Source: Rutstroemia sp. NJR-2017a BVV2 (taxonomy: Eukaryota; Ascomycota; Leotiomycetes; Helotiales; Rutstroemiaceae). From it: 64,000 bases of DNA. The stretch spans positions 310,001 to 374,000 of the forward strand of contig NJPS01000035.1 in assembly GCA_002946415.1 (NCBI GenBank), read 5' to 3'. Below, in pieces: positions 1 through 64,000 of this stretch (the stretch's first letter is position 1; every line of letters begins with the position of its first letter). A program made the position numbers and the translations under genes. The notes beneath the pieces are model-generated. The model ran no database searches, was not told where the DNA came from, and saw only the letters and a program-made list of their open reading frames with translations.

Positions 1-1132
1 TGCCAGCGGGTGGCTGCTTCTGGTGGATGGTTGCTGGCTTGTGGCTGGCTTGGGGATAGATAGTACCTTGTATGTATATATGTATTTATGTATGAATGAA
101 TTGCAAATTTAACTTGCATTGCATTGAGTTGTATTGAGTTGAGTTGTATTGAGTTGAGTTGAGTTGAGTTGTTGACTGGACTGGGTGGCGAATAATTATA
201 ATTGTGTGTGTGTGTGGAGGGGATGAGGAGGGGGGTGAAAGGGGGGATGAGGGAGGGAGGAAGGGAGTAAGGGAGGGGGCGAGGGAGTGATGGAGGATAG
301 AGTTAGCTACTTATTCGAATAAGGGGTCGCTTTCTCACATTATGACGTTATACTTGAGGAAAATATATATATATATATAGCTCAGGGTGTTCCAAGCGTG
401 GGATGAAATACTAGACTGCAATTCCTATTATATCGTCAAATTGTGGGGATATCCTCTCGAAATCAAGTTTTCTATATTAATAATATATATAAACTCTAGT
501 ATAGAAACATTTGTATTGGAGATGACTCTATGATATGGATGGAAGATTAATTAATCACTATTGCTACACTGCATTGTTTTCAGCGATTGGCTTGCTCGGT
601 TCAGATCGCAACATAAAACTGGTATTACAAGACTGCTTCAAAAAGAGGAGCTGAAGAAACAAGATTATGAAGTTGGACAACAAATTTTCGTCGTAGTAAC
701 ATCGTGAATATGTCGAGTTGTGGGACGATGGTTGGCTGGACCCCGCATCCCGGTGGATGTACAGTATCCGTTGCGTTGTATTCTAGATTGACGTGCATAT
801 ACACGCCACTATTGACGGCCACAAAGGGACGAGCCGAACGCCCCGACCCTTCTTGCATATTTACATACATCTTCCTTGTTCTCAGGGTCTGCTCTATGCC
901 CACCGAAATACCTTGGAATTTTGAAAAATAAAATAAAATGTATTGTGTCAAGAGTACCAATGGATCTTTCCTATCCGTCTATATAAAGATCCTATCCCTT
1001 CAACAAAATAAATAATAAAAGTATCATTGTCATTCTACTCTTACTTCATATACACATCCCTTCCTCACACCACCTTCAACTACAGTAACTCAGTTCTATT
1101 CCTACAAACTCCAAATTTAAGATTCCATCACA
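1..1132. other. Intergenic, low complexity
   Basis: No convincing gene is visible. The stretch holds a TTGAG-type microsatellite, a G-rich run around 210-300 and an (AT)n run near 361-379. Overlapping open frames on both strands at about 625-960 have no start context or recognisable domain and look like chance. The last 150 bp, which are rich in A and pyrimidine, are the likely promoter and 5' leader of the gene that starts at 1133. Confidence 0.6.
118..172. repeat. TTGAG pentanucleotide microsatellite
   Basis: An imperfect run of GAGTT/TTGAG units with a few TAT interruptions is directly readable. No function is implied. Confidence 0.85.
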
Positions 1133-1959
1133 ATGAAGTTCACCACCATCCTCAGCGTCGACAGGCTCGCAAATCTAGTCTTCCTCGCGACTTACTTCAG
1201 CTCTCTCTCCATTGCCGCCCCGACTGCACAGGCGCATGCCATAGAAAAGCGCGCACTCCCGGTGCTCCTGGGCCTTGCCAAATCATTCGGCGCACTCGGC
1301 GGGACGACCTTCACAAGTACTGGGGCCACAGCCATCACAGGTACTGGTGGCGTTGGAAACGGTGGCGTGTGGCCCGGCTCCGCGATCGTAGGTTTCCCAC
1401 CGGGGACCGCTTCCGGTGTGCTGGCACCGGGCACGGTCTTGGCTCAGAACGGCGAAGCGGCTTGTCTCACGGCTTACAATAAGTATATCTCCTCGTTCAT
1501 TACCCGCCGGCAGAAAAGAGCACCCACTAATTCCGAGATAGTGCTCGCTCACTCACCGCAACAGCTGCACTCCCCTCCTCCAATCTCGGAGGAATCACCG
1601 TCCGTCCCGGCATCTACACCTTCCCGACCCAAGCCGTGACTCTCTCCAACACACTAACGCTAGACGCCGGCGGCGACTCCACCAAGCAATTCATCTTCCA
1701 GATCGGCACGACCTTCACCACAGCCGCGAACGCAAAAGTGGTATTAACGAATAGCGCGCAGCCATGCAACGTGTACTTCATCGTGGGCTCGTCCGCATCC
1801 ATTGGCGCGGCGTCGCAGATGAAAGGTAATGTTATCGCATACACTGCTATCACTGCAAGTAACGCGGCGAGTAATCAGGGCACGTGGTGTGCTCTGCATG
1901 CGGCTGTTACGCTGATCAATAACTCGCTGGTTGCGCAGGCGGGGACTTGTCCTTCTTAG
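1133..1959 (+). CDS. DUF3494 ice-binding-like secreted protein
   Basis: This gene has two exons (1133-1482 and 1542-1959) encoding about 255 residues. The 59-bp intron 1483-1541 has a GTATAT donor, a CACTAAT branch region and a TAG acceptor, and it restores the frame exactly (AYN joined to ARSLTAT). Residues 1-29 form a signal peptide ending near SIAAP, followed by a KR site. The body matches the DUF3494 beta-solenoid pattern: LGGITVRPGIYTF, TLTLDAGGD, FIFQIGTTFTTAANAKVVL, CNVYFIVGSSASIG, a GNVIAYTAIT turn and a terminal AAVTLINNSL. DUF3494 proteins bind ice or act as adhesins; ice binding here is inference, because no ice-binding face can be judged by eye. The length is typical of single-domain fungal members. 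The protein is probably secreted. Confidence 0.88.
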
Positions 1960-2376
1960 GTTTGGGAGGTGGTTCGCTTGCTTGTTGGGGCAACATCCAC
2001 AGTCGGGTAGCTAGAAAATAGGGGTTCCTGGATATGAAGGGAGGAGGTTGTCTACAGCAATGGATAAATCAATTTCAGTGCCACAAACTCCCCAATGTAT
2101 TTGGTGATTATATTATGATTGTGTAGTTTCCATTAGGACGTCTGCATGCTAGAAATTTATCTCCCGACGAACCAGTGTGCAACGATAGTCTCATTTAGTT
2201 TGATATGTGACATTTTGGAAGGTACCACGATCGTTAAGCAAGAATAGGATTCAATTTACGCAACATCAGAGCATATTTGTCCTAGAGCCCTTGGTTCCAT
2301 ACTAGATAGAGACGTAAAGATGAAAATTGTTCAGTTGTAAAAACATCCAAATGCACTGGCACTGAATGAGGTTTCT

Positions 2377-3120
2377 TCACCTGGGCCACATGCAATTTGT
2401 CCACGGCCCCGGCCGATAACTCCAATTCTTATCCTCATCCTCCCATCGCAAACAAACCTCCGTCGTAATACAATAAATCCTCTCCCCCTCCGTAGTCTTC
2501 GCATCAATGGAGAAATTATACCACGCCTGTATCTCATCCGATCAGCTCAACTCCTAGGAACCGACACGACACGAAATTTCGGAAATACTTACCGGGGCAT
2601 TGATGAACATCGGCATAATATATCCCATCGAATGCACCACTGCGCCTCCTTTCTCAGGCGGACATCCAGCTTTCCGTCCCCCGAGCGGCTGCTCGATATC
2701 GCTCATGTCGCAAAACTCAGTCGTCCAAGTCTCGCCGAGGCGGTCCTTGGGGTCGTCCACGCCGTAGTCGTCGCAGTGCGAGCCGCAGTTTGTGGTTATG
2801 GCCATGGTGGCGTTGGGCGAGAGGGTTTTTTGGAAGGTTCCGTAGAAATGGACCATGAAATCGTCGTCGCTATTGCATGTCAGTCTCGATGGGACTGCGG
2901 GATTGATTGGATTCAGGAACTCTTACATGTAGATAGGCTGCTTAGAGACCTGGAGAGATGAGATTTGGAAGAGGTCTGTTGGACGCGGCACTTCACATAG
3001 ATTGAATGGGGAACCAACCCCTTGACCTTCGACTTCTTCAAGCCCTTTACCGACCCCCTCGCCTCCACCGACTCCTGAAAAGAATGCATGCCACGGAATA
3101 AGTGGCGACTTCTGGGTCAT
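2377..3120 (-). pseudogene. ML-domain (MD-2-related lipid-recognition) gene, 5' end lost
   Basis: The minus strand reads as three exons (about 3120-2927, 2869-2593, 2526-2377) joined by GTAAG..TAG and GTAAGT..CAG introns that keep frame. The product follows the ML/NPC2-like plan: SPFNLCEVPRPTDLFQISSL at the mature start, TFQKTLSPNATM, an EFCDM cysteine, a GCPPEKG cysteine turn, MGYIMPMFINAP and a final DAKTTEGERIYCITTEVCL strand. Such proteins bind sterols or phospholipids and are normally secreted. The usual signal peptide is missing: upstream of SPFNLC the frame enters a Gly/Glu stretch that is the antisense of a Pro/Ser linker belonging to another gene. Either the 5' exon was lost at a rearrangement or a distant signal exon escaped notice. 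Family assignment is fairly sure; activity is doubtful. Confidence 0.6.
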
Positions 3121-3892
3121 GTCACGCGACCAAGCAGTCACGAATGCTCAGGACTTCTGCAAACAAAACGACAAAGAAGTGACCTACAACCAAGGGTCGG
3201 TGAACGAACTCAAGATGTCAATTAGAATGCTTCAAGATGACAAAAAGGGTTCAACTAACGCACCGGAATGCGTCGGCCGCTTCACAAATATCGTTATCGA
3301 CGGCTGCGACGGCAACGATTCGATCAACAACCCTCACAACTACAAATTCGGATCCACATATACTTCACCCGACGGATGGGAGTATGCCATGCAGCCTCTC
3401 AGCAAACAAGTAAAGGAAATCTCGTGCGATGTGGCCTACAAGTTTGCACTCGACTATTTTGAGATTCGAGGAAAGAACCTCCCTGATACGAAATTCGGTG
3501 CAATTGGGGGAGGGCTGAAGACACAACTTTCTGGGTGCGGAGCCATCACCAAATAGAATTTCGAGTGGACGCCAAACGATGTCAAGTTTCAGTGGCATGA
3601 TACTGGCCAGCTGCCCATCGGTACCAAGGCCTGCGTTGGGAGGGCCTTGGAATCTTCTGGGGGTTCTGGCAATGGGAATTGCTATGGTTCTGGAAAACGA
3701 AAGGTTCGTAAACGACGATCATTTGGTATCGAGGATTGGCCTGGGTATAGCGATTATTGGAAGCATGTATTTGCGAGTTCTCCGGTTGAAGAGAGGGATT
3801 CTATCGACGACTGGCCTGGGTATGGTGATGATAGTAAGCATTTCTTCAGACATTCGGCTACTGTCAGCCTACTGATTAGATGGTCATTTTAG
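3026..3892 (+). pseudogene. Fragment of a fungal secreted C-terminal domain with in-frame TAG
   Basis: An open frame begins after a stop at 3023-3025 with a Pro/Ser/Thr linker, then NACHGISGDFWVMSRDQA, a cysteine-containing domain, and a GCGAITK motif. At 3554-3556 a TAG interrupts the frame where related domains, as I recall them, have a tryptophan. The same frame then continues as NFEWTPNDVKF, QLPIGTKACVGRA and a basic tail to 3890-3892. The tail carries two similar IxDWPGY segments. This domain usually sits at the C-terminus of larger secreted glycosidase-like proteins. Here no N-terminal portion, signal peptide or catalytic domain precedes it. Truncation plus nonsense codon suggests a pseudogene; function is unknown. 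Confidence 0.6.
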
Positions 3893-4288
3893 TAGGAGTT
3901 GGTGTAGAAAAAATTTATAGTTTCTGAATATTAAATTTCTTCGTGATCATATGATTTCTTAGTTTGCTTATTATATTAAACTTGTCATTAAGTAAAGTGA
4001 TGATTGATTCTCTACTTAGCACGTCTTAAGGGATAGTATTTATAGACCATTTATCAGTCCGTTTCATAGGCGCAGCATATCTAATTAAAGCCCTTCAGTA
4101 ATGATTCGGACAAGTGGGAATGAGGGCATTCCAATGGAGTGAATATCTCCTGTATCCCATATTCTCAAAACCCTGTTTCCTCAAAGTTGTTCTGAACAAG
4201 ACCATAATCGCCTCAAAACAACACTCAGATTTCCAAGTCAAAAAAGATAAATTGTCAGATTCCTTCCAAGTTCCAACACGTATAGTTC

Positions 4289-5293
4289 ATGAGAATCGCA
4301 TTCTTTCACTTCTTCAAACCAACCACCACCAATACGAAACCGAAAGCTTTGTCCAAGGAAAGACATACTATCATCATAGGAAACATGTCCGCACCCATAG
4401 GCGAATACGTATTTGGGGTCGAAGTCCGCATTCGCGTGGCGCAAAACGATGACACATTATTTGATTACTTTCAGGTGATTCTTCAAGATCACATAGTATC
4501 AAATATAAACCCATCACAGGACCTTATTCCTCATCCTTCAGATGATGGCAGTACAGTTATGGTCTATTGTCCTTCGCGTGCCAGCGCCTTAGAAATGAGC
4601 ACATTCCACCACCCACCTCAGCATCCAGCATTGGAGCACCTCTTGTTCTCTACCGACATATGGTATGGTGTCCTTCGGAACAGGCCTGTGCTCATCGATA
4701 TTCTATCTAACATCGGCTGCGTAAAGACCATCACGCTACTGATGGAGGACGTTGACGCGGTGCCACTGGAAGGATTAGACGCTCCTTTGAGTGTACCAGG
4801 GATCTTCTTGAAACCCCCTCGCTTGGGTGGTATTAGACTTCAATTCTCGATAGCAGCTGAAAAGATGGCTCCAGAGAAGTACGGCCTGAGACAGGGAAGC
4901 GTAGATGCAATCACACGCCGAATTTGTGCGCGTCGTGGCCGATCCGACTTCCAGTGGCCGGTGGTGAGATATGCTTATGCTGCATATAGTACTCAATATA
5001 GCGCACAACTGCGCCAAGAACGAGCAGAAAGAAATTCGGCCGAAGCTCTCAATCACCTGCGCCAAGAAAGAGAAAATAGAAATTCAAACGAAGATCTGAA
5101 TGAAGAGTGGCAATTGAATGTTGACGGATCAATGGGTGATGGAGGTATTGCGCATCGGAGAGAACGCCCAAGTCGTGTGATGGTTTTTGACTACTCTGTA
5201 TTACCAGTAGACCCAGATTTGGAGCTTTGGAGGGAAATCAGGGATGAACCCGGGCATGCATCTGGGGATGAAGCGCCTGACAGTGTTTCTTAG
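4289..5293 (+). CDS. Hypothetical protein, intronless
   Basis: An uninterrupted frame gives 334 residues from 4289, or 302 from the in-frame ATG at 4385 (MSAPIGEYVFGVEV), which starts at the more domain-like sequence and may be the true start. The middle looks globular (residues about 60-230, with IWYGVLRNRPVLIDIL and GCVKTITLLMEDVDAV). Next comes an arginine/glutamate-rich repeat (two LRQERxERNSxE-like units around residues 240-270), then an acidic tail. No signal peptide or transmembrane segment is visible. I do not recognise the family. It resembles the lineage-restricted hypothetical proteins common in fungal genomes. Confidence 0.6.
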   Translation: MRIAFFHFFKPTTTNTKPKALSKERHTIIIGNMSAPIGEYVFGVEVRIRVAQNDDTLFDYFQVILQDHIVSNINPSQDLIPHPSDDGSTVMVYCPSRASALEMSTFHHPPQHPALEHLLFSTDIWYGVLRNRPVLIDILSNIGCVKTITLLMEDVDAVPLEGLDAPLSVPGIFLKPPRLGGIRLQFSIAAEKMAPEKYGLRQGSVDAITRRICARRGRSDFQWPVVRYAYAAYSTQYSAQLRQERAERNSAEALNHLRQERENRNSNEDLNEEWQLNVDGSMGDGGIAHRRERPSRVMVFDYSVLPVDPDLELWREIRDEPGHASGDEAPDSVS

Positions 5294-8200
5294 ATCTTCA
5301 CATAGTCTGATAAATGGATGATGAAATTGATGGAAATGGAGACGTAGCTAGTAAACGTTACGCAGTTCCTTAGGGTTGTGCACAATCCATTTTCTCTTCT
5401 TTTCTTTCTTTCCGAGTCAAGTGTTGAAGAGTAGTAGCTTATCTATGCACGAGAAATTTTATAAAAATAAAAAGCAAAAAAAAAGTATAAAAACAATTAT
5501 GAAACAAGATCTGGTGAGTAGATGCTCAATGAGATGTGAATATGAGAGACCTCTTTTATACTGGAACCATCAGACTGTATCAGTAATATTTATTTGTTGT
5601 TTTGTTGTATGGCCGAGTTATTCGTGAATTGTGGCTAAAGCTTGCTCGTTTTCAAACGAATATATCCATTTCCATGATACTATAGTTACTAACACACTTC
5701 TTCCGGCGTCTCTCTTTTCGCAAGAAAGTAGTCGAGGCCTACCCAGCCTATTATAAATCTTGTCGGACCAAGTCGAGATGGTTCTAGAGTGGGTTCGACT
5801 GGACAGCATAGGTATCTGTGAACGTTTGTCGCATGTAACGTATACCAGAGGTGGGGAGCAAGATGGAAGATATTTCCCAGAGCTTTATGAATATGAGCGA
5901 ATACGAAGTGTAAAAAGCTTGCTACTTCACTTAGGCTAAGCATTATATTGCAGCAAGGCAAGCTTATTCAGGTTGAAAAGTATTGCTCCTTCTTCATGAG
6001 TTAAATATCGTATTTCTCGTGAAGAGTTAGTTTCGTTGTACTTAGTCTCGGGCGATCTAATATCCAAGTCCATCTATTTGAGAGTCAAGCTGTATAGTTG
6101 ACAATGAAGCCGCGAGTTGACAATGAAGCCGCGTAGTTGACAGTGAAGCCATCTGACAAGATTACATTGTCATTGATCGCCTACTGCTGTCAACCTCTAA
6201 AGCTCTAATAATTCGAACAACCTATGATAGAATATGTATATAACAATAATATTAATGCCAAGATACATTATTATCAAAGCAAACACTTCTTCCAATGTTT
6301 GAACAACTGTTTGAATATTGTTTCTGCTCATCAGAGTCTTCCTACATAATGCATGATTATTTATAACCTCCCAGTAAATCCTTCAGAAGAGTTTATATAC
6401 TATTCCAGCTAGAACATCTCCATTAAAACAACAGGGAAACGTAACCGACGCAGAAGTGAATCTTCCTGACTTCCGACTCGGACATTCAGTGTTATTCATT
6501 ACTAATATCTTGCGTTCACCTGAGGGTATTCAATTGGACAATAAAGGGATAATCTCGCTTCAAGCAGCTAGTTCGGGAATATGGAGTATGAAAGCAAGTG
6601 GTTGGCTAAAGGCTACAAGCTCTGAACATCAACTAGACCAGAGAGAAACAGAGCTTCAGAATTCAGACTCCAGAGTGCCGCACTTTTTTCCGTAGCCCCC
6701 ACATTCTCCTTCCACTAGTTTCAGCAGTGGGTGCTACATCTTTCATGCGGATTGTGACTTGTCGTTGTTAGATGTGGTAATCGCTATCGTTTATTTGCGA
6801 AATATGATTATCGTTGGGAGTTTTCCACTGCCGTGAGATTGTTATTGCCGAGGAATGAAACTGCTCAAATGACTAATAGAGAAAGAAATTAGGCCAGAAA
6901 CCATGAAGTATAGATTGTATAGTTCGAAAGTGTGAGGTATAATGCTATATTTGATCGGTCTCGCCAGAATGTTAGTTGGGACACTGGTCCCCATTCATTA
7001 CAGGTGCACAGCAGAATACAGGTGGGACTCCAGAGAATATAGTAAGCGTGTTAGTAGGAATGGAAATGAGTTCCGTACTCTGGGGAATGCTCATGAATCT
7101 AATGTGCGTCTTGCAGTTGAAGTAAATTGGTGGACCATAAGGGACTGCTTATTCATCATCTCACTGAAGTATCGCCCAGGGAATGATATATGATCTATGC
7201 AACTTGATGTCTATCGTAGCATCGAGAATTTGACATCTCGTAGAGTGGGCTCCAGCTCATGTTAGGATTCGTGAGTCATGACGATCCCGCAATGTTATCA
7301 TGAAAGATCGAGTCGTAGAATCATCGTAGAAGCGCAGTGAAGTTTTCTTTCGTTGTCAAAGGAACACTAGATCGAAGGTAGTACCGTAGTTGCATCGAGA
7401 ATATGTAAGTGCTGTTAGCCACTGAGGAGCATCGGATTCATTGTGCCATCAGAGACGGTACCAGCGCGTGTATATCAGAAAGCATTATTGGTATATCATG
7501 CACCGCAACGGCACGACACCCGTAGCTTTGTGACATTTAACGTGACGTGGGTTAGTTGTTCATAACACGACCTACCAAAGTTGAAAAAGATCGATGAGGT
7601 GAACTTATCGATGCGGTGCATCGAGATGTTGGAACCATCAAAGTGAATTAGCTCAATAAAAGCCAAGACCAGTGTTCTCCGGGCCGCGACTAATGCGGCT
7701 TACTTCCCCATGTGTTCAACGGTGAATTATGCCGGGATCTACAGTGGATCAAGCTTTACTTCCATTAATGGTGGAAGATTGCACGATACATTCCTCTTCA
7801 TGTTGTCTTATGGCCATTGGCACGGACGAAAAGCTCCTGCAGTCGTATCCAATACACGTACTTACCCAATGACTTTAAAAGTAGACGTCAATACGAACTT
7901 ATAAGAAGTGATCCGTAGGGACACCAATCAGATTCTATTTTGTTTTTAGCATTTCGACAGGCCATGTCGTCCGGATCTTACATCTACCGGGATAATTGAG
8001 GATATACTTCCCTAATCTTGCTAGCACCCGCGGCACCTGTCAGGTTACACAGCATAGAATCATCGTCATAAGTGGGATCCATGTAAATATTCAAGGATTA
8101 CCATGTTCGGGGTGGGGATGTTGCTGGTGACCATGGGTGATGAGATGTGCAACAAAAGATAGGATTGAAAGGATTATGAATTAGTTGGGGAGGTTGAAGG

Positions 8201-10775
8201 GATAATTCTCGAAGCAAGTACGGGGAGCGGAAACTTCCGGTGTCGACGACGAGGTTGTGCCTTGGCAATATAACGTTGGTTAGCATGTACCAATTGGACG
8301 ACTTCTTCACGAAAAAAAGAGCATATTTCTACAGCAACAAAAAATTGGAAACTCTCCTCTCAAGAAGTTCCCCGGCATTGAGTTCCATTTTTCCATTGTT
8401 CGAAAACTCTTTCGGAATAGTGGCGGCTTGAACTTAGCCAACGATCGATTGATCTAACTCCACTATCGTAACAACTAATGTACTGTAACATTGCGACTTG
8501 CAACAAAACTTTCTACCTTATAAGCATACTCGTGAACTCCGGACCACGACTTGTAGAATGTTATGTCTAGCATGGGGTTAGGGTATGATGTGGCAGGTTG
8601 GCCAACACATCTGACTAGTTGATGACCACTCAACCCGAATATACTTTGTCCCCATGGAAACTAAGATATGCAACAAAATGAAGATCTCATCGACTTGGCG
8701 TCCGACGGTAAGCTCGCATAATGTAGGTACAGAAATATACTTGTCTATATCCACAGTATGAAGATTGAGCTTTCGGTACATGGAAATAGGGGATAGGCGC
8801 GAGGGGCGGTGAGGAGCTGTAGAAAAATATCGTGAGAGGGGGTTTAGTGCCGCAGTTAAAATCATTTTGATTCAAATGGACGCGGAGACCTTTCAGAGCC
8901 GACAATCCACAAATTTAAGAAAGAACGATTCATCGCACCGGGAACCAGTGTTCCTACGCAATAGTATCGGAGGGACGGTCGAGGTGATTTGATGACCCCA
9001 CCGGAGCAGACCTCCGTCTCCCACATTCTGTGGAATTGAAAATCGGCATCGCCGACTCCCGCCTGAAGCAGAGAGGAACTCAAGACAATTAAGCGTGAAG
9101 ATCGACGAAATGCACTCGATGTTGGCTATGTGCTTGGTATCTACTCTGTAGGTATATTCCGAACATAAGAACAACTGTTGGGCTTACTGTTGGCTGACCA
9201 TTGGCTGACTTGTACTATGAGGTTACATTGCACGAAAAGCATCATACAATGAGACCCTTGGCGATCGAGATGTGCAACAAAATGCCTTTCAGAATCCGGT
9301 CAAACCGTTGATCAACGATGGACGGCAGTCGTGTCTTTTCGGGTGCAATTCATGAGTAGCGTATCACTGCTGCTATTCGCTTCGAGCTTACCGGTCCCGA
9401 ACTCTGGGAAATGCCCAGATGGTGAGATATGCAACATTCTGCAATAATACGAGTAAAGAGACGGAGATTTAACGTTGTCCGATCAATCTGGGGTACAGCC
9501 GAAAAGGTGCGACGGAGGCTAGACCGAACTCAATCAGTCACTCTATCAATGAAGGCTTGTATCTTGTGTTTTCGTCAACGCCGTTAAAATGCTTAACTCT
9601 TACGAAAATGAAGGCGTCGGAGTTGTAGTACAAGAGCAGAGTGAGGATATACCTTCGGAAGGTACAGTATAGCTATCAGTCTGCTGTGAATTGAGATGTT
9701 GCACAGTTGACAGTAAGGGCATGAGTGAATCAGCTTGTTTGAAGAAGAGTCGTTACGATGACTAGGATATTTCTGAAATAGGTTATGAGTTACTTTCATG
9801 GTACCCTTTCTCCTTGTTTTCATATTTCAAGAGGTTGTCATTGATAAGCTGTAATGTTGAGGATCTAGATGTGCAACAGAGAAGAAAGTACTGACGAGGT
9901 GACCTAAACCTGTTGAATAAAGAAGATCAAAAAGAAGGGAGGGGCTCTATCGAGTGTAGCATCGATGTAGCATCTCGAGATGGTGGAAACGAAGGGAGAG
10001 GAACACAGAACTAAATCTTGGTTACCGTACCGGTCTCATGCGGTAGCCGAGGCATACGCGACCGCTCCTTTTCATTCGTGGATGAGTTATCGTAAATGTG
10101 ACTGCCTAAGGCATTAATAGATGACCCACGGCCAGGGTGTCTGTTGCCTGAATTTCTCCTCTACAGTGGATGTAATATTTCACTAACCAGCGACGAACTC
10201 CAATAATACAACGCAAAATCAAAATTTGAGATATTAAGATAAAATCTAGGTGAGTGAATTTCTTTCCTTTTATATTGGTCCCCTAATCACTATACATGAG
10301 AGGGTATATATGGGTGTTGCGAGTTGAGTCTGTTTGGAGGGACGTTCTGTGGTGGTGAATGAATTATTGCACCCGCTATGCTCCTGTGAGCTAGAGATGA
10401 GACGACAACTATGGCATCACTTGGCGTGCGGAGTTTTCTAATTACCATGGCCAGATTAATCGGTCCTTTCTTGTAGCCTAAAGAACTGATGCCTAATGAG
10501 TTAGTCAATTCAACTCACTTGTTGTCTTACCTTCTCTAAATGTTCATTTTTTGATAGCAGTCGACGGATTGCGGTATTCTGCCTGGAGCTTCAGCCTAAT
10601 GGTGTCAGTTAATATGCTGTTGAGGATTTAATTCCGTGGAAGCATCTGTGGTAGCTGCCTACGCGCACCTTGTTCGTTGCTGCAGTACAAATATCAAGCG
10701 TCGCCGCAGACGTCCTTCAGTATTCCTTCATCCAAACATACTTCCTCCAAACCCTTCTCAACTTCCACTGTCAAA
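5294..10775. other. Long gene-poor region
   Basis: Over 5 kb show only short, uncorrelated open frames on both strands, with no splice-joined coding signal found. The region holds a short tandem triplication near 6095-6151 and, from about 8143 rightwards, dispersed copies of the AGATGTGCAACAAA motif described separately. Confidence 0.5.
6095..6151. repeat. Three tandem copies of a ~20-bp unit
   Basis: The unit AGTTGACAATGAAGCCGCG appears twice in a row, with a third diverged copy (AGTTGACAGTGAAGCC) directly after. It is a local tandem triplication outside any recognised gene. Confidence 0.85.
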
Positions 10776-13549
10776 ATGAGCGACCAAGACGGACCAAAGT
10801 ATGTCATTGATCGCATCCTCGGCGGCGGCACCGCCTCTTATGATGATATTGTTGGCCCTGGCGCTTCAGAGAGTAGCACTCCACATGAGCGCGTCTGGCC
10901 CGCCATCCCCCCGGAATATTGCCCGCCTTCTCCTGAAATCGAGAATGCCGTAAAAGAAGGTATGCACAGCACTGATCATGAGCTTCTAGTGCTGACAATC
11001 GACAGTTGAATACATTCTAGGTTACCTTAAGCGCGTTTTAACCCCGACGCCGTTGCCGGATGATGATCTTCAACTCATGTCTGACTATCTTTTGTCTCTG
11101 GAAACCAGAGATGACTTGACAGTACACGTACTTCGACAAACTGAAGCGAGATCACAAATCGGTCTCGTCAGAAGAATCCGATTGAATGATGACACCAGAT
11201 ACAACTTCAAGTCGCGCGCAACTGCTCTGGAAAAGCACTGGAGCAGCATCGAGTCATTGACATCAGAAAGTACGCCGAAAGAGATGTTGGCCGATCGACC
11301 TGTTGCACCCATCAGGATCGAACTGCCTGACGACAAGCCAGCTGGATGGAAGCTAGACTTGGGTGAAACGCGAGCAGCGGAAGCACAGCGACAGCTCGAA
11401 TTGAATAACATTTGGAAGAATCGATGTATCAAGTACTGGACGACCGTCCAGCCACCAAGGACCATTGGTTGGGTTCCGCTTGTCGGAGATGCATGGAAGA
11501 AGGTACCTCGAGCCGATCTCGAGAACGGAGACCTGTTCTTTACTCCGTACTTCAGACCTATCTGGGAAAGCTTTGGCATGGCATCTATGGATGCCTCGTT
11601 TTGGACTGACCCTAGTAGTACGACTGAAGAGGAAGATGAATATAGGAAGTATAGGTCAGAGAGAAGTGAGTTAACGACGCTTTCTCTGAAGATGAGGGAC
11701 GCCAGAAAAGAGCATGCCAAGTCCTTGGAATTTCAAGGTGTAGTTTAGCTTTGGTGACGAGACAAACTGATCTCCTATCTGATGTGGTTTGGGGATGGTA
11801 TAAGGGTCTGGTAATATAGCGACGTGGTTCAAAGCTAAAACTTCAGTCTTTTTGACGGCTTCTCCATGTTACATAGAACTTCTCTTCGTTTAGGACTACT
11901 CGTCTCCGCCTTTTGGATAGCCGCGTCCAGAGGGCCTAGTCGTCTAGTTTACAATAATATCTAAATAAAGTAAACCTCGGAATCAATTGTTTAATAATAA
12001 TAAATTAATAGGATTGTATTTGAAGCTAAAAGAAACTAAAGCTGAATGAAACTAAGACCTAATATGTTGTGTCCTTGCCTACTAGGTCAGGTGGAAGTGT
12101 CCTTGGTCGGGCTCAATTCTAGTCGGCGCTAGAACTGATGAGGTTGTAGGTTTATTGATGAGGTGTTCGAATAAAAATTCGCGAGTAATAAGTTAACATT
12201 ACCAGAGTAGTAAATACAATGATGATTTGACGTGCTTACCGTCGACGTAGGTCATCGGGGCGGGAGTTCTCCTGATCACATGGTTAGTTCATAACATCCC
12301 CGCATAGTCATCGGAGTCAATCCGAAATCCTTACCACCGCCATTTATTGCTCTGGTGCAGTACAAACAAAGCACACTGCTTCGGATTCTACTACCCAATT
12401 CCTTCGGAGCCTCCGTCAGAATTGAGATATGCAACAAAAATCGCAAGATCGAAAAGACGGGAATTTGGGGAGGCTTCAAACTCGCTGCCCAAATTAGCCA
12501 TGGTTCTTCCCTACCGGAGCAAATGCCCGGTCATTTCAACCACTAGCGGACACAATGCTCCACGAGTCAGATCACCAGCACAACATAACAAACCCGCTTT
12601 CTCTACTATTTGCAAATCCTAACTCCTTGTTGAGAGACGGGATTCTCCTTGCATGGTTGTGGATCGAAGATGTACTGTATAAACCCCATTATTCTCCCTC
12701 CGCTTCATAGCAGAAATCTCCGACTCCAAGATTACGTAGCCTTGGAGCGGGAACATGTGATATACGCCGGAGTTAATCACCGTCTCGACACAATGATAAG
12801 AAATCAATATCCAGCAGAGAATGCAGGAATGCTGATATTTTTAGCAGGACGAGTGAGTCAGGGAGAGGCGTCTGCATGGACTCTGATATCGATGAACGCT
12901 CGAGTCAGTCCTCCGCCCAAGCAACATTTGTCTCCGTATCCGCGGAATAAACACAATTGATTCTTGGACCTCGGTACATATCATGATTATTGAGTTATTT
13001 TGAGATACTAGTCAATGCACTGTTCGCTGTCCATGTCAACTTCATGATATACCGGTCATTCAATCGAAAAACCTCACCCCGAGCTACGACAACTTCGTCT
13101 GCTATTTCCAGATCATCAGTACGGAAATTTCACCAGAATTGAGGCTTCTCGACTTCTGGTGATGGGAATCTGAAATGATAATATCGTGCTAGTCATTCCG
13201 GGGTGAACGATGAAATCCAAACCATGGATAATGCGGAGAAAAAGCTTACTTTGAGTTATGCATATCTAAGTTACTTTAACTTACTCTTCATCCCGATTAA
13301 TAGCGCAGCCTTGTAGATGAAATCAAACATCACAGCAGATGTGGTCATATTTCCGCATATTGCAGACTTGCAAGTTCTAGACGCCGTTTTGTTCGCCGAC
13401 CTCGCGCGCATTCTACTGTTTCACACAGGGTTATCTTCCTCCGCTACAATACTCTTGGACATTCTGATACAAAAGATGTTCCCGCTACCATGGGTAGAAT
13501 CCCCCGACTGGGTGGAACACAATTCCGCGAAAGTTGTAGTCGTGCAACA
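8143..13549 (+). repeat. Dispersed AGATGTGCAACAAA motif, left set
   Basis: Copies or close variants begin at about 8143, 8496, 8664, 9268, 9425, 9694, 9867, 12425 and 13541. The core is AGATRTGCAACA, often extended with AAATG. Intervals between the first seven (353, 168, 604, 157, 269 and 173 bp) fall near multiples of 80-90 bp, as if intermediate copies had decayed. The motif is the reverse complement of the unit in the array at 14041-15048, so the two sets face each other across the gene at 10776-11748. Confidence 0.65.
10776..11748 (+). CDS. Hypothetical protein, two exons
   Basis: Exon 1 runs 10776-10959 and exon 2 runs 11006-11748. The 46-bp intron begins GTATGC, has a CTGAC branch region and ends CAG; the join (KEVEYILGYLKRVL) keeps frame. 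The product is about 308 residues, with no signal peptide or membrane segment. It has an acidic/proline-rich N-terminus, a helical middle (LPDDDLQLMSDYLLSLETRD), a basic stretch and a tryptophan-containing C-terminal half (IGWVPLVGDAWKKVP). The C-terminus is acidic then charged-helical. I do not recognise the family. It is the only convincing gene between the two oppositely oriented motif sets, so it might be cargo of whatever element they mark, but nothing in the protein looks like a transposase. Confidence 0.7.
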
Positions 13550-16231
13550 CAACGATATGATGTCTCAAGATTGAGTGTCTAGACCAGCATTTTGTCCCTC
13601 GTGAGGACTTCACCCGACGTCTAATCTTCGGATTTGAATGCCATGTCATGTCATGCCCAGACTTTGGACACTTCCATACTAGGATAATGGCTTAACTCAA
13701 TTTCGTCCAGGATTTGATATCTCTCATGCCGAAGAATAGCCTGTGGCTGAATTCAACCTGTGGTAGGATAACAGTACGTACGAGTCGTCGTCTCGTGCTT
13801 CACTATGCTCCTTTGTGGATGGAATTCTCAACTGTAAGCAGAACTGCTGGCAAAGGGCATTTGAACTCTCCATTGAGAGTTTTAAGACCCTGAAGATCCC
13901 CCACTGCGTTGGCTCAGCTTGCCCGAGATCCGAACAATTATATTCATCGACAGTCTCCACAGCGGGCTCCAAGTGGGCCTTATCCATTATACCTGACTCA
14001 GGTCATGTCTTCTTTCGTCACAAACTCTCCTGATAAAAGCTTGTTGCATGTCTGTTCGCCCCAAGTTTCCACGCGGGTAAGTGTGACGGCACTCGAAGCG
14101 GAAATGATTGAGCCTTCATCCCTACCTTGCATGTTGCACGTCTATTTTTTGCGTCATGTCGGCGACTAAGGCCTGTCAGACCTGCTGCAGGCGTCAAGCT
14201 TGACCGTGAGGCTCATGCATAATGTCGGCTATGCTATGTTGTAAGTCCACTTTCGTCCACACTCAAACTTTTCCTTGTCGAGGCTTCATCATTGCGGAAT
14301 CAAAGATTGGCTGGAAAGGAGAAAGCTGAAGATTGTTGCACATCTCATCGCTGACTCGTTCTTTCTCATGAATAGCCTTCATATCCAAAAGCAGAAATGT
14401 CCTCGATCTCTGGAATTGTTGCACGTCTGGTAACTGACTCTTCTTTCCATGATAGATGCCTGTCATTAGATGGCGCATGAATTCTCAAGGGTGATGGAAA
14501 TTGTTGCATATCTGATCATTGACTCGTACTTCCTTTGTGGATCATGTCTATATCAGAATATACATTTCTGCTGGAGTTAACATTTGTTGCACATCTAAAC
14601 ATTGACTCGTACACTCTACGATGGGGGCTTTTGATTAAATCGTCTCTCAGATTTGTCATATTACTGTTTGTTGCGCATCTCAATCTTGAGTGTTGACTCG
14701 TCCTTCTTAGATGCTCGGAAACCGAGGTTAACCTCTCGTAGTATCCTTACAATGAATCCTTTGTTGCACATCTGGATGTTGACTCGCATCCTTTGCTGCG
14801 GGTCTATCCTTGGCTAAGATATCTTCATCCTAAACTCGAGATTAACGACAGCAGTGTTTGTTGCACATCTTTTGTTGACTCGTATCCTCGGTGTGGAGAC
14901 TTGCTTCTTTTTATGGGTGTCGACTCGAATAAAATCAATCTGTTGCATGTCTTTGATTGACTCGCACTCTGACAGTAGAGTAAATTACACAATCCTCAAT
15001 CAGCGATTGGGCGCCAGGAAGTATGTTGCACATCTGGTTTTGACTCGTATTCTATGGAGAGTCGTCGTAATCTTCTTGCAAACATGGTTATACACTCGTC
15101 GACCGACTAGGGTTCGTTACTTTTCTGGGTGTCGACGCAAGATTCACTTGTGGGCACTGTCACAGTCTACGGTGTTCAACAACCTACAATGTAGACAGTG
15201 CAGGTCTGCTGGGGATGGCTTCATGCTGCGTCCACTTATCGACTACTACCTTTCTACGTTTGCATACATATGTCCATGTGATGCCCCCACTACGGACGTA
15301 TTTCCATCATAAATTTCACGATATCTGATTTTTCTACGATCACATAAGCCTGCAAATCACGGCTGCGATGTCCATACTAGGCAAGTCATACACCAAGACT
15401 CGAAGATGCGTACAAACACATAGCAAAACTCTCTACTTCACAACAAAGGCTCTTCACCGTAGCCCTCACTCTCCCCCACGGCCCAATCTATCCCAATACT
15501 TTTCCACCGCGATCGAAGAGGGAGTCGTCGTTGGGACGCACATTAGGGCAGATATGCCAAACTACCCAAATGTTCTGGAAAAATTCTAGAAATTGCGGCC
15601 CGCAATACACAACGATGCTACCCCAGCAGACGATTTCCAGAGTTCAGACGACTGTAACGAATTTTCAATCTCGCCGGCAATCTACCGACACCAACCGCAC
15701 ATTATCCAGAATCGTGACCATACCATCCGGCCCCTCCATCCCGGCCCCTATTCTCAAAATGACCCAGAAAACGCTTAGTAATCATTAATGCCAAGTCTGG
15801 CACAGCCCCACTTCCACCTCTACGCGTTCCAATTCAGGCTCACCACAACTATTTCGTTCAACCTCCACTCCCTTGATCAAACCTGCGGATATCCGATATC
15901 ATTCCGGGGAAACGATTGATTGGATTTAAATTAAGTGATTTGGCTTTTTAAACTGATTTCGATACGATTGACTAGAGTGAAGGGGCGTTTGCGCTACGGA
16001 AGCTCCTCGCCGCTCTTTGCGGCGTCATACTTTTGGGTACAGCACGGAGTTCTGGGTTTACCGTATTTTGGTAAGAAACCAAATCCACGGAACTCTATAG
16101 ACGCTGATTCCAACAGATTCTGTTTCGACGGGCGTTTCCTTCTGATAGCATATTCTTGTCTAAATTTGCGTATATCACGTGATACGACCACACCGTCCCC
16201 TCCGTCCCCTCCTTTTCTTCTCTTGAATATC
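11749..16231. other. Long gene-poor region
   Basis: No convincing coding region is visible in about 4.5 kb; open frames are short and overlap on both strands. The right-hand motif array (14041-15048) lies inside. The final few hundred bases, which include a pyrimidine-rich stretch just before 16232, are the probable promoter of the glycosyltransferase. Confidence 0.5.
14041..15048 (+). repeat. Phased array of TTGTTGCACATCT ... TTGACTCGT units
   Basis: Nine units begin at about 14332, 14415, 14500, 14583, 14667, 14760, 14857, 14941 and 15023. Each has a TTGTTGCACATCT box, a 4-12 bp gap and a TTGACTCG box. Two outlying copies of the first box alone start near 14041 and 14132. Unit-to-unit steps are 82-97 bp, mostly 82-85, while the sequence between units is not repeated. 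The first box is the reverse complement of the left-hand motif. No open frame explains the conservation. It may be a protein-binding array, subterminal repeats of a large transposon, or a decayed tandem repeat. Confidence 0.8.
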
Positions 16232-17572
16232 ATGGCACCAACATTGAGCGACCTTCCAGAATTTCTTCACAACTCGCCATATATACCAGTGTTATCCTTC
16301 GATATCGATGAGCCTCAACCAAAACCAGTGAAGCCAACTCTTGGGGAAATCCTCCGCTCCCGGCCTGTCCGAACCAGTATTCCAATCGTTATCTGCTTCC
16401 TTGTTATACTTGCCTTATTACCTCATGGAATACCAAAAGCTCGAGAGCTACATATCCAATACAAGACACCCGCCTGTCTAAAACAAGATCCTGTCAAAGT
16501 TGTCCCTCTAACCGGCGAAGAAAAAGATATCGATTGGGGACAGTACGCGTACATTACATATGCCACGTCCCAGGATCATCTATGTAATGCATTGATGTTG
16601 TTTGAGAGATTAAATCGATTGGAAAGTAAGGCAACAAGAGTACTGCTTCATCCCCAACAATGGAGAGATGAATGGACAGAGGACCAAGATGGAAAGGGTA
16701 TGAATATCATGACAGAAATGTTGATTCAAGCAAGAGACGAATATGGAGTTAGATTGGAAAATGTCGGACTATTAAGTCACAGGCATTCGACTGGCGGTAT
16801 ATGTTCTTGACACAGTGCTTGCTTGACTCAAACGCTAACAAAGCAAAAGATGAATGGGCAGACTCGTACACCAAACTTTTGGCCTGGAATGAAACTAGCT
16901 ATTCCCGTCTCATCGTCCTGGACTCCGACAGTACAATTCTCCAATCCATGGATGAACTTTTCTTCGCTCCCATGGACGAAAAAACGCAGCTTCTCGCTCC
17001 ACGAGCTTACTGGCTGGACGCTTCCGGCGTTCCAAGTCTCGCTTCTCATATCATGTTGATCAAGCCCTCACTCGAGAAATACATTCAACTCGAAAAGGAG
17101 GTCCCGCTTGCCGGGAAGGATAAATATGACATGGATATCATCAACGTGATTTTCACACAACAGCAAGACGCATGCGGACTAATCGATCATCGCATTTACG
17201 CCTTATTAACGGGCGAGTTCCGAAGGCCAGTTGATAAGCATCGCGGCTTTTGGGGGAAGCCGAAAAAGGGAGAGGAGGAAGTGAAGAAGGTGTGGGATCC
17301 CCAGGAAGTGCTAAGAAATGCGAAATTCGTCCATTTTAGCGATTGGCCACTGAGAAAACCGTGGGAAATGAAGGACTGGGATTGGATGGGAAAGGGGCCG
17401 AACTGTGTGGAGGTAGAAGAGGGTGATGATTGTAGAGGGAGAGATATTTGGAATGGGTTTTATGAAGATTTTAGGGAGAGGAGGGTGGTGAGTTTTCTTG
17501 ATTTCAATCTCTTGATGTGATGTGGTGGTGATGGCTAATGAGATTTTCTAGTCTGTTTGTGGGTTGGATTAA
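16232..17572 (+). CDS. GT8-like glycosyltransferase (GNT1-type), type II membrane protein
   Basis: Three exons (16232-16796, 16850-17487, 17552-17572) encode about 407 residues. The introns have a GTATAT donor with GCTAAC branch, and a GTGAGT donor with GGCTAATG branch; the last exon supplies SVCGLD and the stop. An N-terminal cytosolic tail of about 45 residues precedes one membrane segment (IPIVICFLVILALLPHGI), then a lumenal domain. The segment YAYITYATSQDHLCNALMLF and the DxD-type metal/nucleotide-sugar site LIVLDSDSTIL fit the glycogenin-like GT8 fold. VHFSDWPLRKPW near the end is typical of fungal N-acetylglucosaminyltransferase (GNT1) relatives. It probably adds a sugar to Golgi glycans; donor and acceptor are inferred from family only. 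Confidence 0.85.
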
Positions 17573-18361
17573 TTGCCTGGAGCAGAATACATTGTATATT
17601 CGGAGTTAGTTGATAACATGGATATAGAACATAGATTCAGGGAATTGCACAGGTGTTTGACGATACAGACGACATATGGGTAGCAGAATACGAGTTGGGA
17701 AGGTCTTTTTGATGGTCAGGGGCATTGGGAAGGTACCGCAGGGTGTAATATCAGCTGTAGGTCGCTGCTGGACCAGTTGTTGTGGCTGGGTGATGTGGCT
17801 AGGGCCGTGGTGGCTGCCCCTATCGACGACCATGCTCTCCTTAAAGCGATTGTCTTTTCAATCGTGGAATCACAACTTCGTTCAGTGCATATTGCGTTCA
17901 AAGAACAACTTCAATCCATATAAGTTGGAGCAAGTTTTCCCCGAAAACATGAGCAAGTACTCTCGATGTAGTCATCGGCTGTGGCAATCTCGCTGCATTC
18001 CACAAGGTGGGGGAGAAATGCCAATCAACAGAAAGGAAAAACAATTTCCCACAAGAAAGAATGCACTCTCAGTGACGATGCATTCCTGATGAGATGCCCA
18101 CGAGAGTCCTAGATCTCTATTATTTTCTTTACTTTTTCCTTTTCGTACCTTCACGCGAGGATCATACATCAAATTTTTACCGCCAATCTGTTCAATCGTT
18201 TTCGATCAGATATTATGCCAATTTCTTCGGTTCTTGACAGTGAGGTTCAGGTCGAAATTACATTCATTTAGGTTTTGCGATTGGAACGAAGCAAGGGCAA
18301 CGACAATATCGCGTTTGGCATTCGAAGGTTATCGACAAACTCCATCAATTCAATATTCAAC
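17573..18361. other. Intergenic
   Basis: No supported gene. A plus-strand open frame at about 17676-18089 lacks domain signal and is matched by an equally open minus frame. The end of the stretch is the leader of the following membrane-protein gene. Confidence 0.5.
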
Positions 18362-21300
18362 ATGGTGCCTTTGAAATTAGCGCAGAGGCAAGAAGTGACC
18401 ACGCAGCTTCCGGTCGGGTCATCCTTTATTTCATTCGGCGCAATAATTGGTATCGTTATCGGTGTAGCTATGGCATTGATCGTTGGTGGAGTAGGGATTG
18501 CGATATACAATATACGAAAAACTCGGAAACGCGAAGCGCTACGAGCGAAAGGGAAGGATGTAGAAATTGGTCAAAATGTAGCGGTCATGGTTCGAGCCAA
18601 TCCGCCATCTTTTCTATATCCGACATTTGGATCTCCTTATGATTCTATGCCAATTCGACAAGTTAGCACACCATCAGGATTTGTGGAGAGCGAGGATGAA
18701 GATGATAACATCATCAGACCAAATACGAAGAGGTTCTCGGAACAGAAAAGCATTTTCCGAAAATCGGGCATCAGAGATTCTTGGCCATTGGCTTCTTTCA
18801 ATCAGATGTCCACGAGACAATTCCCTCTACAAGTTGTTTCATCTCCAAAGAGTTTGAAACAACCCCCTGAAAGAAATATTCGACTCAATTGTGTAGCTCC
18901 ACCTGGATATGTTCTTCCAGACGAACCTCAAAAGCCAACCAGGACCTTTTCGAGACGTGCTCAAGCGAAGAACTCGGATTCTGTGGAAGATATTACAATT
19001 ATTGATGGAGAACCTACCGTCTCACGTGGCCGCACTAGACAGCGATCATCTTCTGAGAATCAGCTGTCTGTTATTCTAAAATCGACCTCACAACGTCTGA
19101 GAGATACTCAAAGACGTTCACTTGGTCGATTTCCGGGATCACTTCCAAAGCAAAGATTGCCTACTCCACCTGTAAATAACGCCACTGAGAGTAGAGAACT
19201 CCTCATCCGTCCCGATACAGCATCATCGGATGTGGGATCTCAACATGACAAAGAACTATTCCGTACACCGAGTCCGGGTAAAAAAGTGCCAAGAACAGCG
19301 GGAAGAGCGTTCCAAAAACGAGGAAGATCACCCACACCATCTGGACACTCTGATGATGATAGTCTCTGTGGTATCGACACCCCTGATCTGGTCATCCCAG
19401 CACAACTTACTTCTCCTAGTAAGAGTGGACGCAAGTTTGAGCAGAGGCACCTGATGAATCTTTCGACGAGTAAAATCCCCGCGCCCAAAATCCACCAGGC
19501 TGCAAAACCGTCTGTGGGTACGATAGATAAGACCGACTTTGGAATATCTCCTCAAATTCTCGCAAACGATCCATTCCTGTCAATCAAAGGTGCCAAGCCC
19601 ATCTCATCCTCCCAAATGTATGAACCCCGACCGCTGCATATTCGAAAAGCTACATTTGGACATCATGCAGCCGAAGAGAAGCCTCTCGCATTTATCGACT
19701 CCTCACTAAAAGATACATCCGTCAATCAAGCAGGCGCACTCGTCAAAGAACCCAAATCCCCAACTCCATTCAAGGAACCAAACCCATTCCAATGGTCACC
19801 AAAAGAAGCAATGCAAGTCCGAACCTCCAGCCCCAGTAAAATCGGACCCAAGAGAAAAGGTCACAAACGCTCCAACATCGTGCGGATATCCGGCCTCCCT
19901 CGGCCATCGAGCGTTTCCGTTGTACACGAAGAATCAGAAGACGACTCCTCCCCTCGCGCTCTCCGCCGCATCATCTCCCGCCCTACTATGCGTGTTGTGG
20001 AGAAAAGTCCTTCATGCACATCTCTCTCGCTGGGTAGTCGTAGATCCAGTGCTGTGCGACCTCCTTCGTCGTTGACATTTAATCCCATCTTGTCTATCCC
20101 TACGCTTATAAAACCCATCTCTCCACCTGATCAAGGTCTCGAAGACTACTCTCCCACTCTCTCCGTCTATAACTACTACGCCGAGAACCTGAACTCGGAA
20201 GTTGAGTTTTTCAAACATGCCCGGTCATCCCTGGCGCTGAAATCACAGGTTAAGAGACATTGTAAGGAGATCGAAGAGGAGGAACCAGATACACCGAGCG
20301 ATATTCTTGTTTCATTCCCGCCGTTTTCGATAAAGTCAGACGATGATAAAGACGTCCAAATTTTAGCTGATATTCCGGAATCCCCAGCTCAAATTCCAAG
20401 CTCACCGCCGCCGATTCGTCCCCTCGCTCTACTACGCACTGCCAAAGCCAACCTTTCAAGCCCTATTCACATGCCTCCCCCTAAACCCAGCTCGATGCAA
20501 ATACCTCGCCTTTCAACAAGCAATATATTCGGTCCCCGCCCACTATCCCGTATCTCCGTCAACTCAAACAACAACTCCACCCTCAGCCTCCCCATCAAGC
20601 CCCTCACCCTCTCTCTCCCCGCTCCTCCCCTCCTCACCATCCCCACCCCAGTGCACCTTACAGGCCCCCGTCCCGAGCCCAGAAAACTCTCCTCTTTCAC
20701 CAGCACCTCCTCCTCAACGCGGGACTCCATCGCAACTAGCATCGGGTTATTACGCCGTATGAATTCCGAGATCTCGAATTATAGTCCCTCGGGTATGGAT
20801 TCGTCTCCTATTGACGGGGCGGGAAGTGCGAATGGGGGAAGCGCGAGGGGAAGTAAATATTACCTTTCTCTCGGCGGTCTCGGGACACTTGGAAGGATTA
20901 ACGGGAATGCGACAGCGACCCCTATAACTCCCGCCAGCAAAACCGTAAATTCCCCCCGCAACAGCTCATCCCGCTCTCCATCTCCAATAACCAAACGCGC
21001 GTCCGAAGTCTTCGAGCGCTGGCGTCGGGATGGTGGGATTGATGAGGGGAGGAGGAGTAGAGAGGGGAGTAAAAGTCGGGTGGGGAGTATGAGGGATAGT
21101 ATAGGGAATGGGAGTCGAAGTAGTAGCCCGCTGGCGATGGGGAAGCACGGGTTGGATGTAGAGAAGAAGAGGTGGTCGATGACGTTGTTGCCGGATGGGG
21201 GGGTGGAGATTGTGGAGGATGAGGGGGAGGGGTTTTGGGGTGGGGTTTTGGGGCAGGGGCATGGGATGGTTTTGGGGAGGGGGAGGGAGGGGGAGAAGAT

Positions 21301-21568
21301 TAAGGAGAGGTGGGGGGAGAGGTGGATTGGAGTGGCGGGGGAGGATAAGAATAGGAGGGGGGATGGGGAGAGGTGGGGGGTGGAGAGGGATAAGGAGAAT
21401 ATTAATTTGGATGGGGGAAGGGAAGGAGAGGTTCTAGAGAGGCCGGAAAGTTTGGGTTTATATGATGAATATGGATTTTTGAAGACGTCGCCTAGTCGAG
21501 GGGGTGAGGGAGCTGAATTTGGAGTTATTGGCGATGGTCGAAAAAGGATGACTGAGGTAAGAGTGTGA
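18362..21568 (+). CDS. Large single-pass membrane protein with disordered Ser-rich tail
   Basis: This is a single exon from ATG 18362 (MVPLKLAQRQ) encoding about 1068 residues. The frame is open a little further upstream, but only from a TTG. Residues 1-20 precede one Gly/Ile-rich transmembrane helix (about 22-48, FGAIIGIVIGVAMALIVGG) followed by a basic stop-transfer cluster (RKTRKREALRAKGK). The remaining thousand residues are serine/proline/arginine-rich and apparently disordered, with many SP and RRxS sites, consistent with a phosphorylated cytosolic tail. No catalytic domain is visible. The 3' third is extremely strand-biased, pyrimidine-rich then purine-rich, and its protein becomes Gly/Glu/Arg-rich. 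I do not recognise a named family; a membrane-anchored scaffold is a guess. Confidence 0.85.
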   Translation: MVPLKLAQRQEVTTQLPVGSSFISFGAIIGIVIGVAMALIVGGVGIAIYNIRKTRKREALRAKGKDVEIGQNVAVMVRANPPSFLYPTFGSPYDSMPIRQVSTPSGFVESEDEDDNIIRPNTKRFSEQKSIFRKSGIRDSWPLASFNQMSTRQFPLQVVSSPKSLKQPPERNIRLNCVAPPGYVLPDEPQKPTRTFSRRAQAKNSDSVEDITIIDGEPTVSRGRTRQRSSSENQLSVILKSTSQRLRDTQRRSLGRFPGSLPKQRLPTPPVNNATESRELLIRPDTASSDVGSQHDKELFRTPSPGKKVPRTAGRAFQKRGRSPTPSGHSDDDSLCGIDTPDLVIPAQLTSPSKSGRKFEQRHLMNLSTSKIPAPKIHQAAKPSVGTIDKTDFGISPQILANDPFLSIKGAKPISSSQMYEPRPLHIRKATFGHHAAEEKPLAFIDSSLKDTSVNQAGALVKEPKSPTPFKEPNPFQWSPKEAMQVRTSSPSKIGPKRKGHKRSNIVRISGLPRPSSVSVVHEESEDDSSPRALRRIISRPTMRVVEKSPSCTSLSLGSRRSSAVRPPSSLTFNPILSIPTLIKPISPPDQGLEDYSPTLSVYNYYAENLNSEVEFFKHARSSLALKSQVKRHCKEIEEEEPDTPSDILVSFPPFSIKSDDDKDVQILADIPESPAQIPSSPPPIRPLALLRTAKANLSSPIHMPPPKPSSMQIPRLSTSNIFGPRPLSRISVNSNNNSTLSLPIKPLTLSLPAPPLLTIPTPVHLTGPRPEPRKLSSFTSTSSSTRDSIATSIGLLRRMNSEISNYSPSGMDSSPIDGAGSANGGSARGSKYYLSLGGLGTLGRINGNATATPITPASKTVNSPRNSSSRSPSPITKRASEVFERWRRDGGIDEGRRSREGSKSRVGSMRDSIGNGSRSSSPLAMGKHGLDVEKKRWSMTLLPDGGVEIVEDEGEGFWGGVLGQGHGMVLGRGREGEKIKERWGERWIGVAGEDKNRRGDGERWGVERDKENINLDGGREGEVLERPESLGLYDEYGFLKTSPSRGGEGAEFGVIGDGRKRMTEVRV
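20550..21450 (+). other. Polypyrimidine block followed by polypurine block inside a CDS
   Basis: The sense strand is strongly C/T-rich at about 20560-20720, then almost C-free and G/A-rich at about 21030-21450. Adjacent Y-rich and R-rich blocks on one strand can in principle pair with each other or form triplex DNA. The reading frame stays open throughout. Confidence 0.7.
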
Positions 21569-22190
21569 TGTTTGAGTGGTAATCTTAATGCTTGGAGTTA
21601 TATATCATGATGGTTTTGAGGTGTTAAGGAGAACTCCACCTGTTTGTTGATGTATCTTCATATTGTATTGTCCGTGATCTATTTATTCTTAATAGTAATA
21701 TTGAATTATACCATATATCTCAGATTTTGTATCTTAATCATCGAGATGAAGCTCGCATTAGTGCTTAATTGATATACAATGTTCAAGATGGTAAATTGAC
21801 ATTGCTCAAAGAGTTTTTCGTAAAGCATCAACTACTAGCTAATCAGGCAAAACCTATCTCACCTAACAATTACATCCATTCTACATCAGAAATTCTTCTT
21901 CAAAACGAGATCATAATAATATAATGTAAATTCATGAATTAAAAATAGCAAGCCCTTGCTACTACACAAAGAAAAGTATATGTGAATCACCTCTGCGATT
22001 CTTTCATTTGCCGTCATTGGAATCTGTGTCACTCAGATGGTATATAACAAAGAATTCTAGAACCCATTAGCTAGATTCAGATTCAGGAACAAGAATATTA
22101 TTATAGATACTTATTAAAGCTCTATGAAAGCGCCCATGAAGAGAAATCAGCTCTATTCGTCTTCGTCGTCGTTAAAGTATCGCTGTGAAG
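21569..22190. other. Intergenic, A/T-rich
   Basis: This A/T-rich spacer holds the 3' region of the membrane-protein gene and the promoter of the 2EXR gene. I see no gene or repeat in it. Confidence 0.6.
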
Positions 22191-23505
22191 ATGAGCAACG
22201 AGACGAAGAGCAACGATTCGCAGTCAGCTTTTGAGCCATTAGAGACGCACATCAACACTATAAACGACGAACCTATTGATTTGAGCGTCGACTATACCTC
22301 TCCAGCTCTCGAAAATCTCACCATCCAACCCCCCCAACCGTAAGTCCCTCAACCCTCCACACCTCCATCCCCATTATCACCTCCATACCACACAACACCC
22401 ACTAACCTCCCTCCCCTCCAGCTCCCCCATTCCCACCTCCTTCCCCCTCTTCCCCCACCTCCCCCCCGAACTCCGTCTCCTCATCTGGTCCTACGCCGCC
22501 CACCATACCCCCCGCCTCCTCGAGCTCCGCTGGTCCCACAAACCCTTCCACCAAGGCTTCGAGATCTCTCCCCAATCACGTCGCCCCCCCTCCCTTATGC
22601 ACGCGTGCTCCGAATCCCGCTCCGAAGCTCAGCGTACGTACGAGCTGCGTATGTTCAGCTCCAACTCTAGCTCCAGTGCACCGAAGGACTGCGGGATATG
22701 GTTTAATCCTGCTATCGATATTTTATTCTTCGGGAACTTTACATGTATGGCTACGATTGAGAGGTTCTTTGCGCAAAGACCGGATATTTCGACGGTGGCG
22801 TTTCTGTGTAAAGGGTTGGAGATGGAGAATGCGTGTTGTGGGAAGTTGGCGGATCTGATGCCTGTGGGTGCGAGGGGTATGCATACACATGCTAATGTAC
22901 TGCAAATCCTCCATGGCAGCTCAGAGAAAAAACATCTCGAGCGGGAGATAAATCTTGGGGATGGATTTCCAGGGGCGAGGGGTGTGAGAGATGTTTATTT
23001 TGTGGTGAAGAGCGAATTGATGCCCCTACCTTGGCATGAATACCATGGCGAGAGATATGGAAATGGAAGTGTGACGCTGCGCCCTGCAGTACATGATGGG
23101 ATTACGAATGCGCAGGTTGCGCTTAAGAGGCGGCTGGAGAGGGAGATTAAGCGGATTCGTAACGGGGAGGGAGTTTCCGGGGTGGAGTGTAATAGGTGGG
23201 TTGAGGAGCGCGAGCGGCCGGAGTTTCATTTTGTGTCTGTGGCGCCGGAATGCAAACCTGGGCGGAAGAATACTGCGGTGAAGGTTCCAGTTCAGGTTGT
23301 GAGGAGATTGGATAGAGATAGGCAGTGGTTGGGGAGGAGAACGGGTGTGGAAGTTGTTATGGGCAGAAATATAGATCAGAAGCGGAAATGGGCGGAGGTT
23401 GGGCTGTATAATGGGACTGTGGATGAATTGGAAGAGGCGAAGAAATTTATTTTAAGATATGTAGCAGGTGATGAATTGAGCGAGCTGGGAATAAATCATG
23501 AGTAG
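22191..23505 (+). CDS. 2EXR-domain protein
   Basis: Exon 1 (22191-22339) and exon 2 (22422-23505) flank an 82-bp intron with a GTAAGT donor, an ACTAACC branch and a CAG acceptor. The product is about 410 residues. The junction leads into FPLFPHLPPELRLLIWSYAA, the signature of the 2EXR domain, which is found in large families of fungal proteins of unknown biochemical role. It is followed by a LRWSHKPFHQGFEISPQSR segment and HACSESRSEAQRTYEL, the conserved second part (residues about 65-150). The C-terminal half is charged and helical. The first 50 residues are acidic and disordered. There is no signal peptide; a nuclear or cytosolic location is likely. Such genes are often lineage-expanded; no partner is suggested by the neighbours. 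Confidence 0.85.
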
Positions 23506-24086
23506 TCTCTGTGCAGCAGAGACAGATCGGACTTGGAGAAGTTGCAACTGCAATGGACGTCCACTAGATACGGAAAAACCAACAGCCAATGCAATAAATG
23601 TAATAACTCTGCTATGAGATACCTTATGACAAGCATCTCCCTGCTGAAACCACGTTAAAGAAATCGTAGAGCACTTGGCGATAGATATATATGACTCTTC
23701 GTGACAAACTGACACGAGTTGCTTCCCGTCCGACTCTGGTATACCACGTGCTATCTAGTTCTTTTAGAAGCGAGCTTAACTTTATATTACTACAATTCAT
23801 GATGTCGTCCACTGAGAAGAATATGGATATTAGTATGAATACCTTCGAAGTTGGTAGTTATGTGAATAAATTAGTGTAGTAGATCAGGTGCATTTACTGT
23901 TAGATGAAGGAGTTCGTATCTTATATTGCACCCCAAAATGACCATGATTTGCCGTACAATTCTATTTTGCATTAAGAGGACATGGCATGATCTCTGTCTA
24001 TTCATATATACGTCTGTAACTGTGTCGTGATATTATTCCAACGCCCTTCTACAGTAATGGCAACCCCCCCCCCCCCCCCCAAACAA
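23506..24086. other. Intergenic between convergent genes
   Basis: This is the 3'-3' spacer between the 2EXR and GH16 genes. No gene is supported. It contains the homopolymer C tract next to the GH16 stop codon. Confidence 0.6.
24064..24080 (+). repeat. Poly-C tract (17 C)
   Basis: An uninterrupted run of C lies seven bases beyond the minus-strand GH16 stop codon, that is, poly-G in that gene's 3' UTR. Confidence 0.95.
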
Positions 24087-25364
24087 TTACAACCACCCAA
24101 AGCCTACCAACCCTATTATCAGAACCGGCAGCCATCCCATAGCTCCCGTACCCTCTTTCCACCCCAACACGCCCATCCCCGTATTATTATATAGCAGCGC
24201 CGGTGTACCCGTCTCATTGACTTTCTCATCCAAACTACAGACAACCTCACACCCTTTACTCTTCCTCTTCTCCAATCCTCTCCTCTCCACCCATCCTGTC
24301 CTATCCTCTAACCATTCCCCATCCACACCCCTCTTGCTCTTCCCTCCATAATCCCCACTAACATTAAAAGCAACTTCTATCCACTGTATACTCAACATCG
24401 CCCGATCAAACTCCTCCATTTCTCCCGTCCAACTTCCTCCATCTCCCCACATGTTTATAATCAATCCCGCCGGATCCTTCGGCGTTTGATAGCTAATATT
24501 CGCAACGCTAATCCCATTGACGTACCAGCTCGTCATCTTCGGCATCCAATCCATTCGGTATATATTCCATTCACTCCAGTCTAAATCCTGCGTTCCGTTG
24601 ACCGTGGCTGTGGTTTCGACGTCCCCGTGTTTGTTCACGGATGGTTGATTGGTGTATTGGACTCTGTTTCGAGGCCCGGATGTGAGAATCTCAATATCGG
24701 CTTCTTGTACGGGGGAAGAGGAGAGATAGGTGAAGAGGCCGGCGCAAGCTCCAGCAGAACCGGTTACTCGCGCGAGGAAGCGTGCGGAGAGGTGGTGGAA
24801 GTTTTGCTCAGTGCTGTCGAATTCGGCCGCGGATTGGAAGTCTGCGAGTCGCGCAGTACGGAGGGTGAGGTAGGTGGAGTAGGAGGAGTCGTTGTCTGTG
24901 GAGGTTTCTGCCAGAGCTAGTTAGTGCTCTGCCCAGAGAAATGCTCACAGATTATGATGATATGATGGAAACGAGAGTTCACAAATGTAGAGAGCCTAGA
25001 ACTTACCAATATAAACATTATTCGGCGAATTAACCATCAACACTGTAGCATCACTATCAGCCCTACTATCCTCGTTCGTCCAGTTCTGTATGGTCCAATC
25101 GCTGGTCCACGCATCTCCTGTGAAGAAATCGGATGTAGCGCCGGCCAGACTGCTGTTTGTAGCGCCGGTTATCAAATCTGGGACATCACCTCCACTCGCA
25201 ACGTTGCGGAAGTCGTGGAAGCGGTGCGAGGTAAAGTAGCCAGAGGAGTGGCCGTTTGTGCGGAAACAGGTACATTCTCCGCCATTATCCTTTTGTGCAT
25301 AGGTGGTGGTAAGAAGGGTGAGGAGGAGGAGGGAGGGAGGCAGCCTGAGTATCGTGAGAGACAT
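24087..25364 (-). CDS. GPI-anchored GH16 glucanase/transglycosylase-like protein
   Basis: Exon 1 (25364-25007) and exon 2 (24907-24087) flank a GTAAGT..CAG intron; the product is about 392 residues. A signal peptide (about 1-23, LRLPPSLLLLTLLTTTYAQ) is followed by a cysteine-containing N-terminus (GGECTCFRTNGHSSGYFTSH) and the beta-jelly-roll. The catalytic strand EADIEIL gives the two GH16 glutamates of the ExDxE motif, about residue 200. Further support comes from DWSEWNIYRMDW, WYVNGISVANI and INMWGDGGSWTG. The C-terminus ends in a small-residue site and a hydrophobic tail (WLPVLIIGLVGFGWL), consistent with GPI anchoring at plasma membrane or wall. Fungal GH16 enzymes cut or graft beta-1,3/1,4-glucans; the exact substrate cannot be read from sequence. 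Confidence 0.88.
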
Positions 25365-26686
25365 GACGAAGTTGGTGAGAGTCTTGAATGTTGGAGTGCT
25401 CGTTGTCGAGGAATAGCTCTGATATATCGATGTGGCAGATGAATAGAACAGCCTCAATCTATTTTAAGCCCGGTGTAACACGGTGAATATTCACCTCGAT
25501 GATTTCATCCAAATGATTCGGAGAATGAGACCAAGTGCAGAAGCAATAAACAGACAGAGAAGTTGGTAATAAATATAGGCAATAATTCCGAATCAAGAAA
25601 CATTCACAACATACTTACGACAGCGAGCAGGTTGCGACCAGGCGATGACCTTTTCTCTATTAACTGCCTTTGTGAAGTATGAGGATGAGGAAAAGACAGC
25701 AAGAAATCGGAATGAAATGAAATGAAATGAGATGAAGATATCATAAAGAGAGGATGTATTAAAAAGAGGGGATTCTTCCCGTCTCTTCCACACTGTTTTG
25801 GCCTACCGGTGCAGTTTCTCGTATTCGACGTTTAGTGTCCATGTTTTTCGATTGCTGCGACGCTACAAAGTTACTTGTATTTCTTTTGCGGGTCAGGGCG
25901 CGTGTTTTAGTGTCGGGGCCGTGCAAGCGGCTTGGACGCAGGGGGTGACTTTGGCTGACTAATTAGAGCAGATCTAAGGTTAGATTGCCTTTCTGATTGG
26001 AAAACAGACATCACCAACTTTATATCAACACAACGACAACTGCTGCATGCGAGACGACGTGTATGAGTTGTATAGCTTCAATTGTTGTTAGAGTTGTTAT
26101 TAACACCTCTTTACACCGCCAATCTTCCAATTGGCCGGCTCATGCCCACCCATCCCATTCCAGAACCGCATGCGAAAGCTAGGTCCATCATCGGCCGAGA
26201 TGGATTGCGGTAATGCACGACATCCGAGCGGCATCCTTCTAAGCTCTACAAACCCACCCTGCCAAGCACCGAAGCTAGAAAGGATTTGACTTGATTCTCA
26301 GATTTGGGTTAGATACAAGCTGCTGCGAGATTACGGCATGTTTATTGAGACTTCGAGTTTGTGCGAGCTGGATAGTGATTGTTGGCATATTAGAACCGGC
26401 GTTGGGACGTCACCAGGCTTCAAAGTTGGTCTGGTCTGTTGGTGGTCTGCATTATTTTGCGTGCACAACCTACTCAGGGGTTGAAAGGCACAGTGCATCA
26501 TTGGATGGATGTAACGCAGAAAATAGGCCATTCGACGTTGATTGTCTGACATAGAACTTGGAAGATACATCTTGGATATGGACTAACACTTTCTTGATGA
26601 ACAGACTGTTTATAACGCTTGTCTAACGATCATACAGGAACATTCAAGACAGAAACTAAATTGCCAAACTACAGCTTCTCGCAATT
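25365..26686. other. Intergenic
   Basis: No supported gene. The first 100 bp form the GH16 promoter and leader. Short open frames at about 25593-25793 and 26291-26554 show no domain and overlap others on the opposite strand. Confidence 0.5.
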
Positions 26687-27606
26687 TCAACCTCCAAAGA
26701 AACTTCCTACCGTTTCCCATCCTTGATCCCAAACTTGTCTCTGCCCATCGTTGTTGAGATTGGCTCCCGATGCTAAGAATTCAACACCTTCTAGAATCTC
26801 AACTTTTACTCCTTGTCCCATATTTCGAAGGCTTGCGGTATCTTCGTTCTGAGAAATGAGAATCATAGCAGGTATACGACTGCTGTTATCGTCCTCCCCG
26901 CTGTTATCCATTCCACGAGGATGTGCAATAGCTACGGCATGAAATGGTGTATTGCGGAGTTTGCAAGCTTGCAACGCGATCTTCAGGATTTGACAAGTGG
27001 ATTAGTGTCTACATGCGAGCCAGGGAGATTGCAAAACTTACGGTCGCACTACGACATAAACCAAGGAGATTCCATGATTGAATACATGTGAACTCTGCTT
27101 TAGTGACTCTACAACACCCACCAGCTTCTGAAGATTTAATATCAATGCCATAGGTGTATCGCCTGTATCCAAATTTATCTCGTCCTGTCGAGGTGGCACT
27201 GGGGAAACATGTCTATAAATGTCAATTATGATTCCAGTGTGGGAAGATCCAACGCACCTGTCCACCATCACAATCGCGCTTTCTAGGGTTAGCAGCCCCA
27301 GCACAACGACGCGGTAGCCTGCACCAAAGTGAGTCAGTGTATCAGCAGCGTTGAGATTTAAAGAAGTATGGCCGAGATTATCATGTAGCATCAGGATTGC
27401 TGAAGTAGCATTCGAAGGTCCCGTATTATCTTCAGCTCGTTAGTACGAGCTGACCTTGAAATCCGGTGGATATTCTACATATATGCAATCCGCCGAGTGA
27501 CATAAACCGATCTTCATGATTATCTTCACCTTGTGTAGCAAGAGTTCTACGAAGATTAGCATCTGGCAATGTCGCAGAAACGCTTCTTGACGTGTTTCCA
27601 AGTTCC
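26687..27606 (-). CDS. Dienelactone-hydrolase-like protein, degenerate or mis-spliced; 5' end unresolved
   Basis: Three coding blocks can be joined: about 27606-27530, 27429-27053 and 26980-26687. The first intron has a GTGAAG donor, a CTAAC branch and an AAG acceptor and joins LATQ to DNTGPSNATSAILMLHDN. The middle block reads LGHTSLNLNAADTLTHFGAG then YRVVVLGLLTLE, the N-terminal strand/helix pattern of alpha/beta-hydrolases of the dienelactone hydrolase type. The last block has FHAVAIAHPRG and IPAMILISQNEDT, resembling the acid-bearing strand. Two things are odd. The second junction needs a weak GTAGTG donor, because the better GTAAGT 11 bases downstream breaks the frame. And no G-x-C/S-x-G nucleophile elbow is visible between the blocks. 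It may be a catalytically dead paralogue or pseudogene. The start codon was not found with confidence. Confidence 0.45.
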
Positions 27607-27829
27607 AGAATATGTTTCAGGGTTCTTATAGGTCACATATTTTACAATGTATAGCCAATTTCTTTCTCTGATTTTGTTCGCTGGTGCGTCTGGCTGAACG
27701 ATTGTTATGTCCAACGAGTACTGTATATGAGAGCTCATAGTCTAATACACTCACTTATTAAGGTCATTATTGATGCTTTTGACTATAATGCTTGCAAAAA
27801 ACTCTCTATAAGCGCTTAGCACGAAAGAT

Positions 27830-28834
27830 TCAATCCTCCTCAATCTCGAAAGTAATAACATACTTTTTCCCACCCCTCTTTCCCACCTCTGGATAAATAT
27901 CTACAGCACCTTCCAGATCGACCGCAGTAAATGATTCTTCTAAAGGCGCTTGAATGCTTCCTTTCTCGAACATTTCTGTTAAGTTCGTCATGATTCTCTT
28001 TACTTCGATCAAATCGAGATTCCAGCTATTTACCCCACTTATACTTTGATCCATCTCCAGGATCTTCCCAACATCGACTTTCACTTCTGGTACAGCATCA
28101 CTCATGTCTGAAATAAATATATATCTTCCCCCCTTCCCCAAAATCTCAAGTCCTCTCTCCATCAACGCCGCCGACCCCGCACAGTCAAAAATCACATCCG
28201 GTCGCTTACCCCCATTTATGTCCAAAACAGACGCAAGTTCCTCATCGAGACTTATATTCACGTCCACCCCATCTCTTCGCGATGCCCGGATAACTCTACA
28301 CCCCTTAGCAGCTGCAATTTCTCCCGCAGCATTCCCCACGAAACCCGTCGCCCCGAAAATTAGAACCACTTCCCCGGCACAAAGTCGTGCACGCTCACAC
28401 ATCACATACGCCGTACAGAAAGGCACCCCCACAGCACCTGCCTGTATCCAACTTAAATTTTCCGGCTTCCTCACCAAACAATCCTCAGGCATAACCACAT
28501 ACCCTGCATGTGTCCCCGCCCGCTGCAAACTCAACTCCCTGCCCGAACTTCCGTACACCGCATTCCCAACCAAGTCTGGCTGCGTCTCGTGATGCACAAT
28601 AACCCCCGCATAGTCTCGCCCGGGAATCATCGGCTTCAGACCCCCGGGGTGGTCGTGCAGGGCGTTGAAGTAGTCGGAGGAGTGGATGCCGGCGGCGTGG
28701 ACGCGGATCACGGCGCGGGGGACGGAGAGGGAGGAGAGCAGGACGTAGAGGTACTCGATGGAGAGGTCAAGTTGGAGGGTTTGGTGGATGGTGGGGCAGG
28801 AGAGGAGGGCCGGGATGTGCGAGGGGATGTGCAT
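27830..28834 (-). CDS. MDR-superfamily (quinone oxidoreductase-like) reductase
   Basis: This is an intronless frame of 334 residues from ATG 28834. After a short variable N-terminus it shows the medium-chain dehydrogenase/reductase plan. The GroES-like part reads VIRVHAAGIHSSDYF and PMIPGRDYAGVI, with AGAVGVPFCTAYV at the domain boundary. The Rossmann part is GEVVLIFGATGFVGNAAG with strand RVIRASRRDG, then PDVIFDCAGS and LGKGGRYIFI. No cysteine pattern for zinc is seen, which fits the zinc-free NADPH quinone reductase/enoyl reductase branch. The N-terminus is unusual: the frame runs open upstream without ATG, so the true start may lie in another exon. Its first 30 codons have a diverged copy at about 30063-30160. 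It neighbours OMT, P450 and SDR genes on the same strand. Confidence 0.82.
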   Translation of the reverse strand: MHIPSHIPALLSCPTIHQTLQLDLSIEYLYVLLSSLSVPRAVIRVHAAGIHSSDYFNALHDHPGGLKPMIPGRDYAGVIVHHETQPDLVGNAVYGSSGRELSLQRAGTHAGYVVMPEDCLVRKPENLSWIQAGAVGVPFCTAYVMCERARLCAGEVVLIFGATGFVGNAAGEIAAAKGCRVIRASRRDGVDVNISLDEELASVLDINGGKRPDVIFDCAGSAALMERGLEILGKGGRYIFISDMSDAVPEVKVDVGKILEMDQSISGVNSWNLDLIEVKRIMTNLTEMFEKGSIQAPLEESFTAVDLEGAVDIYPEVGKRGGKKYVITFEIEED

Positions 28835-29382
28835 GGTGGGGATGGGGGGGGGGGTGACGGTGCTAAGGAGTTGGATTTGTGAGATGGATATGGATGGGAT
28901 GCGGAAAATTGTGCAGATTGATTGCGTCAGCTGGATAAGTACTCGTGGTGAGTATTGATGCGGAGATAAGTTGAGTTGTAGTTGTGATTTTACGTACGTG
29001 AGGTATTACGGATGCCCATTAAGGCGACTGTGGTGAGATTACAGTATCAAATGCGGGGCACGCAGGGCTACAAGGTACCCTAGAACCCATTCTTAGGCGC
29101 ATTGTTACCCTTTCTTGATTAGTTGTTGGATTTGTTGTCTATATACGCGCTGTCTACTTGCATTTGGGAACCCTTTCTTCTCTGCTTTTACATTTTTAGT
29201 CTTTTCCCGTTTTACATTTGGGAGCCTTTTCCGGGTTTTTCCCTCTCATACTTGCGTGTCTTTCCCCCTCTATATTTGCGAGTCCTTTCCACTTCAGCGA
29301 CGCTTAGTTGCAACCTGCGGCCGATTGTGACATTTTGGCCACTTAGCCATGCGAATCACACCCATATGCCAGCACCTTTCCT
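28835..29382. other. Intergenic; left flank of the Rep element
   Basis: No gene is supported. About 29150-29300 holds several degenerate copies of a ~20-35 bp unit of the type TACATTTGGGAGCCTTTTCC. The left boundary of the Rep-bearing insert is probably somewhere in this stretch but is not marked by an obvious terminal repeat. Confidence 0.5.
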
Positions 29383-29469
29383 AAGAGAGCGATGTTATGA
29401 CAAGAAAGCGATGTTATGACAAGAGACCGATGTTATGACAAGAGAGCGATGTTAGGCTAAGTAAGCGAG
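29383..29469 (+). repeat. Iteron array: four 19-bp direct repeats plus a partial copy
   Basis: AAGAGAGCGATGTTATGAC repeats head to tail at 29383-29401, 29402-29420, 29421-29439 and 29440-29458, with one or a few substitutions, followed by a partial unit AAGTAAGCGAG. The array ends 12 bp before the first ATG of the Rep frame. CTTAGCC at 29342-29348 and GGCTAAG at 29455-29461 form an inverted pair around it. In CRESS-DNA replicons short direct repeats beside rep serve as Rep-binding iterons at the origin; that role here is inference. I did not find a clear TAATATTAC-type nick site. Confidence 0.8.
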
Positions 29470-29540
29470 ACGCGCTAGACATGTCGTATTTATACCTGCT
29501 CACTTTCACATTCTTTTTCATGATGTGTTTACATGTAACT

Positions 29541-30062
29541 ATGGCGGTACGCAAGATTAAGAGCAAGAAGGGTGCTGACCGTTTGAAGGCCAAAGTTGTG
29601 GAAAACTTGTCGGTCAATGAAGTTGATTTTGAGGAGTCAACATTTAGTTTGGGAGGTACGTTGGCTTTTGTCACTTGGTCGCGGAGTACCTATGTGGAGG
29701 ATGAAATACAGTTGTTTGAGGAACATTTGAAGGCAAAGCTGCCTGTTGACACGCAGTATTACGGGGCTTTTGAGTTGTATGAAGATGGATCGCCACATTA
29801 TCATGTGTTTATTGAGCTGCCGAGCCGAGTCAATTGGGCGGATGCTAGGAGCAGGTTTATGTTACGCGATGGCGACACCAATGCTATTAATATTCAGCGG
29901 TTGAGAAAGGGCCTGTCTCCCAGGGCATTTCGGGCTCGTGCTTATGATTACATTGAGAAGGATATTGCGGACGGAGTTGAGAAGCCCAAGGACTGGATAT
30001 TTGGAAAGAAGCCGCTGAATAAGAGTGCTGTTGCTGCGAGAAAGAGACAGGGGAAGGTGTAG
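29541..30062 (+). CDS. rep: CRESS-DNA virus-like Rep, HUH endonuclease domain only
   Basis: This is an intronless frame of about 173 residues from ATG 29541 (MAVRKIKSKK). The frame is open from an earlier ATG at 29481 that would add a hydrophobic 20-residue leader. Rolling-circle motifs appear in the usual order. Motif I is in LAFVTWSRS (about residues 42-50). Motif II is the HUH pair in SPHYHVFIEL (about 84-93). Motif III, with the catalytic tyrosine and following lysine, is YDYIEKD (about 136-142). Spacing matches geminivirus/genomovirus-type Rep catalytic domains, which nick and join single-stranded DNA at the origin. The SF3 helicase domain (Walker A/B) that follows in full viral Reps is absent; the frame ends in a basic tail. 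It could be an endogenized viral fragment or a domesticated or plasmid-like Rep. The intact frame with adjacent iterons argues against simple decay. Confidence 0.85.
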   Translation: MAVRKIKSKKGADRLKAKVVENLSVNEVDFEESTFSLGGTLAFVTWSRSTYVEDEIQLFEEHLKAKLPVDTQYYGAFELYEDGSPHYHVFIELPSRVNWADARSRFMLRDGDTNAINIQRLRKGLSPRAFRARAYDYIEKDIADGVEKPKDWIFGKKPLNKSAVAARKRQGKV

Positions 30063-30262
30063 AGGTTGAGTTGGAGTTGCAGGATACGGTGGATGGTAGG
30101 GCAGGAGAGGAGGGCGGGAGAGGATGGTGGGGATGCGGGAGGGGATTTCGGGGAATAGGAGTATGGAATTGAGGGGAGAGGGGGAGAATGGAGAGAACTG
30201 CTGAGGCTGGGGGGCATGGGGAGGATTGTTGTTGATATAGTCATGGTGTGTCTATTATGGTG
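30063..30262 (-). pseudogene. Truncated second copy of the MDR reductase N-terminus
   Basis: The minus strand reads PALLSCPTIHRILQLQLN, closely matching PALLSCPTIHQTLQLDLS at the start of the MDR gene at 27830-28834. On the plus strand, GGTGGATGGTRGGGCAGGAG is shared. Similarity stops exactly at the Rep stop codon, where the minus frame becomes the antisense of rep. The simplest reading is a tandem MDR paralogue cut by insertion or replacement by the Rep-bearing DNA. Confidence 0.6.
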
Positions 30263-30398
30263 TAAAAAACATACGTGGCAAGTCATCAGAAGTTCAATTC
30301 TAATACTTGCTTCTGCAGAGCTCAGTACACAAAATATAATCCACACCACGGTCCCCTCCCCTCTCGTCATCCCACTAATCTCTCCCCCTCCCCAAACT

Positions 30399-31817
30399 CT
30401 ACAACCCCGCCACAATAACACTCAACCTAAAAGCCCACGTATACGTCACCACCCTCCTAACCCTCAACCCCACCCCCTCCAGCAGCTCCCCCCACTGCTT
30501 TTCCGTCCTCTCCATCGACCCAAAAGCAGCCAGCATAGTCAAATCCGTCTGCGTAGCAAACCAATCCACGCCCTCGTTCGGGAGCACCATTTCATCGAGC
30601 AAGATCAGGGATTCTGAATCCATGGCTTGCATTATGTTCTTCAATATCAATCTCGCTTTGTCGTCGGCGTGGTCGTGGAGAATGGCGCGGAGATAGTATA
30701 TTTTGGCGCCTGGGGGGAGATGATTAGCTATGTAGTACTTTGGGGGAAAGATCGGTCTCGCTAACTAACCTTTGATGATCTGAGGCGTGTAGAAATCGTG
30801 AACGATGGCTTCTACACCCTCTGGTAAGCCTTGTGAGATAGCATGCTCGATTTCTCCAGGCAGATCCTGGAAGATAACCCGACCCTTGATATTAGGGAAT
30901 CGTCTCCGGAACTCAATACACTGCTGCCCCGACGCTCCCCCAATGTCAACAAATACGGGCTTCTCCGCAGGCCAGTTGCCACACTCTTCCTCGATAGGGA
31001 AGAAATTAAAGCAGTTGGGTGTGCTGGACCGCTGAGCCAGCATAAACCGGTTAAACTGCGCTGTCTCTTTCGGACGGCTTTGGAACCAGGTCCACAGCGG
31101 GAGGTCCGTGTTCCAAGCTTTTTGGAACGCAGCTTTGTGTGTTTCCGTTGGACTTTGGTAATTGGCAGCCGCAAGGAAGTCCGGGAGCGCTTGGTAGGCG
31201 GGGCCGAGGACGTCGAAGCTACGGGGTGGCGGTTAGTTGTGGGTGATGATGGAGATGGGGCAGAGGAGGGGGGTGGGGAAGGAGGAGAGAAGACGTACTT
31301 GTGGTATATCCCGGCTTGGGATTCTGGCGAAAGGAGGTTGTTCGATGTAGTGCTGGAGGTGAATTCGTTTGTGCCGGTTTCTTTGATGATTCCTAATGAA
31401 GAGAGCATACGCAGGATTCGTCCTGTGCAAAACCGCCATCAGAATTCTTCTTCCCTTGAGTCTTGACATACACTCAAAATTATACTCACCCAATAATTTT
31501 TCTTCAGCGCCTATCTTGGACGAAAGTTCATCTACATGAAGAGGAGAAGAACTCCCGCCAAGTATATCGAAAAGCTTCAGGTCCAGCGCAACTCGGACGA
31601 TAGATAGCACTAGATGCTTTATTTATGAATCATTAGAATTCGCGATATGATGAGAGGGGCAGCCCACCAGATGTATGACTCTTTGCATAGTATCTTCGGG
31701 GTTTTCAATCGAGTACTGGAGATCTCTTAGAGCGTTCATAATTTCCTTGCGGCCGGCTTCATCTGCCATAGCGGCTGATTTCTGTATCTCGGTGGTGAGC
31801 TTCTGGATTGCTTCCAT
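30399..31817 (-). CDS. SAM-dependent O-methyltransferase
   Basis: Five exons (31817-31668, 31616-31490, 31422-31299, 31218-30770, 30709-30399) keep frame through four introns with GTGGGC, GTGAGT, GTACGT and GTTAGT donors, giving about 386 residues. The N-terminal half has the dimerisation/winged-helix region (VRVALDLKLFDILGG, LGRILRMLSSLGIIKE). The SAM-binding motif is VFVDIGGASGQQCIEF, followed by VIFQDLPGEIEHA and the conserved KIYYLRAILHDHADDKA, whose HD contains the catalytic-base histidine of this family. LILLDEMVLPNEG is the last core strand. Fungal members methylate phenolic hydroxyls of secondary metabolites. Its neighbours on the same strand are an MDR reductase, a P450 and an SDR, so a tailoring role is plausible; the substrate is unknown. 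Confidence 0.88.
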
Positions 31818-32262
31818 TTTGCGAATGTCTTTCGTCGAATGATGGATTTAACAAAACTCTGAAGGGAAAGAAAATGCGCAGTTTGGTGTGCTTCAACTTG
31901 GTTCAAAGTTTTGTCTAGATGGTTATACGGCACTTGCGTTAGGTCCCAGACTGCAGGCGTGCGGCGTGAACTGTGCTGTGAGTTGTGCGTTGTGAGTTGT
32001 GCGGCGTAAGTTATGCGGTGTTGGATCATGTTGTTGGTGAAGTGAACGATTCAAAATACTCCGGGTAAAAAGTACGCCGAAAATAGCTTCGGAGTTTACT
32101 CCTAAGTTCATGTTCACAGATGATGACTTTAAAGGCCATTTCTCAGTCTGTATTCATAGCTATATTACCTCACCTGGATGCTTTTCAATCTTTCGTTCCT
32201 CCTTTCTCTCCACACACCTCGCAACCACTCTCTCAGTCATTTCACAACCCCTCTTACTCTAA
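31818..32262. other. Intergenic; OMT promoter
   Basis: This spacer separates the OMT start from the P450 stop. It includes a degenerate GTGAGTTGTGCG-type tandem repeat at about 31955-32026. No gene is visible. Confidence 0.6.
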
Positions 32263-33982
32263 TCACCTCCCCCTCCTCCTAAATTCCACCCCCGGACCAT
32301 CCTTTAAACTCGTAAAACTATCCCTCAACTGAAACTCCCCCCTCTTCTCCCTCCCCCAAACATCCCCCTCCCTCCCCTCCCCCAGCGTCCCCGCCAACCT
32401 CATCTCATATAACCACACCACCCTCGCCAAACTCGTCATCAACTCCACATACGCGACTCCCTTCCCAATACAACCTCTAGGACCAATACTAAAGGGACAG
32501 AAAGCCGATTGCGCTACTGCTGCCGACTTCTCGTTGATCCAGCGCTCTGGTAAGAATGAAAATGGGTTTGGGTAATACTGCGGGTTGTGGTGGATAGCGT
32601 AGTGCGGCACGCCGACTACGTAGCCCTCGGGGATATGTAGACCATCGACGTCCAAGCCACCAGAAAGGACTTCGCGTGGGAGAAGACCGCCAACGGGAGG
32701 AGACATACGCATTGATTCGTCGATTACGGCGCGGAGGTAGGTGCAAGTGTTTAATGTCGGGCCTGAATGAATATCCTCGACGTCTTTGAACGTGGTCAAG
32801 ATCTCCCTCGTTAGAATCTCCAGCTTCTCGGGGTTATGGACAAGATAAAAGAATGCGGCCGCAAGAGCTGTAGATGTGGTGTCTGATCCGGCGATGATGA
32901 GGAGATTGCTTTCGCCCCAGAGCTCGGGAGTAGTAAAGCCTTGACCGGTTTCGGCGTCGCGAGCGTTAAGGAGGTAGTAGAAGAAGTCTTTGCGGTCTGT
33001 TTCGAGGCCGATTTTGGTGCGTTCGAGAGCTTGCGCTTTGCTGTAGGCCATGTATTTCATTCTTTGGGCGTAGATTTTAGAGAAGAGAAGTTTGCTTAGG
33101 CCGGTGGTTTTAATTAGGGGGTAAGTGCCAGTCTAGAGATGGAGTTAGTGTCGAGTTGACGTGGGGTGGTTGGGAACTTACGATCAAATGAGTGTGAGCA
33201 GCATTTCCGATCAAGTCAATCACATGCCGGTTTGTGGAATGTTCAAGCATTTCGAATGCTTTCCCAAAACAAAGATCTCCCATAACGTCAAATGTCAAAT
33301 AGTTACACCAATCGGACATATTCTGAGCAATTCCCCATCCATCATTGTTTGGCTTCTCCAAATAGGATCTGGGTTGGTAGAGGTTGTTGCAGAAAGTCCT
33401 AACATTAGCTAGGATATATTTTTCCATCGATTTGATAGCACCATCAGAGAATGCATGGGAAAGAACTCTTCTCTTTCTTGCATGACTGGCCTTGTCAATG
33501 CTACTATGCGTGTTGAATGTATCCTTGGTTGGTGGGAACACCGAGTAGAATTGCGACTTCTTAACATTCGACTTATGACCATAGATAGTTTTCAAGGCCG
33601 TATTTGTATTGATCGACAGACTATCAGGGCCATATCTGAAGACAGGACCTGCGAGATTTAGTATTGCAATACAACACAAGTAAGTCGAACTCACCATATT
33701 TCTCATGACATCTCCAAAACTCCAGATGTCTATCACCTTTCCATGCATGATAAACCGAATACCAATCCGTGATTTTCGCAAGGAATGGTCCAGGATATTG
33801 CGCAAGTGGATGGAACGTTAGACGGTAGAGGGTTAGGAGGGTGAGCTGGGTTGAGATCAGCAACATATCATGTAAGGAATGAGACTGATACTCACATATG
33901 CAATGGAAAGAGCTGGAAGGAGCACCGACGTCCAAAACAACCAATTGATGAAAAATGAAGCGACAGAAGGTTCGTCCATCAT
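32263..33982 (-). CDS. Cytochrome P450 monooxygenase
   Basis: Four exons (33982-33896, 33845-33695, 33648-33182, 33132-32263) encode about 524 residues. The introns carry GTGAGT, GTGAGT and GTAAGT donors and CAG, CAG and TAG acceptors. An N-terminal membrane anchor ([18 protein letters not shown]) is followed by the proline hinge [18 protein letters not shown]. Hallmarks are the I-helix oxygen-binding site [17 protein letters not shown], the ExxR motif [12 protein letters not shown], the PERW segment SFLPERW and the haem loop [18 protein letters not shown] with its cysteine ligand. It is a standard fungal ER-bound P450, probably acting with the adjacent OMT and SDR on a small molecule. A CACGTG-centred motif lies about 0.9 kb upstream. 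The substrate cannot be inferred. Confidence 0.9.
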
Positions 33983-34742
33983 TGCGACTGCGTATGAGAC
34001 GTAGCGTTTAGTATGAAGAGGAGTTGTAGGTTGGTGTTTTCATATGGTCAATCGCAGATGCTGTCGTATTCAATTGAGCGTAAACTATGAGCATTCAGCC
34101 ATCAACAATACCAGAACCGCTTCTCGTCCTTCTCATATACAACCAAAAGTTCTACACAAACACAATGAAGAAGAAGATGATAAATACAAAATAAGAAAGC
34201 ATCCGTAATCAAGAGACGGAGCATTCCCGCAACGCATTATGCCAATATCCCGATGCTAGCCGTGGAACAAAGCGAATGTCCCAGCCAAGCAGTTGGACCT
34301 CTCGTATCAACTAGTCGAAAGGTAACGAAGCGGGGTGACAAAGCCGACAGAAAGCTTTCATGATTCGAGATGTTTTGCATTACATTGCGGTGATTGCGGT
34401 GATTACGGTGCATAATGATGATGATGCTGCTGTTGCTGTTGCTGACATTGAATTGGGAAGCTGTTGTAGGGAGACGGTGCTGTCCGGACATTCCCATTAC
34501 TGCCATCGGATTGCCAACAGAGAGGATTGAATATATACAAGAGATCCCACTCCAGCAATTGACCTCTTCCGTAAAGAATAAAACTCGGTACAAAATGACG
34601 ATATATCCAAATCGCGATCTGGCCGCGGTTGTGGAGATGTGGAGCAACGGGGAATGTGGAGAAGCCAAAGCTTAGTCATCCACATACCGAGAGCTCCGAT
34701 GACCTTCAAAGTCACGTGGAAGCAGCCCCTCGTGCCCCTCTG

Positions 34743-34895
34743 TCTAGGGAGACAAAAAGGCCGATTTGGGACAATCTATTGTAACCACTTACTTTTGTCG
34801 AACGAGTATCCCAAAGAATCTAGAACATCATCATACTTTTGTTATCCAGTAGTTATTGAAATGTTATCGCCGGCATGCTATTCCTACACTGGAGA
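34743..34895 (+). repeat. Dispersed ~150-bp repeat, copy 1
   Basis: The copy begins GGCCGATTTGGGACAAT, continues through TTTTGTCGAACGAGTAT and ends GCTATTCCTACACTGGAGA. The same ordered blocks recur at about 42195-42352, 56700-56880 (minus) and 60432-60562. Confidence 0.55.
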
Positions 34896-34896
34896 T

Positions 34897-34910
34897 CCCC
34901 TCACGTGCCC
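34897..34910. promoter_or_regulatory. CCCCTCACGTGCCC motif upstream of P450
   Basis: This exact 14-mer recurs at 36798-36811 upstream of the SDR gene, and a shorter relative (CCCCTCGTGCCC) sits near 34726. The CACGTG core is a palindromic bHLH/bZIP-type site. Co-regulation is a hypothesis; the left copy also adjoins a dispersed repeat. Confidence 0.35.
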
Positions 34911-35261
34911 TTCCGCATTAATCTATTTTACAGCCACGAGTGAGCCCAGCCCCAGAGTGCATTGCATTACATCAGTCTTCCTCGGTGGAGTATTTCGTCG
35001 GACGGAAGAATATTATGTTGTAGTCTGTCCCGCCGTCAACACGCTTTAGGTTGTATTCAGAAGCCAAGGGAACCATGACGATGACTGGATGCACTAGTAA
35101 TCAGAAGCTCGCGACGATGGGAACTGAAACCATTCTTCTGCTCTGATGCTTCATATTGTTTATATGCAAATTCTATTTCTAATCTTCTTTCTAATCGCCA
35201 TTCCAGCCTGGGGCTCCGTGTCCCATGCATGTTTTTGCTATCTATCCCAACACATGCAACT

Positions 35262-36302
35262 CTATGGCAGACAGTAACCTCCCTAAACAATCTGTCAGTA
35301 TATGAAAAGAGGTTATAAACGGGGATACAAACATCAACAATGATATCCGTGCCAGTCGTATAACTGGCCGCATCACTCGCCAGGAACAAAAAGGCACCCT
35401 TCAACTCATGAGCCTCCCCCTCTCTACCCATAGGGATCTTATCCTTCCAGATAGCCTTGGTCTCCGGTGGTACGAAAGCCGAGATCTCAGTTGCAATATA
35501 CCCGGGCGATACAGAGTTAGCTCGCGCGACTCCTACCCACTCTACTGCCAATCCCTTGCCTATCTCATATTAGCAACCGTAACACCTCCGGCGTGGGAAT
35601 AAGTACTCACAAAGATGGATAACTGCTGCTTTTGCTGCATTGTATGCCGACTGTAGTTGAGGAATATTCACAATATGTCCACTCATGCTAGCAGTAGCTA
35701 CAAAACTTCCATATGTGTAATTCTCCAACTTCTTCCCATCAACCGTAGTACCCTCCTTCTTCTGCCGTCTCCAATGCTGTCCGGCAGCTTTTGCACAATA
35801 GAATGTTCCATCCAAATCAGTCGTAACAACCTTTCTGTAATGTTCTACCTCCCCATCCAACATAGGTCCTTGCGTCCATGGGATACCCGAGTTCGCGATA
35901 AAGATGTCGAGTCGACCGTTTAAGTCCTTAACTGCGGTGTTAACGGCCTCTTCGACGGCTTCGTAGGATGTTACGTTGACTTGGTATGCTTTGCCTGGTT
36001 TTTGTTAGGTCTATCTTGCCAATTTGCCATGGAAGGGTAGGATGGCACGAACATGTAACACCGTATTCCTTCTCAATCTTCTCAGCTTCCTGGAGCGCTT
36101 TTTTGTTGCTGTTATACCAGATGGCAACATTCGCTCCAGCTTCTGCCAAAGCATGAGCAACTGCAAGACCAATTCCTGCACCAGCGCCAGATACGATAGC
36201 CGTCCGCCCTTTCAGTGAGAACATGGGCATAACCCGAGACGTATAGGTGGGGGCCTCTGTGAGGTTGTGCTTGAATTTGCCGTCAATCATAGCGCCGTCC
36301 AT
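35262..36302 (-). CDS. Short-chain dehydrogenase/reductase with apparent +1 frameshift
   Basis: Exons are 36302-36062, 35995-35611, 35559-35333 and 35282-35262; the last encodes GGYCLP and the stop, the usual SDR end. The Rossmann motif is TAIVSGAGAGIGLAVA. Further marks are NSGIPW, the catalytic serine region ATASMSGHIVN, the YNAAKAA tyrosine/lysine motif and SVSPGYIATEI. This resembles the NADP sorbose/xylulose-reductase-like branch of classical SDRs. One problem is clear: the second exon reads in one frame to about EEAV and in another from NTAVKDLNGRLD. The switch falls at the three-T run around 35940-35942, where one T fewer would restore a continuous protein. Either the gene is inactivated or the base is an assembly error. 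All other signals are intact. Confidence 0.8.
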
Positions 36303-37235
36303 TTTGAGAGATGTCTGGATATCAGTTGAAGTGAAATGAGTTGCGTTGAGCTGTGCAGGTATAGAAATGGGAATTTAAGCAGGTCGAACAACATATAGAG
36401 AATCGAAAAAGCAACGTAGACGTGGAATGCACAATGTCGGACATAGTGGGGTGAGGGAGCTGGCACATCGTACTGCCGAGAGCTTGTCAGGATCTCATCT
36501 GAATGGAGCGCTTGAGTGGTTGATGCTGTGGAGCGAGGGGTTCAAGTGAATTAATTGGTGCGGTTCCTGGAGGGGCGAGAGGGGCGTCTAAGTGCCGGTT
36601 TCGTCCTCAACGATAGGTTCCATACTCCTGCAATTGGAAGGAATATCGAATTTGGCATTGTGCAAGACAATTTGAGAGATTTCAGTGATTCGAGACAGTG
36701 ATTCCGAATTGTATAAAGAGGGAATGAATGTTGCCAGTGTTTGTGAAAGATCAGATGCTGTTAATTCATCAAAATGTGGTGCTTAGTCAGCACATAGCCC
36801 CTCACGTGCCCCTATTTCTCCAGTGCACTACAGAACTACATGATGAGCACGAACACGACGATAAGATGAGTAATACAGGTTTAAATTCATGATCAAAGAC
36901 TTATAGTTTCATTGAGGCGTATGAGTCATTGAGCAAGTGCTCTACAGGCTCTCGCAAAGATGACTTAAACTGCTTGATAGTGTCAAGTAAAAGACACGCG
37001 AAAGATATGAAAGGAGACAACGGTGTCAACCAGTCCCATTGGTTCAAATGGAACAAGCAGTCTAGTGGCCAAAACTGTAGTACTTTATTTCAGGTCGTTT
37101 CAGAGGATCGCTCGGCGCCGAATCACCCTGAGATGGAATTCTCCATATGAACCGAGCCGTTTTCTCATGATCTTCGTCATGCTCATCAGAAAGAAATTCC
37201 AATCCGCTTGATCTGCGCAGTTCTTGTTCAGACAT
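36303..37235. other. Intergenic; SDR promoter
   Basis: No gene is supported. The 14-bp CACGTG-containing motif at 36798-36811 is the only recognisable element. The short plus-strand frames at 36929-37211 show no domain. Confidence 0.5.
36798..36811. promoter_or_regulatory. CCCCTCACGTGCCC motif upstream of SDR
   Basis: This is an exact copy of the 14-mer at 34897-34910, here about 0.5 kb upstream of the SDR start. It is a possible shared control element of the P450/SDR pair; this is inference from two copies only. Confidence 0.35.
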
Positions 37236-37808
37236 TCACTTCTCAATCGCGTCTTTCACTTCCTCGATTCCTCCATCTGTTCTACAGAAGATGGTGATAC
37301 TGACGGGCCGCTCATCCCCTGGGAGATACCGGATATCGCTGATACCTATTGTACAGCCTGTGCGGCGCAATATTTCAATGAAGGATCGTCGATTAAGAAC
37401 CGCAAAACTAGATCCCCATTTTGGGACCTCTACATCACAGCTTCTGATGTGTCCATCCTTTCTTTCTTGAATAGGTGGCGCGAGAGATACCCAGCTGTAC
37501 CTAATTTTGGGCTTGTTCCAAATAATATCTCCTCTTTCTCCGCCTCTATAATCCCAGATTGTTCTGTCCTCCAGTCTATCTATCCCGGAATCCTCACCGT
37601 ACTCCATTCTAGCAAAACTAGCTAGTGGTCCCAACGAGATGGTTGGATGCAGTTCTCCAAGGCCGTAGAGGGAGCGGTCGACACGGACGATGATGAACAA
37701 TTCTTTGACACTGTGCAAGTCTTCGACCACATCTTTCCTACCATTGTTCTCCGATAATGCAGCAACCACCTTACAAACAGCATGACCGCAGAACTTTTCT
37801 CCCGTCAA
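37236..37808 (-). CDS. Hypothetical protein, 3' exon; start unresolved
   Basis: A 190-codon minus-strand frame has protein-like composition (YGLGELHPTISLGPLASFAR, WVSLAPPIQERKDGHIRSCD, IEILRRTGCTIGISDIRYLP). It begins from a non-ATG codon. Just upstream in the same frame the sequence reads SCSFG after a stop, so it is likely the last exon of a longer gene whose 5' exons I could not place. A CxxxxxxxxxCGHAVCK cluster lies at its start. I do not recognise the family. The opposite strand also has a 133-codon frame, so the call is tentative. Confidence 0.35.
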   Translation of the reverse strand: MTGEKFCGHAVCKVVAALSENNGRKDVVEDLHSVKELFIIVRVDRSLYGLGELHPTISLGPLASFARMEYGEDSGIDRLEDRTIWDYRGGERGDIIWNKPKIRYSWVSLAPPIQERKDGHIRSCDVEVPKWGSSFAVLNRRSFIEILRRTGCTIGISDIRYLPGDERPVSITIFCRTDGGIEEVKDAIEK

Positions 37809-39483
37809 ACCGAAGGAGCAGCTTCAGTCATCTTGAATTGTCGTCTCTGAAGAAATCAAACGAAAGTATTGAATGGTACAAGCGCACTCGTGAGATTAGA
37901 CTTGCAGTGTTCTCTTGTACCGCAGCACTTTAAATGAAGTTCGTTGATTTTCCTTGTTTTGAGTTTGAGTAAGTTTGAGATGTGGGATCCGGGAAAGTGC
38001 TACGAATGATGGCCTTTTTAAATAAGTGTTGCAGCATATCTTCTTTGTTCTCGCGTGGTTTATTTAGTTCCTCAAGCAAAACCTGTCTGAATGCACAACG
38101 AAGTATCGGTCTAAATATAGTAAGGAGAAGCATATAGAACAGCTTACGGAGTAGATATATATAGTGTAAAGGACCTTCAACTACTTCCCTCTCCAATTAA
38201 GCACCCTCGTAAACTTAACTGCCCAAGGTATATAGTCATACGACCTATCTAGTGAATTTCCAACACGTCATGAAAATGAATCTCTGACTCCTCTCTCCAA
38301 GTACGAGAAACCCGAAGACACTTGTATAGATCTTAGTACACCCCTAATATACCTTTCCTTCGCCTCGCCGCAACCATATTAAGTATCTATGCATCTACCA
38401 AAACTTCCTAACCTGCACCCGAAACATCCCCTCGTAGGCTACGGCTTCCTCTCCAGAGCAAAACTCACAACCCAAACAATCTGAATCATTGCAACAGTAT
38501 TGAATAACATTCATCAAGTGAATGTCTCAAACAATTTAAACCAAGCATACACATCAACTCCTTTCTTCCAAGCAGCCAAACTTATTCTAACTCGTAAAGA
38601 GTTTCTAGAGCTGAGCTGCTTGGCTATGTCACCTATGTGCAGACAATGTGCTGAGCGCCGCTTTCGTTCTCCGAAAGAAACGATGACTCCAGGGGTATTA
38701 GTGCGATCGATTTCGCGTCCCGATGGCACTTGTATTACCGCTGGTGTAGCTGGAGCATCGCGAGCGTGTTTGGGTTTGACATTTACACATTTAGGTTGCG
38801 TCTGAGCTGTTCCGGTCTGGATATGTTGGGTTCTGCACTCAGAAAATGAGTTGGGTATGGGGCTGAGTTTTTTCAACCAGCACTCTTCCATTGTCTCTTC
38901 GTAACGTAATCGCGGTAATAACAACTGGTTGAAGTTGGGCGTGGAAAACGAGGACAGTAATCTCACTATGGAGGTTTTCTCTTTCGTGGGTTTATCTTCG
39001 CTCTCGCTTCCGACCTTATGCTGAGTTCTATCTCACGATTCCCCACCCCTCTTCCATCCCATCCTCTCTTCCTTTCTCCCGCTCCCACTCCCAACTCTGT
39101 TCCCCAAATATCGTTACCCAACTGCCTCCCCCAAGTGGGATTCCCCCAACTTACCTTCTTGCTAGTTCTCGACTTAGGCAGACGATAAGAACCAGCGGCT
39201 TAGCTCTGACCGCACCGTCTCGACCAACCACGAAATTTGCTGGATTGGGTCTAGGAGTAGCAAGCTTTTTTGCCTTGCCCATCAACTTTGACAAGATTGG
39301 GATAAGAAAAGTGGCTGTTTTGCTAGAGCCTATTTCAAAGTATATAGTTAATTCCGAGAGATAATATATAAGAGGCAGTATATCACTTACCTATCTGAAT
39401 ATATATAACTATATTATAACCCTTCTTTACTGTGGGAAGGCAATATTACTGAATTGGAGTAGGAATATTGTATCCAGCGAGCT
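37809..39483. other. Intergenic
   Basis: No gene could be supported. A 150-codon minus frame at 38514-38966 is mirrored by a long plus frame and has no recognisable motif. Confidence 0.45.
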
Positions 39484-39839
39484 TTACATGTTCCAGCACG
39501 ACAGGGTGCAAGCCGGCTTGCTAGCAGATTCGACATAGATGATGTCCTGCTTAATGCTCTTATGCGAACTGCCAGCGCGGCTAACACGAATTCGCACATG
39601 CTCATGGGATAGATGGTCCTTGGCAAGCTTTCGTACATCCTTGGGGAAGGTCGCAGAAAATATCATATAAGTGATATTTCCCTCTTCTTAATCTAGGGAA
39701 AGATTAGCTTGAGCCATACGAGATCGGCCAAAAGATACTCACCTCCTCCAGTCATGATCTAGTTGAGCTCGGTCTCCCGATCAGATTGCAACATCTCATC
39801 GGCTTCATCGATAACCATATAATTGAGACGCTTCAATGT
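39484..39839 (-). pseudogene. DEAD-box RNA helicase, middle segment (Ded1-like), broken
   Basis: The minus strand from about 39839 reads LKRLNYMVIDEADEMLQSDR (motif II, DEAD), then ETELN, a TAG stop at a position that is normally coding, and IMTGG. After a probable GTGAG intron it continues MIFSATFPKDVRKLAKDHL (motif III, SAT), VRIRVSRAGSSHKSIKQDI and IYVES. This is the order in Ded1/DDX3-type RNA helicases. Homology stops abruptly at about 39839, where the preceding helicase segment begins on the opposite strand. The C-terminal RecA domain is missing. It is clearly a pseudogene. Confidence 0.75.
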
Positions 39840-40050
39840 CACTCAGATCTTTGACGAAGCTCGTCGCTTCTGTTATCGGACCATGCTTCGTCCTTGCGTC
39901 GTCTATGGTGGCGGTCCTTTGGCAGAGCAGATCATACAACTCGGCAAGGGTTATGGTGTGCTTATTGGTACTCCTGGTCGCTTGTGTGATATGATTCGCC
40001 GTCCGCATGCTTTCCCATTCTCGTGCTACGGAAAGGTGCCAGAAATTTAA
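39840..40050 (+). pseudogene. DEAD-box RNA helicase, upstream segment, inverted relative to the rest
   Basis: The plus strand reads QIFDEARRFCYRTMLRPCVV, YGG (motif Ia neighbourhood), QIIQLGKGYGVLIGTPGRLC and DMI (motif Ib). In an intact Ded1-like helicase these residues lie immediately before the DEAD motif found here on the minus strand. The two pieces meet head to head within a few bases, which points to an inversion breakpoint inside one gene copy. The N-terminal Walker A segment is absent. Confidence 0.75.
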
Positions 40051-40261
40051 GTAGATGTAAAGCGTGATAATATTATTGAGGGCTGCATCAGAGATCCTCC
40101 CTCATATAGGATTTTATCCCGTTCTAAGCTAGTCCGCTTTCAGCGTAAACATATGGTGTAAAGCACCTTCCTCAACTATGCCCGCAAGATTAAGTCACTA
40201 TAGTCCAGAATAGAGAGCTAAACTTTTATGCCTCAGGCTCAACCGTATTACAAAAGTTATA

Positions 40262-40440
40262 TAGACAACACAATCCGCAGAAAAAGGGTGTCCCGAAGGA
40301 CTATTATCTCATAAGAGATATACTCAGTTACTCGTGAAATGTAGTACCTCAATTTAGATAATGTGGTCTCGAAAGACCGGACGCCTAAGCACTGGGCCAT
40401 CCCCCCGAAGGGTGAAGAGTTATTACTTATTTCATTATTT
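40262..40440. other. Cluster of short CGAA/TTCG hairpins with a tRNA-like A box
   Basis: Short inverted repeats with CGAA loops occur in a row: GTCCCGAAGGAC, GGTCTCGAAAGACC and CCCCCCGAAGGG. On the minus strand GGGGGGATGGCCCAGTGCTT resembles the 5' end and A box of a Leu/Ser-type tRNA, but no matching B box, anticodon arm or acceptor partner follows. It could be a tRNA-derived SINE fragment or a degenerate tRNA. Confidence 0.3.
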
Positions 40441-41049
40441 CAACCTCCTGCTCAGCTTCCAATAAAATCAGAAATGGTCTGGACGAGAGTTAACTGGGAA
40501 TTCGAGACTTCTTTTATCTCTACCAATAAGTAGGTCTAAACACTTCGAGGCTGCGGGATTTCATATATCAATCAGGAGACGGTTATATACCTAGGAAAGA
40601 AGATAGGGGTCCCAGCAGTGTTGGAGAATGGCTTCCCTAACTCAGAGAAGAAGAGACGGATATTATTATACTGATTTTTGAGTAGTTGAGTAGCTCTGCA
40701 GTAAAATTTTAGATGTGTCACGACCAAAGTCCACTACGTGCTAATCGTCAGCTAGGAAGCGAAGCTTTCCGTAGGAGTGCACCGTAATCCGTAATGCCGA
40801 CGATTAAGACCGGCCCCGTTCCTTACAGGAAGAAATGGAGGAAGTACGCACCTTCCTTAAGTGTCGCAAAAGATCATTTTCTCAATTCATTCTTGGAAGC
40901 AGCATTTCCCTCTTGTAATCTTACGCCTAAGAGCCAGCTCTCAACACTCCCAACCATCCCTCCTCTATTCTCCATTCTTTATCCTCCGCTCAAACAATGA
41001 GTATAATCTCCAATAACACCATTCTGGTCGTAGCTTAATGCAATATTAA

Positions 41050-41890
41050 TTCGGACTCCCAGTTGTAAACAGCTTTGGCCGATATATGCTTCTAGTAGGA
41101 CTTGAATAAGTCCGTTGATGTGAATAGCAGCCTGCTCTTTGATGGAAGTAAAGTGTGTAAGAGCATTCAATACCACCATGCTTCTTGTAGCTGGATGCAA
41201 GGTCACGGGCTCCTAGTTGTAAACAGCTTTGGTCGACGCACGCTTCCAGTAGGTGGCTTGAATGAGTCCATTGATGTGAATAGTAGTGATTGGGATCTTC
41301 AGGATCTGCAGCGGTCGTAGCATGATGCAAGGCCAATTCGGTCAATTCGGGCTCCCAATTGTAAACAGCTTTGGCCAATGTACGCTACTTCGGGCTCCTA
41401 GTTGTAACCAGCTTTGGCCGATGTACGCATCCAGTGGCACCCCTTCCACCCACCCAGGGGTACCCCAGCCCGGTGGGTAGGTTCGCAGCCTAAGAGCATC
41501 CAATGTCCCGAGTCTGTTCTCCGCAGAACATGGCATCTTGCTGAAGCTTGTTAAATTGACAGGCACTGTGCCAGTTCTCAAATGCCGCAAGAGCTTCGGG
41601 TCGGCTCTCGAAATATGTGTCCATGACAGCTTTAATTGGCTTGAAGCCATCTACATTCGGCTGGCGACCGAGGATGAATCCTTGTAAATGCTTGTCCCCA
41701 CTATCCCGAATCCATTCGATTGCGTGCAATTGTCGTAAGGGTGACGAGATATTGAAATAAATATCAGCTCTGGCCAATGTACGCTTCCAGTGAGTGTCTT
41801 GGATAAGTCCGTTGATGTGAATAGCAGCCCACTCTTTGAGGAAAGTAAAGCGTGCAAGAGCATTCAATGTCCCGAGTCTATCTCCGCAGA
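41050..41890 (-). repeat. Degenerate ~130-bp tandem repeats
   Basis: At least five full or partial copies share CAGTTGTAAACAGCTTTGGC, then CGCTTCCAGTAGGTGGCTTG, GATGTGAATAGCAGCC and AAGAGCATTCAATGTCCCGA. They lie at about 41050-41175, 41209-41282, 41348-41385, 41389-41440 and 41755-41890. The minus strand stays partly open across some copies (for example 41490-41933), as if derived from a repeat-containing protein. No domain is certain. Confidence 0.65.
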
Positions 41891-42194
41891 TTCTTAATGG
41901 CATGCCTATAGACTGGGGAATCGATCCGTGCATTCCGCAATGGCTTGATTGCTGCTGGTGGTTCAGCTCGTGGGTTGGATGTGCACAACGTAATGCGTAC
42001 CTTCGACTCGCTGCAGGTCCTGCAAATCCAAATCACTACAATGTCCATATGAATGTAGAACAACCAGAAGCCCAAATTGACCTTGCATCAAGCTACGACT
42101 CGCTGCAGACCCTGAAGATCCAAATCACTACAATGTCCATGTGCAATTAGGATGCGAAACGAGGCCGTGCAGGTGCCTCTTCCCCAGCATCTGT

Positions 42195-42352
42195 ATAGCA
42201 TTTCAGCGTGAACGGACCGATTTCGGACAATAAATTGTTGCCGATGATTATTGCCGAATGGATATCTCGGTTGATTCAACATATTATAATGTTTTCATTG
42301 TCCAACCGTCTTTGAGAAATTGTTGACGGCCTGTTATTTCTACGCCGGAGAG
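42195..42352 (+). repeat. Dispersed ~150-bp repeat, copy 2
   Basis: It shares ACCGATTTCGGACAATA, TATTATAATGTTTTCATTGT and CCTGTTATTTCTACGCCGGA with the copies near 34.8, 56.8 and 60.5 kb. Confidence 0.5.
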
Positions 42353-42359
42353 AGTGCAA

Positions 42360-42470
42360 AGAAGCGGAAATGAGGTCCATACCGGCAACTCCTTTCTGGG
42401 TCTTGGGACATGCCCACTACGGCAGCCTCGTCCATGTGATGTCGGAAGAAAGACCAGAAATGCAGAGCAC
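42360..42470. repeat. Partial direct duplicate of 42827-42930
   Basis: GAAGCGGAAATG, GTCTTGGGACATGCCCACTA and TCGGAAGAAA at 42363-42450 recur with mismatches at about 42827-42930. The copies are about 460 bp apart in the same orientation, one inside the coiled-coil fragment. Confidence 0.6.
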
Positions 42471-42476
42471 TCTGAA

Positions 42477-42962
42477 TCAAATCAAAGTATTCGCCTTTTG
42501 GCTTGCCGTTGTAGAGAAAATGCGGGGAATTGAGCTGCTCGTCGGAAACACTGTCCTGATTGAGCTCTTCATCAGAGCTTCCAGGTTTGAGTTGGATTTC
42601 TCATTCAACCGCTGAAGCTCGGCGATTCTGGCACCCTTCTCTTTTCTGAACTTCAACGCCTCGGCACTCTTTGTTTTCAGCTCATTTTCAAACCACTCGT
42701 TATTCCTCTTGGCAAGTTCGAGTTCCTGTTTCAACGATCGGAGATAATGTCCTGAATTGGGCTCCTCATTGGAGATTGTCCTGGATTGATCGGGCACGAC
42801 CACTGGGGAAAGTCTGAAAGAAGAAGCGGAAATGGGCTCCATATCGGCACTTTCTTGTTTGGGTATTGGGACATGCCTACTGCGGGAGCCTGGAGGCCCG
42901 TCGAGGGTTTCGGAAGAAATATGTGGAATCGAACTCCTCATTGGAGGCGGATTCGACAACAT
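42477..42962 (-). pseudogene. Coiled-coil gene fragment resembling Mlp1/TPR nucleoporin
   Basis: A minus frame of 161 codons has a Ser/Pro-rich start followed by a clear coiled coil: YLRSLKQELELAKRNNEWFE, NELKTKSAEALKFRKEKGAR and IAELQRLNEKSNSNL. The order NEWFENELKxKSxExxKxRKEK resembles the conserved N-terminal helix of Mlp1/TPR nuclear-basket proteins, which are normally over 1500 residues. Here only about 60 residues survive before divergence, in a region full of gene fragments. It is probably a captured or decayed piece. Confidence 0.45.
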
Positions 42963-44991
42963 TTCGTAGCAACTATCAAACTTGTTCGTGCGACGACGGT
43001 TCGAGTAAACGAAAGTGTAGCGGAAAAGGCAAGAGATACCTTGACTTGGAGAATCAGGCTTGTCGAATCGGCGACGATTTACCAGGTCGAGGTGGCACGA
43101 TCTGGTATTAATTCTATATTGTATTATCAGAAAGACGATATCGAGGGCTCCAATTCAGCCACTTACCTCTTAACCTGAGGATCAATTTCTCAGGATGGTT
43201 TGCTTTACGCTGAATACAAAGAGCAAAAAACGAACAGTGTTGTTGAGTTATTCGATAGTTGTCATTTATTCAGGATGAAGGGTGCTCTAGAGCTGATGGT
43301 TCCCAAAACGGTATGTAAATACGAATCAGTTCAGTCTTGATCCCGAAAAGTTAGCAACGTACGACCCCGTTGTAAGCTAGTGTGTTTTCCACGAGCTTTG
43401 AGCTGAAATACAAGAAGCAAATACCGGTTCTATCATATGCTGCTTCCGAAAGAGAATTGGGTATTCCATGGTTTCGTCGTTATGTATCTGTTCGTAGTAC
43501 GGTGACTGAGGTAAACTGGGACTGGATAAAAGTGTGCCAGGTGGAAACTTGTATCTTCCAATAGGTTCAATGTTCTTATTTTCCAGATATCGACTAGGCG
43601 TTGCTGTCGGCTCATTGCTTGTATGTCTGCACGGGAGCGCACCCGCCGCTCAACCCCTTCGGTGCTTGTCCATACTGATGACTAAGCACGTCTCACCTAC
43701 AACAGCCACAGTAAGAATCTTTTCGATACGTTCCATCCTAGTTACGCATCAACCACAACCTTTAAACCATCACCATCATCTCAGAATTCCCCTGACTGAG
43801 TGTGTCGCATGCGCCGACGACGTTATGTTTGAGGTCACAAAAAGGAAACGTTGTCTTCTCCATTCATCAGCAACCTCGATTCGGCCCGTCCAGTCGATCT
43901 TGTGACCACAAAAACCCATCACCTTCCCCAGCTAATACCTGATGACCCACAACCTTGAGACCAGACAATGTTGTGCATGAGTCCTCGGAAAATTAACGTT
44001 GGTTTCATACCCCGCATTTTCGGGATTTGGATGTACCTGCAAGGCTTCTGGAACATCATACGGGAGCCATGGGTGGCACGAAATTGTTTGGTATTGCTAT
44101 GTTTCATCGTGGTTCTGGCCAATAGTTGGCGAGAAGCAGTTGATGCAGCCTGCAGGCAGTCCCTGTGGGCCTCGCGGTGTTGGTAGTGTGTGGCTGGTGA
44201 TTATTGGAACCAGACGTTCCAACAGTTGCGTAGGAGCATAGTTCCTTCTATTGTTCGGGCTCCGTATGCAGTTTTATTCATACCAATATGCTCTGATATT
44301 CGTATGACTTCTCTCTGAGTTTGCTGACAGCATCATTGGTCGCACGTTAGCAATAGTCTGCTGTACCTCTTTTACATTATCGTTTGTCATCGTGAGTAGT
44401 CGCAAATGTCGGACTTGGGTGACCTTTCGGATAGTATGCATCTCGGCCATACAGCTTCTAAGTTGTTTGCGGGGAAGTTCAATTCACTACATGGACTTAG
44501 GCAATCACTTGACGAATCCACGGTGGTGGGAAAGCTCCCTTTGAATTGGAATTGCGAAGTCATGGTTCTCGTAGTCGGTCTTACTTCGAGCTAGGTGGAG
44601 GAGATGGGTTGGTTTCTCTGAAATTTGGTCATTTGTTTCTTTGCATCCAATTAGAAGCACTTGGCAGAGGTTCATACACAATGATATTGCCGGCACTTTA
44701 CAAGTACCTGTATGTCCGACCGACTCCCCGAGATCAAGTGAATGATTCAGTCAGTGCAACATGACCATTCAGTTGTAGTTCAGTTGAACTGGGTTATGAA
44801 TGGCTTAATCTTGTAAGGATACAATCACCGGACTGAACCTCCCCAGATAATTTCCTACTCCTACTCCTCCTCAGCATTTATTATAAAGTGAGTTCTCCGG
44901 ACGCAGCACTGTGGGGGTTTGCTCTTCTTTCATATTTTAATGTAATAAACTAAACGTGGATCAGACTTCTAAGATCAAAGCGCACGACAAG
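42963..44991. other. Intergenic
   Basis: No gene is supported. Short frames on both strands lack domains or convincing splice continuations. The last 100 bp form the leader of the GH71 gene. Confidence 0.5.
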
Positions 44992-47553
44992 ATGAGATAT
45001 TCTTCCCAGGTCCTTTTCAGGACCATCCTGTTACTTTTTGGAGCGTTATGTGCTACAGCAGCCCCGACCAAGGTAGAGGAAGGACTGGTAGAGAGAGCAA
45101 CCACCAATAGACTTGTTTTCTGTCACTTCATGGTAAGTCACTGACATGACTATGGCTCATGCGATCCTTCTATCCTAATACATAGCTAACGATCCTGTAG
45201 ATTGGAATAGTTGGCGAGAGAGTTGGTCCTCAAGATTTCGACGATGACATGAAGCGGGCAAAGTCCCTGGGCATTGACGCATTCGCTCTCAACATTGGAG
45301 TTGACCCATATACCGATCAGCAACTCGGCTATGCGTATCAATCCGCTGCCAATAATGGAATGAAAGTCTTCATCTCCTTCGACTTTAACTGGTGGAACCC
45401 CTCTTCTCAGGCTGCGCAAATCGGCCAAAAGATCGCACAGTATGCTTCTCTTCCAGCACAACTTTTTGTTGATGGAAAAGCATTCGCTTCTTCTTTCGCT
45501 GGTGATCAACTTGATGTCGCTGCCATGCGGTCGGCTGCTGGTATTCCGGTATTCTTTGCACCCAATTTTCATCCCGAGCAGGGAACGGATTTTAGTAAGA
45601 TTGATGGAGCGTTGAATTGGCTGGTGAGTGGTCTCTAACTCTTGTGTGGACGTAGCTTAAAATCTTAGGCCTGGTCAAACAATGGTGACAATAAAGCACC
45701 AACTCCTGGTCACAATGTTACCGTTGAGGATGGTGACACTGCCTATATCAATGCGCTTGCCGGGAAGCCATATATTGCACCGGTTTCCCCTTGGTTCTCA
45801 ACTCATTTTGGCCCTGTGAGATCTCACTTCAACGACTCATAAGCAATGCTAATATCTTCTAGGAAGTTCCATATAGCAAGAACTGGGTCTTTCCATCCGA
45901 TCTCCTATGGTATGAACGTTGGAATGAAATCCTTACCATGGGTCCTCGCTTTTTGGAAATCATTACGTGGAATGATTATGGAGAGTCACATTATATTGGC
46001 CCATTGAACTCATTGCACTTCGACGATGGTAACTCCAAATGGGTCAACGACATGTAGGTTACTCAATCATTAGCAGCTTTACGGACTATGAAAACTAATA
46101 TTCATTAGGCCCCATGATGGTTGGTTAGATATGGCTAAGCCATTCATTGCTGCGTACCATGACGGCGCCACCAGTCCAAACAGTTATATTACTTCCGATC
46201 AGCTTGTTTACTGGTACAGACCCAACCTTCGTACTCTGAATTGCGACGCAACAGATACTACCATGGTTCCTGCCAACAACGGCAGTGGAAACTACTTTGA
46301 AGGACGTCCCAACGGCTGGGAAGACATGCAAGACTCCGTTTTCGTTGTCGCGCTGCTGACATCTCCCGGCACTGTAACAGTCATGTCTGGCAACAATGTC
46401 AAACAATTCAATGCGCCAGCTGGTGCTTCTTCGTTCCAGGTTGACATGCAAGTTGGCAAACAACAATTTTTCCTCCAACGAAACAACCAGATCGTTCTTC
46501 AGGCTGTTAGTCTTCATGATGTTACCGATGTTTGTATCTGTGGAATCTACAACTTCAACGCATATGTCGGAACAGTTCCCGATGGACCTTCAGACCCACT
46601 GCAACATGATGGTTTGGCTTCCTTGACTGCTGGACTTCATGTTAGCACATGCAGTGCTACTCCATCCTTACCAACCACGACTATCAAACCAACAACTACA
46701 CCGCCGGGAGGAGGAAGCACAGTTCCGCCAACGACAACACCACCCACTACGACCCCACCTACCACGACCCCTCCCACCACGACTCCTCCGACCACTACCA
46801 GCACTAGGTAATTTATTCCTGTATTCTCCGAGAACATAAGCTAATGCTAAACAGCAAAACCACCACCACAACCTCATCAACTACAACCTCTGCCTCTCCA
46901 TCAGGGACCTGTGTAGCTGGTACCGGCCCAGGAAACTACATCGGCCTGTGTCAATATTCCTGCAACTACGGATACTGCCCTTCACCATGTACATGCACAT
47001 CCTACAGCGCCACAGGCGTCCCCTCGCCCCCAGTGCTGAACACTCCTGGCGTGCCGCTTCCCGGCGAAGACTCCACGTACGTAGGTCTCTGCGCCTTTAC
47101 ATGCAACCGAGGATATTGTCCCCCAACAGCATGTATGTATGCCTCGTCTTCCACCACTATCACGACTTCTTCCACCACTACCACGGCTTCTACCACAACC
47201 TCAAAATCAACCTCCACAACCAGCACAACTTCTTCTGCAGCTCCATCTGGTACAATCTGTGTTGCGGGTACAGGACCAGGAAATTACGTTGGTCTGTGTA
47301 ATTTCTGTTGCAATTACGGATACTGCCCGCCGGGTCCATGTACATGCACGTCTTACAGCAATGTAGCTGTACCGGCGCCGCCTGCGAGTTCCCCGCCGGG
47401 TACTCCATTGCCAGGTGAGGATTCTAGTTATTTGGGGTTGTGCAGCTATGCTTGCAATCATGGGTATTGTCCGGATACTGCGTGTAGGAAGGTGAGTTGA
47501 TCGTTGCTTGCTTGAGATGATTTGGGATGAGTGCTAATGAGTTTTAGGGTTAA
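44992..47553 (+). CDS. GH71 alpha-1,3-glucanase (mutanase) with CBM24-like modules
   Basis: Seven exons (44992-45132, 45201-45623, 45669-45815, 45863-46053, 46109-46807, 46855-47491, 47548-47553) give about 747 residues. Every junction keeps frame, and branch sites of the type GCTAAT or GCTAAC are visible. A signal peptide (about 1-24) is followed by the catalytic domain: RLVFCHFMIG at the start, SLGIDAFALNIG, VFISFDFNWW, PVFFAPNFHPEQG, KPYIAPVSPWFSTHFG, and WERWNEI-like YERWNEILTMGP with EIITWNDYGESHYI. The acidic residues in these motifs are the GH71 active site. A PPTTTPPTTT linker (about 46680-46800) leads to paired cysteine-rich modules, GTCVAGTGPGNYIGLCQYSC and a second set after another Ser/Thr linker, which match CBM24. 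It is a secreted enzyme on alpha-1,3-glucan of fungal walls or on mutan. Confidence 0.92.
46680..46800 (+). repeat. In-frame PPTTT minisatellite in GH71 linker
   Basis: A 15-bp unit encoding PPTTT is repeated about five times in the linker between the catalytic and binding parts. It is likely O-glycosylated and length-variable. Confidence 0.85.
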
Positions 47554-49650
47554 TGGATTGATGGGTGAGATCGAGACAGGGTGATGGGAAGGATTCGTTT
47601 GTTTTAAAGTTTGGGAATGGATGATCGGAATTTGTCTCGTGAACTGGTTGATGGGTGATTAGTTGCTATGTAACACTGGAAGAGTAGTCCGGGCTGGACG
47701 GATACATAAAGAGTGTACATAAACGAGTCAACTGATATTGTCGTCTTCAGAGCCTGCTGTATGTATTCCAGATTTTAAATAACATGGATTAATACTGCTC
47801 TTATATTGGACGGCTCATTATTTCGAACAGATTGTCGAGCGTGCCGCACTAACCTTACTTGTTGTAAAGCACTGGACAGTCTGAGCTCACGTGTTGCCAT
47901 CGCTGTCTTGTTTAATCACCTCGAGGGATGTTTGTATTCAATATCAAAGGACCTTCCTTCGATACCTCGACAAGAAAGAACCTGCAGTTCTAGAACAATC
48001 AATTCTCGATGACCGTAGCTGACAACGAGATCAAGCGCACCTCGCCATTGTCTACCTCAGACTAGTACATTGCTCAACGCTCAGATTGAGAATGCATGTG
48101 TTCCCATACCGTTCATTAGTTCCTTGCCTTCGCCGACGCTTGGTGCTGATTTTCTGCACTCTAACATGTAAACGGACAGCCATGTAGATGCGCATCGATT
48201 CTAATCGGATATCTTCGAGTAGAAGGCAACAAAGTCACCCCTTCCTTGGAAATGAAAATAGAATCAGCTAACAACTCACCATGCACTTAACACATGAACT
48301 CGCCCATTAAAAATTAGTCCACGAAACAAAGCCTAATGTACAGATCCGAGATTTAACTTGCAACAAAGTTCGCCTTATCCCCAACGAGTGCCTTTCTACC
48401 CGTCTCTCGATCTATCTGTCGGCTGCAAGCCACAGTAGGCAGCAAGGTTGACCTCACGTCACCATCCTCACAATTCTCCGAGATCAGCGGCTGAAACATG
48501 AAACACAAGCCCCATCGATCAGTCCCCGCGTTCCACCGACCGACGGGTAAGAAACTTGATTTCAGCTGTTTGCGCAGAAGGAATTAATGCATCATGCGAC
48601 GACGATACTTGGTTCGGAGCTGTCATGGAAAATCGCCAGTACCTGTGAGGTTTTGGAAGCCTGAGAAATCGGTGGAGGCTGAGGCGCAGGCGGAGGGTAA
48701 GATTAAAGCTTGCTGAGTGGCGCTGTACCTGCAGGAAAGCTGTCATTTGGGTATCATTTGGGCTTAAGTACGTTGTACCAGATCTGATGGGGGCGAGGAA
48801 TGGTAAGGTTAAGGGGGTTTGGGGAGGTCTTGCTATTTTCATCGCCTTGTCGTTAGGGGGAGAAGATTTCATCGAGTGCTGCTTAACTTTGTCTTATTCA
48901 ATGGGGAGTAATGGTTCAAAGAGTGGTAGGACATTGGCGATGATAATAACACATAACACATCGTAACTTAATGTTTCGAGAATCGAAGCTTGATCATTAT
49001 TTAGAAGCCGTCGAATCCCCTAAACTTAAGTGTCGCTGTTACAAATTCAAATTACCTAATCCCAACTCCCTTCATCTTAGCAGAATAGCAGAATACCACC
49101 CTACAGGCATCCATCAACCGCGCAAATCCCAATCCGTCCCGTCCCGCGGCTCAATGCTTACACGCCCCGCATTATTTTCTTCTGTGCGGAAATTAAGCTT
49201 GTTTTTTAAGTTCGTGCGAAATAATCCTGACGCGGTTGGATACGAAGGAAAGAAGGATTCGCTTCGGAAATCCTGAATAGGCGGCAGTGTTACTAAGGTG
49301 GGTTTGGAGGGAAGTTTATGATAGGCGATGGGGAAAGGAAATAGCATCGTGATGGGAAAAGGAAATAGCAACGTGCGAAAGATGGACATCGCAGCTGGAC
49401 AAGGCCGAGGAATGTGCAGATCATGAGAAGCGAAGTGGAGTTGGATTGACGATCCTTTGGTAGATGGCGTATGAGGCTTGTTTTTGATGGGGGCGGTGAT
49501 GTTACGCTGAGGTACGGCGCTGGTGAGATTGGTGATGGGGATAGAACTATATAAGACCGTCGTCGCATCAAACATTTCCCATCTTAACAGCACCCTCCCA
49601 CCCATCATCAACTCAACTTCACAACCTTCCACCCACCACCAACCATAACC
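47554..49650. other. Intergenic
   Basis: About 2.1 kb without a supported gene. A minus frame at 48519-48872 and frames near 49114-49836 are antisense or chance. The final stretch, with a TATATAAG at about 49550, is the likely promoter of the GH25 gene. Confidence 0.5.
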
Positions 49651-50917
49651 ATGCTCAGCAAAACCACCACCCTCCTCACCCTCCTCTCCCTCTCCACCGC
49701 CAACCCCCTCCTCCTCCCCCGCGCCTCCACCTCCTGCAGCACCCCCAGCGGCCCCGGCTTCTGCGAACTCACATCCAGCTCTTGTTCCGGGGGCAAATTC
49801 GTCGCCGGCTACTGTCCCGGCGCAGCAGACAACCAATGTTGTGTCGCAACTTGTCCAAGCGGGAAAGGGACGTGTCAGACGACGGCGACGGGTTGTAGCG
49901 GGGGGAGCTTTTCATCGGGTTTGTGTCCTGGGCCGGCGGATGTGCAGGTATGTTGTTTATATTTTCGGAGATGAGATGGAAGATGAGCTTGGGAATTAGT
50001 GCTAATGTGCGAATAGTGCTGCGTCAAGAGTGGTGGCTCTACACCCCCTGCGACTGGGGCGGGAAAATTGGGAATTGATATCTCGCAGTTGGGAACAGCG
50101 GCTTTCTTTGAGTGCGCGAAGAAAACGAAGGATGTTGTTGCTATAAGGGGTTACCAACAAGCATGCGGCTCCGTAAGTCTTCCATTTCCCTCTATACCCA
50201 CCACTCTTTTCCTTTCCCTTCCATCCCCTCTCTCCCACCCCACTAACCCCTCTCCCAGGGCGGACAAGTCGACAAGAACTTCGTCGCCTCCTACAAAAAC
50301 GCCAAAGCCGCGGGCTTCACGCGCATCGACTCGTACATCTTCCCCTGCAGCGGAACCCCCACCGGCAGCGAGCCCAACTGCAAAAGCGTAGACACTCAAA
50401 TGGCCGAGTACCTCAAAGTGATCACCGACAACAACTTGGACATCGACACTTTATGGCTAGACCTCGAGCCCACGAGCGCGAGCAACAGCCCCTGTAACGC
50501 GTGGAACCTGGGAGCTGCTGCGAACGAGAAGCTCGCGAAGGAGTGGATCGCGAAGATGAAGGCCACAGGGAGGAAGTGGGGGGTTTATGCTAATGGGTGA
50601 GTGCTGCTGTGGCGGAGAGGTTTGTTTAATGAGTAGAAACTGACAAGAAACAACAGAAATCAATGGACTTCCATGTTCGCCTCTCGCTCAACAGATATCG
50701 CATCTGATCTTCCGCTCTGGGCAGTGCAGTTCGATAAAGAGGCCGGTGTCAATACCGTGGATACTTTCATGGGTGGATGGACCAAAGCGGCTGCTAAGCA
50801 GTATAATCTCGGTATGTATCGTTAATAACTCAGAAGGGCAATGTAAGAATATTAGCTAACATAAATATAGGTACCACACTCTGTGGATTGGGAGTCGATC
50901 TAGATTCGTTTGCTTGA
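49651..50917 (+). CDS. Secreted GH25-like lysozyme with Cys-rich N-terminal repeats
   Basis: Five exons (49651-49947, 50017-50172, 50259-50596, 50657-50811, 50871-50917) encode about 330 residues. A signal peptide (about 1-17) precedes two similar cysteine-rich repeats (CELTSSSCSGGKFVAGYCPG and CQTTATGCSGGSFSSGLCPG, each followed by a CC). After a short Gly/Thr linker the TIM-barrel starts with LGIDISQLGTAAFFECAKKT. It continues through AAGFTRIDSYIFPC, the acidic strand LWLDLEPTSA, KWGVYANGNQW and LPLWAVQFDKEAG, ending CGLGVDLDSFA. GH25 enzymes cleave peptidoglycan muramyl bonds, and the DxE-type pair in LDLEP and the DIS aspartate fit the active site. Fungal members are thought to act against bacteria; that role is inference. 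Confidence 0.85.
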
Positions 50918-51371
50918 GTGGGCTAGCATGTCGGTTGTGTTTTGATAGAGGGATCCTGCAAAGGAGAGGAAGACGACTTCGACTTCGATTCTAGGCATAG
51001 TTCTGCTTCTTTAGATAAGGTTTTGAATTTTGTTCTATCTGCTGCTTCTTGGGTCAGCTTGCTGTATCGAAGATGTTTTCCGCGAGGCACACGATCTGAA
51101 AGAAATGGACTTACTGCATACAATTGGTTACAACCTCATTCGTGATATGCTGCTCACAATACCTGAAATTGAACATCATTTGCAGACTAGAATTAAACAT
51201 ACTATTTTCTGCCTGGTCCTAACTACAATGCCAAGGGTATTCCTTCAACGCCATGCAATTCATTACCCATTTCAGACGAAAATGTGTTAACGCCTATCCA
51301 TGAAAGCCACCGTCTATCCCATCGTTCATAAGTTATCATTACTCGCTCTATGTCTGTATTCCATCATCGCA
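50918..51371. other. Intergenic between convergent genes
   Basis: This is the 3'-3' spacer between the GH25 and Gtr1 genes. Nothing else is recognised. Confidence 0.6.
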
Positions 51372-52602
51372 TCAAGAGTCCGATATTGTCGCTCCCCTAT
51401 CAGCACTCTTCTTCGCCGGACTATCCAACTCCTCAAACTCCCTCGCTGCAATTTTCGCATTTTCAAGAGCACAGTTGAAACGTTCCTCCCCAGGTGGTAA
51501 GATGGCTGCTAGATATGTGTTGGTAGTAAATTTGACGACGAACATGCTGAAGTTTGGCATCTTTAATTCGAAAAGACTAAATTGTTCGGCAGATTTCGGG
51601 GTGCCTGTGTACCGAGATGTGCTCTGTTTAAAATTCTTGATGATGTTTGAAAGACGCTCGAAGCGATCTGTGGTAGGATTCGTTTCGCCCATCTTGGAAG
51701 TCCAGCTTGAGACCACAAGGAAAGAGGATCGCTCGAATAGAAGAACCTCCTCCGCTTCGATGATTGCGCCTAGTTCTGATAAATGTTGTTCGATCTCCCC
51801 AAGGTTAGGCACCAAATCGTGAATGATCTCCGCCCAAGCTTTGTATAATGATTGATCCCAGATAGAGGTCGCAAATGGTACGATATTGAATGTTTCCGAT
51901 TTTGAGCGGACGATAGAGATGCGTTCGTGAAAGATGTCTTCGCGCTGATTTGGTAGTACAAGATCCATTTTGTGAATGAGGACATAAATGCTAGCGGTTG
52001 GGGAGAATTGGGAGAGGGCGGTAATAATAGAGCGGTATGTGAGAAGGTCTCGATCGAAGTCGCGGGATTCAATGTCGAAGACATAGATGAGAACTCCAAC
52101 GCTTGAAAAGACGTGTTGGCGTTGTTGCGAAAGATAGTTTTCCATGAACGCATCCTGCCTGTAGATATGTTAGTTGCGATTCCAAATACGTGATTGAAGC
52201 TCAATTGGGGCTTCCCGCAGTGCACAGGAATCTGCATGTGAGTCGACGAGCAATCACAGGCTTCTGCGAAGACTTGACCTCAACATCGACGTCGATAGCT
52301 ACCCCGCGGTCTGGTCGCACGAGTCTAGCGGAAACAGGAAGAACGAGAACTTACCCTCCGCAGTCCCATAGATTGAGCGTCAAATTACCCAGAAACTTCA
52401 CATGGCTTAAATCTACATCAATCGTCGCTCCCAATCGTCTCGTGTCTTTCGCGACATAGTTAGAAAAGATAATGCTTCTCATAGAACTTTTTCCGGATCC
52501 CGATTTGCCCATCAACAACACCTTCTTCTTTCTGGGTTTCCGCGATTCTGACGAGGGGGATATTGATGTGGTGTGGTCATCTTGAAGCCGTAAGTTCTCC
52601 AT
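51372..52602 (-). CDS. GTR1: Gtr1/RagA-family GTPase
   Basis: Exon 1 (52602-52355) and exon 2 (52158-51372) flank a 196-bp intron with a GTAAG donor and CAG acceptor; the product is about 344 residues. The G1 P-loop is [20 protein letters not shown], followed by the Rag-type switch region [21 protein letters not shown]3 is [15 protein letters not shown] and G4 is the IHKMD of [11 protein letters not shown]-terminal roadblock-like half ends in an acidic/basic tail. Order and length match fungal Gtr1, the RagA/B orthologue that forms a heterodimer with Gtr2 on the vacuole and relays amino-acid signals to TORC1. It is a housekeeping gene, unrelated to its cell-wall-enzyme neighbours. Confidence 0.92.
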
Positions 52603-53222
52603 GATGTTGTGCGAAATGATGAATACTGAGGCTCTCGTAATGGAAACAAATATTGTACTTGTCAGGAAAACGCGACAGTTAGGTTAAGGCTTAGAACCCT
52701 TGGGAGCTCGTACCAGTAGCTTTTCAAGCTCTCTTATTAAGTAATCTTTTATTGGTGGATAGACGAGGCAGGTGATGACATCGGGTTATTGTTCATCCGT
52801 TGTCATCAAAGTTCTTGCCCCACTTTGCCCTTGCTCTCGCTGCAGCTAGGATCCCAGCAACGTTCAACGTCGCATTGTCCTTAATTGGCCTGTTTCCTTT
52901 TTCCTAATGCGTTTACATCTACTCTAAACTCCAAGGACAGAAAAGTCTGTCGCTTAAATCGTATGCGCAGAGAAGCAACCCCCTCCAGTACCATGTTGGC
53001 TGCCCATAACTATGCCTATCTTCCGACCTACGGACCCTCGCTGAGATTATGAAGTTCCAGGCCTTTCGAGAAGTAAGCTTGTAAGCTCAGAGAAGGAAGT
53101 AAAGGACTTGAATATAAGGAGAAGACAGTATATAAGCCTAGCTGGTTTATAGATAGCTGATATGATATTTATTATCTATAGATCGGAAGAACTAGGCGAT
53201 ATATATATAAGGTCTTCAACTT
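52603..53222. other. Intergenic; GTR1 promoter
   Basis: No gene. It holds the upstream region of GTR1, followed by A/T-rich sequence leading into the repeat block. Confidence 0.6.
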
Positions 53223-53460
53223 TTGAGAGACGAGGTTTATGGAGAAGATTACGGGGTTGGAGAAGGTGAAGCCGAAAGCGAAGGCGAGGGAGAAGGGCAA
53301 GCCAAAATCGATGGCGAAGGAGAAGGGGAAGCTAAAGCCGAAAGCGACGGCGAAGGGGAAGGGAGGCTGAGGCCGAAAGCGACGGCGAAGGAGAAAACGA
53401 CGGCAAAGGAGAAGGGAAGGCCAAAGCCGAAAGTGATAGTGAAGAAAGGTGGAAGCCGAA
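53223..53460 (+). repeat. G/A-rich minisatellite, lysine- or glutamate-rich in translation
   Basis: Diverged units of the type GCCGAAAGCGACGGCGAAGG repeat across this stretch. One frame reads Gly/Glu, another KPKATAKEKGK. Because all frames are low complexity, an open frame here is not evidence of a gene. Confidence 0.7.
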
Positions 53461-53726
53461 AGGGACTAGGGGCAACCTCCGCTGCAAAGTTCTCAAAGCC
53501 CTCTTCGTGCCTGCAAGGAAGCCGAAAGGGACTACCTCTGCTACAAAGTGCTCAAGGCCTCTTCGCGCCCCCGCTTCTAAGTCCTAAACGAACCCCACAA
53601 CTCTTCACCCATCACACCGGAGAAAGGGCCACCAGTTAGCCAACCGGGAAACGCCCATTCACTGAATATTCGAGCCTATCCATCAGCCCGCACACGACAG
53701 ATCATTGTCGATTAATTTCTCCAACT

Positions 53727-54590
53727 CTCCTGCAGCCTCACTTTTCGCGTACTGTCAAGGTCTTTCGACGACTGGTATCTATAAGGAAGCCTCACTTTTC
53801 GCGTACTATCAAGATGTTTCGAAGACTAGTATCTATAAAGATGTCGTCACAAGGTGGTTTCTCTAAAAAAGGCTGGTACAGACGCGACCTGGCACTTTCA
53901 CGTCAAGCTCATCGTCCCTGGTGAAGGAAGCCGAAAGGGACGCCACATTCGACACCCGCACCGACTACGACGGACACACATCTTCCACGGTTTCTTCTTC
54001 TTGCTTCGTCTGACTCGCAGAAGCTTCAGACATTTTCTCTGCGGATCTTTCCAGAGTAACCAATGCTTCTAACTTTTCTTATTCCTGTTTCCCTTCGAAG
54101 TGCTTCGAATGCAATGTAATATACAAAGACCAGATCGTGCTACTTATATATATCGAGAGCAAACTGTATAATATATGTTGGGTTCTGAGTATGATTAGTA
54201 CGGACTGAGAGGGGTATTAAGAGCTGGATTTGTATATTCTATAATCCTGATATGATATATGATTTTGGGTGTATGATTTTATTGCTGATGATGTAAATAC
54301 TAAGTGGCCGAAATCGATGTACGAAATGGAGGTCCTGTGAGGAGTTTGATGATATTTACTCAGTAGCTGCTTTTTATCTAGCTTTCTTATTTGGTTCTTG
54401 TATCTTTTACTGTGAGTATGAAGGACGGCTTAGCTCTTATATGTAAAGACCAGATCGCGGAGATACCCGCGCCGACTACGAAGGAAGCCTCAACTTTTCA
54501 CATACTGCCAAGGTCTTTCGGAGACTGGTATCTGTAAGGAAGACTACTTTTCGCGTACTGCTAAGGTCTTTCGAAGACTGGCTACTGGTT
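53727..54590 (+). repeat. Dispersed ~57-bp repeat, four copies
   Basis: The unit CTCACTTTTCGCGTACTGTC..AAGGTCTTTCGAAGACTGGT..ATCTATAAGGAAG occurs at about 53727-53786, 53788-53843, 54484-54540 and 54541-54590. It comes as two tandem pairs about 0.7 kb apart. A shorter GGAAGCCGAAAGGGAC unit recurs near 53450, 53517 and 53927. No coding function is apparent. Confidence 0.75.
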
Positions 54591-54714
54591 CCTGGCCTCT
54601 GGAATCGCATATGATAAAATTTTGTTGTTGAGAGATCCTCAACAGGATCAACGATTTTGCCTGGGAGGTCGCTGAAGATAGTTATGCAGAGTGTAAACAT
54701 TAAGGCGATCAAGG

Positions 54715-55130
54715 ACAATAGGGCAAGAAGGGACATTAGGGCGAGTAGGGACATTGGGGCGGGTAGGGACATTGGGGCGATTAGGGACATTGAGGTAAGC
54801 AGGGGCATTAACACGAGCAGGGACATTGGAGACGTTACAGATGTTGTATAGGCCAAGAACATTACGGCGAGCAGGGACATTGAGACAGGCAGGGACATTG
54901 AGACAGGTAGAGACGTGGAGACGAGTAGGGACATTGGAGGGTTACGGTTTACGAATATTGAATAGATGAAGGATATTACGGCGAGTAGGAACATTGAGAC
55001 CGCCAGGGACATTGAGACAGATAGGAATATTGAGACAGGCGGGAACATCGAGAGAAGCAGGAATAATATTAAGATGAGCATAGACATCGGTTCAAGCAGG
55101 GATATCAGGGCGAGGAAGGACTTTGAAGGG
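54715..55130 (+). repeat. 18-bp minisatellite (AGGGACATTGGGGCGAGT type)
   Basis: About twenty diverged 18-bp units read SRDIGA-like hexapeptides on the plus strand, interrupted by stops, and a hydrophobic MSLLAL-like frame on the minus strand. The open minus frame (54476-55087) is a by-product of periodicity. Confidence 0.8.
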
Positions 55131-55240
55131 ATTTAGAATGTTTAATCAATTAAGGACATTATACCAAGCAGGGACAAGACCTCTTCAGTATCCGGTCGCA
55201 CTAGGAAAGAGTAGGTCACATGTACATCCATTTCTCGAGG

Positions 55241-55423
55241 ACCAAGCTATGTCTCATGAGCACTAATCGTCTCCTCATGTTCTGAGAGCGTGGCTTCGCG
55301 CACCAAGCTATGTCTGATGAATACTAACCGCCTCCTCACGTGTTGAGAGCGTGGCTTCGCGGACCAAGCTCTATCTTATGAATACTAACCGCCTCCTCAC
55401 GTCTGAGAGCATCGCTTCGCGGA
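55241..55423. repeat. Three tandem 61-bp repeats
   Basis: Copies at 55241-55301, 55302-55362 and 55363-55423 start ACCAAGCTATGTCT and end GCGTGGCTTCGCG. On the minus strand a unit reads LSTREEAVSI, resembling LTKREEAVSI of the adjacent coiled-coil fragment. The array is probably decayed, frame-shifted coiled-coil coding sequence. Confidence 0.75.
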
Positions 55424-55490
55424 GTAAGGGAGAGTCGCGGAGCAAGGGAGAGTCGCGGAGCAAGGGAGAGTCGCGGAGCAAGAGAGAGCT
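55424..55490. repeat. 18-bp tandem repeats (GCAAGGGAGAGTCGCGGA)
   Basis: Three near-identical units plus a partial fourth unit lie directly after the 61-bp array. Confidence 0.9.
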
Positions 55491-55491
55491 C

Positions 55492-55791
55492 TCACGAGTC
55501 GAAAATCGGCTTGACAGATTGTTCGAGTATACTAACTGCTTCTTCTCGTTTGGTGAGTGCGGACTCTTGTGTTTTGAAGGCAGCTGAATGTGCAGACTCT
55601 CGTGTTTTGAAGGCAGCTAGACGTGCAGAGACCTCTTGTTCGCGTCTATTAAGATCGCCAGATCGGCGTTCGATTGCCCGGAGGAGATTATTGGCCATCT
55701 GGGCCCAATGTCCAGTCGCACTGAGATGCTGATCTAGATCCCCTTGATCCGAGAAGAGTAAGTCGCATTGGTCACATTTGTAATACCAAAA
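55492..55791 (-). pseudogene. C2H2 zinc finger plus coiled-coil gene remnant
   Basis: On the minus strand from about 55791 the frame reads YYKCDQCDLLFSDQGDLDQH then LSATGHW, a C-x2-C-x12-H-x5-H finger. It continues through MANNLLRAIERRSGDLNRRE into a coiled coil with repeated AAFKTRESA/AAFKTQESA units, stopping at 55492. Diverged copies of the finger's second half occur nearby (INQHLSTTGHW near 55890; CDLLFPSATGY near 55200). No start or flanking exons were found. It looks like the remains of a tandemly duplicated zinc-finger gene. Confidence 0.5.
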
Positions 55792-56699
55792 GTAATACCA
55801 CTTCTAGCGAAGTACTGGTTATGCTATATGACTGGCCATTCTCACAACATTCAAGACCTCTCCAGTGTCCGGTCGTACTGAGATGCTGATTTATATCCCG
55901 CTGAGCACCATAGGTCTTTCTGTATATACTGTCAATGTTTGTCGCGGCCCCGAATGTTGTAATCCGTTCAATGTCCCAAACTGTATGAATATTCCCAAAT
56001 GTATGATTATTCCTGCCATCTTCCCATCCGCCCTTTCAGCTCCGCCCTCTCCCCATCCGCCCTCTCCCCATTCGCTCTTTCCCCATCCCCCACCAGCAGT
56101 ACTCCACCCACCCTCAGCAGCAGGTGCAGCTTCGGCAGTCTCAACAGTGGCCCCCATCCACCAACAGCAGCAGGCGCAGCTTAGCCAGTCTCAGTAGCAC
56201 CCTATCCACCAGCACCATCACCAGCACCAGCATCACCTGCCTTTTCGCCATCTCCCTCGCCACCTGCATCTTCATCATCGGACTCATCATCAAAGTAAGA
56301 GCTTGTACATCGCCAGTCTGGTTATTGCCAATCTGTTCATCGATAGTGAAACCTTCTGGAATATGCTCCTGAAGGAATCAGTGGTAGCATCGCCTGCTTT
56401 TTCGCCGTCTCCTCCACCACCTGCATCCTCATCATCGAACTTATCTTCAATCGCTGGCAAATACGATGTTATTTGGCTTGTAATTGATGGACTCCATGAT
56501 ATGATGTGACTCCATAACTGGAACTCCTCGAAGATATCATCGCTGGTAGAGCTGAATTAGCGGATGTTCTTTGGTTTGTAATTGTTGCAATGATGGACTC
56601 CATGACTCCCTGTGTGTGTTGGTTGGGCCCTGTGATATTTGTTGAGTTGGCGATGAGGAAGCAGCAGCAGTCGATTTTCCTGCTGCGTTGGTTTCGCTT

Positions 56700-56880
56700 G
56701 CGATGAGGACGAGCTCTCCGGTGCAGAAATGACAGGCTGGCAGGCAGGCAACAATATCCAAACGACAACTGGACAATTAAACATTATAATCTCTTAGATT
56801 ATTTCGAACATTAGTTGGGTAACAGTAATCAACACTAATGTATTATCCCAAACCCTCCTGTTCTTTCTCCTCTGAAGAGA
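56700..56880 (-). repeat. Dispersed ~150-bp repeat, copy 3 (minus)
   Basis: Read on the minus strand it contains GGGTTTGGGATAATACATTA, GAGATTATAATGTTTAATTG and GCCTGTCATTTCTGCACCGG, in the same order as the other copies. Confidence 0.55.
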
Positions 56881-56892
56881 ACGACAGTTGGC

Positions 56893-57345
56893 ATACTGGA
56901 TGGTGTTTTGTCGTCCCTGGGCTGCAGTATCTGCCATGTGACGACCGGTCAGAAGTCTGGATGAATATTTCGTTGTCGAAACCCTTCGCAATCCGCCGAA
57001 GAAGCATCTGTACGGCGGCCCTCATTATCAGCAGAAGTCTGGATAAATAAGATGCTGCTCTTTTGGAAGAGCCGGTGGAATACGAGGCACCGGAGACTGG
57101 CGAATCGGGTGAGCAAGAATTGGATAGACCTGAACCGGAAATTATCGAAGCACGAGGGCCAGGTCCCTCGGAATCTGAGGAGCTTGAAGAATTAACACTA
57201 GTGGGGTCTGCACATGACCTTCATTTCTATTTTGTCGACCACTCTGGTTGTTTAATTGTCCATTATACATGCATTGTGCTGAGCGCTGCCGGCATACTGG
57301 ATGATGTTTTGTCGTCCCTAAGCTGCAGCCAGCAGAAGTCTGGAT
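56893..57345 (+). repeat. Direct duplication within 56.9-57.35 kb
   Basis: CATACTGGATGGTGTTTTGT followed by CGTCCCTGGGCTGCAG and CAGAAGTCTGGATGAAT at about 56894-56965 recurs at about 57293-57345. A third CAGAAGTCTGGAT is at about 57032. They are same-orientation copies about 400 bp apart. Confidence 0.7.
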
Positions 57346-57347
57346 GA

Positions 57348-58080
57348 ATGCCGCGAGTGAGCAAGAATTGGATGGACCTATTGAGACGAGAGTTAAAAGA
57401 TGATATCGACAGGATTTTGCCTCTCCACTTCCCAGGCCTCTGCTACGACTTTATCTTCAGCAGCAAGCAAGTTCATCTGGAATTACCTTCCATGTATTGT
57501 GTTGAGCGCAGATGGTATGGAATATTTGTTCGGCCTTAGCTGGGGTGGAGGTTCTTAACATTGATTACTTCCAATGGAAAGTTGAGCATAATCGTACCAA
57601 TAAGCAATTGGCAAGTGGAGCTGAGCCTGACTTGGCCAAAATACGGGGAGGTAGCTTGGACAAAGTACTTGCCCTGTTGCATTGGGAAATTGAAACTGGT
57701 AAGATAGTCTCCGAGACTACTATAAGAGCGGATAATGTTATAGAGGTGTGGCTCTCTAGGAATAAGGATCTCATAGAATCGCCTAGTCAGGGTTCTATAA
57801 TACAGCGAATATATCGTATTATATCGAAATAAGGGCCTTGCTGCCCGGAAGGCAGGAGGATGGGCTGGATTTGCTAAGGCCCGTTCTATCCAGAAGGCAA
57901 ATGGAAATTCTGAACTTGCTAAGGGCCGTGCTACCCAGAAGGCAAATGGAAATCCTGAACTTGCTAAGGGCCGTGCTATCATGGCGGCACAAGGAAATCC
58001 CACGTTGCTTTAGCTACTGCTGCACGTATAGTAGCTGCTGTGACACGACATGCTACGAAGACAAGGGCGCTACAGAACAG
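57348..58080 (+). pseudogene. Broken unknown gene with 45-bp in-frame repeats
   Basis: Short consecutive frames have protein-like sequence (WMDLLRRELKDDIDRILPLH; GGSLDKVLALLHWEIETGKI; NVIEVWLSRNKDLIESPSQG) but are separated by stops and frame changes. At 57874-57963 two tandem 45-bp units encode AKGRATQKANGNPEL-like repeats, followed by further coding-like sequence past a stop. I do not recognise the family. Multiple breaks suggest a decayed gene. Confidence 0.35.
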
Positions 58081-59270
58081 TGACTATCCGGAGAAGTAGA
58101 GGAATGGAAACAAACATACTAGGAAGCGTTTTGCACAGTACCAGAAACTTCTCGATATAACTACAGCACAGGAGGAAAAAACGGACATTTTGAAGTATTT
58201 CACAAAAAAAGGGGGGTATTGTATATAAGCAAACACCCTGAAAGAGGAGGTCTTCGATAGGAAGGGGATGGAGGGGATAAAGATTGAACTTTTTGGGAGG
58301 GGTTTGGGATAAGAAAGTGGATACTTGCTAGAACCATAATTATAACTAGCTTGAAAATCGCAATTTTTTAACGCACAGTCACGATAATTGCGAGTATAAT
58401 AGTGAGGAATCATCCTTGTCCTCGTCTGGTCCATCAGACAAGTTATTCTTTGTCTATAATTTCCCAACCGTTCATAAGTCTTTTCACCGATACGATCCGA
58501 ATATTCTAGGAAGAGCGAAGTGGAATCTTGCTTGTAAGGAGCTTGGAGTTGTATTTCCATTTCGGAACATCATCATATTGATCGACATTCCTGCTCCGTT
58601 GACGCCAGACTGAAAGCCTCGAGCTTCCTCGTCCGCCTCTTTCTCAGACTTTCCATGCCGTCTCTCAATTCTTAGCTTCTCGCTCCGCTCAGACAAGACC
58701 CATGTCTTTTAATGTCCGAGGATTTCTTGCGAAATGCGCGAGGTGGTTACGGTAGTCGAAGTCCTGAACCGTTAGACCACGTGTATAGAGCCTGGAACGA
58801 GGGAGAAACAAACACGAGTGGATGAGGAGTTACAGAAGTATGTTTGGTGTTGGTATGTAGTACATGAATAACAGGATTGCGGTTGTCCAGATGGTTTGGG
58901 TTAATTGCGGGATGGGAAAGAGATTATGCTTTTTTATTATGTGTCTATGTTTCAATGCAGGTGATCAGAGCCAAAACAGCGTGCACAACCACCGCAATCG
59001 TATGACTAGTCTCAATGTCGACTCTTCATAATCGTCCTGAGTTAAGCGAAGATCTAACGAAAAGGGGCAAGTAGTAGAAGAATCGATGGCTCAGTGAGCG
59101 GTATCAAAAGACTGCACGAATAATTCTTTCGGTTGTCTGAACAGTTCTTGTGAAATGAAACCCCTGTTTTCTGATTTTAATGTTCTCAGTATTTAAATGC
59201 TATCTCTGAGCTGCCCATATGGATATCGTTCGGCGGTGGCATCCCAAACCCTACTCAACTAACACCCGCC
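58081..59270. other. Intergenic
   Basis: No supported gene. A tRNA-Glu-like D-arm sequence (GTGGTCTAACGGTTCAGGAC on the minus strand near 58755-58790) lacks the remaining arms. Confidence 0.45.
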
Positions 59271-60269
59271 TTAAACAACAAACCCCACAACCATCATAAC
59301 TCCCATCGCCCACCCAAAAACCTCAGAAAACCCCGTTTCTACTATCCTCCCGGCGCCATCTGGCACTCCATCTACCTTCTTAGACCCCTCCGTAAAATTC
59401 TTTGCTCTCAGGCAGCCCATCTTCGCGGATGTGGACCCCGCCCCGTCATTGAATGAGCTCTTCGGGCTCTGCACGAGCACCATTGGCCAGATACGCTTCA
59501 CAGCCTCTTCATAGTACGTTGTGTTCGAAGGATCATGTATTTCCGACGCGCTGTACTCCCAGCCTTGGGAGAGAGAGAGGGTTTGATTTGGGGTGACTTG
59601 ATTGTGTTAGGACACCGTATATCAGGAATTGGGACGGAAGGGAAGAGGAGAATACAGATAAATCACGAGAGGGAAAAAGAGTGAAATGAAGGAGACGAAA
59701 AACATACTATGCGAGAGAAACAGCCCGTCAAAACTTCCCGCACACTGGGGAGGAACATCAAAGGACGTAAATCCTCCACAAGCAGCACCCGTTGTGTTGA
59801 TCTTCGCTGCATCCGCCAGTTTATTCGCAACCATAGCTGTAAAATTCCCAACGCAATCCTCTCCGAACGCTTGCTCGCACCCCCCTTCGTCATCTTGTCC
59901 TATCTCCGTTGCATTTTGCGCCACGTCTAGCACGAGTATAATGCAAGTGTCCCAGGAGGAATTTGACGCAAATATGTTATTCTGCGTTTCAAGAGAGATC
60001 ACAGTGTTTGTTCTCGTTTGATTGTTTCTCCATGGGACCTCGGTGACGTTAATTTGAGTGTTCCATTGCGCGGGTTCTAGGGACATGGGGTTGGAGAAGG
60101 ATGTGTTGACGGCTGGGAGGTAACCGATGCCGGTCGCGTTAGGGTGCTGGTTGTAGGGAATGAAGTAGGAGGCGTTAGGATGGGGTCCAGGGCCGGAGCC
60201 CGTGCTTGGTACGAGGTCGATTTGGGCGGCGATGAGGGGGAGGAGAATAAGTGCGAGTGCGTGATACAT
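59271..60269 (-). CDS. Secreted, probably GPI-anchored protein of unknown function
   Basis: Exon 1 (60269-59708) and exon 2 (59563-59271) flank an intron with a GTATGT donor, a CCTAAC branch and an AAG acceptor; the product is about 284 residues. A signal peptide (MYHALALILLPLIAAQ) precedes an N-glycosylation-rich domain (sites such as NAS, NTS, NQT, NSS, NAT, NFT and NTT). Paired cysteines occur in WDTCIILVLDVAQNA, GGCEQAFGEDCVGNFTAMVA and GAACGGFTSFDVPPQCAGSF. The end is hydrophobic (FGWAMGVMMVVGFVV), consistent with GPI attachment. I do not recognise the family; it looks like a cell-surface protein. Confidence 0.82.
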
Positions 60270-60955
60270 CTTGATATCAGAGACAGCTTTACTTAAGCAG
60301 CTGGCGAAGACAATACAGCGGGATATAAAACAAAAGTAGTGCAATCAGGATCAAATTAAATTGAGAGTTGCAATTCAGAATCCACACGATGAATAGCCTT
60401 GCCGATAAATCGGTTACCTAACCGAGAAAAAATGGCCGATTTGGGAAAATATATCACTGTTGTCCAACGAATGTCTTAAAGAGTTGAAGACGTTATAATG
60501 TTCTTATTTTCCATTGTTTTTGGAACACTGCCGCCAGCCTGCTATTTCTATACCGGAGAGCCGTGCTTGACAACTGCCCGATTGAGTATGACGTCATCGG
60601 AGACTTTCAAGGAGCGCTCTGGCACTAGCCGAAGAAGCAGCGGCGTGGTCGTCCATACGAGGAAGGCCATTCGAGCTCTGCTCGGGAAGGCAAATTGATC
60701 GACTTTTGGACATGATCGGCTACATTTGACAATCCTCTGGAGTAGCCAAGCTGGTTTGACGTGAATAGCCTCATGCCGAGAATCTTGGCTGTTGGATTTC
60801 CTACCGCGACATGCCTTGGGAGTAATGTCAGTTTCGTAGTGGTCCATTCGTATGGCCCATCCTTGGTATGCGTTTGATTCTTACTCGAGTGGAACTGTAA
60901 CCAGCAAGCAAGAGGTACCGTGTCGTTTCAATCGAACTACAACATCCATACTTTC
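60270..60955. other. Intergenic; GPI-protein promoter and dispersed-repeat copy
   Basis: No gene is supported. It contains the fourth copy of the dispersed ~150-bp repeat (60432-60562). A 66-codon frame from 60498 includes the conserved PPACYFYTGE segment of that repeat. Confidence 0.5.
60432..60562 (+). repeat. Dispersed ~150-bp repeat, copy 4
   Basis: It has GGCCGATTTGGGA, TTGTCCAACGAATGT, GACGTTATAATGTTCTTATT and CTGCTATTTCTATACCGGAG, in the same order as the copies near 34.8, 42.3 and 56.8 kb. Confidence 0.6.
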
Positions 60956-62173
60956 CTATGCACTCTCCGCAGCCTTGAAGATCCTAGCCCAGCTTGCGCA
61001 TCCTATCATTGTCTTACATAAGTTCCCATGTTCATCCCTCTCCTGCTCATTCCTTTCCAATCCCTTATTCAAGCCAAACTTAGCATTGAACCTATGAGCA
61101 TGATCTTCAGAAATAGTGTAGGGCACACTTCCACGAAAATACAATCCATCTACGGGATCAAACATGAATTCTCGCCCCCAGTTTGCAATTCTTATGATCT
61201 CATGTCGTAGCTGTTCTTGTAGTGCATGTCGGGAAAGTGCTACGTAACCGTCGACTAGATGGTGGATGAAGAATGATCCATCTGATAGATTGCGCTGAGA
61301 AGAGTCTGGAATGGAGCGATCGTATAAAGGAGCTTCTCTGTTGAGAGCGGACTGTGCCAGTTCCGTAGCCGTTCTCAGATATTCATCTTTCCCAGTAGCC
61401 TCATAAAGTAAAGTAAAGCCGTGAATAGCGAACCCAGTATTATACGTCCATTTCATTTTGTTTATCTCTGTCGATCCATCATCTTTATACGCCAATTGAT
61501 CCCAAATAAGTCCGTCTTCAGGATCTCGCAGATTCGAAGATAGCCAATTCAACGAGCGTTCCGCAAATGCTACAAAATTGGGATCATGTCGTATCGCTGC
61601 TATCCTCAGAGCTGAAACAGCAGTAGGTCCAGTCGAACAGGCAGCGCGCGATTTATCGTTATTCAGATGCCAGGGTATTCCACCATCCCTTGCCCCTGAA
61701 GGCATTATAAAATTGCGTAAAATATCCCTTGCTTGATCGAGATATCTTTCCTCGCCCGTCGATTGGAACGCACTTATAAGAGCCTGCACCGCATGCGCAT
61801 TATCGTCGTAATATATATCTTCATTCCCGGGAAACATTTTCCAAGCGCAAAAAGCGTGTCGTTGGGGATTCCAGTAGTCTTGGAGAGCTGCCGCGGTTTC
61901 ATGGATTTGGTGAGGAGGCAAACATTCCACCGCGGCGTGAAGCATGATTATAACTGGCCAAACCACGTATCCAAAGTCATTTTCGGCGCCGAGAGTGCTT
62001 TCGGACTTGACTTTACCTTGGAATTGGTGGTTTTTCGCTGAGTAGAAAAAGCTGTGGGTTCGATTTGCCAGCGCTTGTGAAGAATGAGGATCGCTGCTAC
62101 TAGAGCTAGAAATGGGTTTCTGCGAACTAGAGCTGTCGACTCTGTCCTTCAGTTCGTGTAGAAACTTGCGCAT
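60956..62173 (-). CDS. GH76-like / six-hairpin glycosidase-fold protein
   Basis: This is an intronless frame. The ATG at 62173 (MRKFLHELKDRV) gives about 405 residues; upstream only a TTG is available. There is no signal peptide. The sequence is built of paired helices typical of (alpha/alpha)6 barrels: DFGYVVWPVIIMLHAAVECL, YYDDNAHAVQALISAFQSTG, RYLDQARDILRNFI, GGIPWHLNN, WTYNTGFAIHGFTLLYEATG and GYVALSRHAL. The DDNAHA segment and YNTGFAIHGFTLL resemble the catalytic DD motif and following hairpin of GH76 alpha-1,6-mannanase-like proteins. Lack of a signal peptide suggests an intracellular relative rather than a wall mannanase. Substrate unknown. Confidence 0.75.
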   Translation of the reverse strand: MRKFLHELKDRVDSSSSQKPISSSSSSDPHSSQALANRTHSFFYSAKNHQFQGKVKSESTLGAENDFGYVVWPVIIMLHAAVECLPPHQIHETAAALQDYWNPQRHAFCAWKMFPGNEDIYYDDNAHAVQALISAFQSTGEERYLDQARDILRNFIMPSGARDGGIPWHLNNDKSRAACSTGPTAVSALRIAAIRHDPNFVAFAERSLNWLSSNLRDPEDGLIWDQLAYKDDGSTEINKMKWTYNTGFAIHGFTLLYEATGKDEYLRTATELAQSALNREAPLYDRSIPDSSQRNLSDGSFFIHHLVDGYVALSRHALQEQLRHEIIRIANWGREFMFDPVDGLYFRGSVPYTISEDHAHRFNAKFGLNKGLERNEQERDEHGNLCKTMIGCASWARIFKAAESA

Positions 62174-63091
62174 AGCGAGGAGAGACAAATGTTTGCTTAA
62201 TTGTTACGTCCAAAAAGTATACTTCACGACAACTGATGCTGTCGTAGGCAATTTAGTTACATCATTGGGGCTTGGTAGAGCTTTTAGTGGCTGAAGTTAC
62301 TGTGGGGTCGGGATCTGTGGGGCTGCCGAAGCCGAAAACTCCACACCTGAAGCCTAAATGATAGAATGAAACGAACAGTTGAGGTACCGATCAGCTGTGT
62401 TCTAACATGAGGTGGAGTTGAGTTTTGGTAGAGGGAAGGTGTTGGATAATGGTGGTGGATGAAAATGATGAAGTCTCATCGTGATTACAAAGTCCTTTTC
62501 TCAGCAGACCCCGCACTTTACTCTGCTTCCAAATCTTCCAGCCAGTACCAGACATTGAGTTCCATTAAAACGAAGCAGCGAGCCTTGAGCATACTTTAAA
62601 GCCATTTATTCCTTTCTCGATCGAGGAACAAGCTAGACTTGGTCTGTGTTCCGCGATGCTTGACATCTGCGCATGGCTGGTTGAGGCGCTCAGATATTAA
62701 GAGGAGTTTTATCCTTACTTGTGCTGCGGGAGATGATCTTTCTACGCTTGACAGCGTCGGGGACAATTATCCCTTACTATATGGCTTTTGCAAGGCTCGT
62801 ACGTTAGTTCTACAGGCCTTGCAGGTATCTAGGCAACATGTTCATGAGTATTTGAGGAAAGGCTGCTTTGAGACTTGAGAGTAATGCTTAGAGACTCGAA
62901 TGGAAGTCAACGCCCACCATCTAGCTATAGTCCCCTCGCTTTTCCTCCCCTTCCTCCGCGTCTCCGTACGACTCTTGACACCAACCAAAGAAGTTACCTG
63001 TGAGACAAGCACGCCATCTTCAAAGCATTCATTCTGGTACTTCAGACGTAGGAGTCTATGCACTAGCTGCTCACTCCAGCCTTCCAAATTT
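62174..63091. other. Intergenic
   Basis: No supported gene; short frames on both strands only. It includes the promoter of the GH76-like gene and the 3' region of the epoxide hydrolase. Confidence 0.55.
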
Positions 63092-64000
63092 CTATGCTTT
63101 CCTAAACTTATCAACATTAGAAAGCGAATTGTTTCCCCAGAAAGTTCTTATGTTATCGACAAGTATGTCAGGAACCTCATATGCAGCAAAGTGCCCGCCC
63201 CGAGGATTGTCCACTTCATAAGTAAGGTTCGCCTCTCTTTGTATCCATGGGATTGGCTTGCGATGTATGTTAGTGCCAGCGTATTTCCTCAGGAAGAATC
63301 AACTTACTGTTCTGAACCCATCCTTCGGGAACGATGCCACTCCAATTGGATTGTCGATGAATAAGAATCCTTCGTTCAACCAGGTGCCAACCTGTCATTT
63401 GTTAGATCTCCGCAAATCTTCTAACCGTAGATAGAGTATCTGACTCACTTTCGCGATCTCCTTATACATAACCAGGCCTCCGTACGGACCCTGGATGATA
63501 TACATCATCCCCCAGGTTATTATCTCTTCTTTCGTCCACCAATATGAATCCACATGATTGAACATAAAATCGTAGATCCAGGCTACAAAGCCAACCGGAC
63601 TATCCGTCATCGCAACAGCCAGCTGCAACGGCCTGGTCTGTTGGATATCTCTATATCCCGCATACTCTGCGTTGAAGACTAGCAGCGGCGCAATATTCGC
63701 ATTCTCTTCAGGAGTCGTCTCACCAGCAGCATATCGTTCTAAATCCGTAGCATTCGGCTGTATAAGGAAGAAGTTCGACAGTGATGACACCACGTTGTCA
63801 GGAAATTGCCCAGCCATATAGCGGAGTGTGAAGCCTCCGAAATCACCACCCTGGATGACATATTGAGTATATCCGAGCTGCTTTGTCATGAGGTTGTTGA
63901 ACGCTTCTCCACTTTCCCGCAAGCCTAATCCGGGGTACTCGGGCGCGGGAGAAAATCCAAAGCCAGGAAGGGAAGGAGCAACAACATGAAAGGCAGGCAC
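63092..64000 (-). CDS. Epoxide hydrolase (alpha/beta-hydrolase), N-terminus beyond the window
   Basis: Three exons are visible: 64000-63449 (running off the right edge), 63391-63308 and 63256-63092, with GTGAGT..CAG and GTAAGT..AAG introns. The protein begins inside the domain at FHVVAPSLPGFGFSPAPEY. QGGDFGGFTLRYMAG carries the nucleophile aspartate of the epoxide-hydrolase elbow. Further marks are SPVGFVAWIYDFMF and the C-terminal NPRGGHFAAYEVPDILVDNI, whose histidine completes the triad. Fungal members of this microsomal-type family open epoxides to diols, in detoxification or secondary metabolism. About 100 or more N-terminal residues, including the HGWP oxyanion region, lie outside. Confidence 0.87.

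Follow-up and report, generated by a model that had tools for sequence, protein, structure and literature searches.

The question raised by this stretch of a fungal chromosome is whether a short open frame bearing the motifs of a rolling-circle replication protein (Rep) is indeed such a protein, and, if so, whether it is a captured fragment, a mobile element or a gene now used by its host. The window, i.e., the whole stretch of DNA analysed, comprises 64,000 nucleotides from Rutstroemia sp. NJR-2017a BVV2 (C29:310001-374000; genome searched, 43.4 Mb in 79 contigs). In the ORF list, a forward stop-to-stop frame of 207 codons runs without interruption from 29439 to 30062, ending in a TAG stop codon at 30060-30062. 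Based on this ORF and on Pfam, PDB and fold searches, we assigned a rep-like gene to 29541..30062 (forward strand), the predicted product of which is a 173-aa CRESS-type HUH endonuclease domain without a helicase. The start at ATG 29541 is suggested by its start context and a TATA-like site upstream, and the in-frame extension at 29439..29540 (forward strand; ORF list and sequence), which holds more ATGs (29481 and others), is probably leader rather than protein.

A motif scan of the product recovered the three rolling-circle motifs described in the sequence-only reading, and in the same order: motif I (FVTWS, residues 43-47, 29667..29681), motif II (ELYEDGSPHYHV, residues 78-89, 29772..29807, also placed by the 6q1m alignment and containing PHYHV at residues 85-89), and motif III (DYIEK, residues 136-140, with YIEK at 137-140; 29946..29960), all on the forward strand. 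Motif I, the HUH motif and YxxK are signatures of rolling-circle Reps, and their order here is as expected for CRESS-type Reps. We take H86 and H88 of motif II to be the HUH histidines and E78 to be a likely metal ligand, with Y137 and K140 of motif III as the presumed catalytic residues. The same scan placed INIQ at residues 116-119 (29886..29897, forward strand), similar to the NIQ of geminivirus-type Reps, an equivalence drawn by visual comparison with the 6q1m segment, which the HMMER alignment placed differently. The pairing of a HUH motif with a single catalytic tyrosine is described in the accessible part of PMC7826260.

As judged from its sequence, the assignment of the frame to the Reps is above chance. 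The Rep identity first proposed held in part, in that the 173-aa product matched Rep families in Pfam, with both matches below the curated cut-offs: REP_ORF2-G2P (PF23343) at E 2.9e-5 (24.7 bits; cut-off 27.8) and Gemini_AL1 (PF00799) at E 0.019 (15.4 bits; cut-off 24). A PDB sequence search gave seven weak matches (E 0.035 to 0.41), six of them Reps, and the best match, 6q1m (wheat dwarf virus Rep), has 10 of 12 letters the same as ELYEDGSPHYHV. Within the CRESS-type Reps, the frame is most likely geminivirus/genomovirus-like, and we leave the exact group broad. That this is a chance open frame with Rep-like words, a reading favoured by the family scores below cut-off, by the lack of any homologue of the product at E 10 in a 5.8-billion-protein collection, and by non-specific fold matches, is very improbable: the four motif blocks stand in Rep order, a Rep family is matched at E 2.9e-5, and two structure models agree in their strand-helix order.

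Both of these models were of low confidence (mean pLDDT 50 and 69), and the strand-helix order common to them, b-a-b-b-a-b-a, is correct for the HUH fold. The wheat dwarf virus Rep ranked 1st in one PDB Foldseek search and 3rd in another, with identities to geminivirus Reps of 15-24% in the Foldseek matches. The PDB fold search held zero matches at E 1e-3 or better, and in the structure searches Rep domains near the top were tied with unrelated ferredoxin-like folds (ACT, ribosomal S6). Viral fold matches at E <= 1e-3 numbered 18, comprising 11 without a name, five named CRESS-type Reps (the first from the Genomoviridae, E 7.4e-5), an ORF2/G2P-domain phage protein, and an uncharacterised rudivirus protein. 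The low confidence of the models and the ties with unrelated ferredoxin-like folds weaken the structural support for a Rep.

A stand-alone helicase-less HUH Rep, ORF119 of SIRV1 (2x3g), is the best PDB structural match in one of the Foldseek searches (Foldseek rank 2/1, VIA-align rank 1/8), with the differences that it is an archaeal virus protein of 11-16% identity to the product and that unrelated folds reach the same match level. This match would suit an integrated helicase-less Rep of the plasmid type, bacterial in origin (pE194/pMV158-like or phage G2P/ORF2-like) rather than from a eukaryotic virus, as would the top Pfam family, REP_ORF2-G2P, and the helicase-less Reps of pE194/pMV158-like plasmids noted in the part of Kazlauskas et al. 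2019 (PMC6668415) available to us. However, ELYEDGSPHYHV is close to its counterpart in the geminivirus Rep 6q1m, and no significant relative was present among plasmids, phages or prokaryote genomes, so that we regard a plasmid-type Rep as distinctly improbable. Plasmids and phages gave two and four records, respectively, at E 0.5 to 5 (none significant; one is a microvirus replication initiator, E 5), and 93 stretches of prokaryote genome contigs fit a pattern, with none confirmed as a relative. In viral contigs, 10 stretches fit a pattern and none was confirmed as a relative of the product, while a motif-pattern scan of the same contigs for further CRESS Reps returned zero. PHROGs yielded a single family of unassigned function (E 0.17) and NCBIfam no match. 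This lack of a significant relative leaves descent from a known virus putative; for fungi, absent relatives mean little, the collections being proteins, viral contigs, prokaryote genomes, plasmids and phages.

The frame lies on a contig of 435,817 bp amid oxidoreductase, O-methyltransferase and P450 frames. Contamination is therefore unlikely, the initial placement of the frame in a chromosome holds, and a CRESS-type HUH domain within a genuine chromosomal setting is supported. Eukaryotic Pfam families around the locus (Gtr1/RagA, Nucleoprotein TPR, 2EXR) agree with a fungal host. On one side lies a zinc-binding dehydrogenase/quinone oxidoreductase-like gene (27830..28834, minus strand; Pfam ADH_zinc_N and ADH_N, start set by eye), and the next gene after rep, on the opposite strand, is an O-methyltransferase with its 3′ exon at 30399..30764 (minus strand; Pfam Methyltransf_2 at E 1.1e-14, matching the end of the profile). 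We did note that the oxidoreductase, O-methyltransferase and P450 frames sit close together on the minus strand at 27830-33132, an arrangement resembling part of a cluster for secondary metabolism. Elsewhere in the window, an open frame of 1098 codons (18272-21568, forward strand) is without a Pfam family at E 0.001. In the wider assembly, contigs C25 and C74 gave matches at identical coordinates (314638-314838, 476027-476125, 794296-794403 and 394576-394593), which suggests that one stretch is present twice.

The SF3 helicase is missing, in agreement with what had been read from the letters: the frame stops 33 residues after motif III, and none of the nine other stop-to-stop frames at 29097-30693, on both strands, has a Pfam match to a helicase. 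The same nine frames hold no transposase match and no capsid match at E 1, a search that a very divergent capsid would escape; their best Pfam matches, at E 0.035 and 0.15, are to unrelated families and far below cut-off. The locus had also been called origin-like, a description which the searches did not bear out. The nonanucleotide TAATATTAC, in the variant searched, is absent from 29001-30062 at up to one mismatch, and there is no stable hairpin, with shuffled versions of the region 29290-29540 folding about as well as the region itself (z 0.53; equal or better in 132 of 200 shuffles). The inverted repeats said to flank the array upstream of the frame are an 8-bp pair (ACTTAGCC at 29341-29348 and GGCTAAGT at 29455-29462) at chance level, with at least one such pair present in 76 of 249 window segments of equal size.

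The array itself is real (29383..29458, forward strand, TRF; consensus AAGAGAGCGATGTTATGAC, 3.8-4 units of 19 bp in tandem), with a TRF score of 130 and 3.8 copies over 29383-29454. Of the four direct repeats first reported, three are good units and the fourth is degenerate, ending in AGGCT in place of ATGAC. An 18-base form of the unit matched the genome 34 times: the three matches with 0-1 mismatch are all at this array, and the other 31 carry 2-3 mismatches, compared to 40 matches for a reversed-pattern control. Arrays scoring at least 130 with a period of at least 10 number seven in the 64 kb of the window and three in 104 kb elsewhere, the latter being 34 loci drawn by pattern, DNA or P-loop matches and not a random sample. 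By our own arithmetic, the chance of such an array lying within ~160 bp upstream of the start is ~0.5-2%, which makes its place next to the rep frame suggestive, its binding by the product being putative. A dense cluster of strong tandem arrays is also present at 53259-57980 of the window, with periods of 18-61 and seven rows scoring at least 130.

The array is followed, ahead of the rep ATG, by a TATA-like site, TATTTATA (29487..29494, forward strand), a motif match only. Array, TATA-like site and rep start are arranged much as iterons and rep promoters are in geminiviruses. Further upstream, a repeat search found a second, degenerate tract of ~24-bp, CATTTGGGAGCCTTTTC-like units (29158..29290, forward strand; TRF 29238-29290, score 71). 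Between this tract and the array, DNA searches picked out a 52-nt segment (29326..29377, forward strand) that is 85% identical to one other site, C43:1522844-1522894; the two may share a promoter module, or the segment may mark where an element ends. A TATA-like site follows this segment ~110 bp downstream here and ~45 bp downstream at C43. Around the C43 match, neither tblastn (3 kb searched; best E 0.15) nor blastn (9.9 kb searched) picked up a Rep remnant.

The recurrence of this segment at C43 bears on whether the locus is the lone copy of a minimal HUH transposon, either Replitron-like or of another helicase-less single-tyrosine type. In the accessible text of PMC10741241, Replitrons are 0.9-4 kb in size with direct terminal repeats of 5-11 bp and no TIRs, and a size of ~1 kb with a helicase-less HUH protein would fit that description. 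There is also a direct pair (14/15 bp; 28970-28984 and 30065-30079) around the frame that was reached in none of 100 resamples. Against this, the 15-bp pair exceeds the described 5-11 bp and its right member touches one copy of a duplication discussed below (copy B), the C43 match is just 52 nt long and its searched surroundings yielded no Rep remnant, and there is one copy in 43.4 Mb, with the array at this locus only. Indeed, the 173-aa protein and PF23343 match the genome at this locus alone, and a DNA query of 29290-30270 returned itself, copy A of the duplication and the 52-nt match on C43, so the further iteron-linked copies looked for in this genome are absent, rep and array each being single. 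No inverted repeat of at least 14 bp occurs in 28400-31000, and the suggestion of a mobile element is left without support on these grounds, namely a single rep and array, no such inverted repeat, and an ambiguous direct pair. Replitrons (Craig 2023, via the accessible parts of PMC10741241 and PMC13231165) are, like this locus, small HUH endonuclease elements without TIRs; by their description, they differ in that here there is no second copy and there are no defined termini, and fungal hosts are unlisted there. PMC10741241 is a review on plants, the accessible text of which names no hosts beyond green algae and seedless plants, and so it speaks neither for nor against a Replitron in fungi. 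Taken together, we consider a transposon of this kind improbable.

The absence of a helicase is most simply explained by a duplication with one copy on either side of the locus. Pairwise alignment identified copy A (28763..28879), covering the 5′ end of the oxidoreductase gene and its upstream region, and copy B (30068..30171), in direct orientation and beginning 6 bp past the rep stop. Under strict gap costs, 85 of 103 ungapped columns are identical (82.5%) with four gap openings; the extent varies with gap costs, cheaper gaps widening the ends, and we do not claim the wider ends. The alignment scores 211, whereas 300 dinucleotide shuffles of both stretches reach no more than 132, and other pieces of the window, in 1550 scores covering both strands, no more than 110. 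This suggests that the rep frame ends at or beside a rearrangement junction, where the fragment would have stopped short of the helicase. On its left, the insert would begin somewhere between 28880 and the 19-bp array. The link between duplication and insertion is itself putative.

If the duplication does date the insertion, it speaks to the age of the frame. By our arithmetic, copies A and B have diverged by ~0.1 substitutions per site per branch. In simulations of a neutral 519-bp frame (4000 runs), 14% escaped stops at 0.1 without indels, and 0.25% escaped both stops and frameshifts at 0.1 (0.15% at 0.116), with one indel assumed for every 10 substitutions. On that dating, the frame is thus unlikely to have survived neutrally, and its staying open at such divergence favours either selection or an insertion younger than the duplication that it entered. 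The endogenization had been proposed to be recent, for which we find no support, and the 82.5% identity of the flanking duplication disfavours it if it dates the insertion. Codon use provides no help here, given that the rep frame lies within the host range in a leave-one-out comparison on eight Pfam-supported frames (11 segments), and base composition likewise gives no foreign mark. An apparent signal of foreign codon use, in which the frame fell under all 12 host frames compared, was rejected, as those frames had trained the reference.

Co-option by the host is accordingly possible though unproven. A domesticated gene would be one in which the HUH domain is under selection in this lineage, serving either as a nickase for the host or as an antiviral decoy that would bind related replicons at their origins, with the 19-bp repeats controlling it. 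The intact frame of 173 codons with its neutral survival of 0.25% at 0.1 (if A/B dates the insertion), the four intact motif blocks, the TATA-like site and good start context (judged by eye), and the open endogenous Rep frames of other fungi, of which the Magnaporthe oryzae one is expressed according to the accessible part of PMC3198968, all argue for it. However, the duplication may predate the insertion and then dates nothing, 14% of the runs simulated without indels keep the frame open at 0.1, and the codon use says nothing, so we rate domestication as doubtful. A more specific version, quite unlikely in our estimate, is a domesticated helicase-less CRESS-type nickase with its own array, which would bind and regulate its own promoter and jam or nick the origins of related ssDNA viruses, and which has no close relative in the searched collections.

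The reading that we prefer, and hold to be somewhat better than an even bet, is that of an endogenised, helicase-less rep fragment of a CRESS-type replicon with its frame still open. A fragment of a rolling-circle replicon would have been captured between the oxidoreductase and O-methyltransferase genes, probably as a break was repaired, an event that would also have duplicated the 5′ region of the oxidoreductase gene. It would have kept the promoter side of rep, the 19-bp repeats and the HUH domain, and not the SF3 helicase or capsid. The viral or plasmid origin, the truncation at the junction and the order of events are inferred, whereas the open frame, the motifs, the array, the single copy and the duplication beside the stop codon are observed.

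This kind of locus is already known. In the accessible text of Liu et al. 2011 (PMC3198968), geminivirus-like Reps are listed in Aspergillus, Trichoderma, Magnaporthe, Nectria, Tuber and Laccaria, i.e., several ascomycetes and a basidiomycete, some of the endogenous sequences surveyed have open frames, and expression is reported in Magnaporthe oryzae. These are likewise CRESS/geminivirus-type Rep coding sequences in fungal chromosomes; in contrast to their description there, the present frame consists of the nuclease domain only, is single copy, adjoins a 19-bp array and matches Gemini_AL1 below threshold. Section 8 of the same paper, as far as it is accessible, gives 42 Rep genes or remnants in Tuber melanosporum and a transposon with 37-bp TIRs and two transposase frames. 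That geminivirus-like transposon shares with our locus a Rep-like frame in a fungal genome, whereas here there is one copy, no nearby inverted repeat of at least 14 bp and no transposase match. With geminivirus and genomovirus Reps (wheat dwarf virus, 6q1m), the product has motifs I-III, NIQ and the modelled b-a-b-b-a-b-a order in common, but the locus is without their SF3 helicase, capsid gene and TAATATTAC hairpin. Among the literature matches listed, in which subscription journals are thinly covered, no title or opening of an abstract reports a nuclease-only frame with an array in fungi. An intact nuclease-only frame with a private array is a modestly unusual case of a known kind.

If expressed, the product of the captured fragment is predicted to bind the 19-bp repeats and to nick and join ssDNA via Y137, with H86/H88 and E78 holding the metal. 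Nicking and joining of ssDNA is our best guess for the activity, going by the retained HUH histidines and YxxK tyrosine, and binding of the array with self-repression is a second step that we infer. Replication is not expected, since the protein has no helicase and alone could not unwind DNA, and the likeliest present effect is therefore none, or repression of its own promoter together with interference with related replicons. An intact nuclease-only frame beside a diverged junction would be a good candidate for a host-used viral gene, and the locus, with one gene, one repeat array and one junction, provides a small, testable case.
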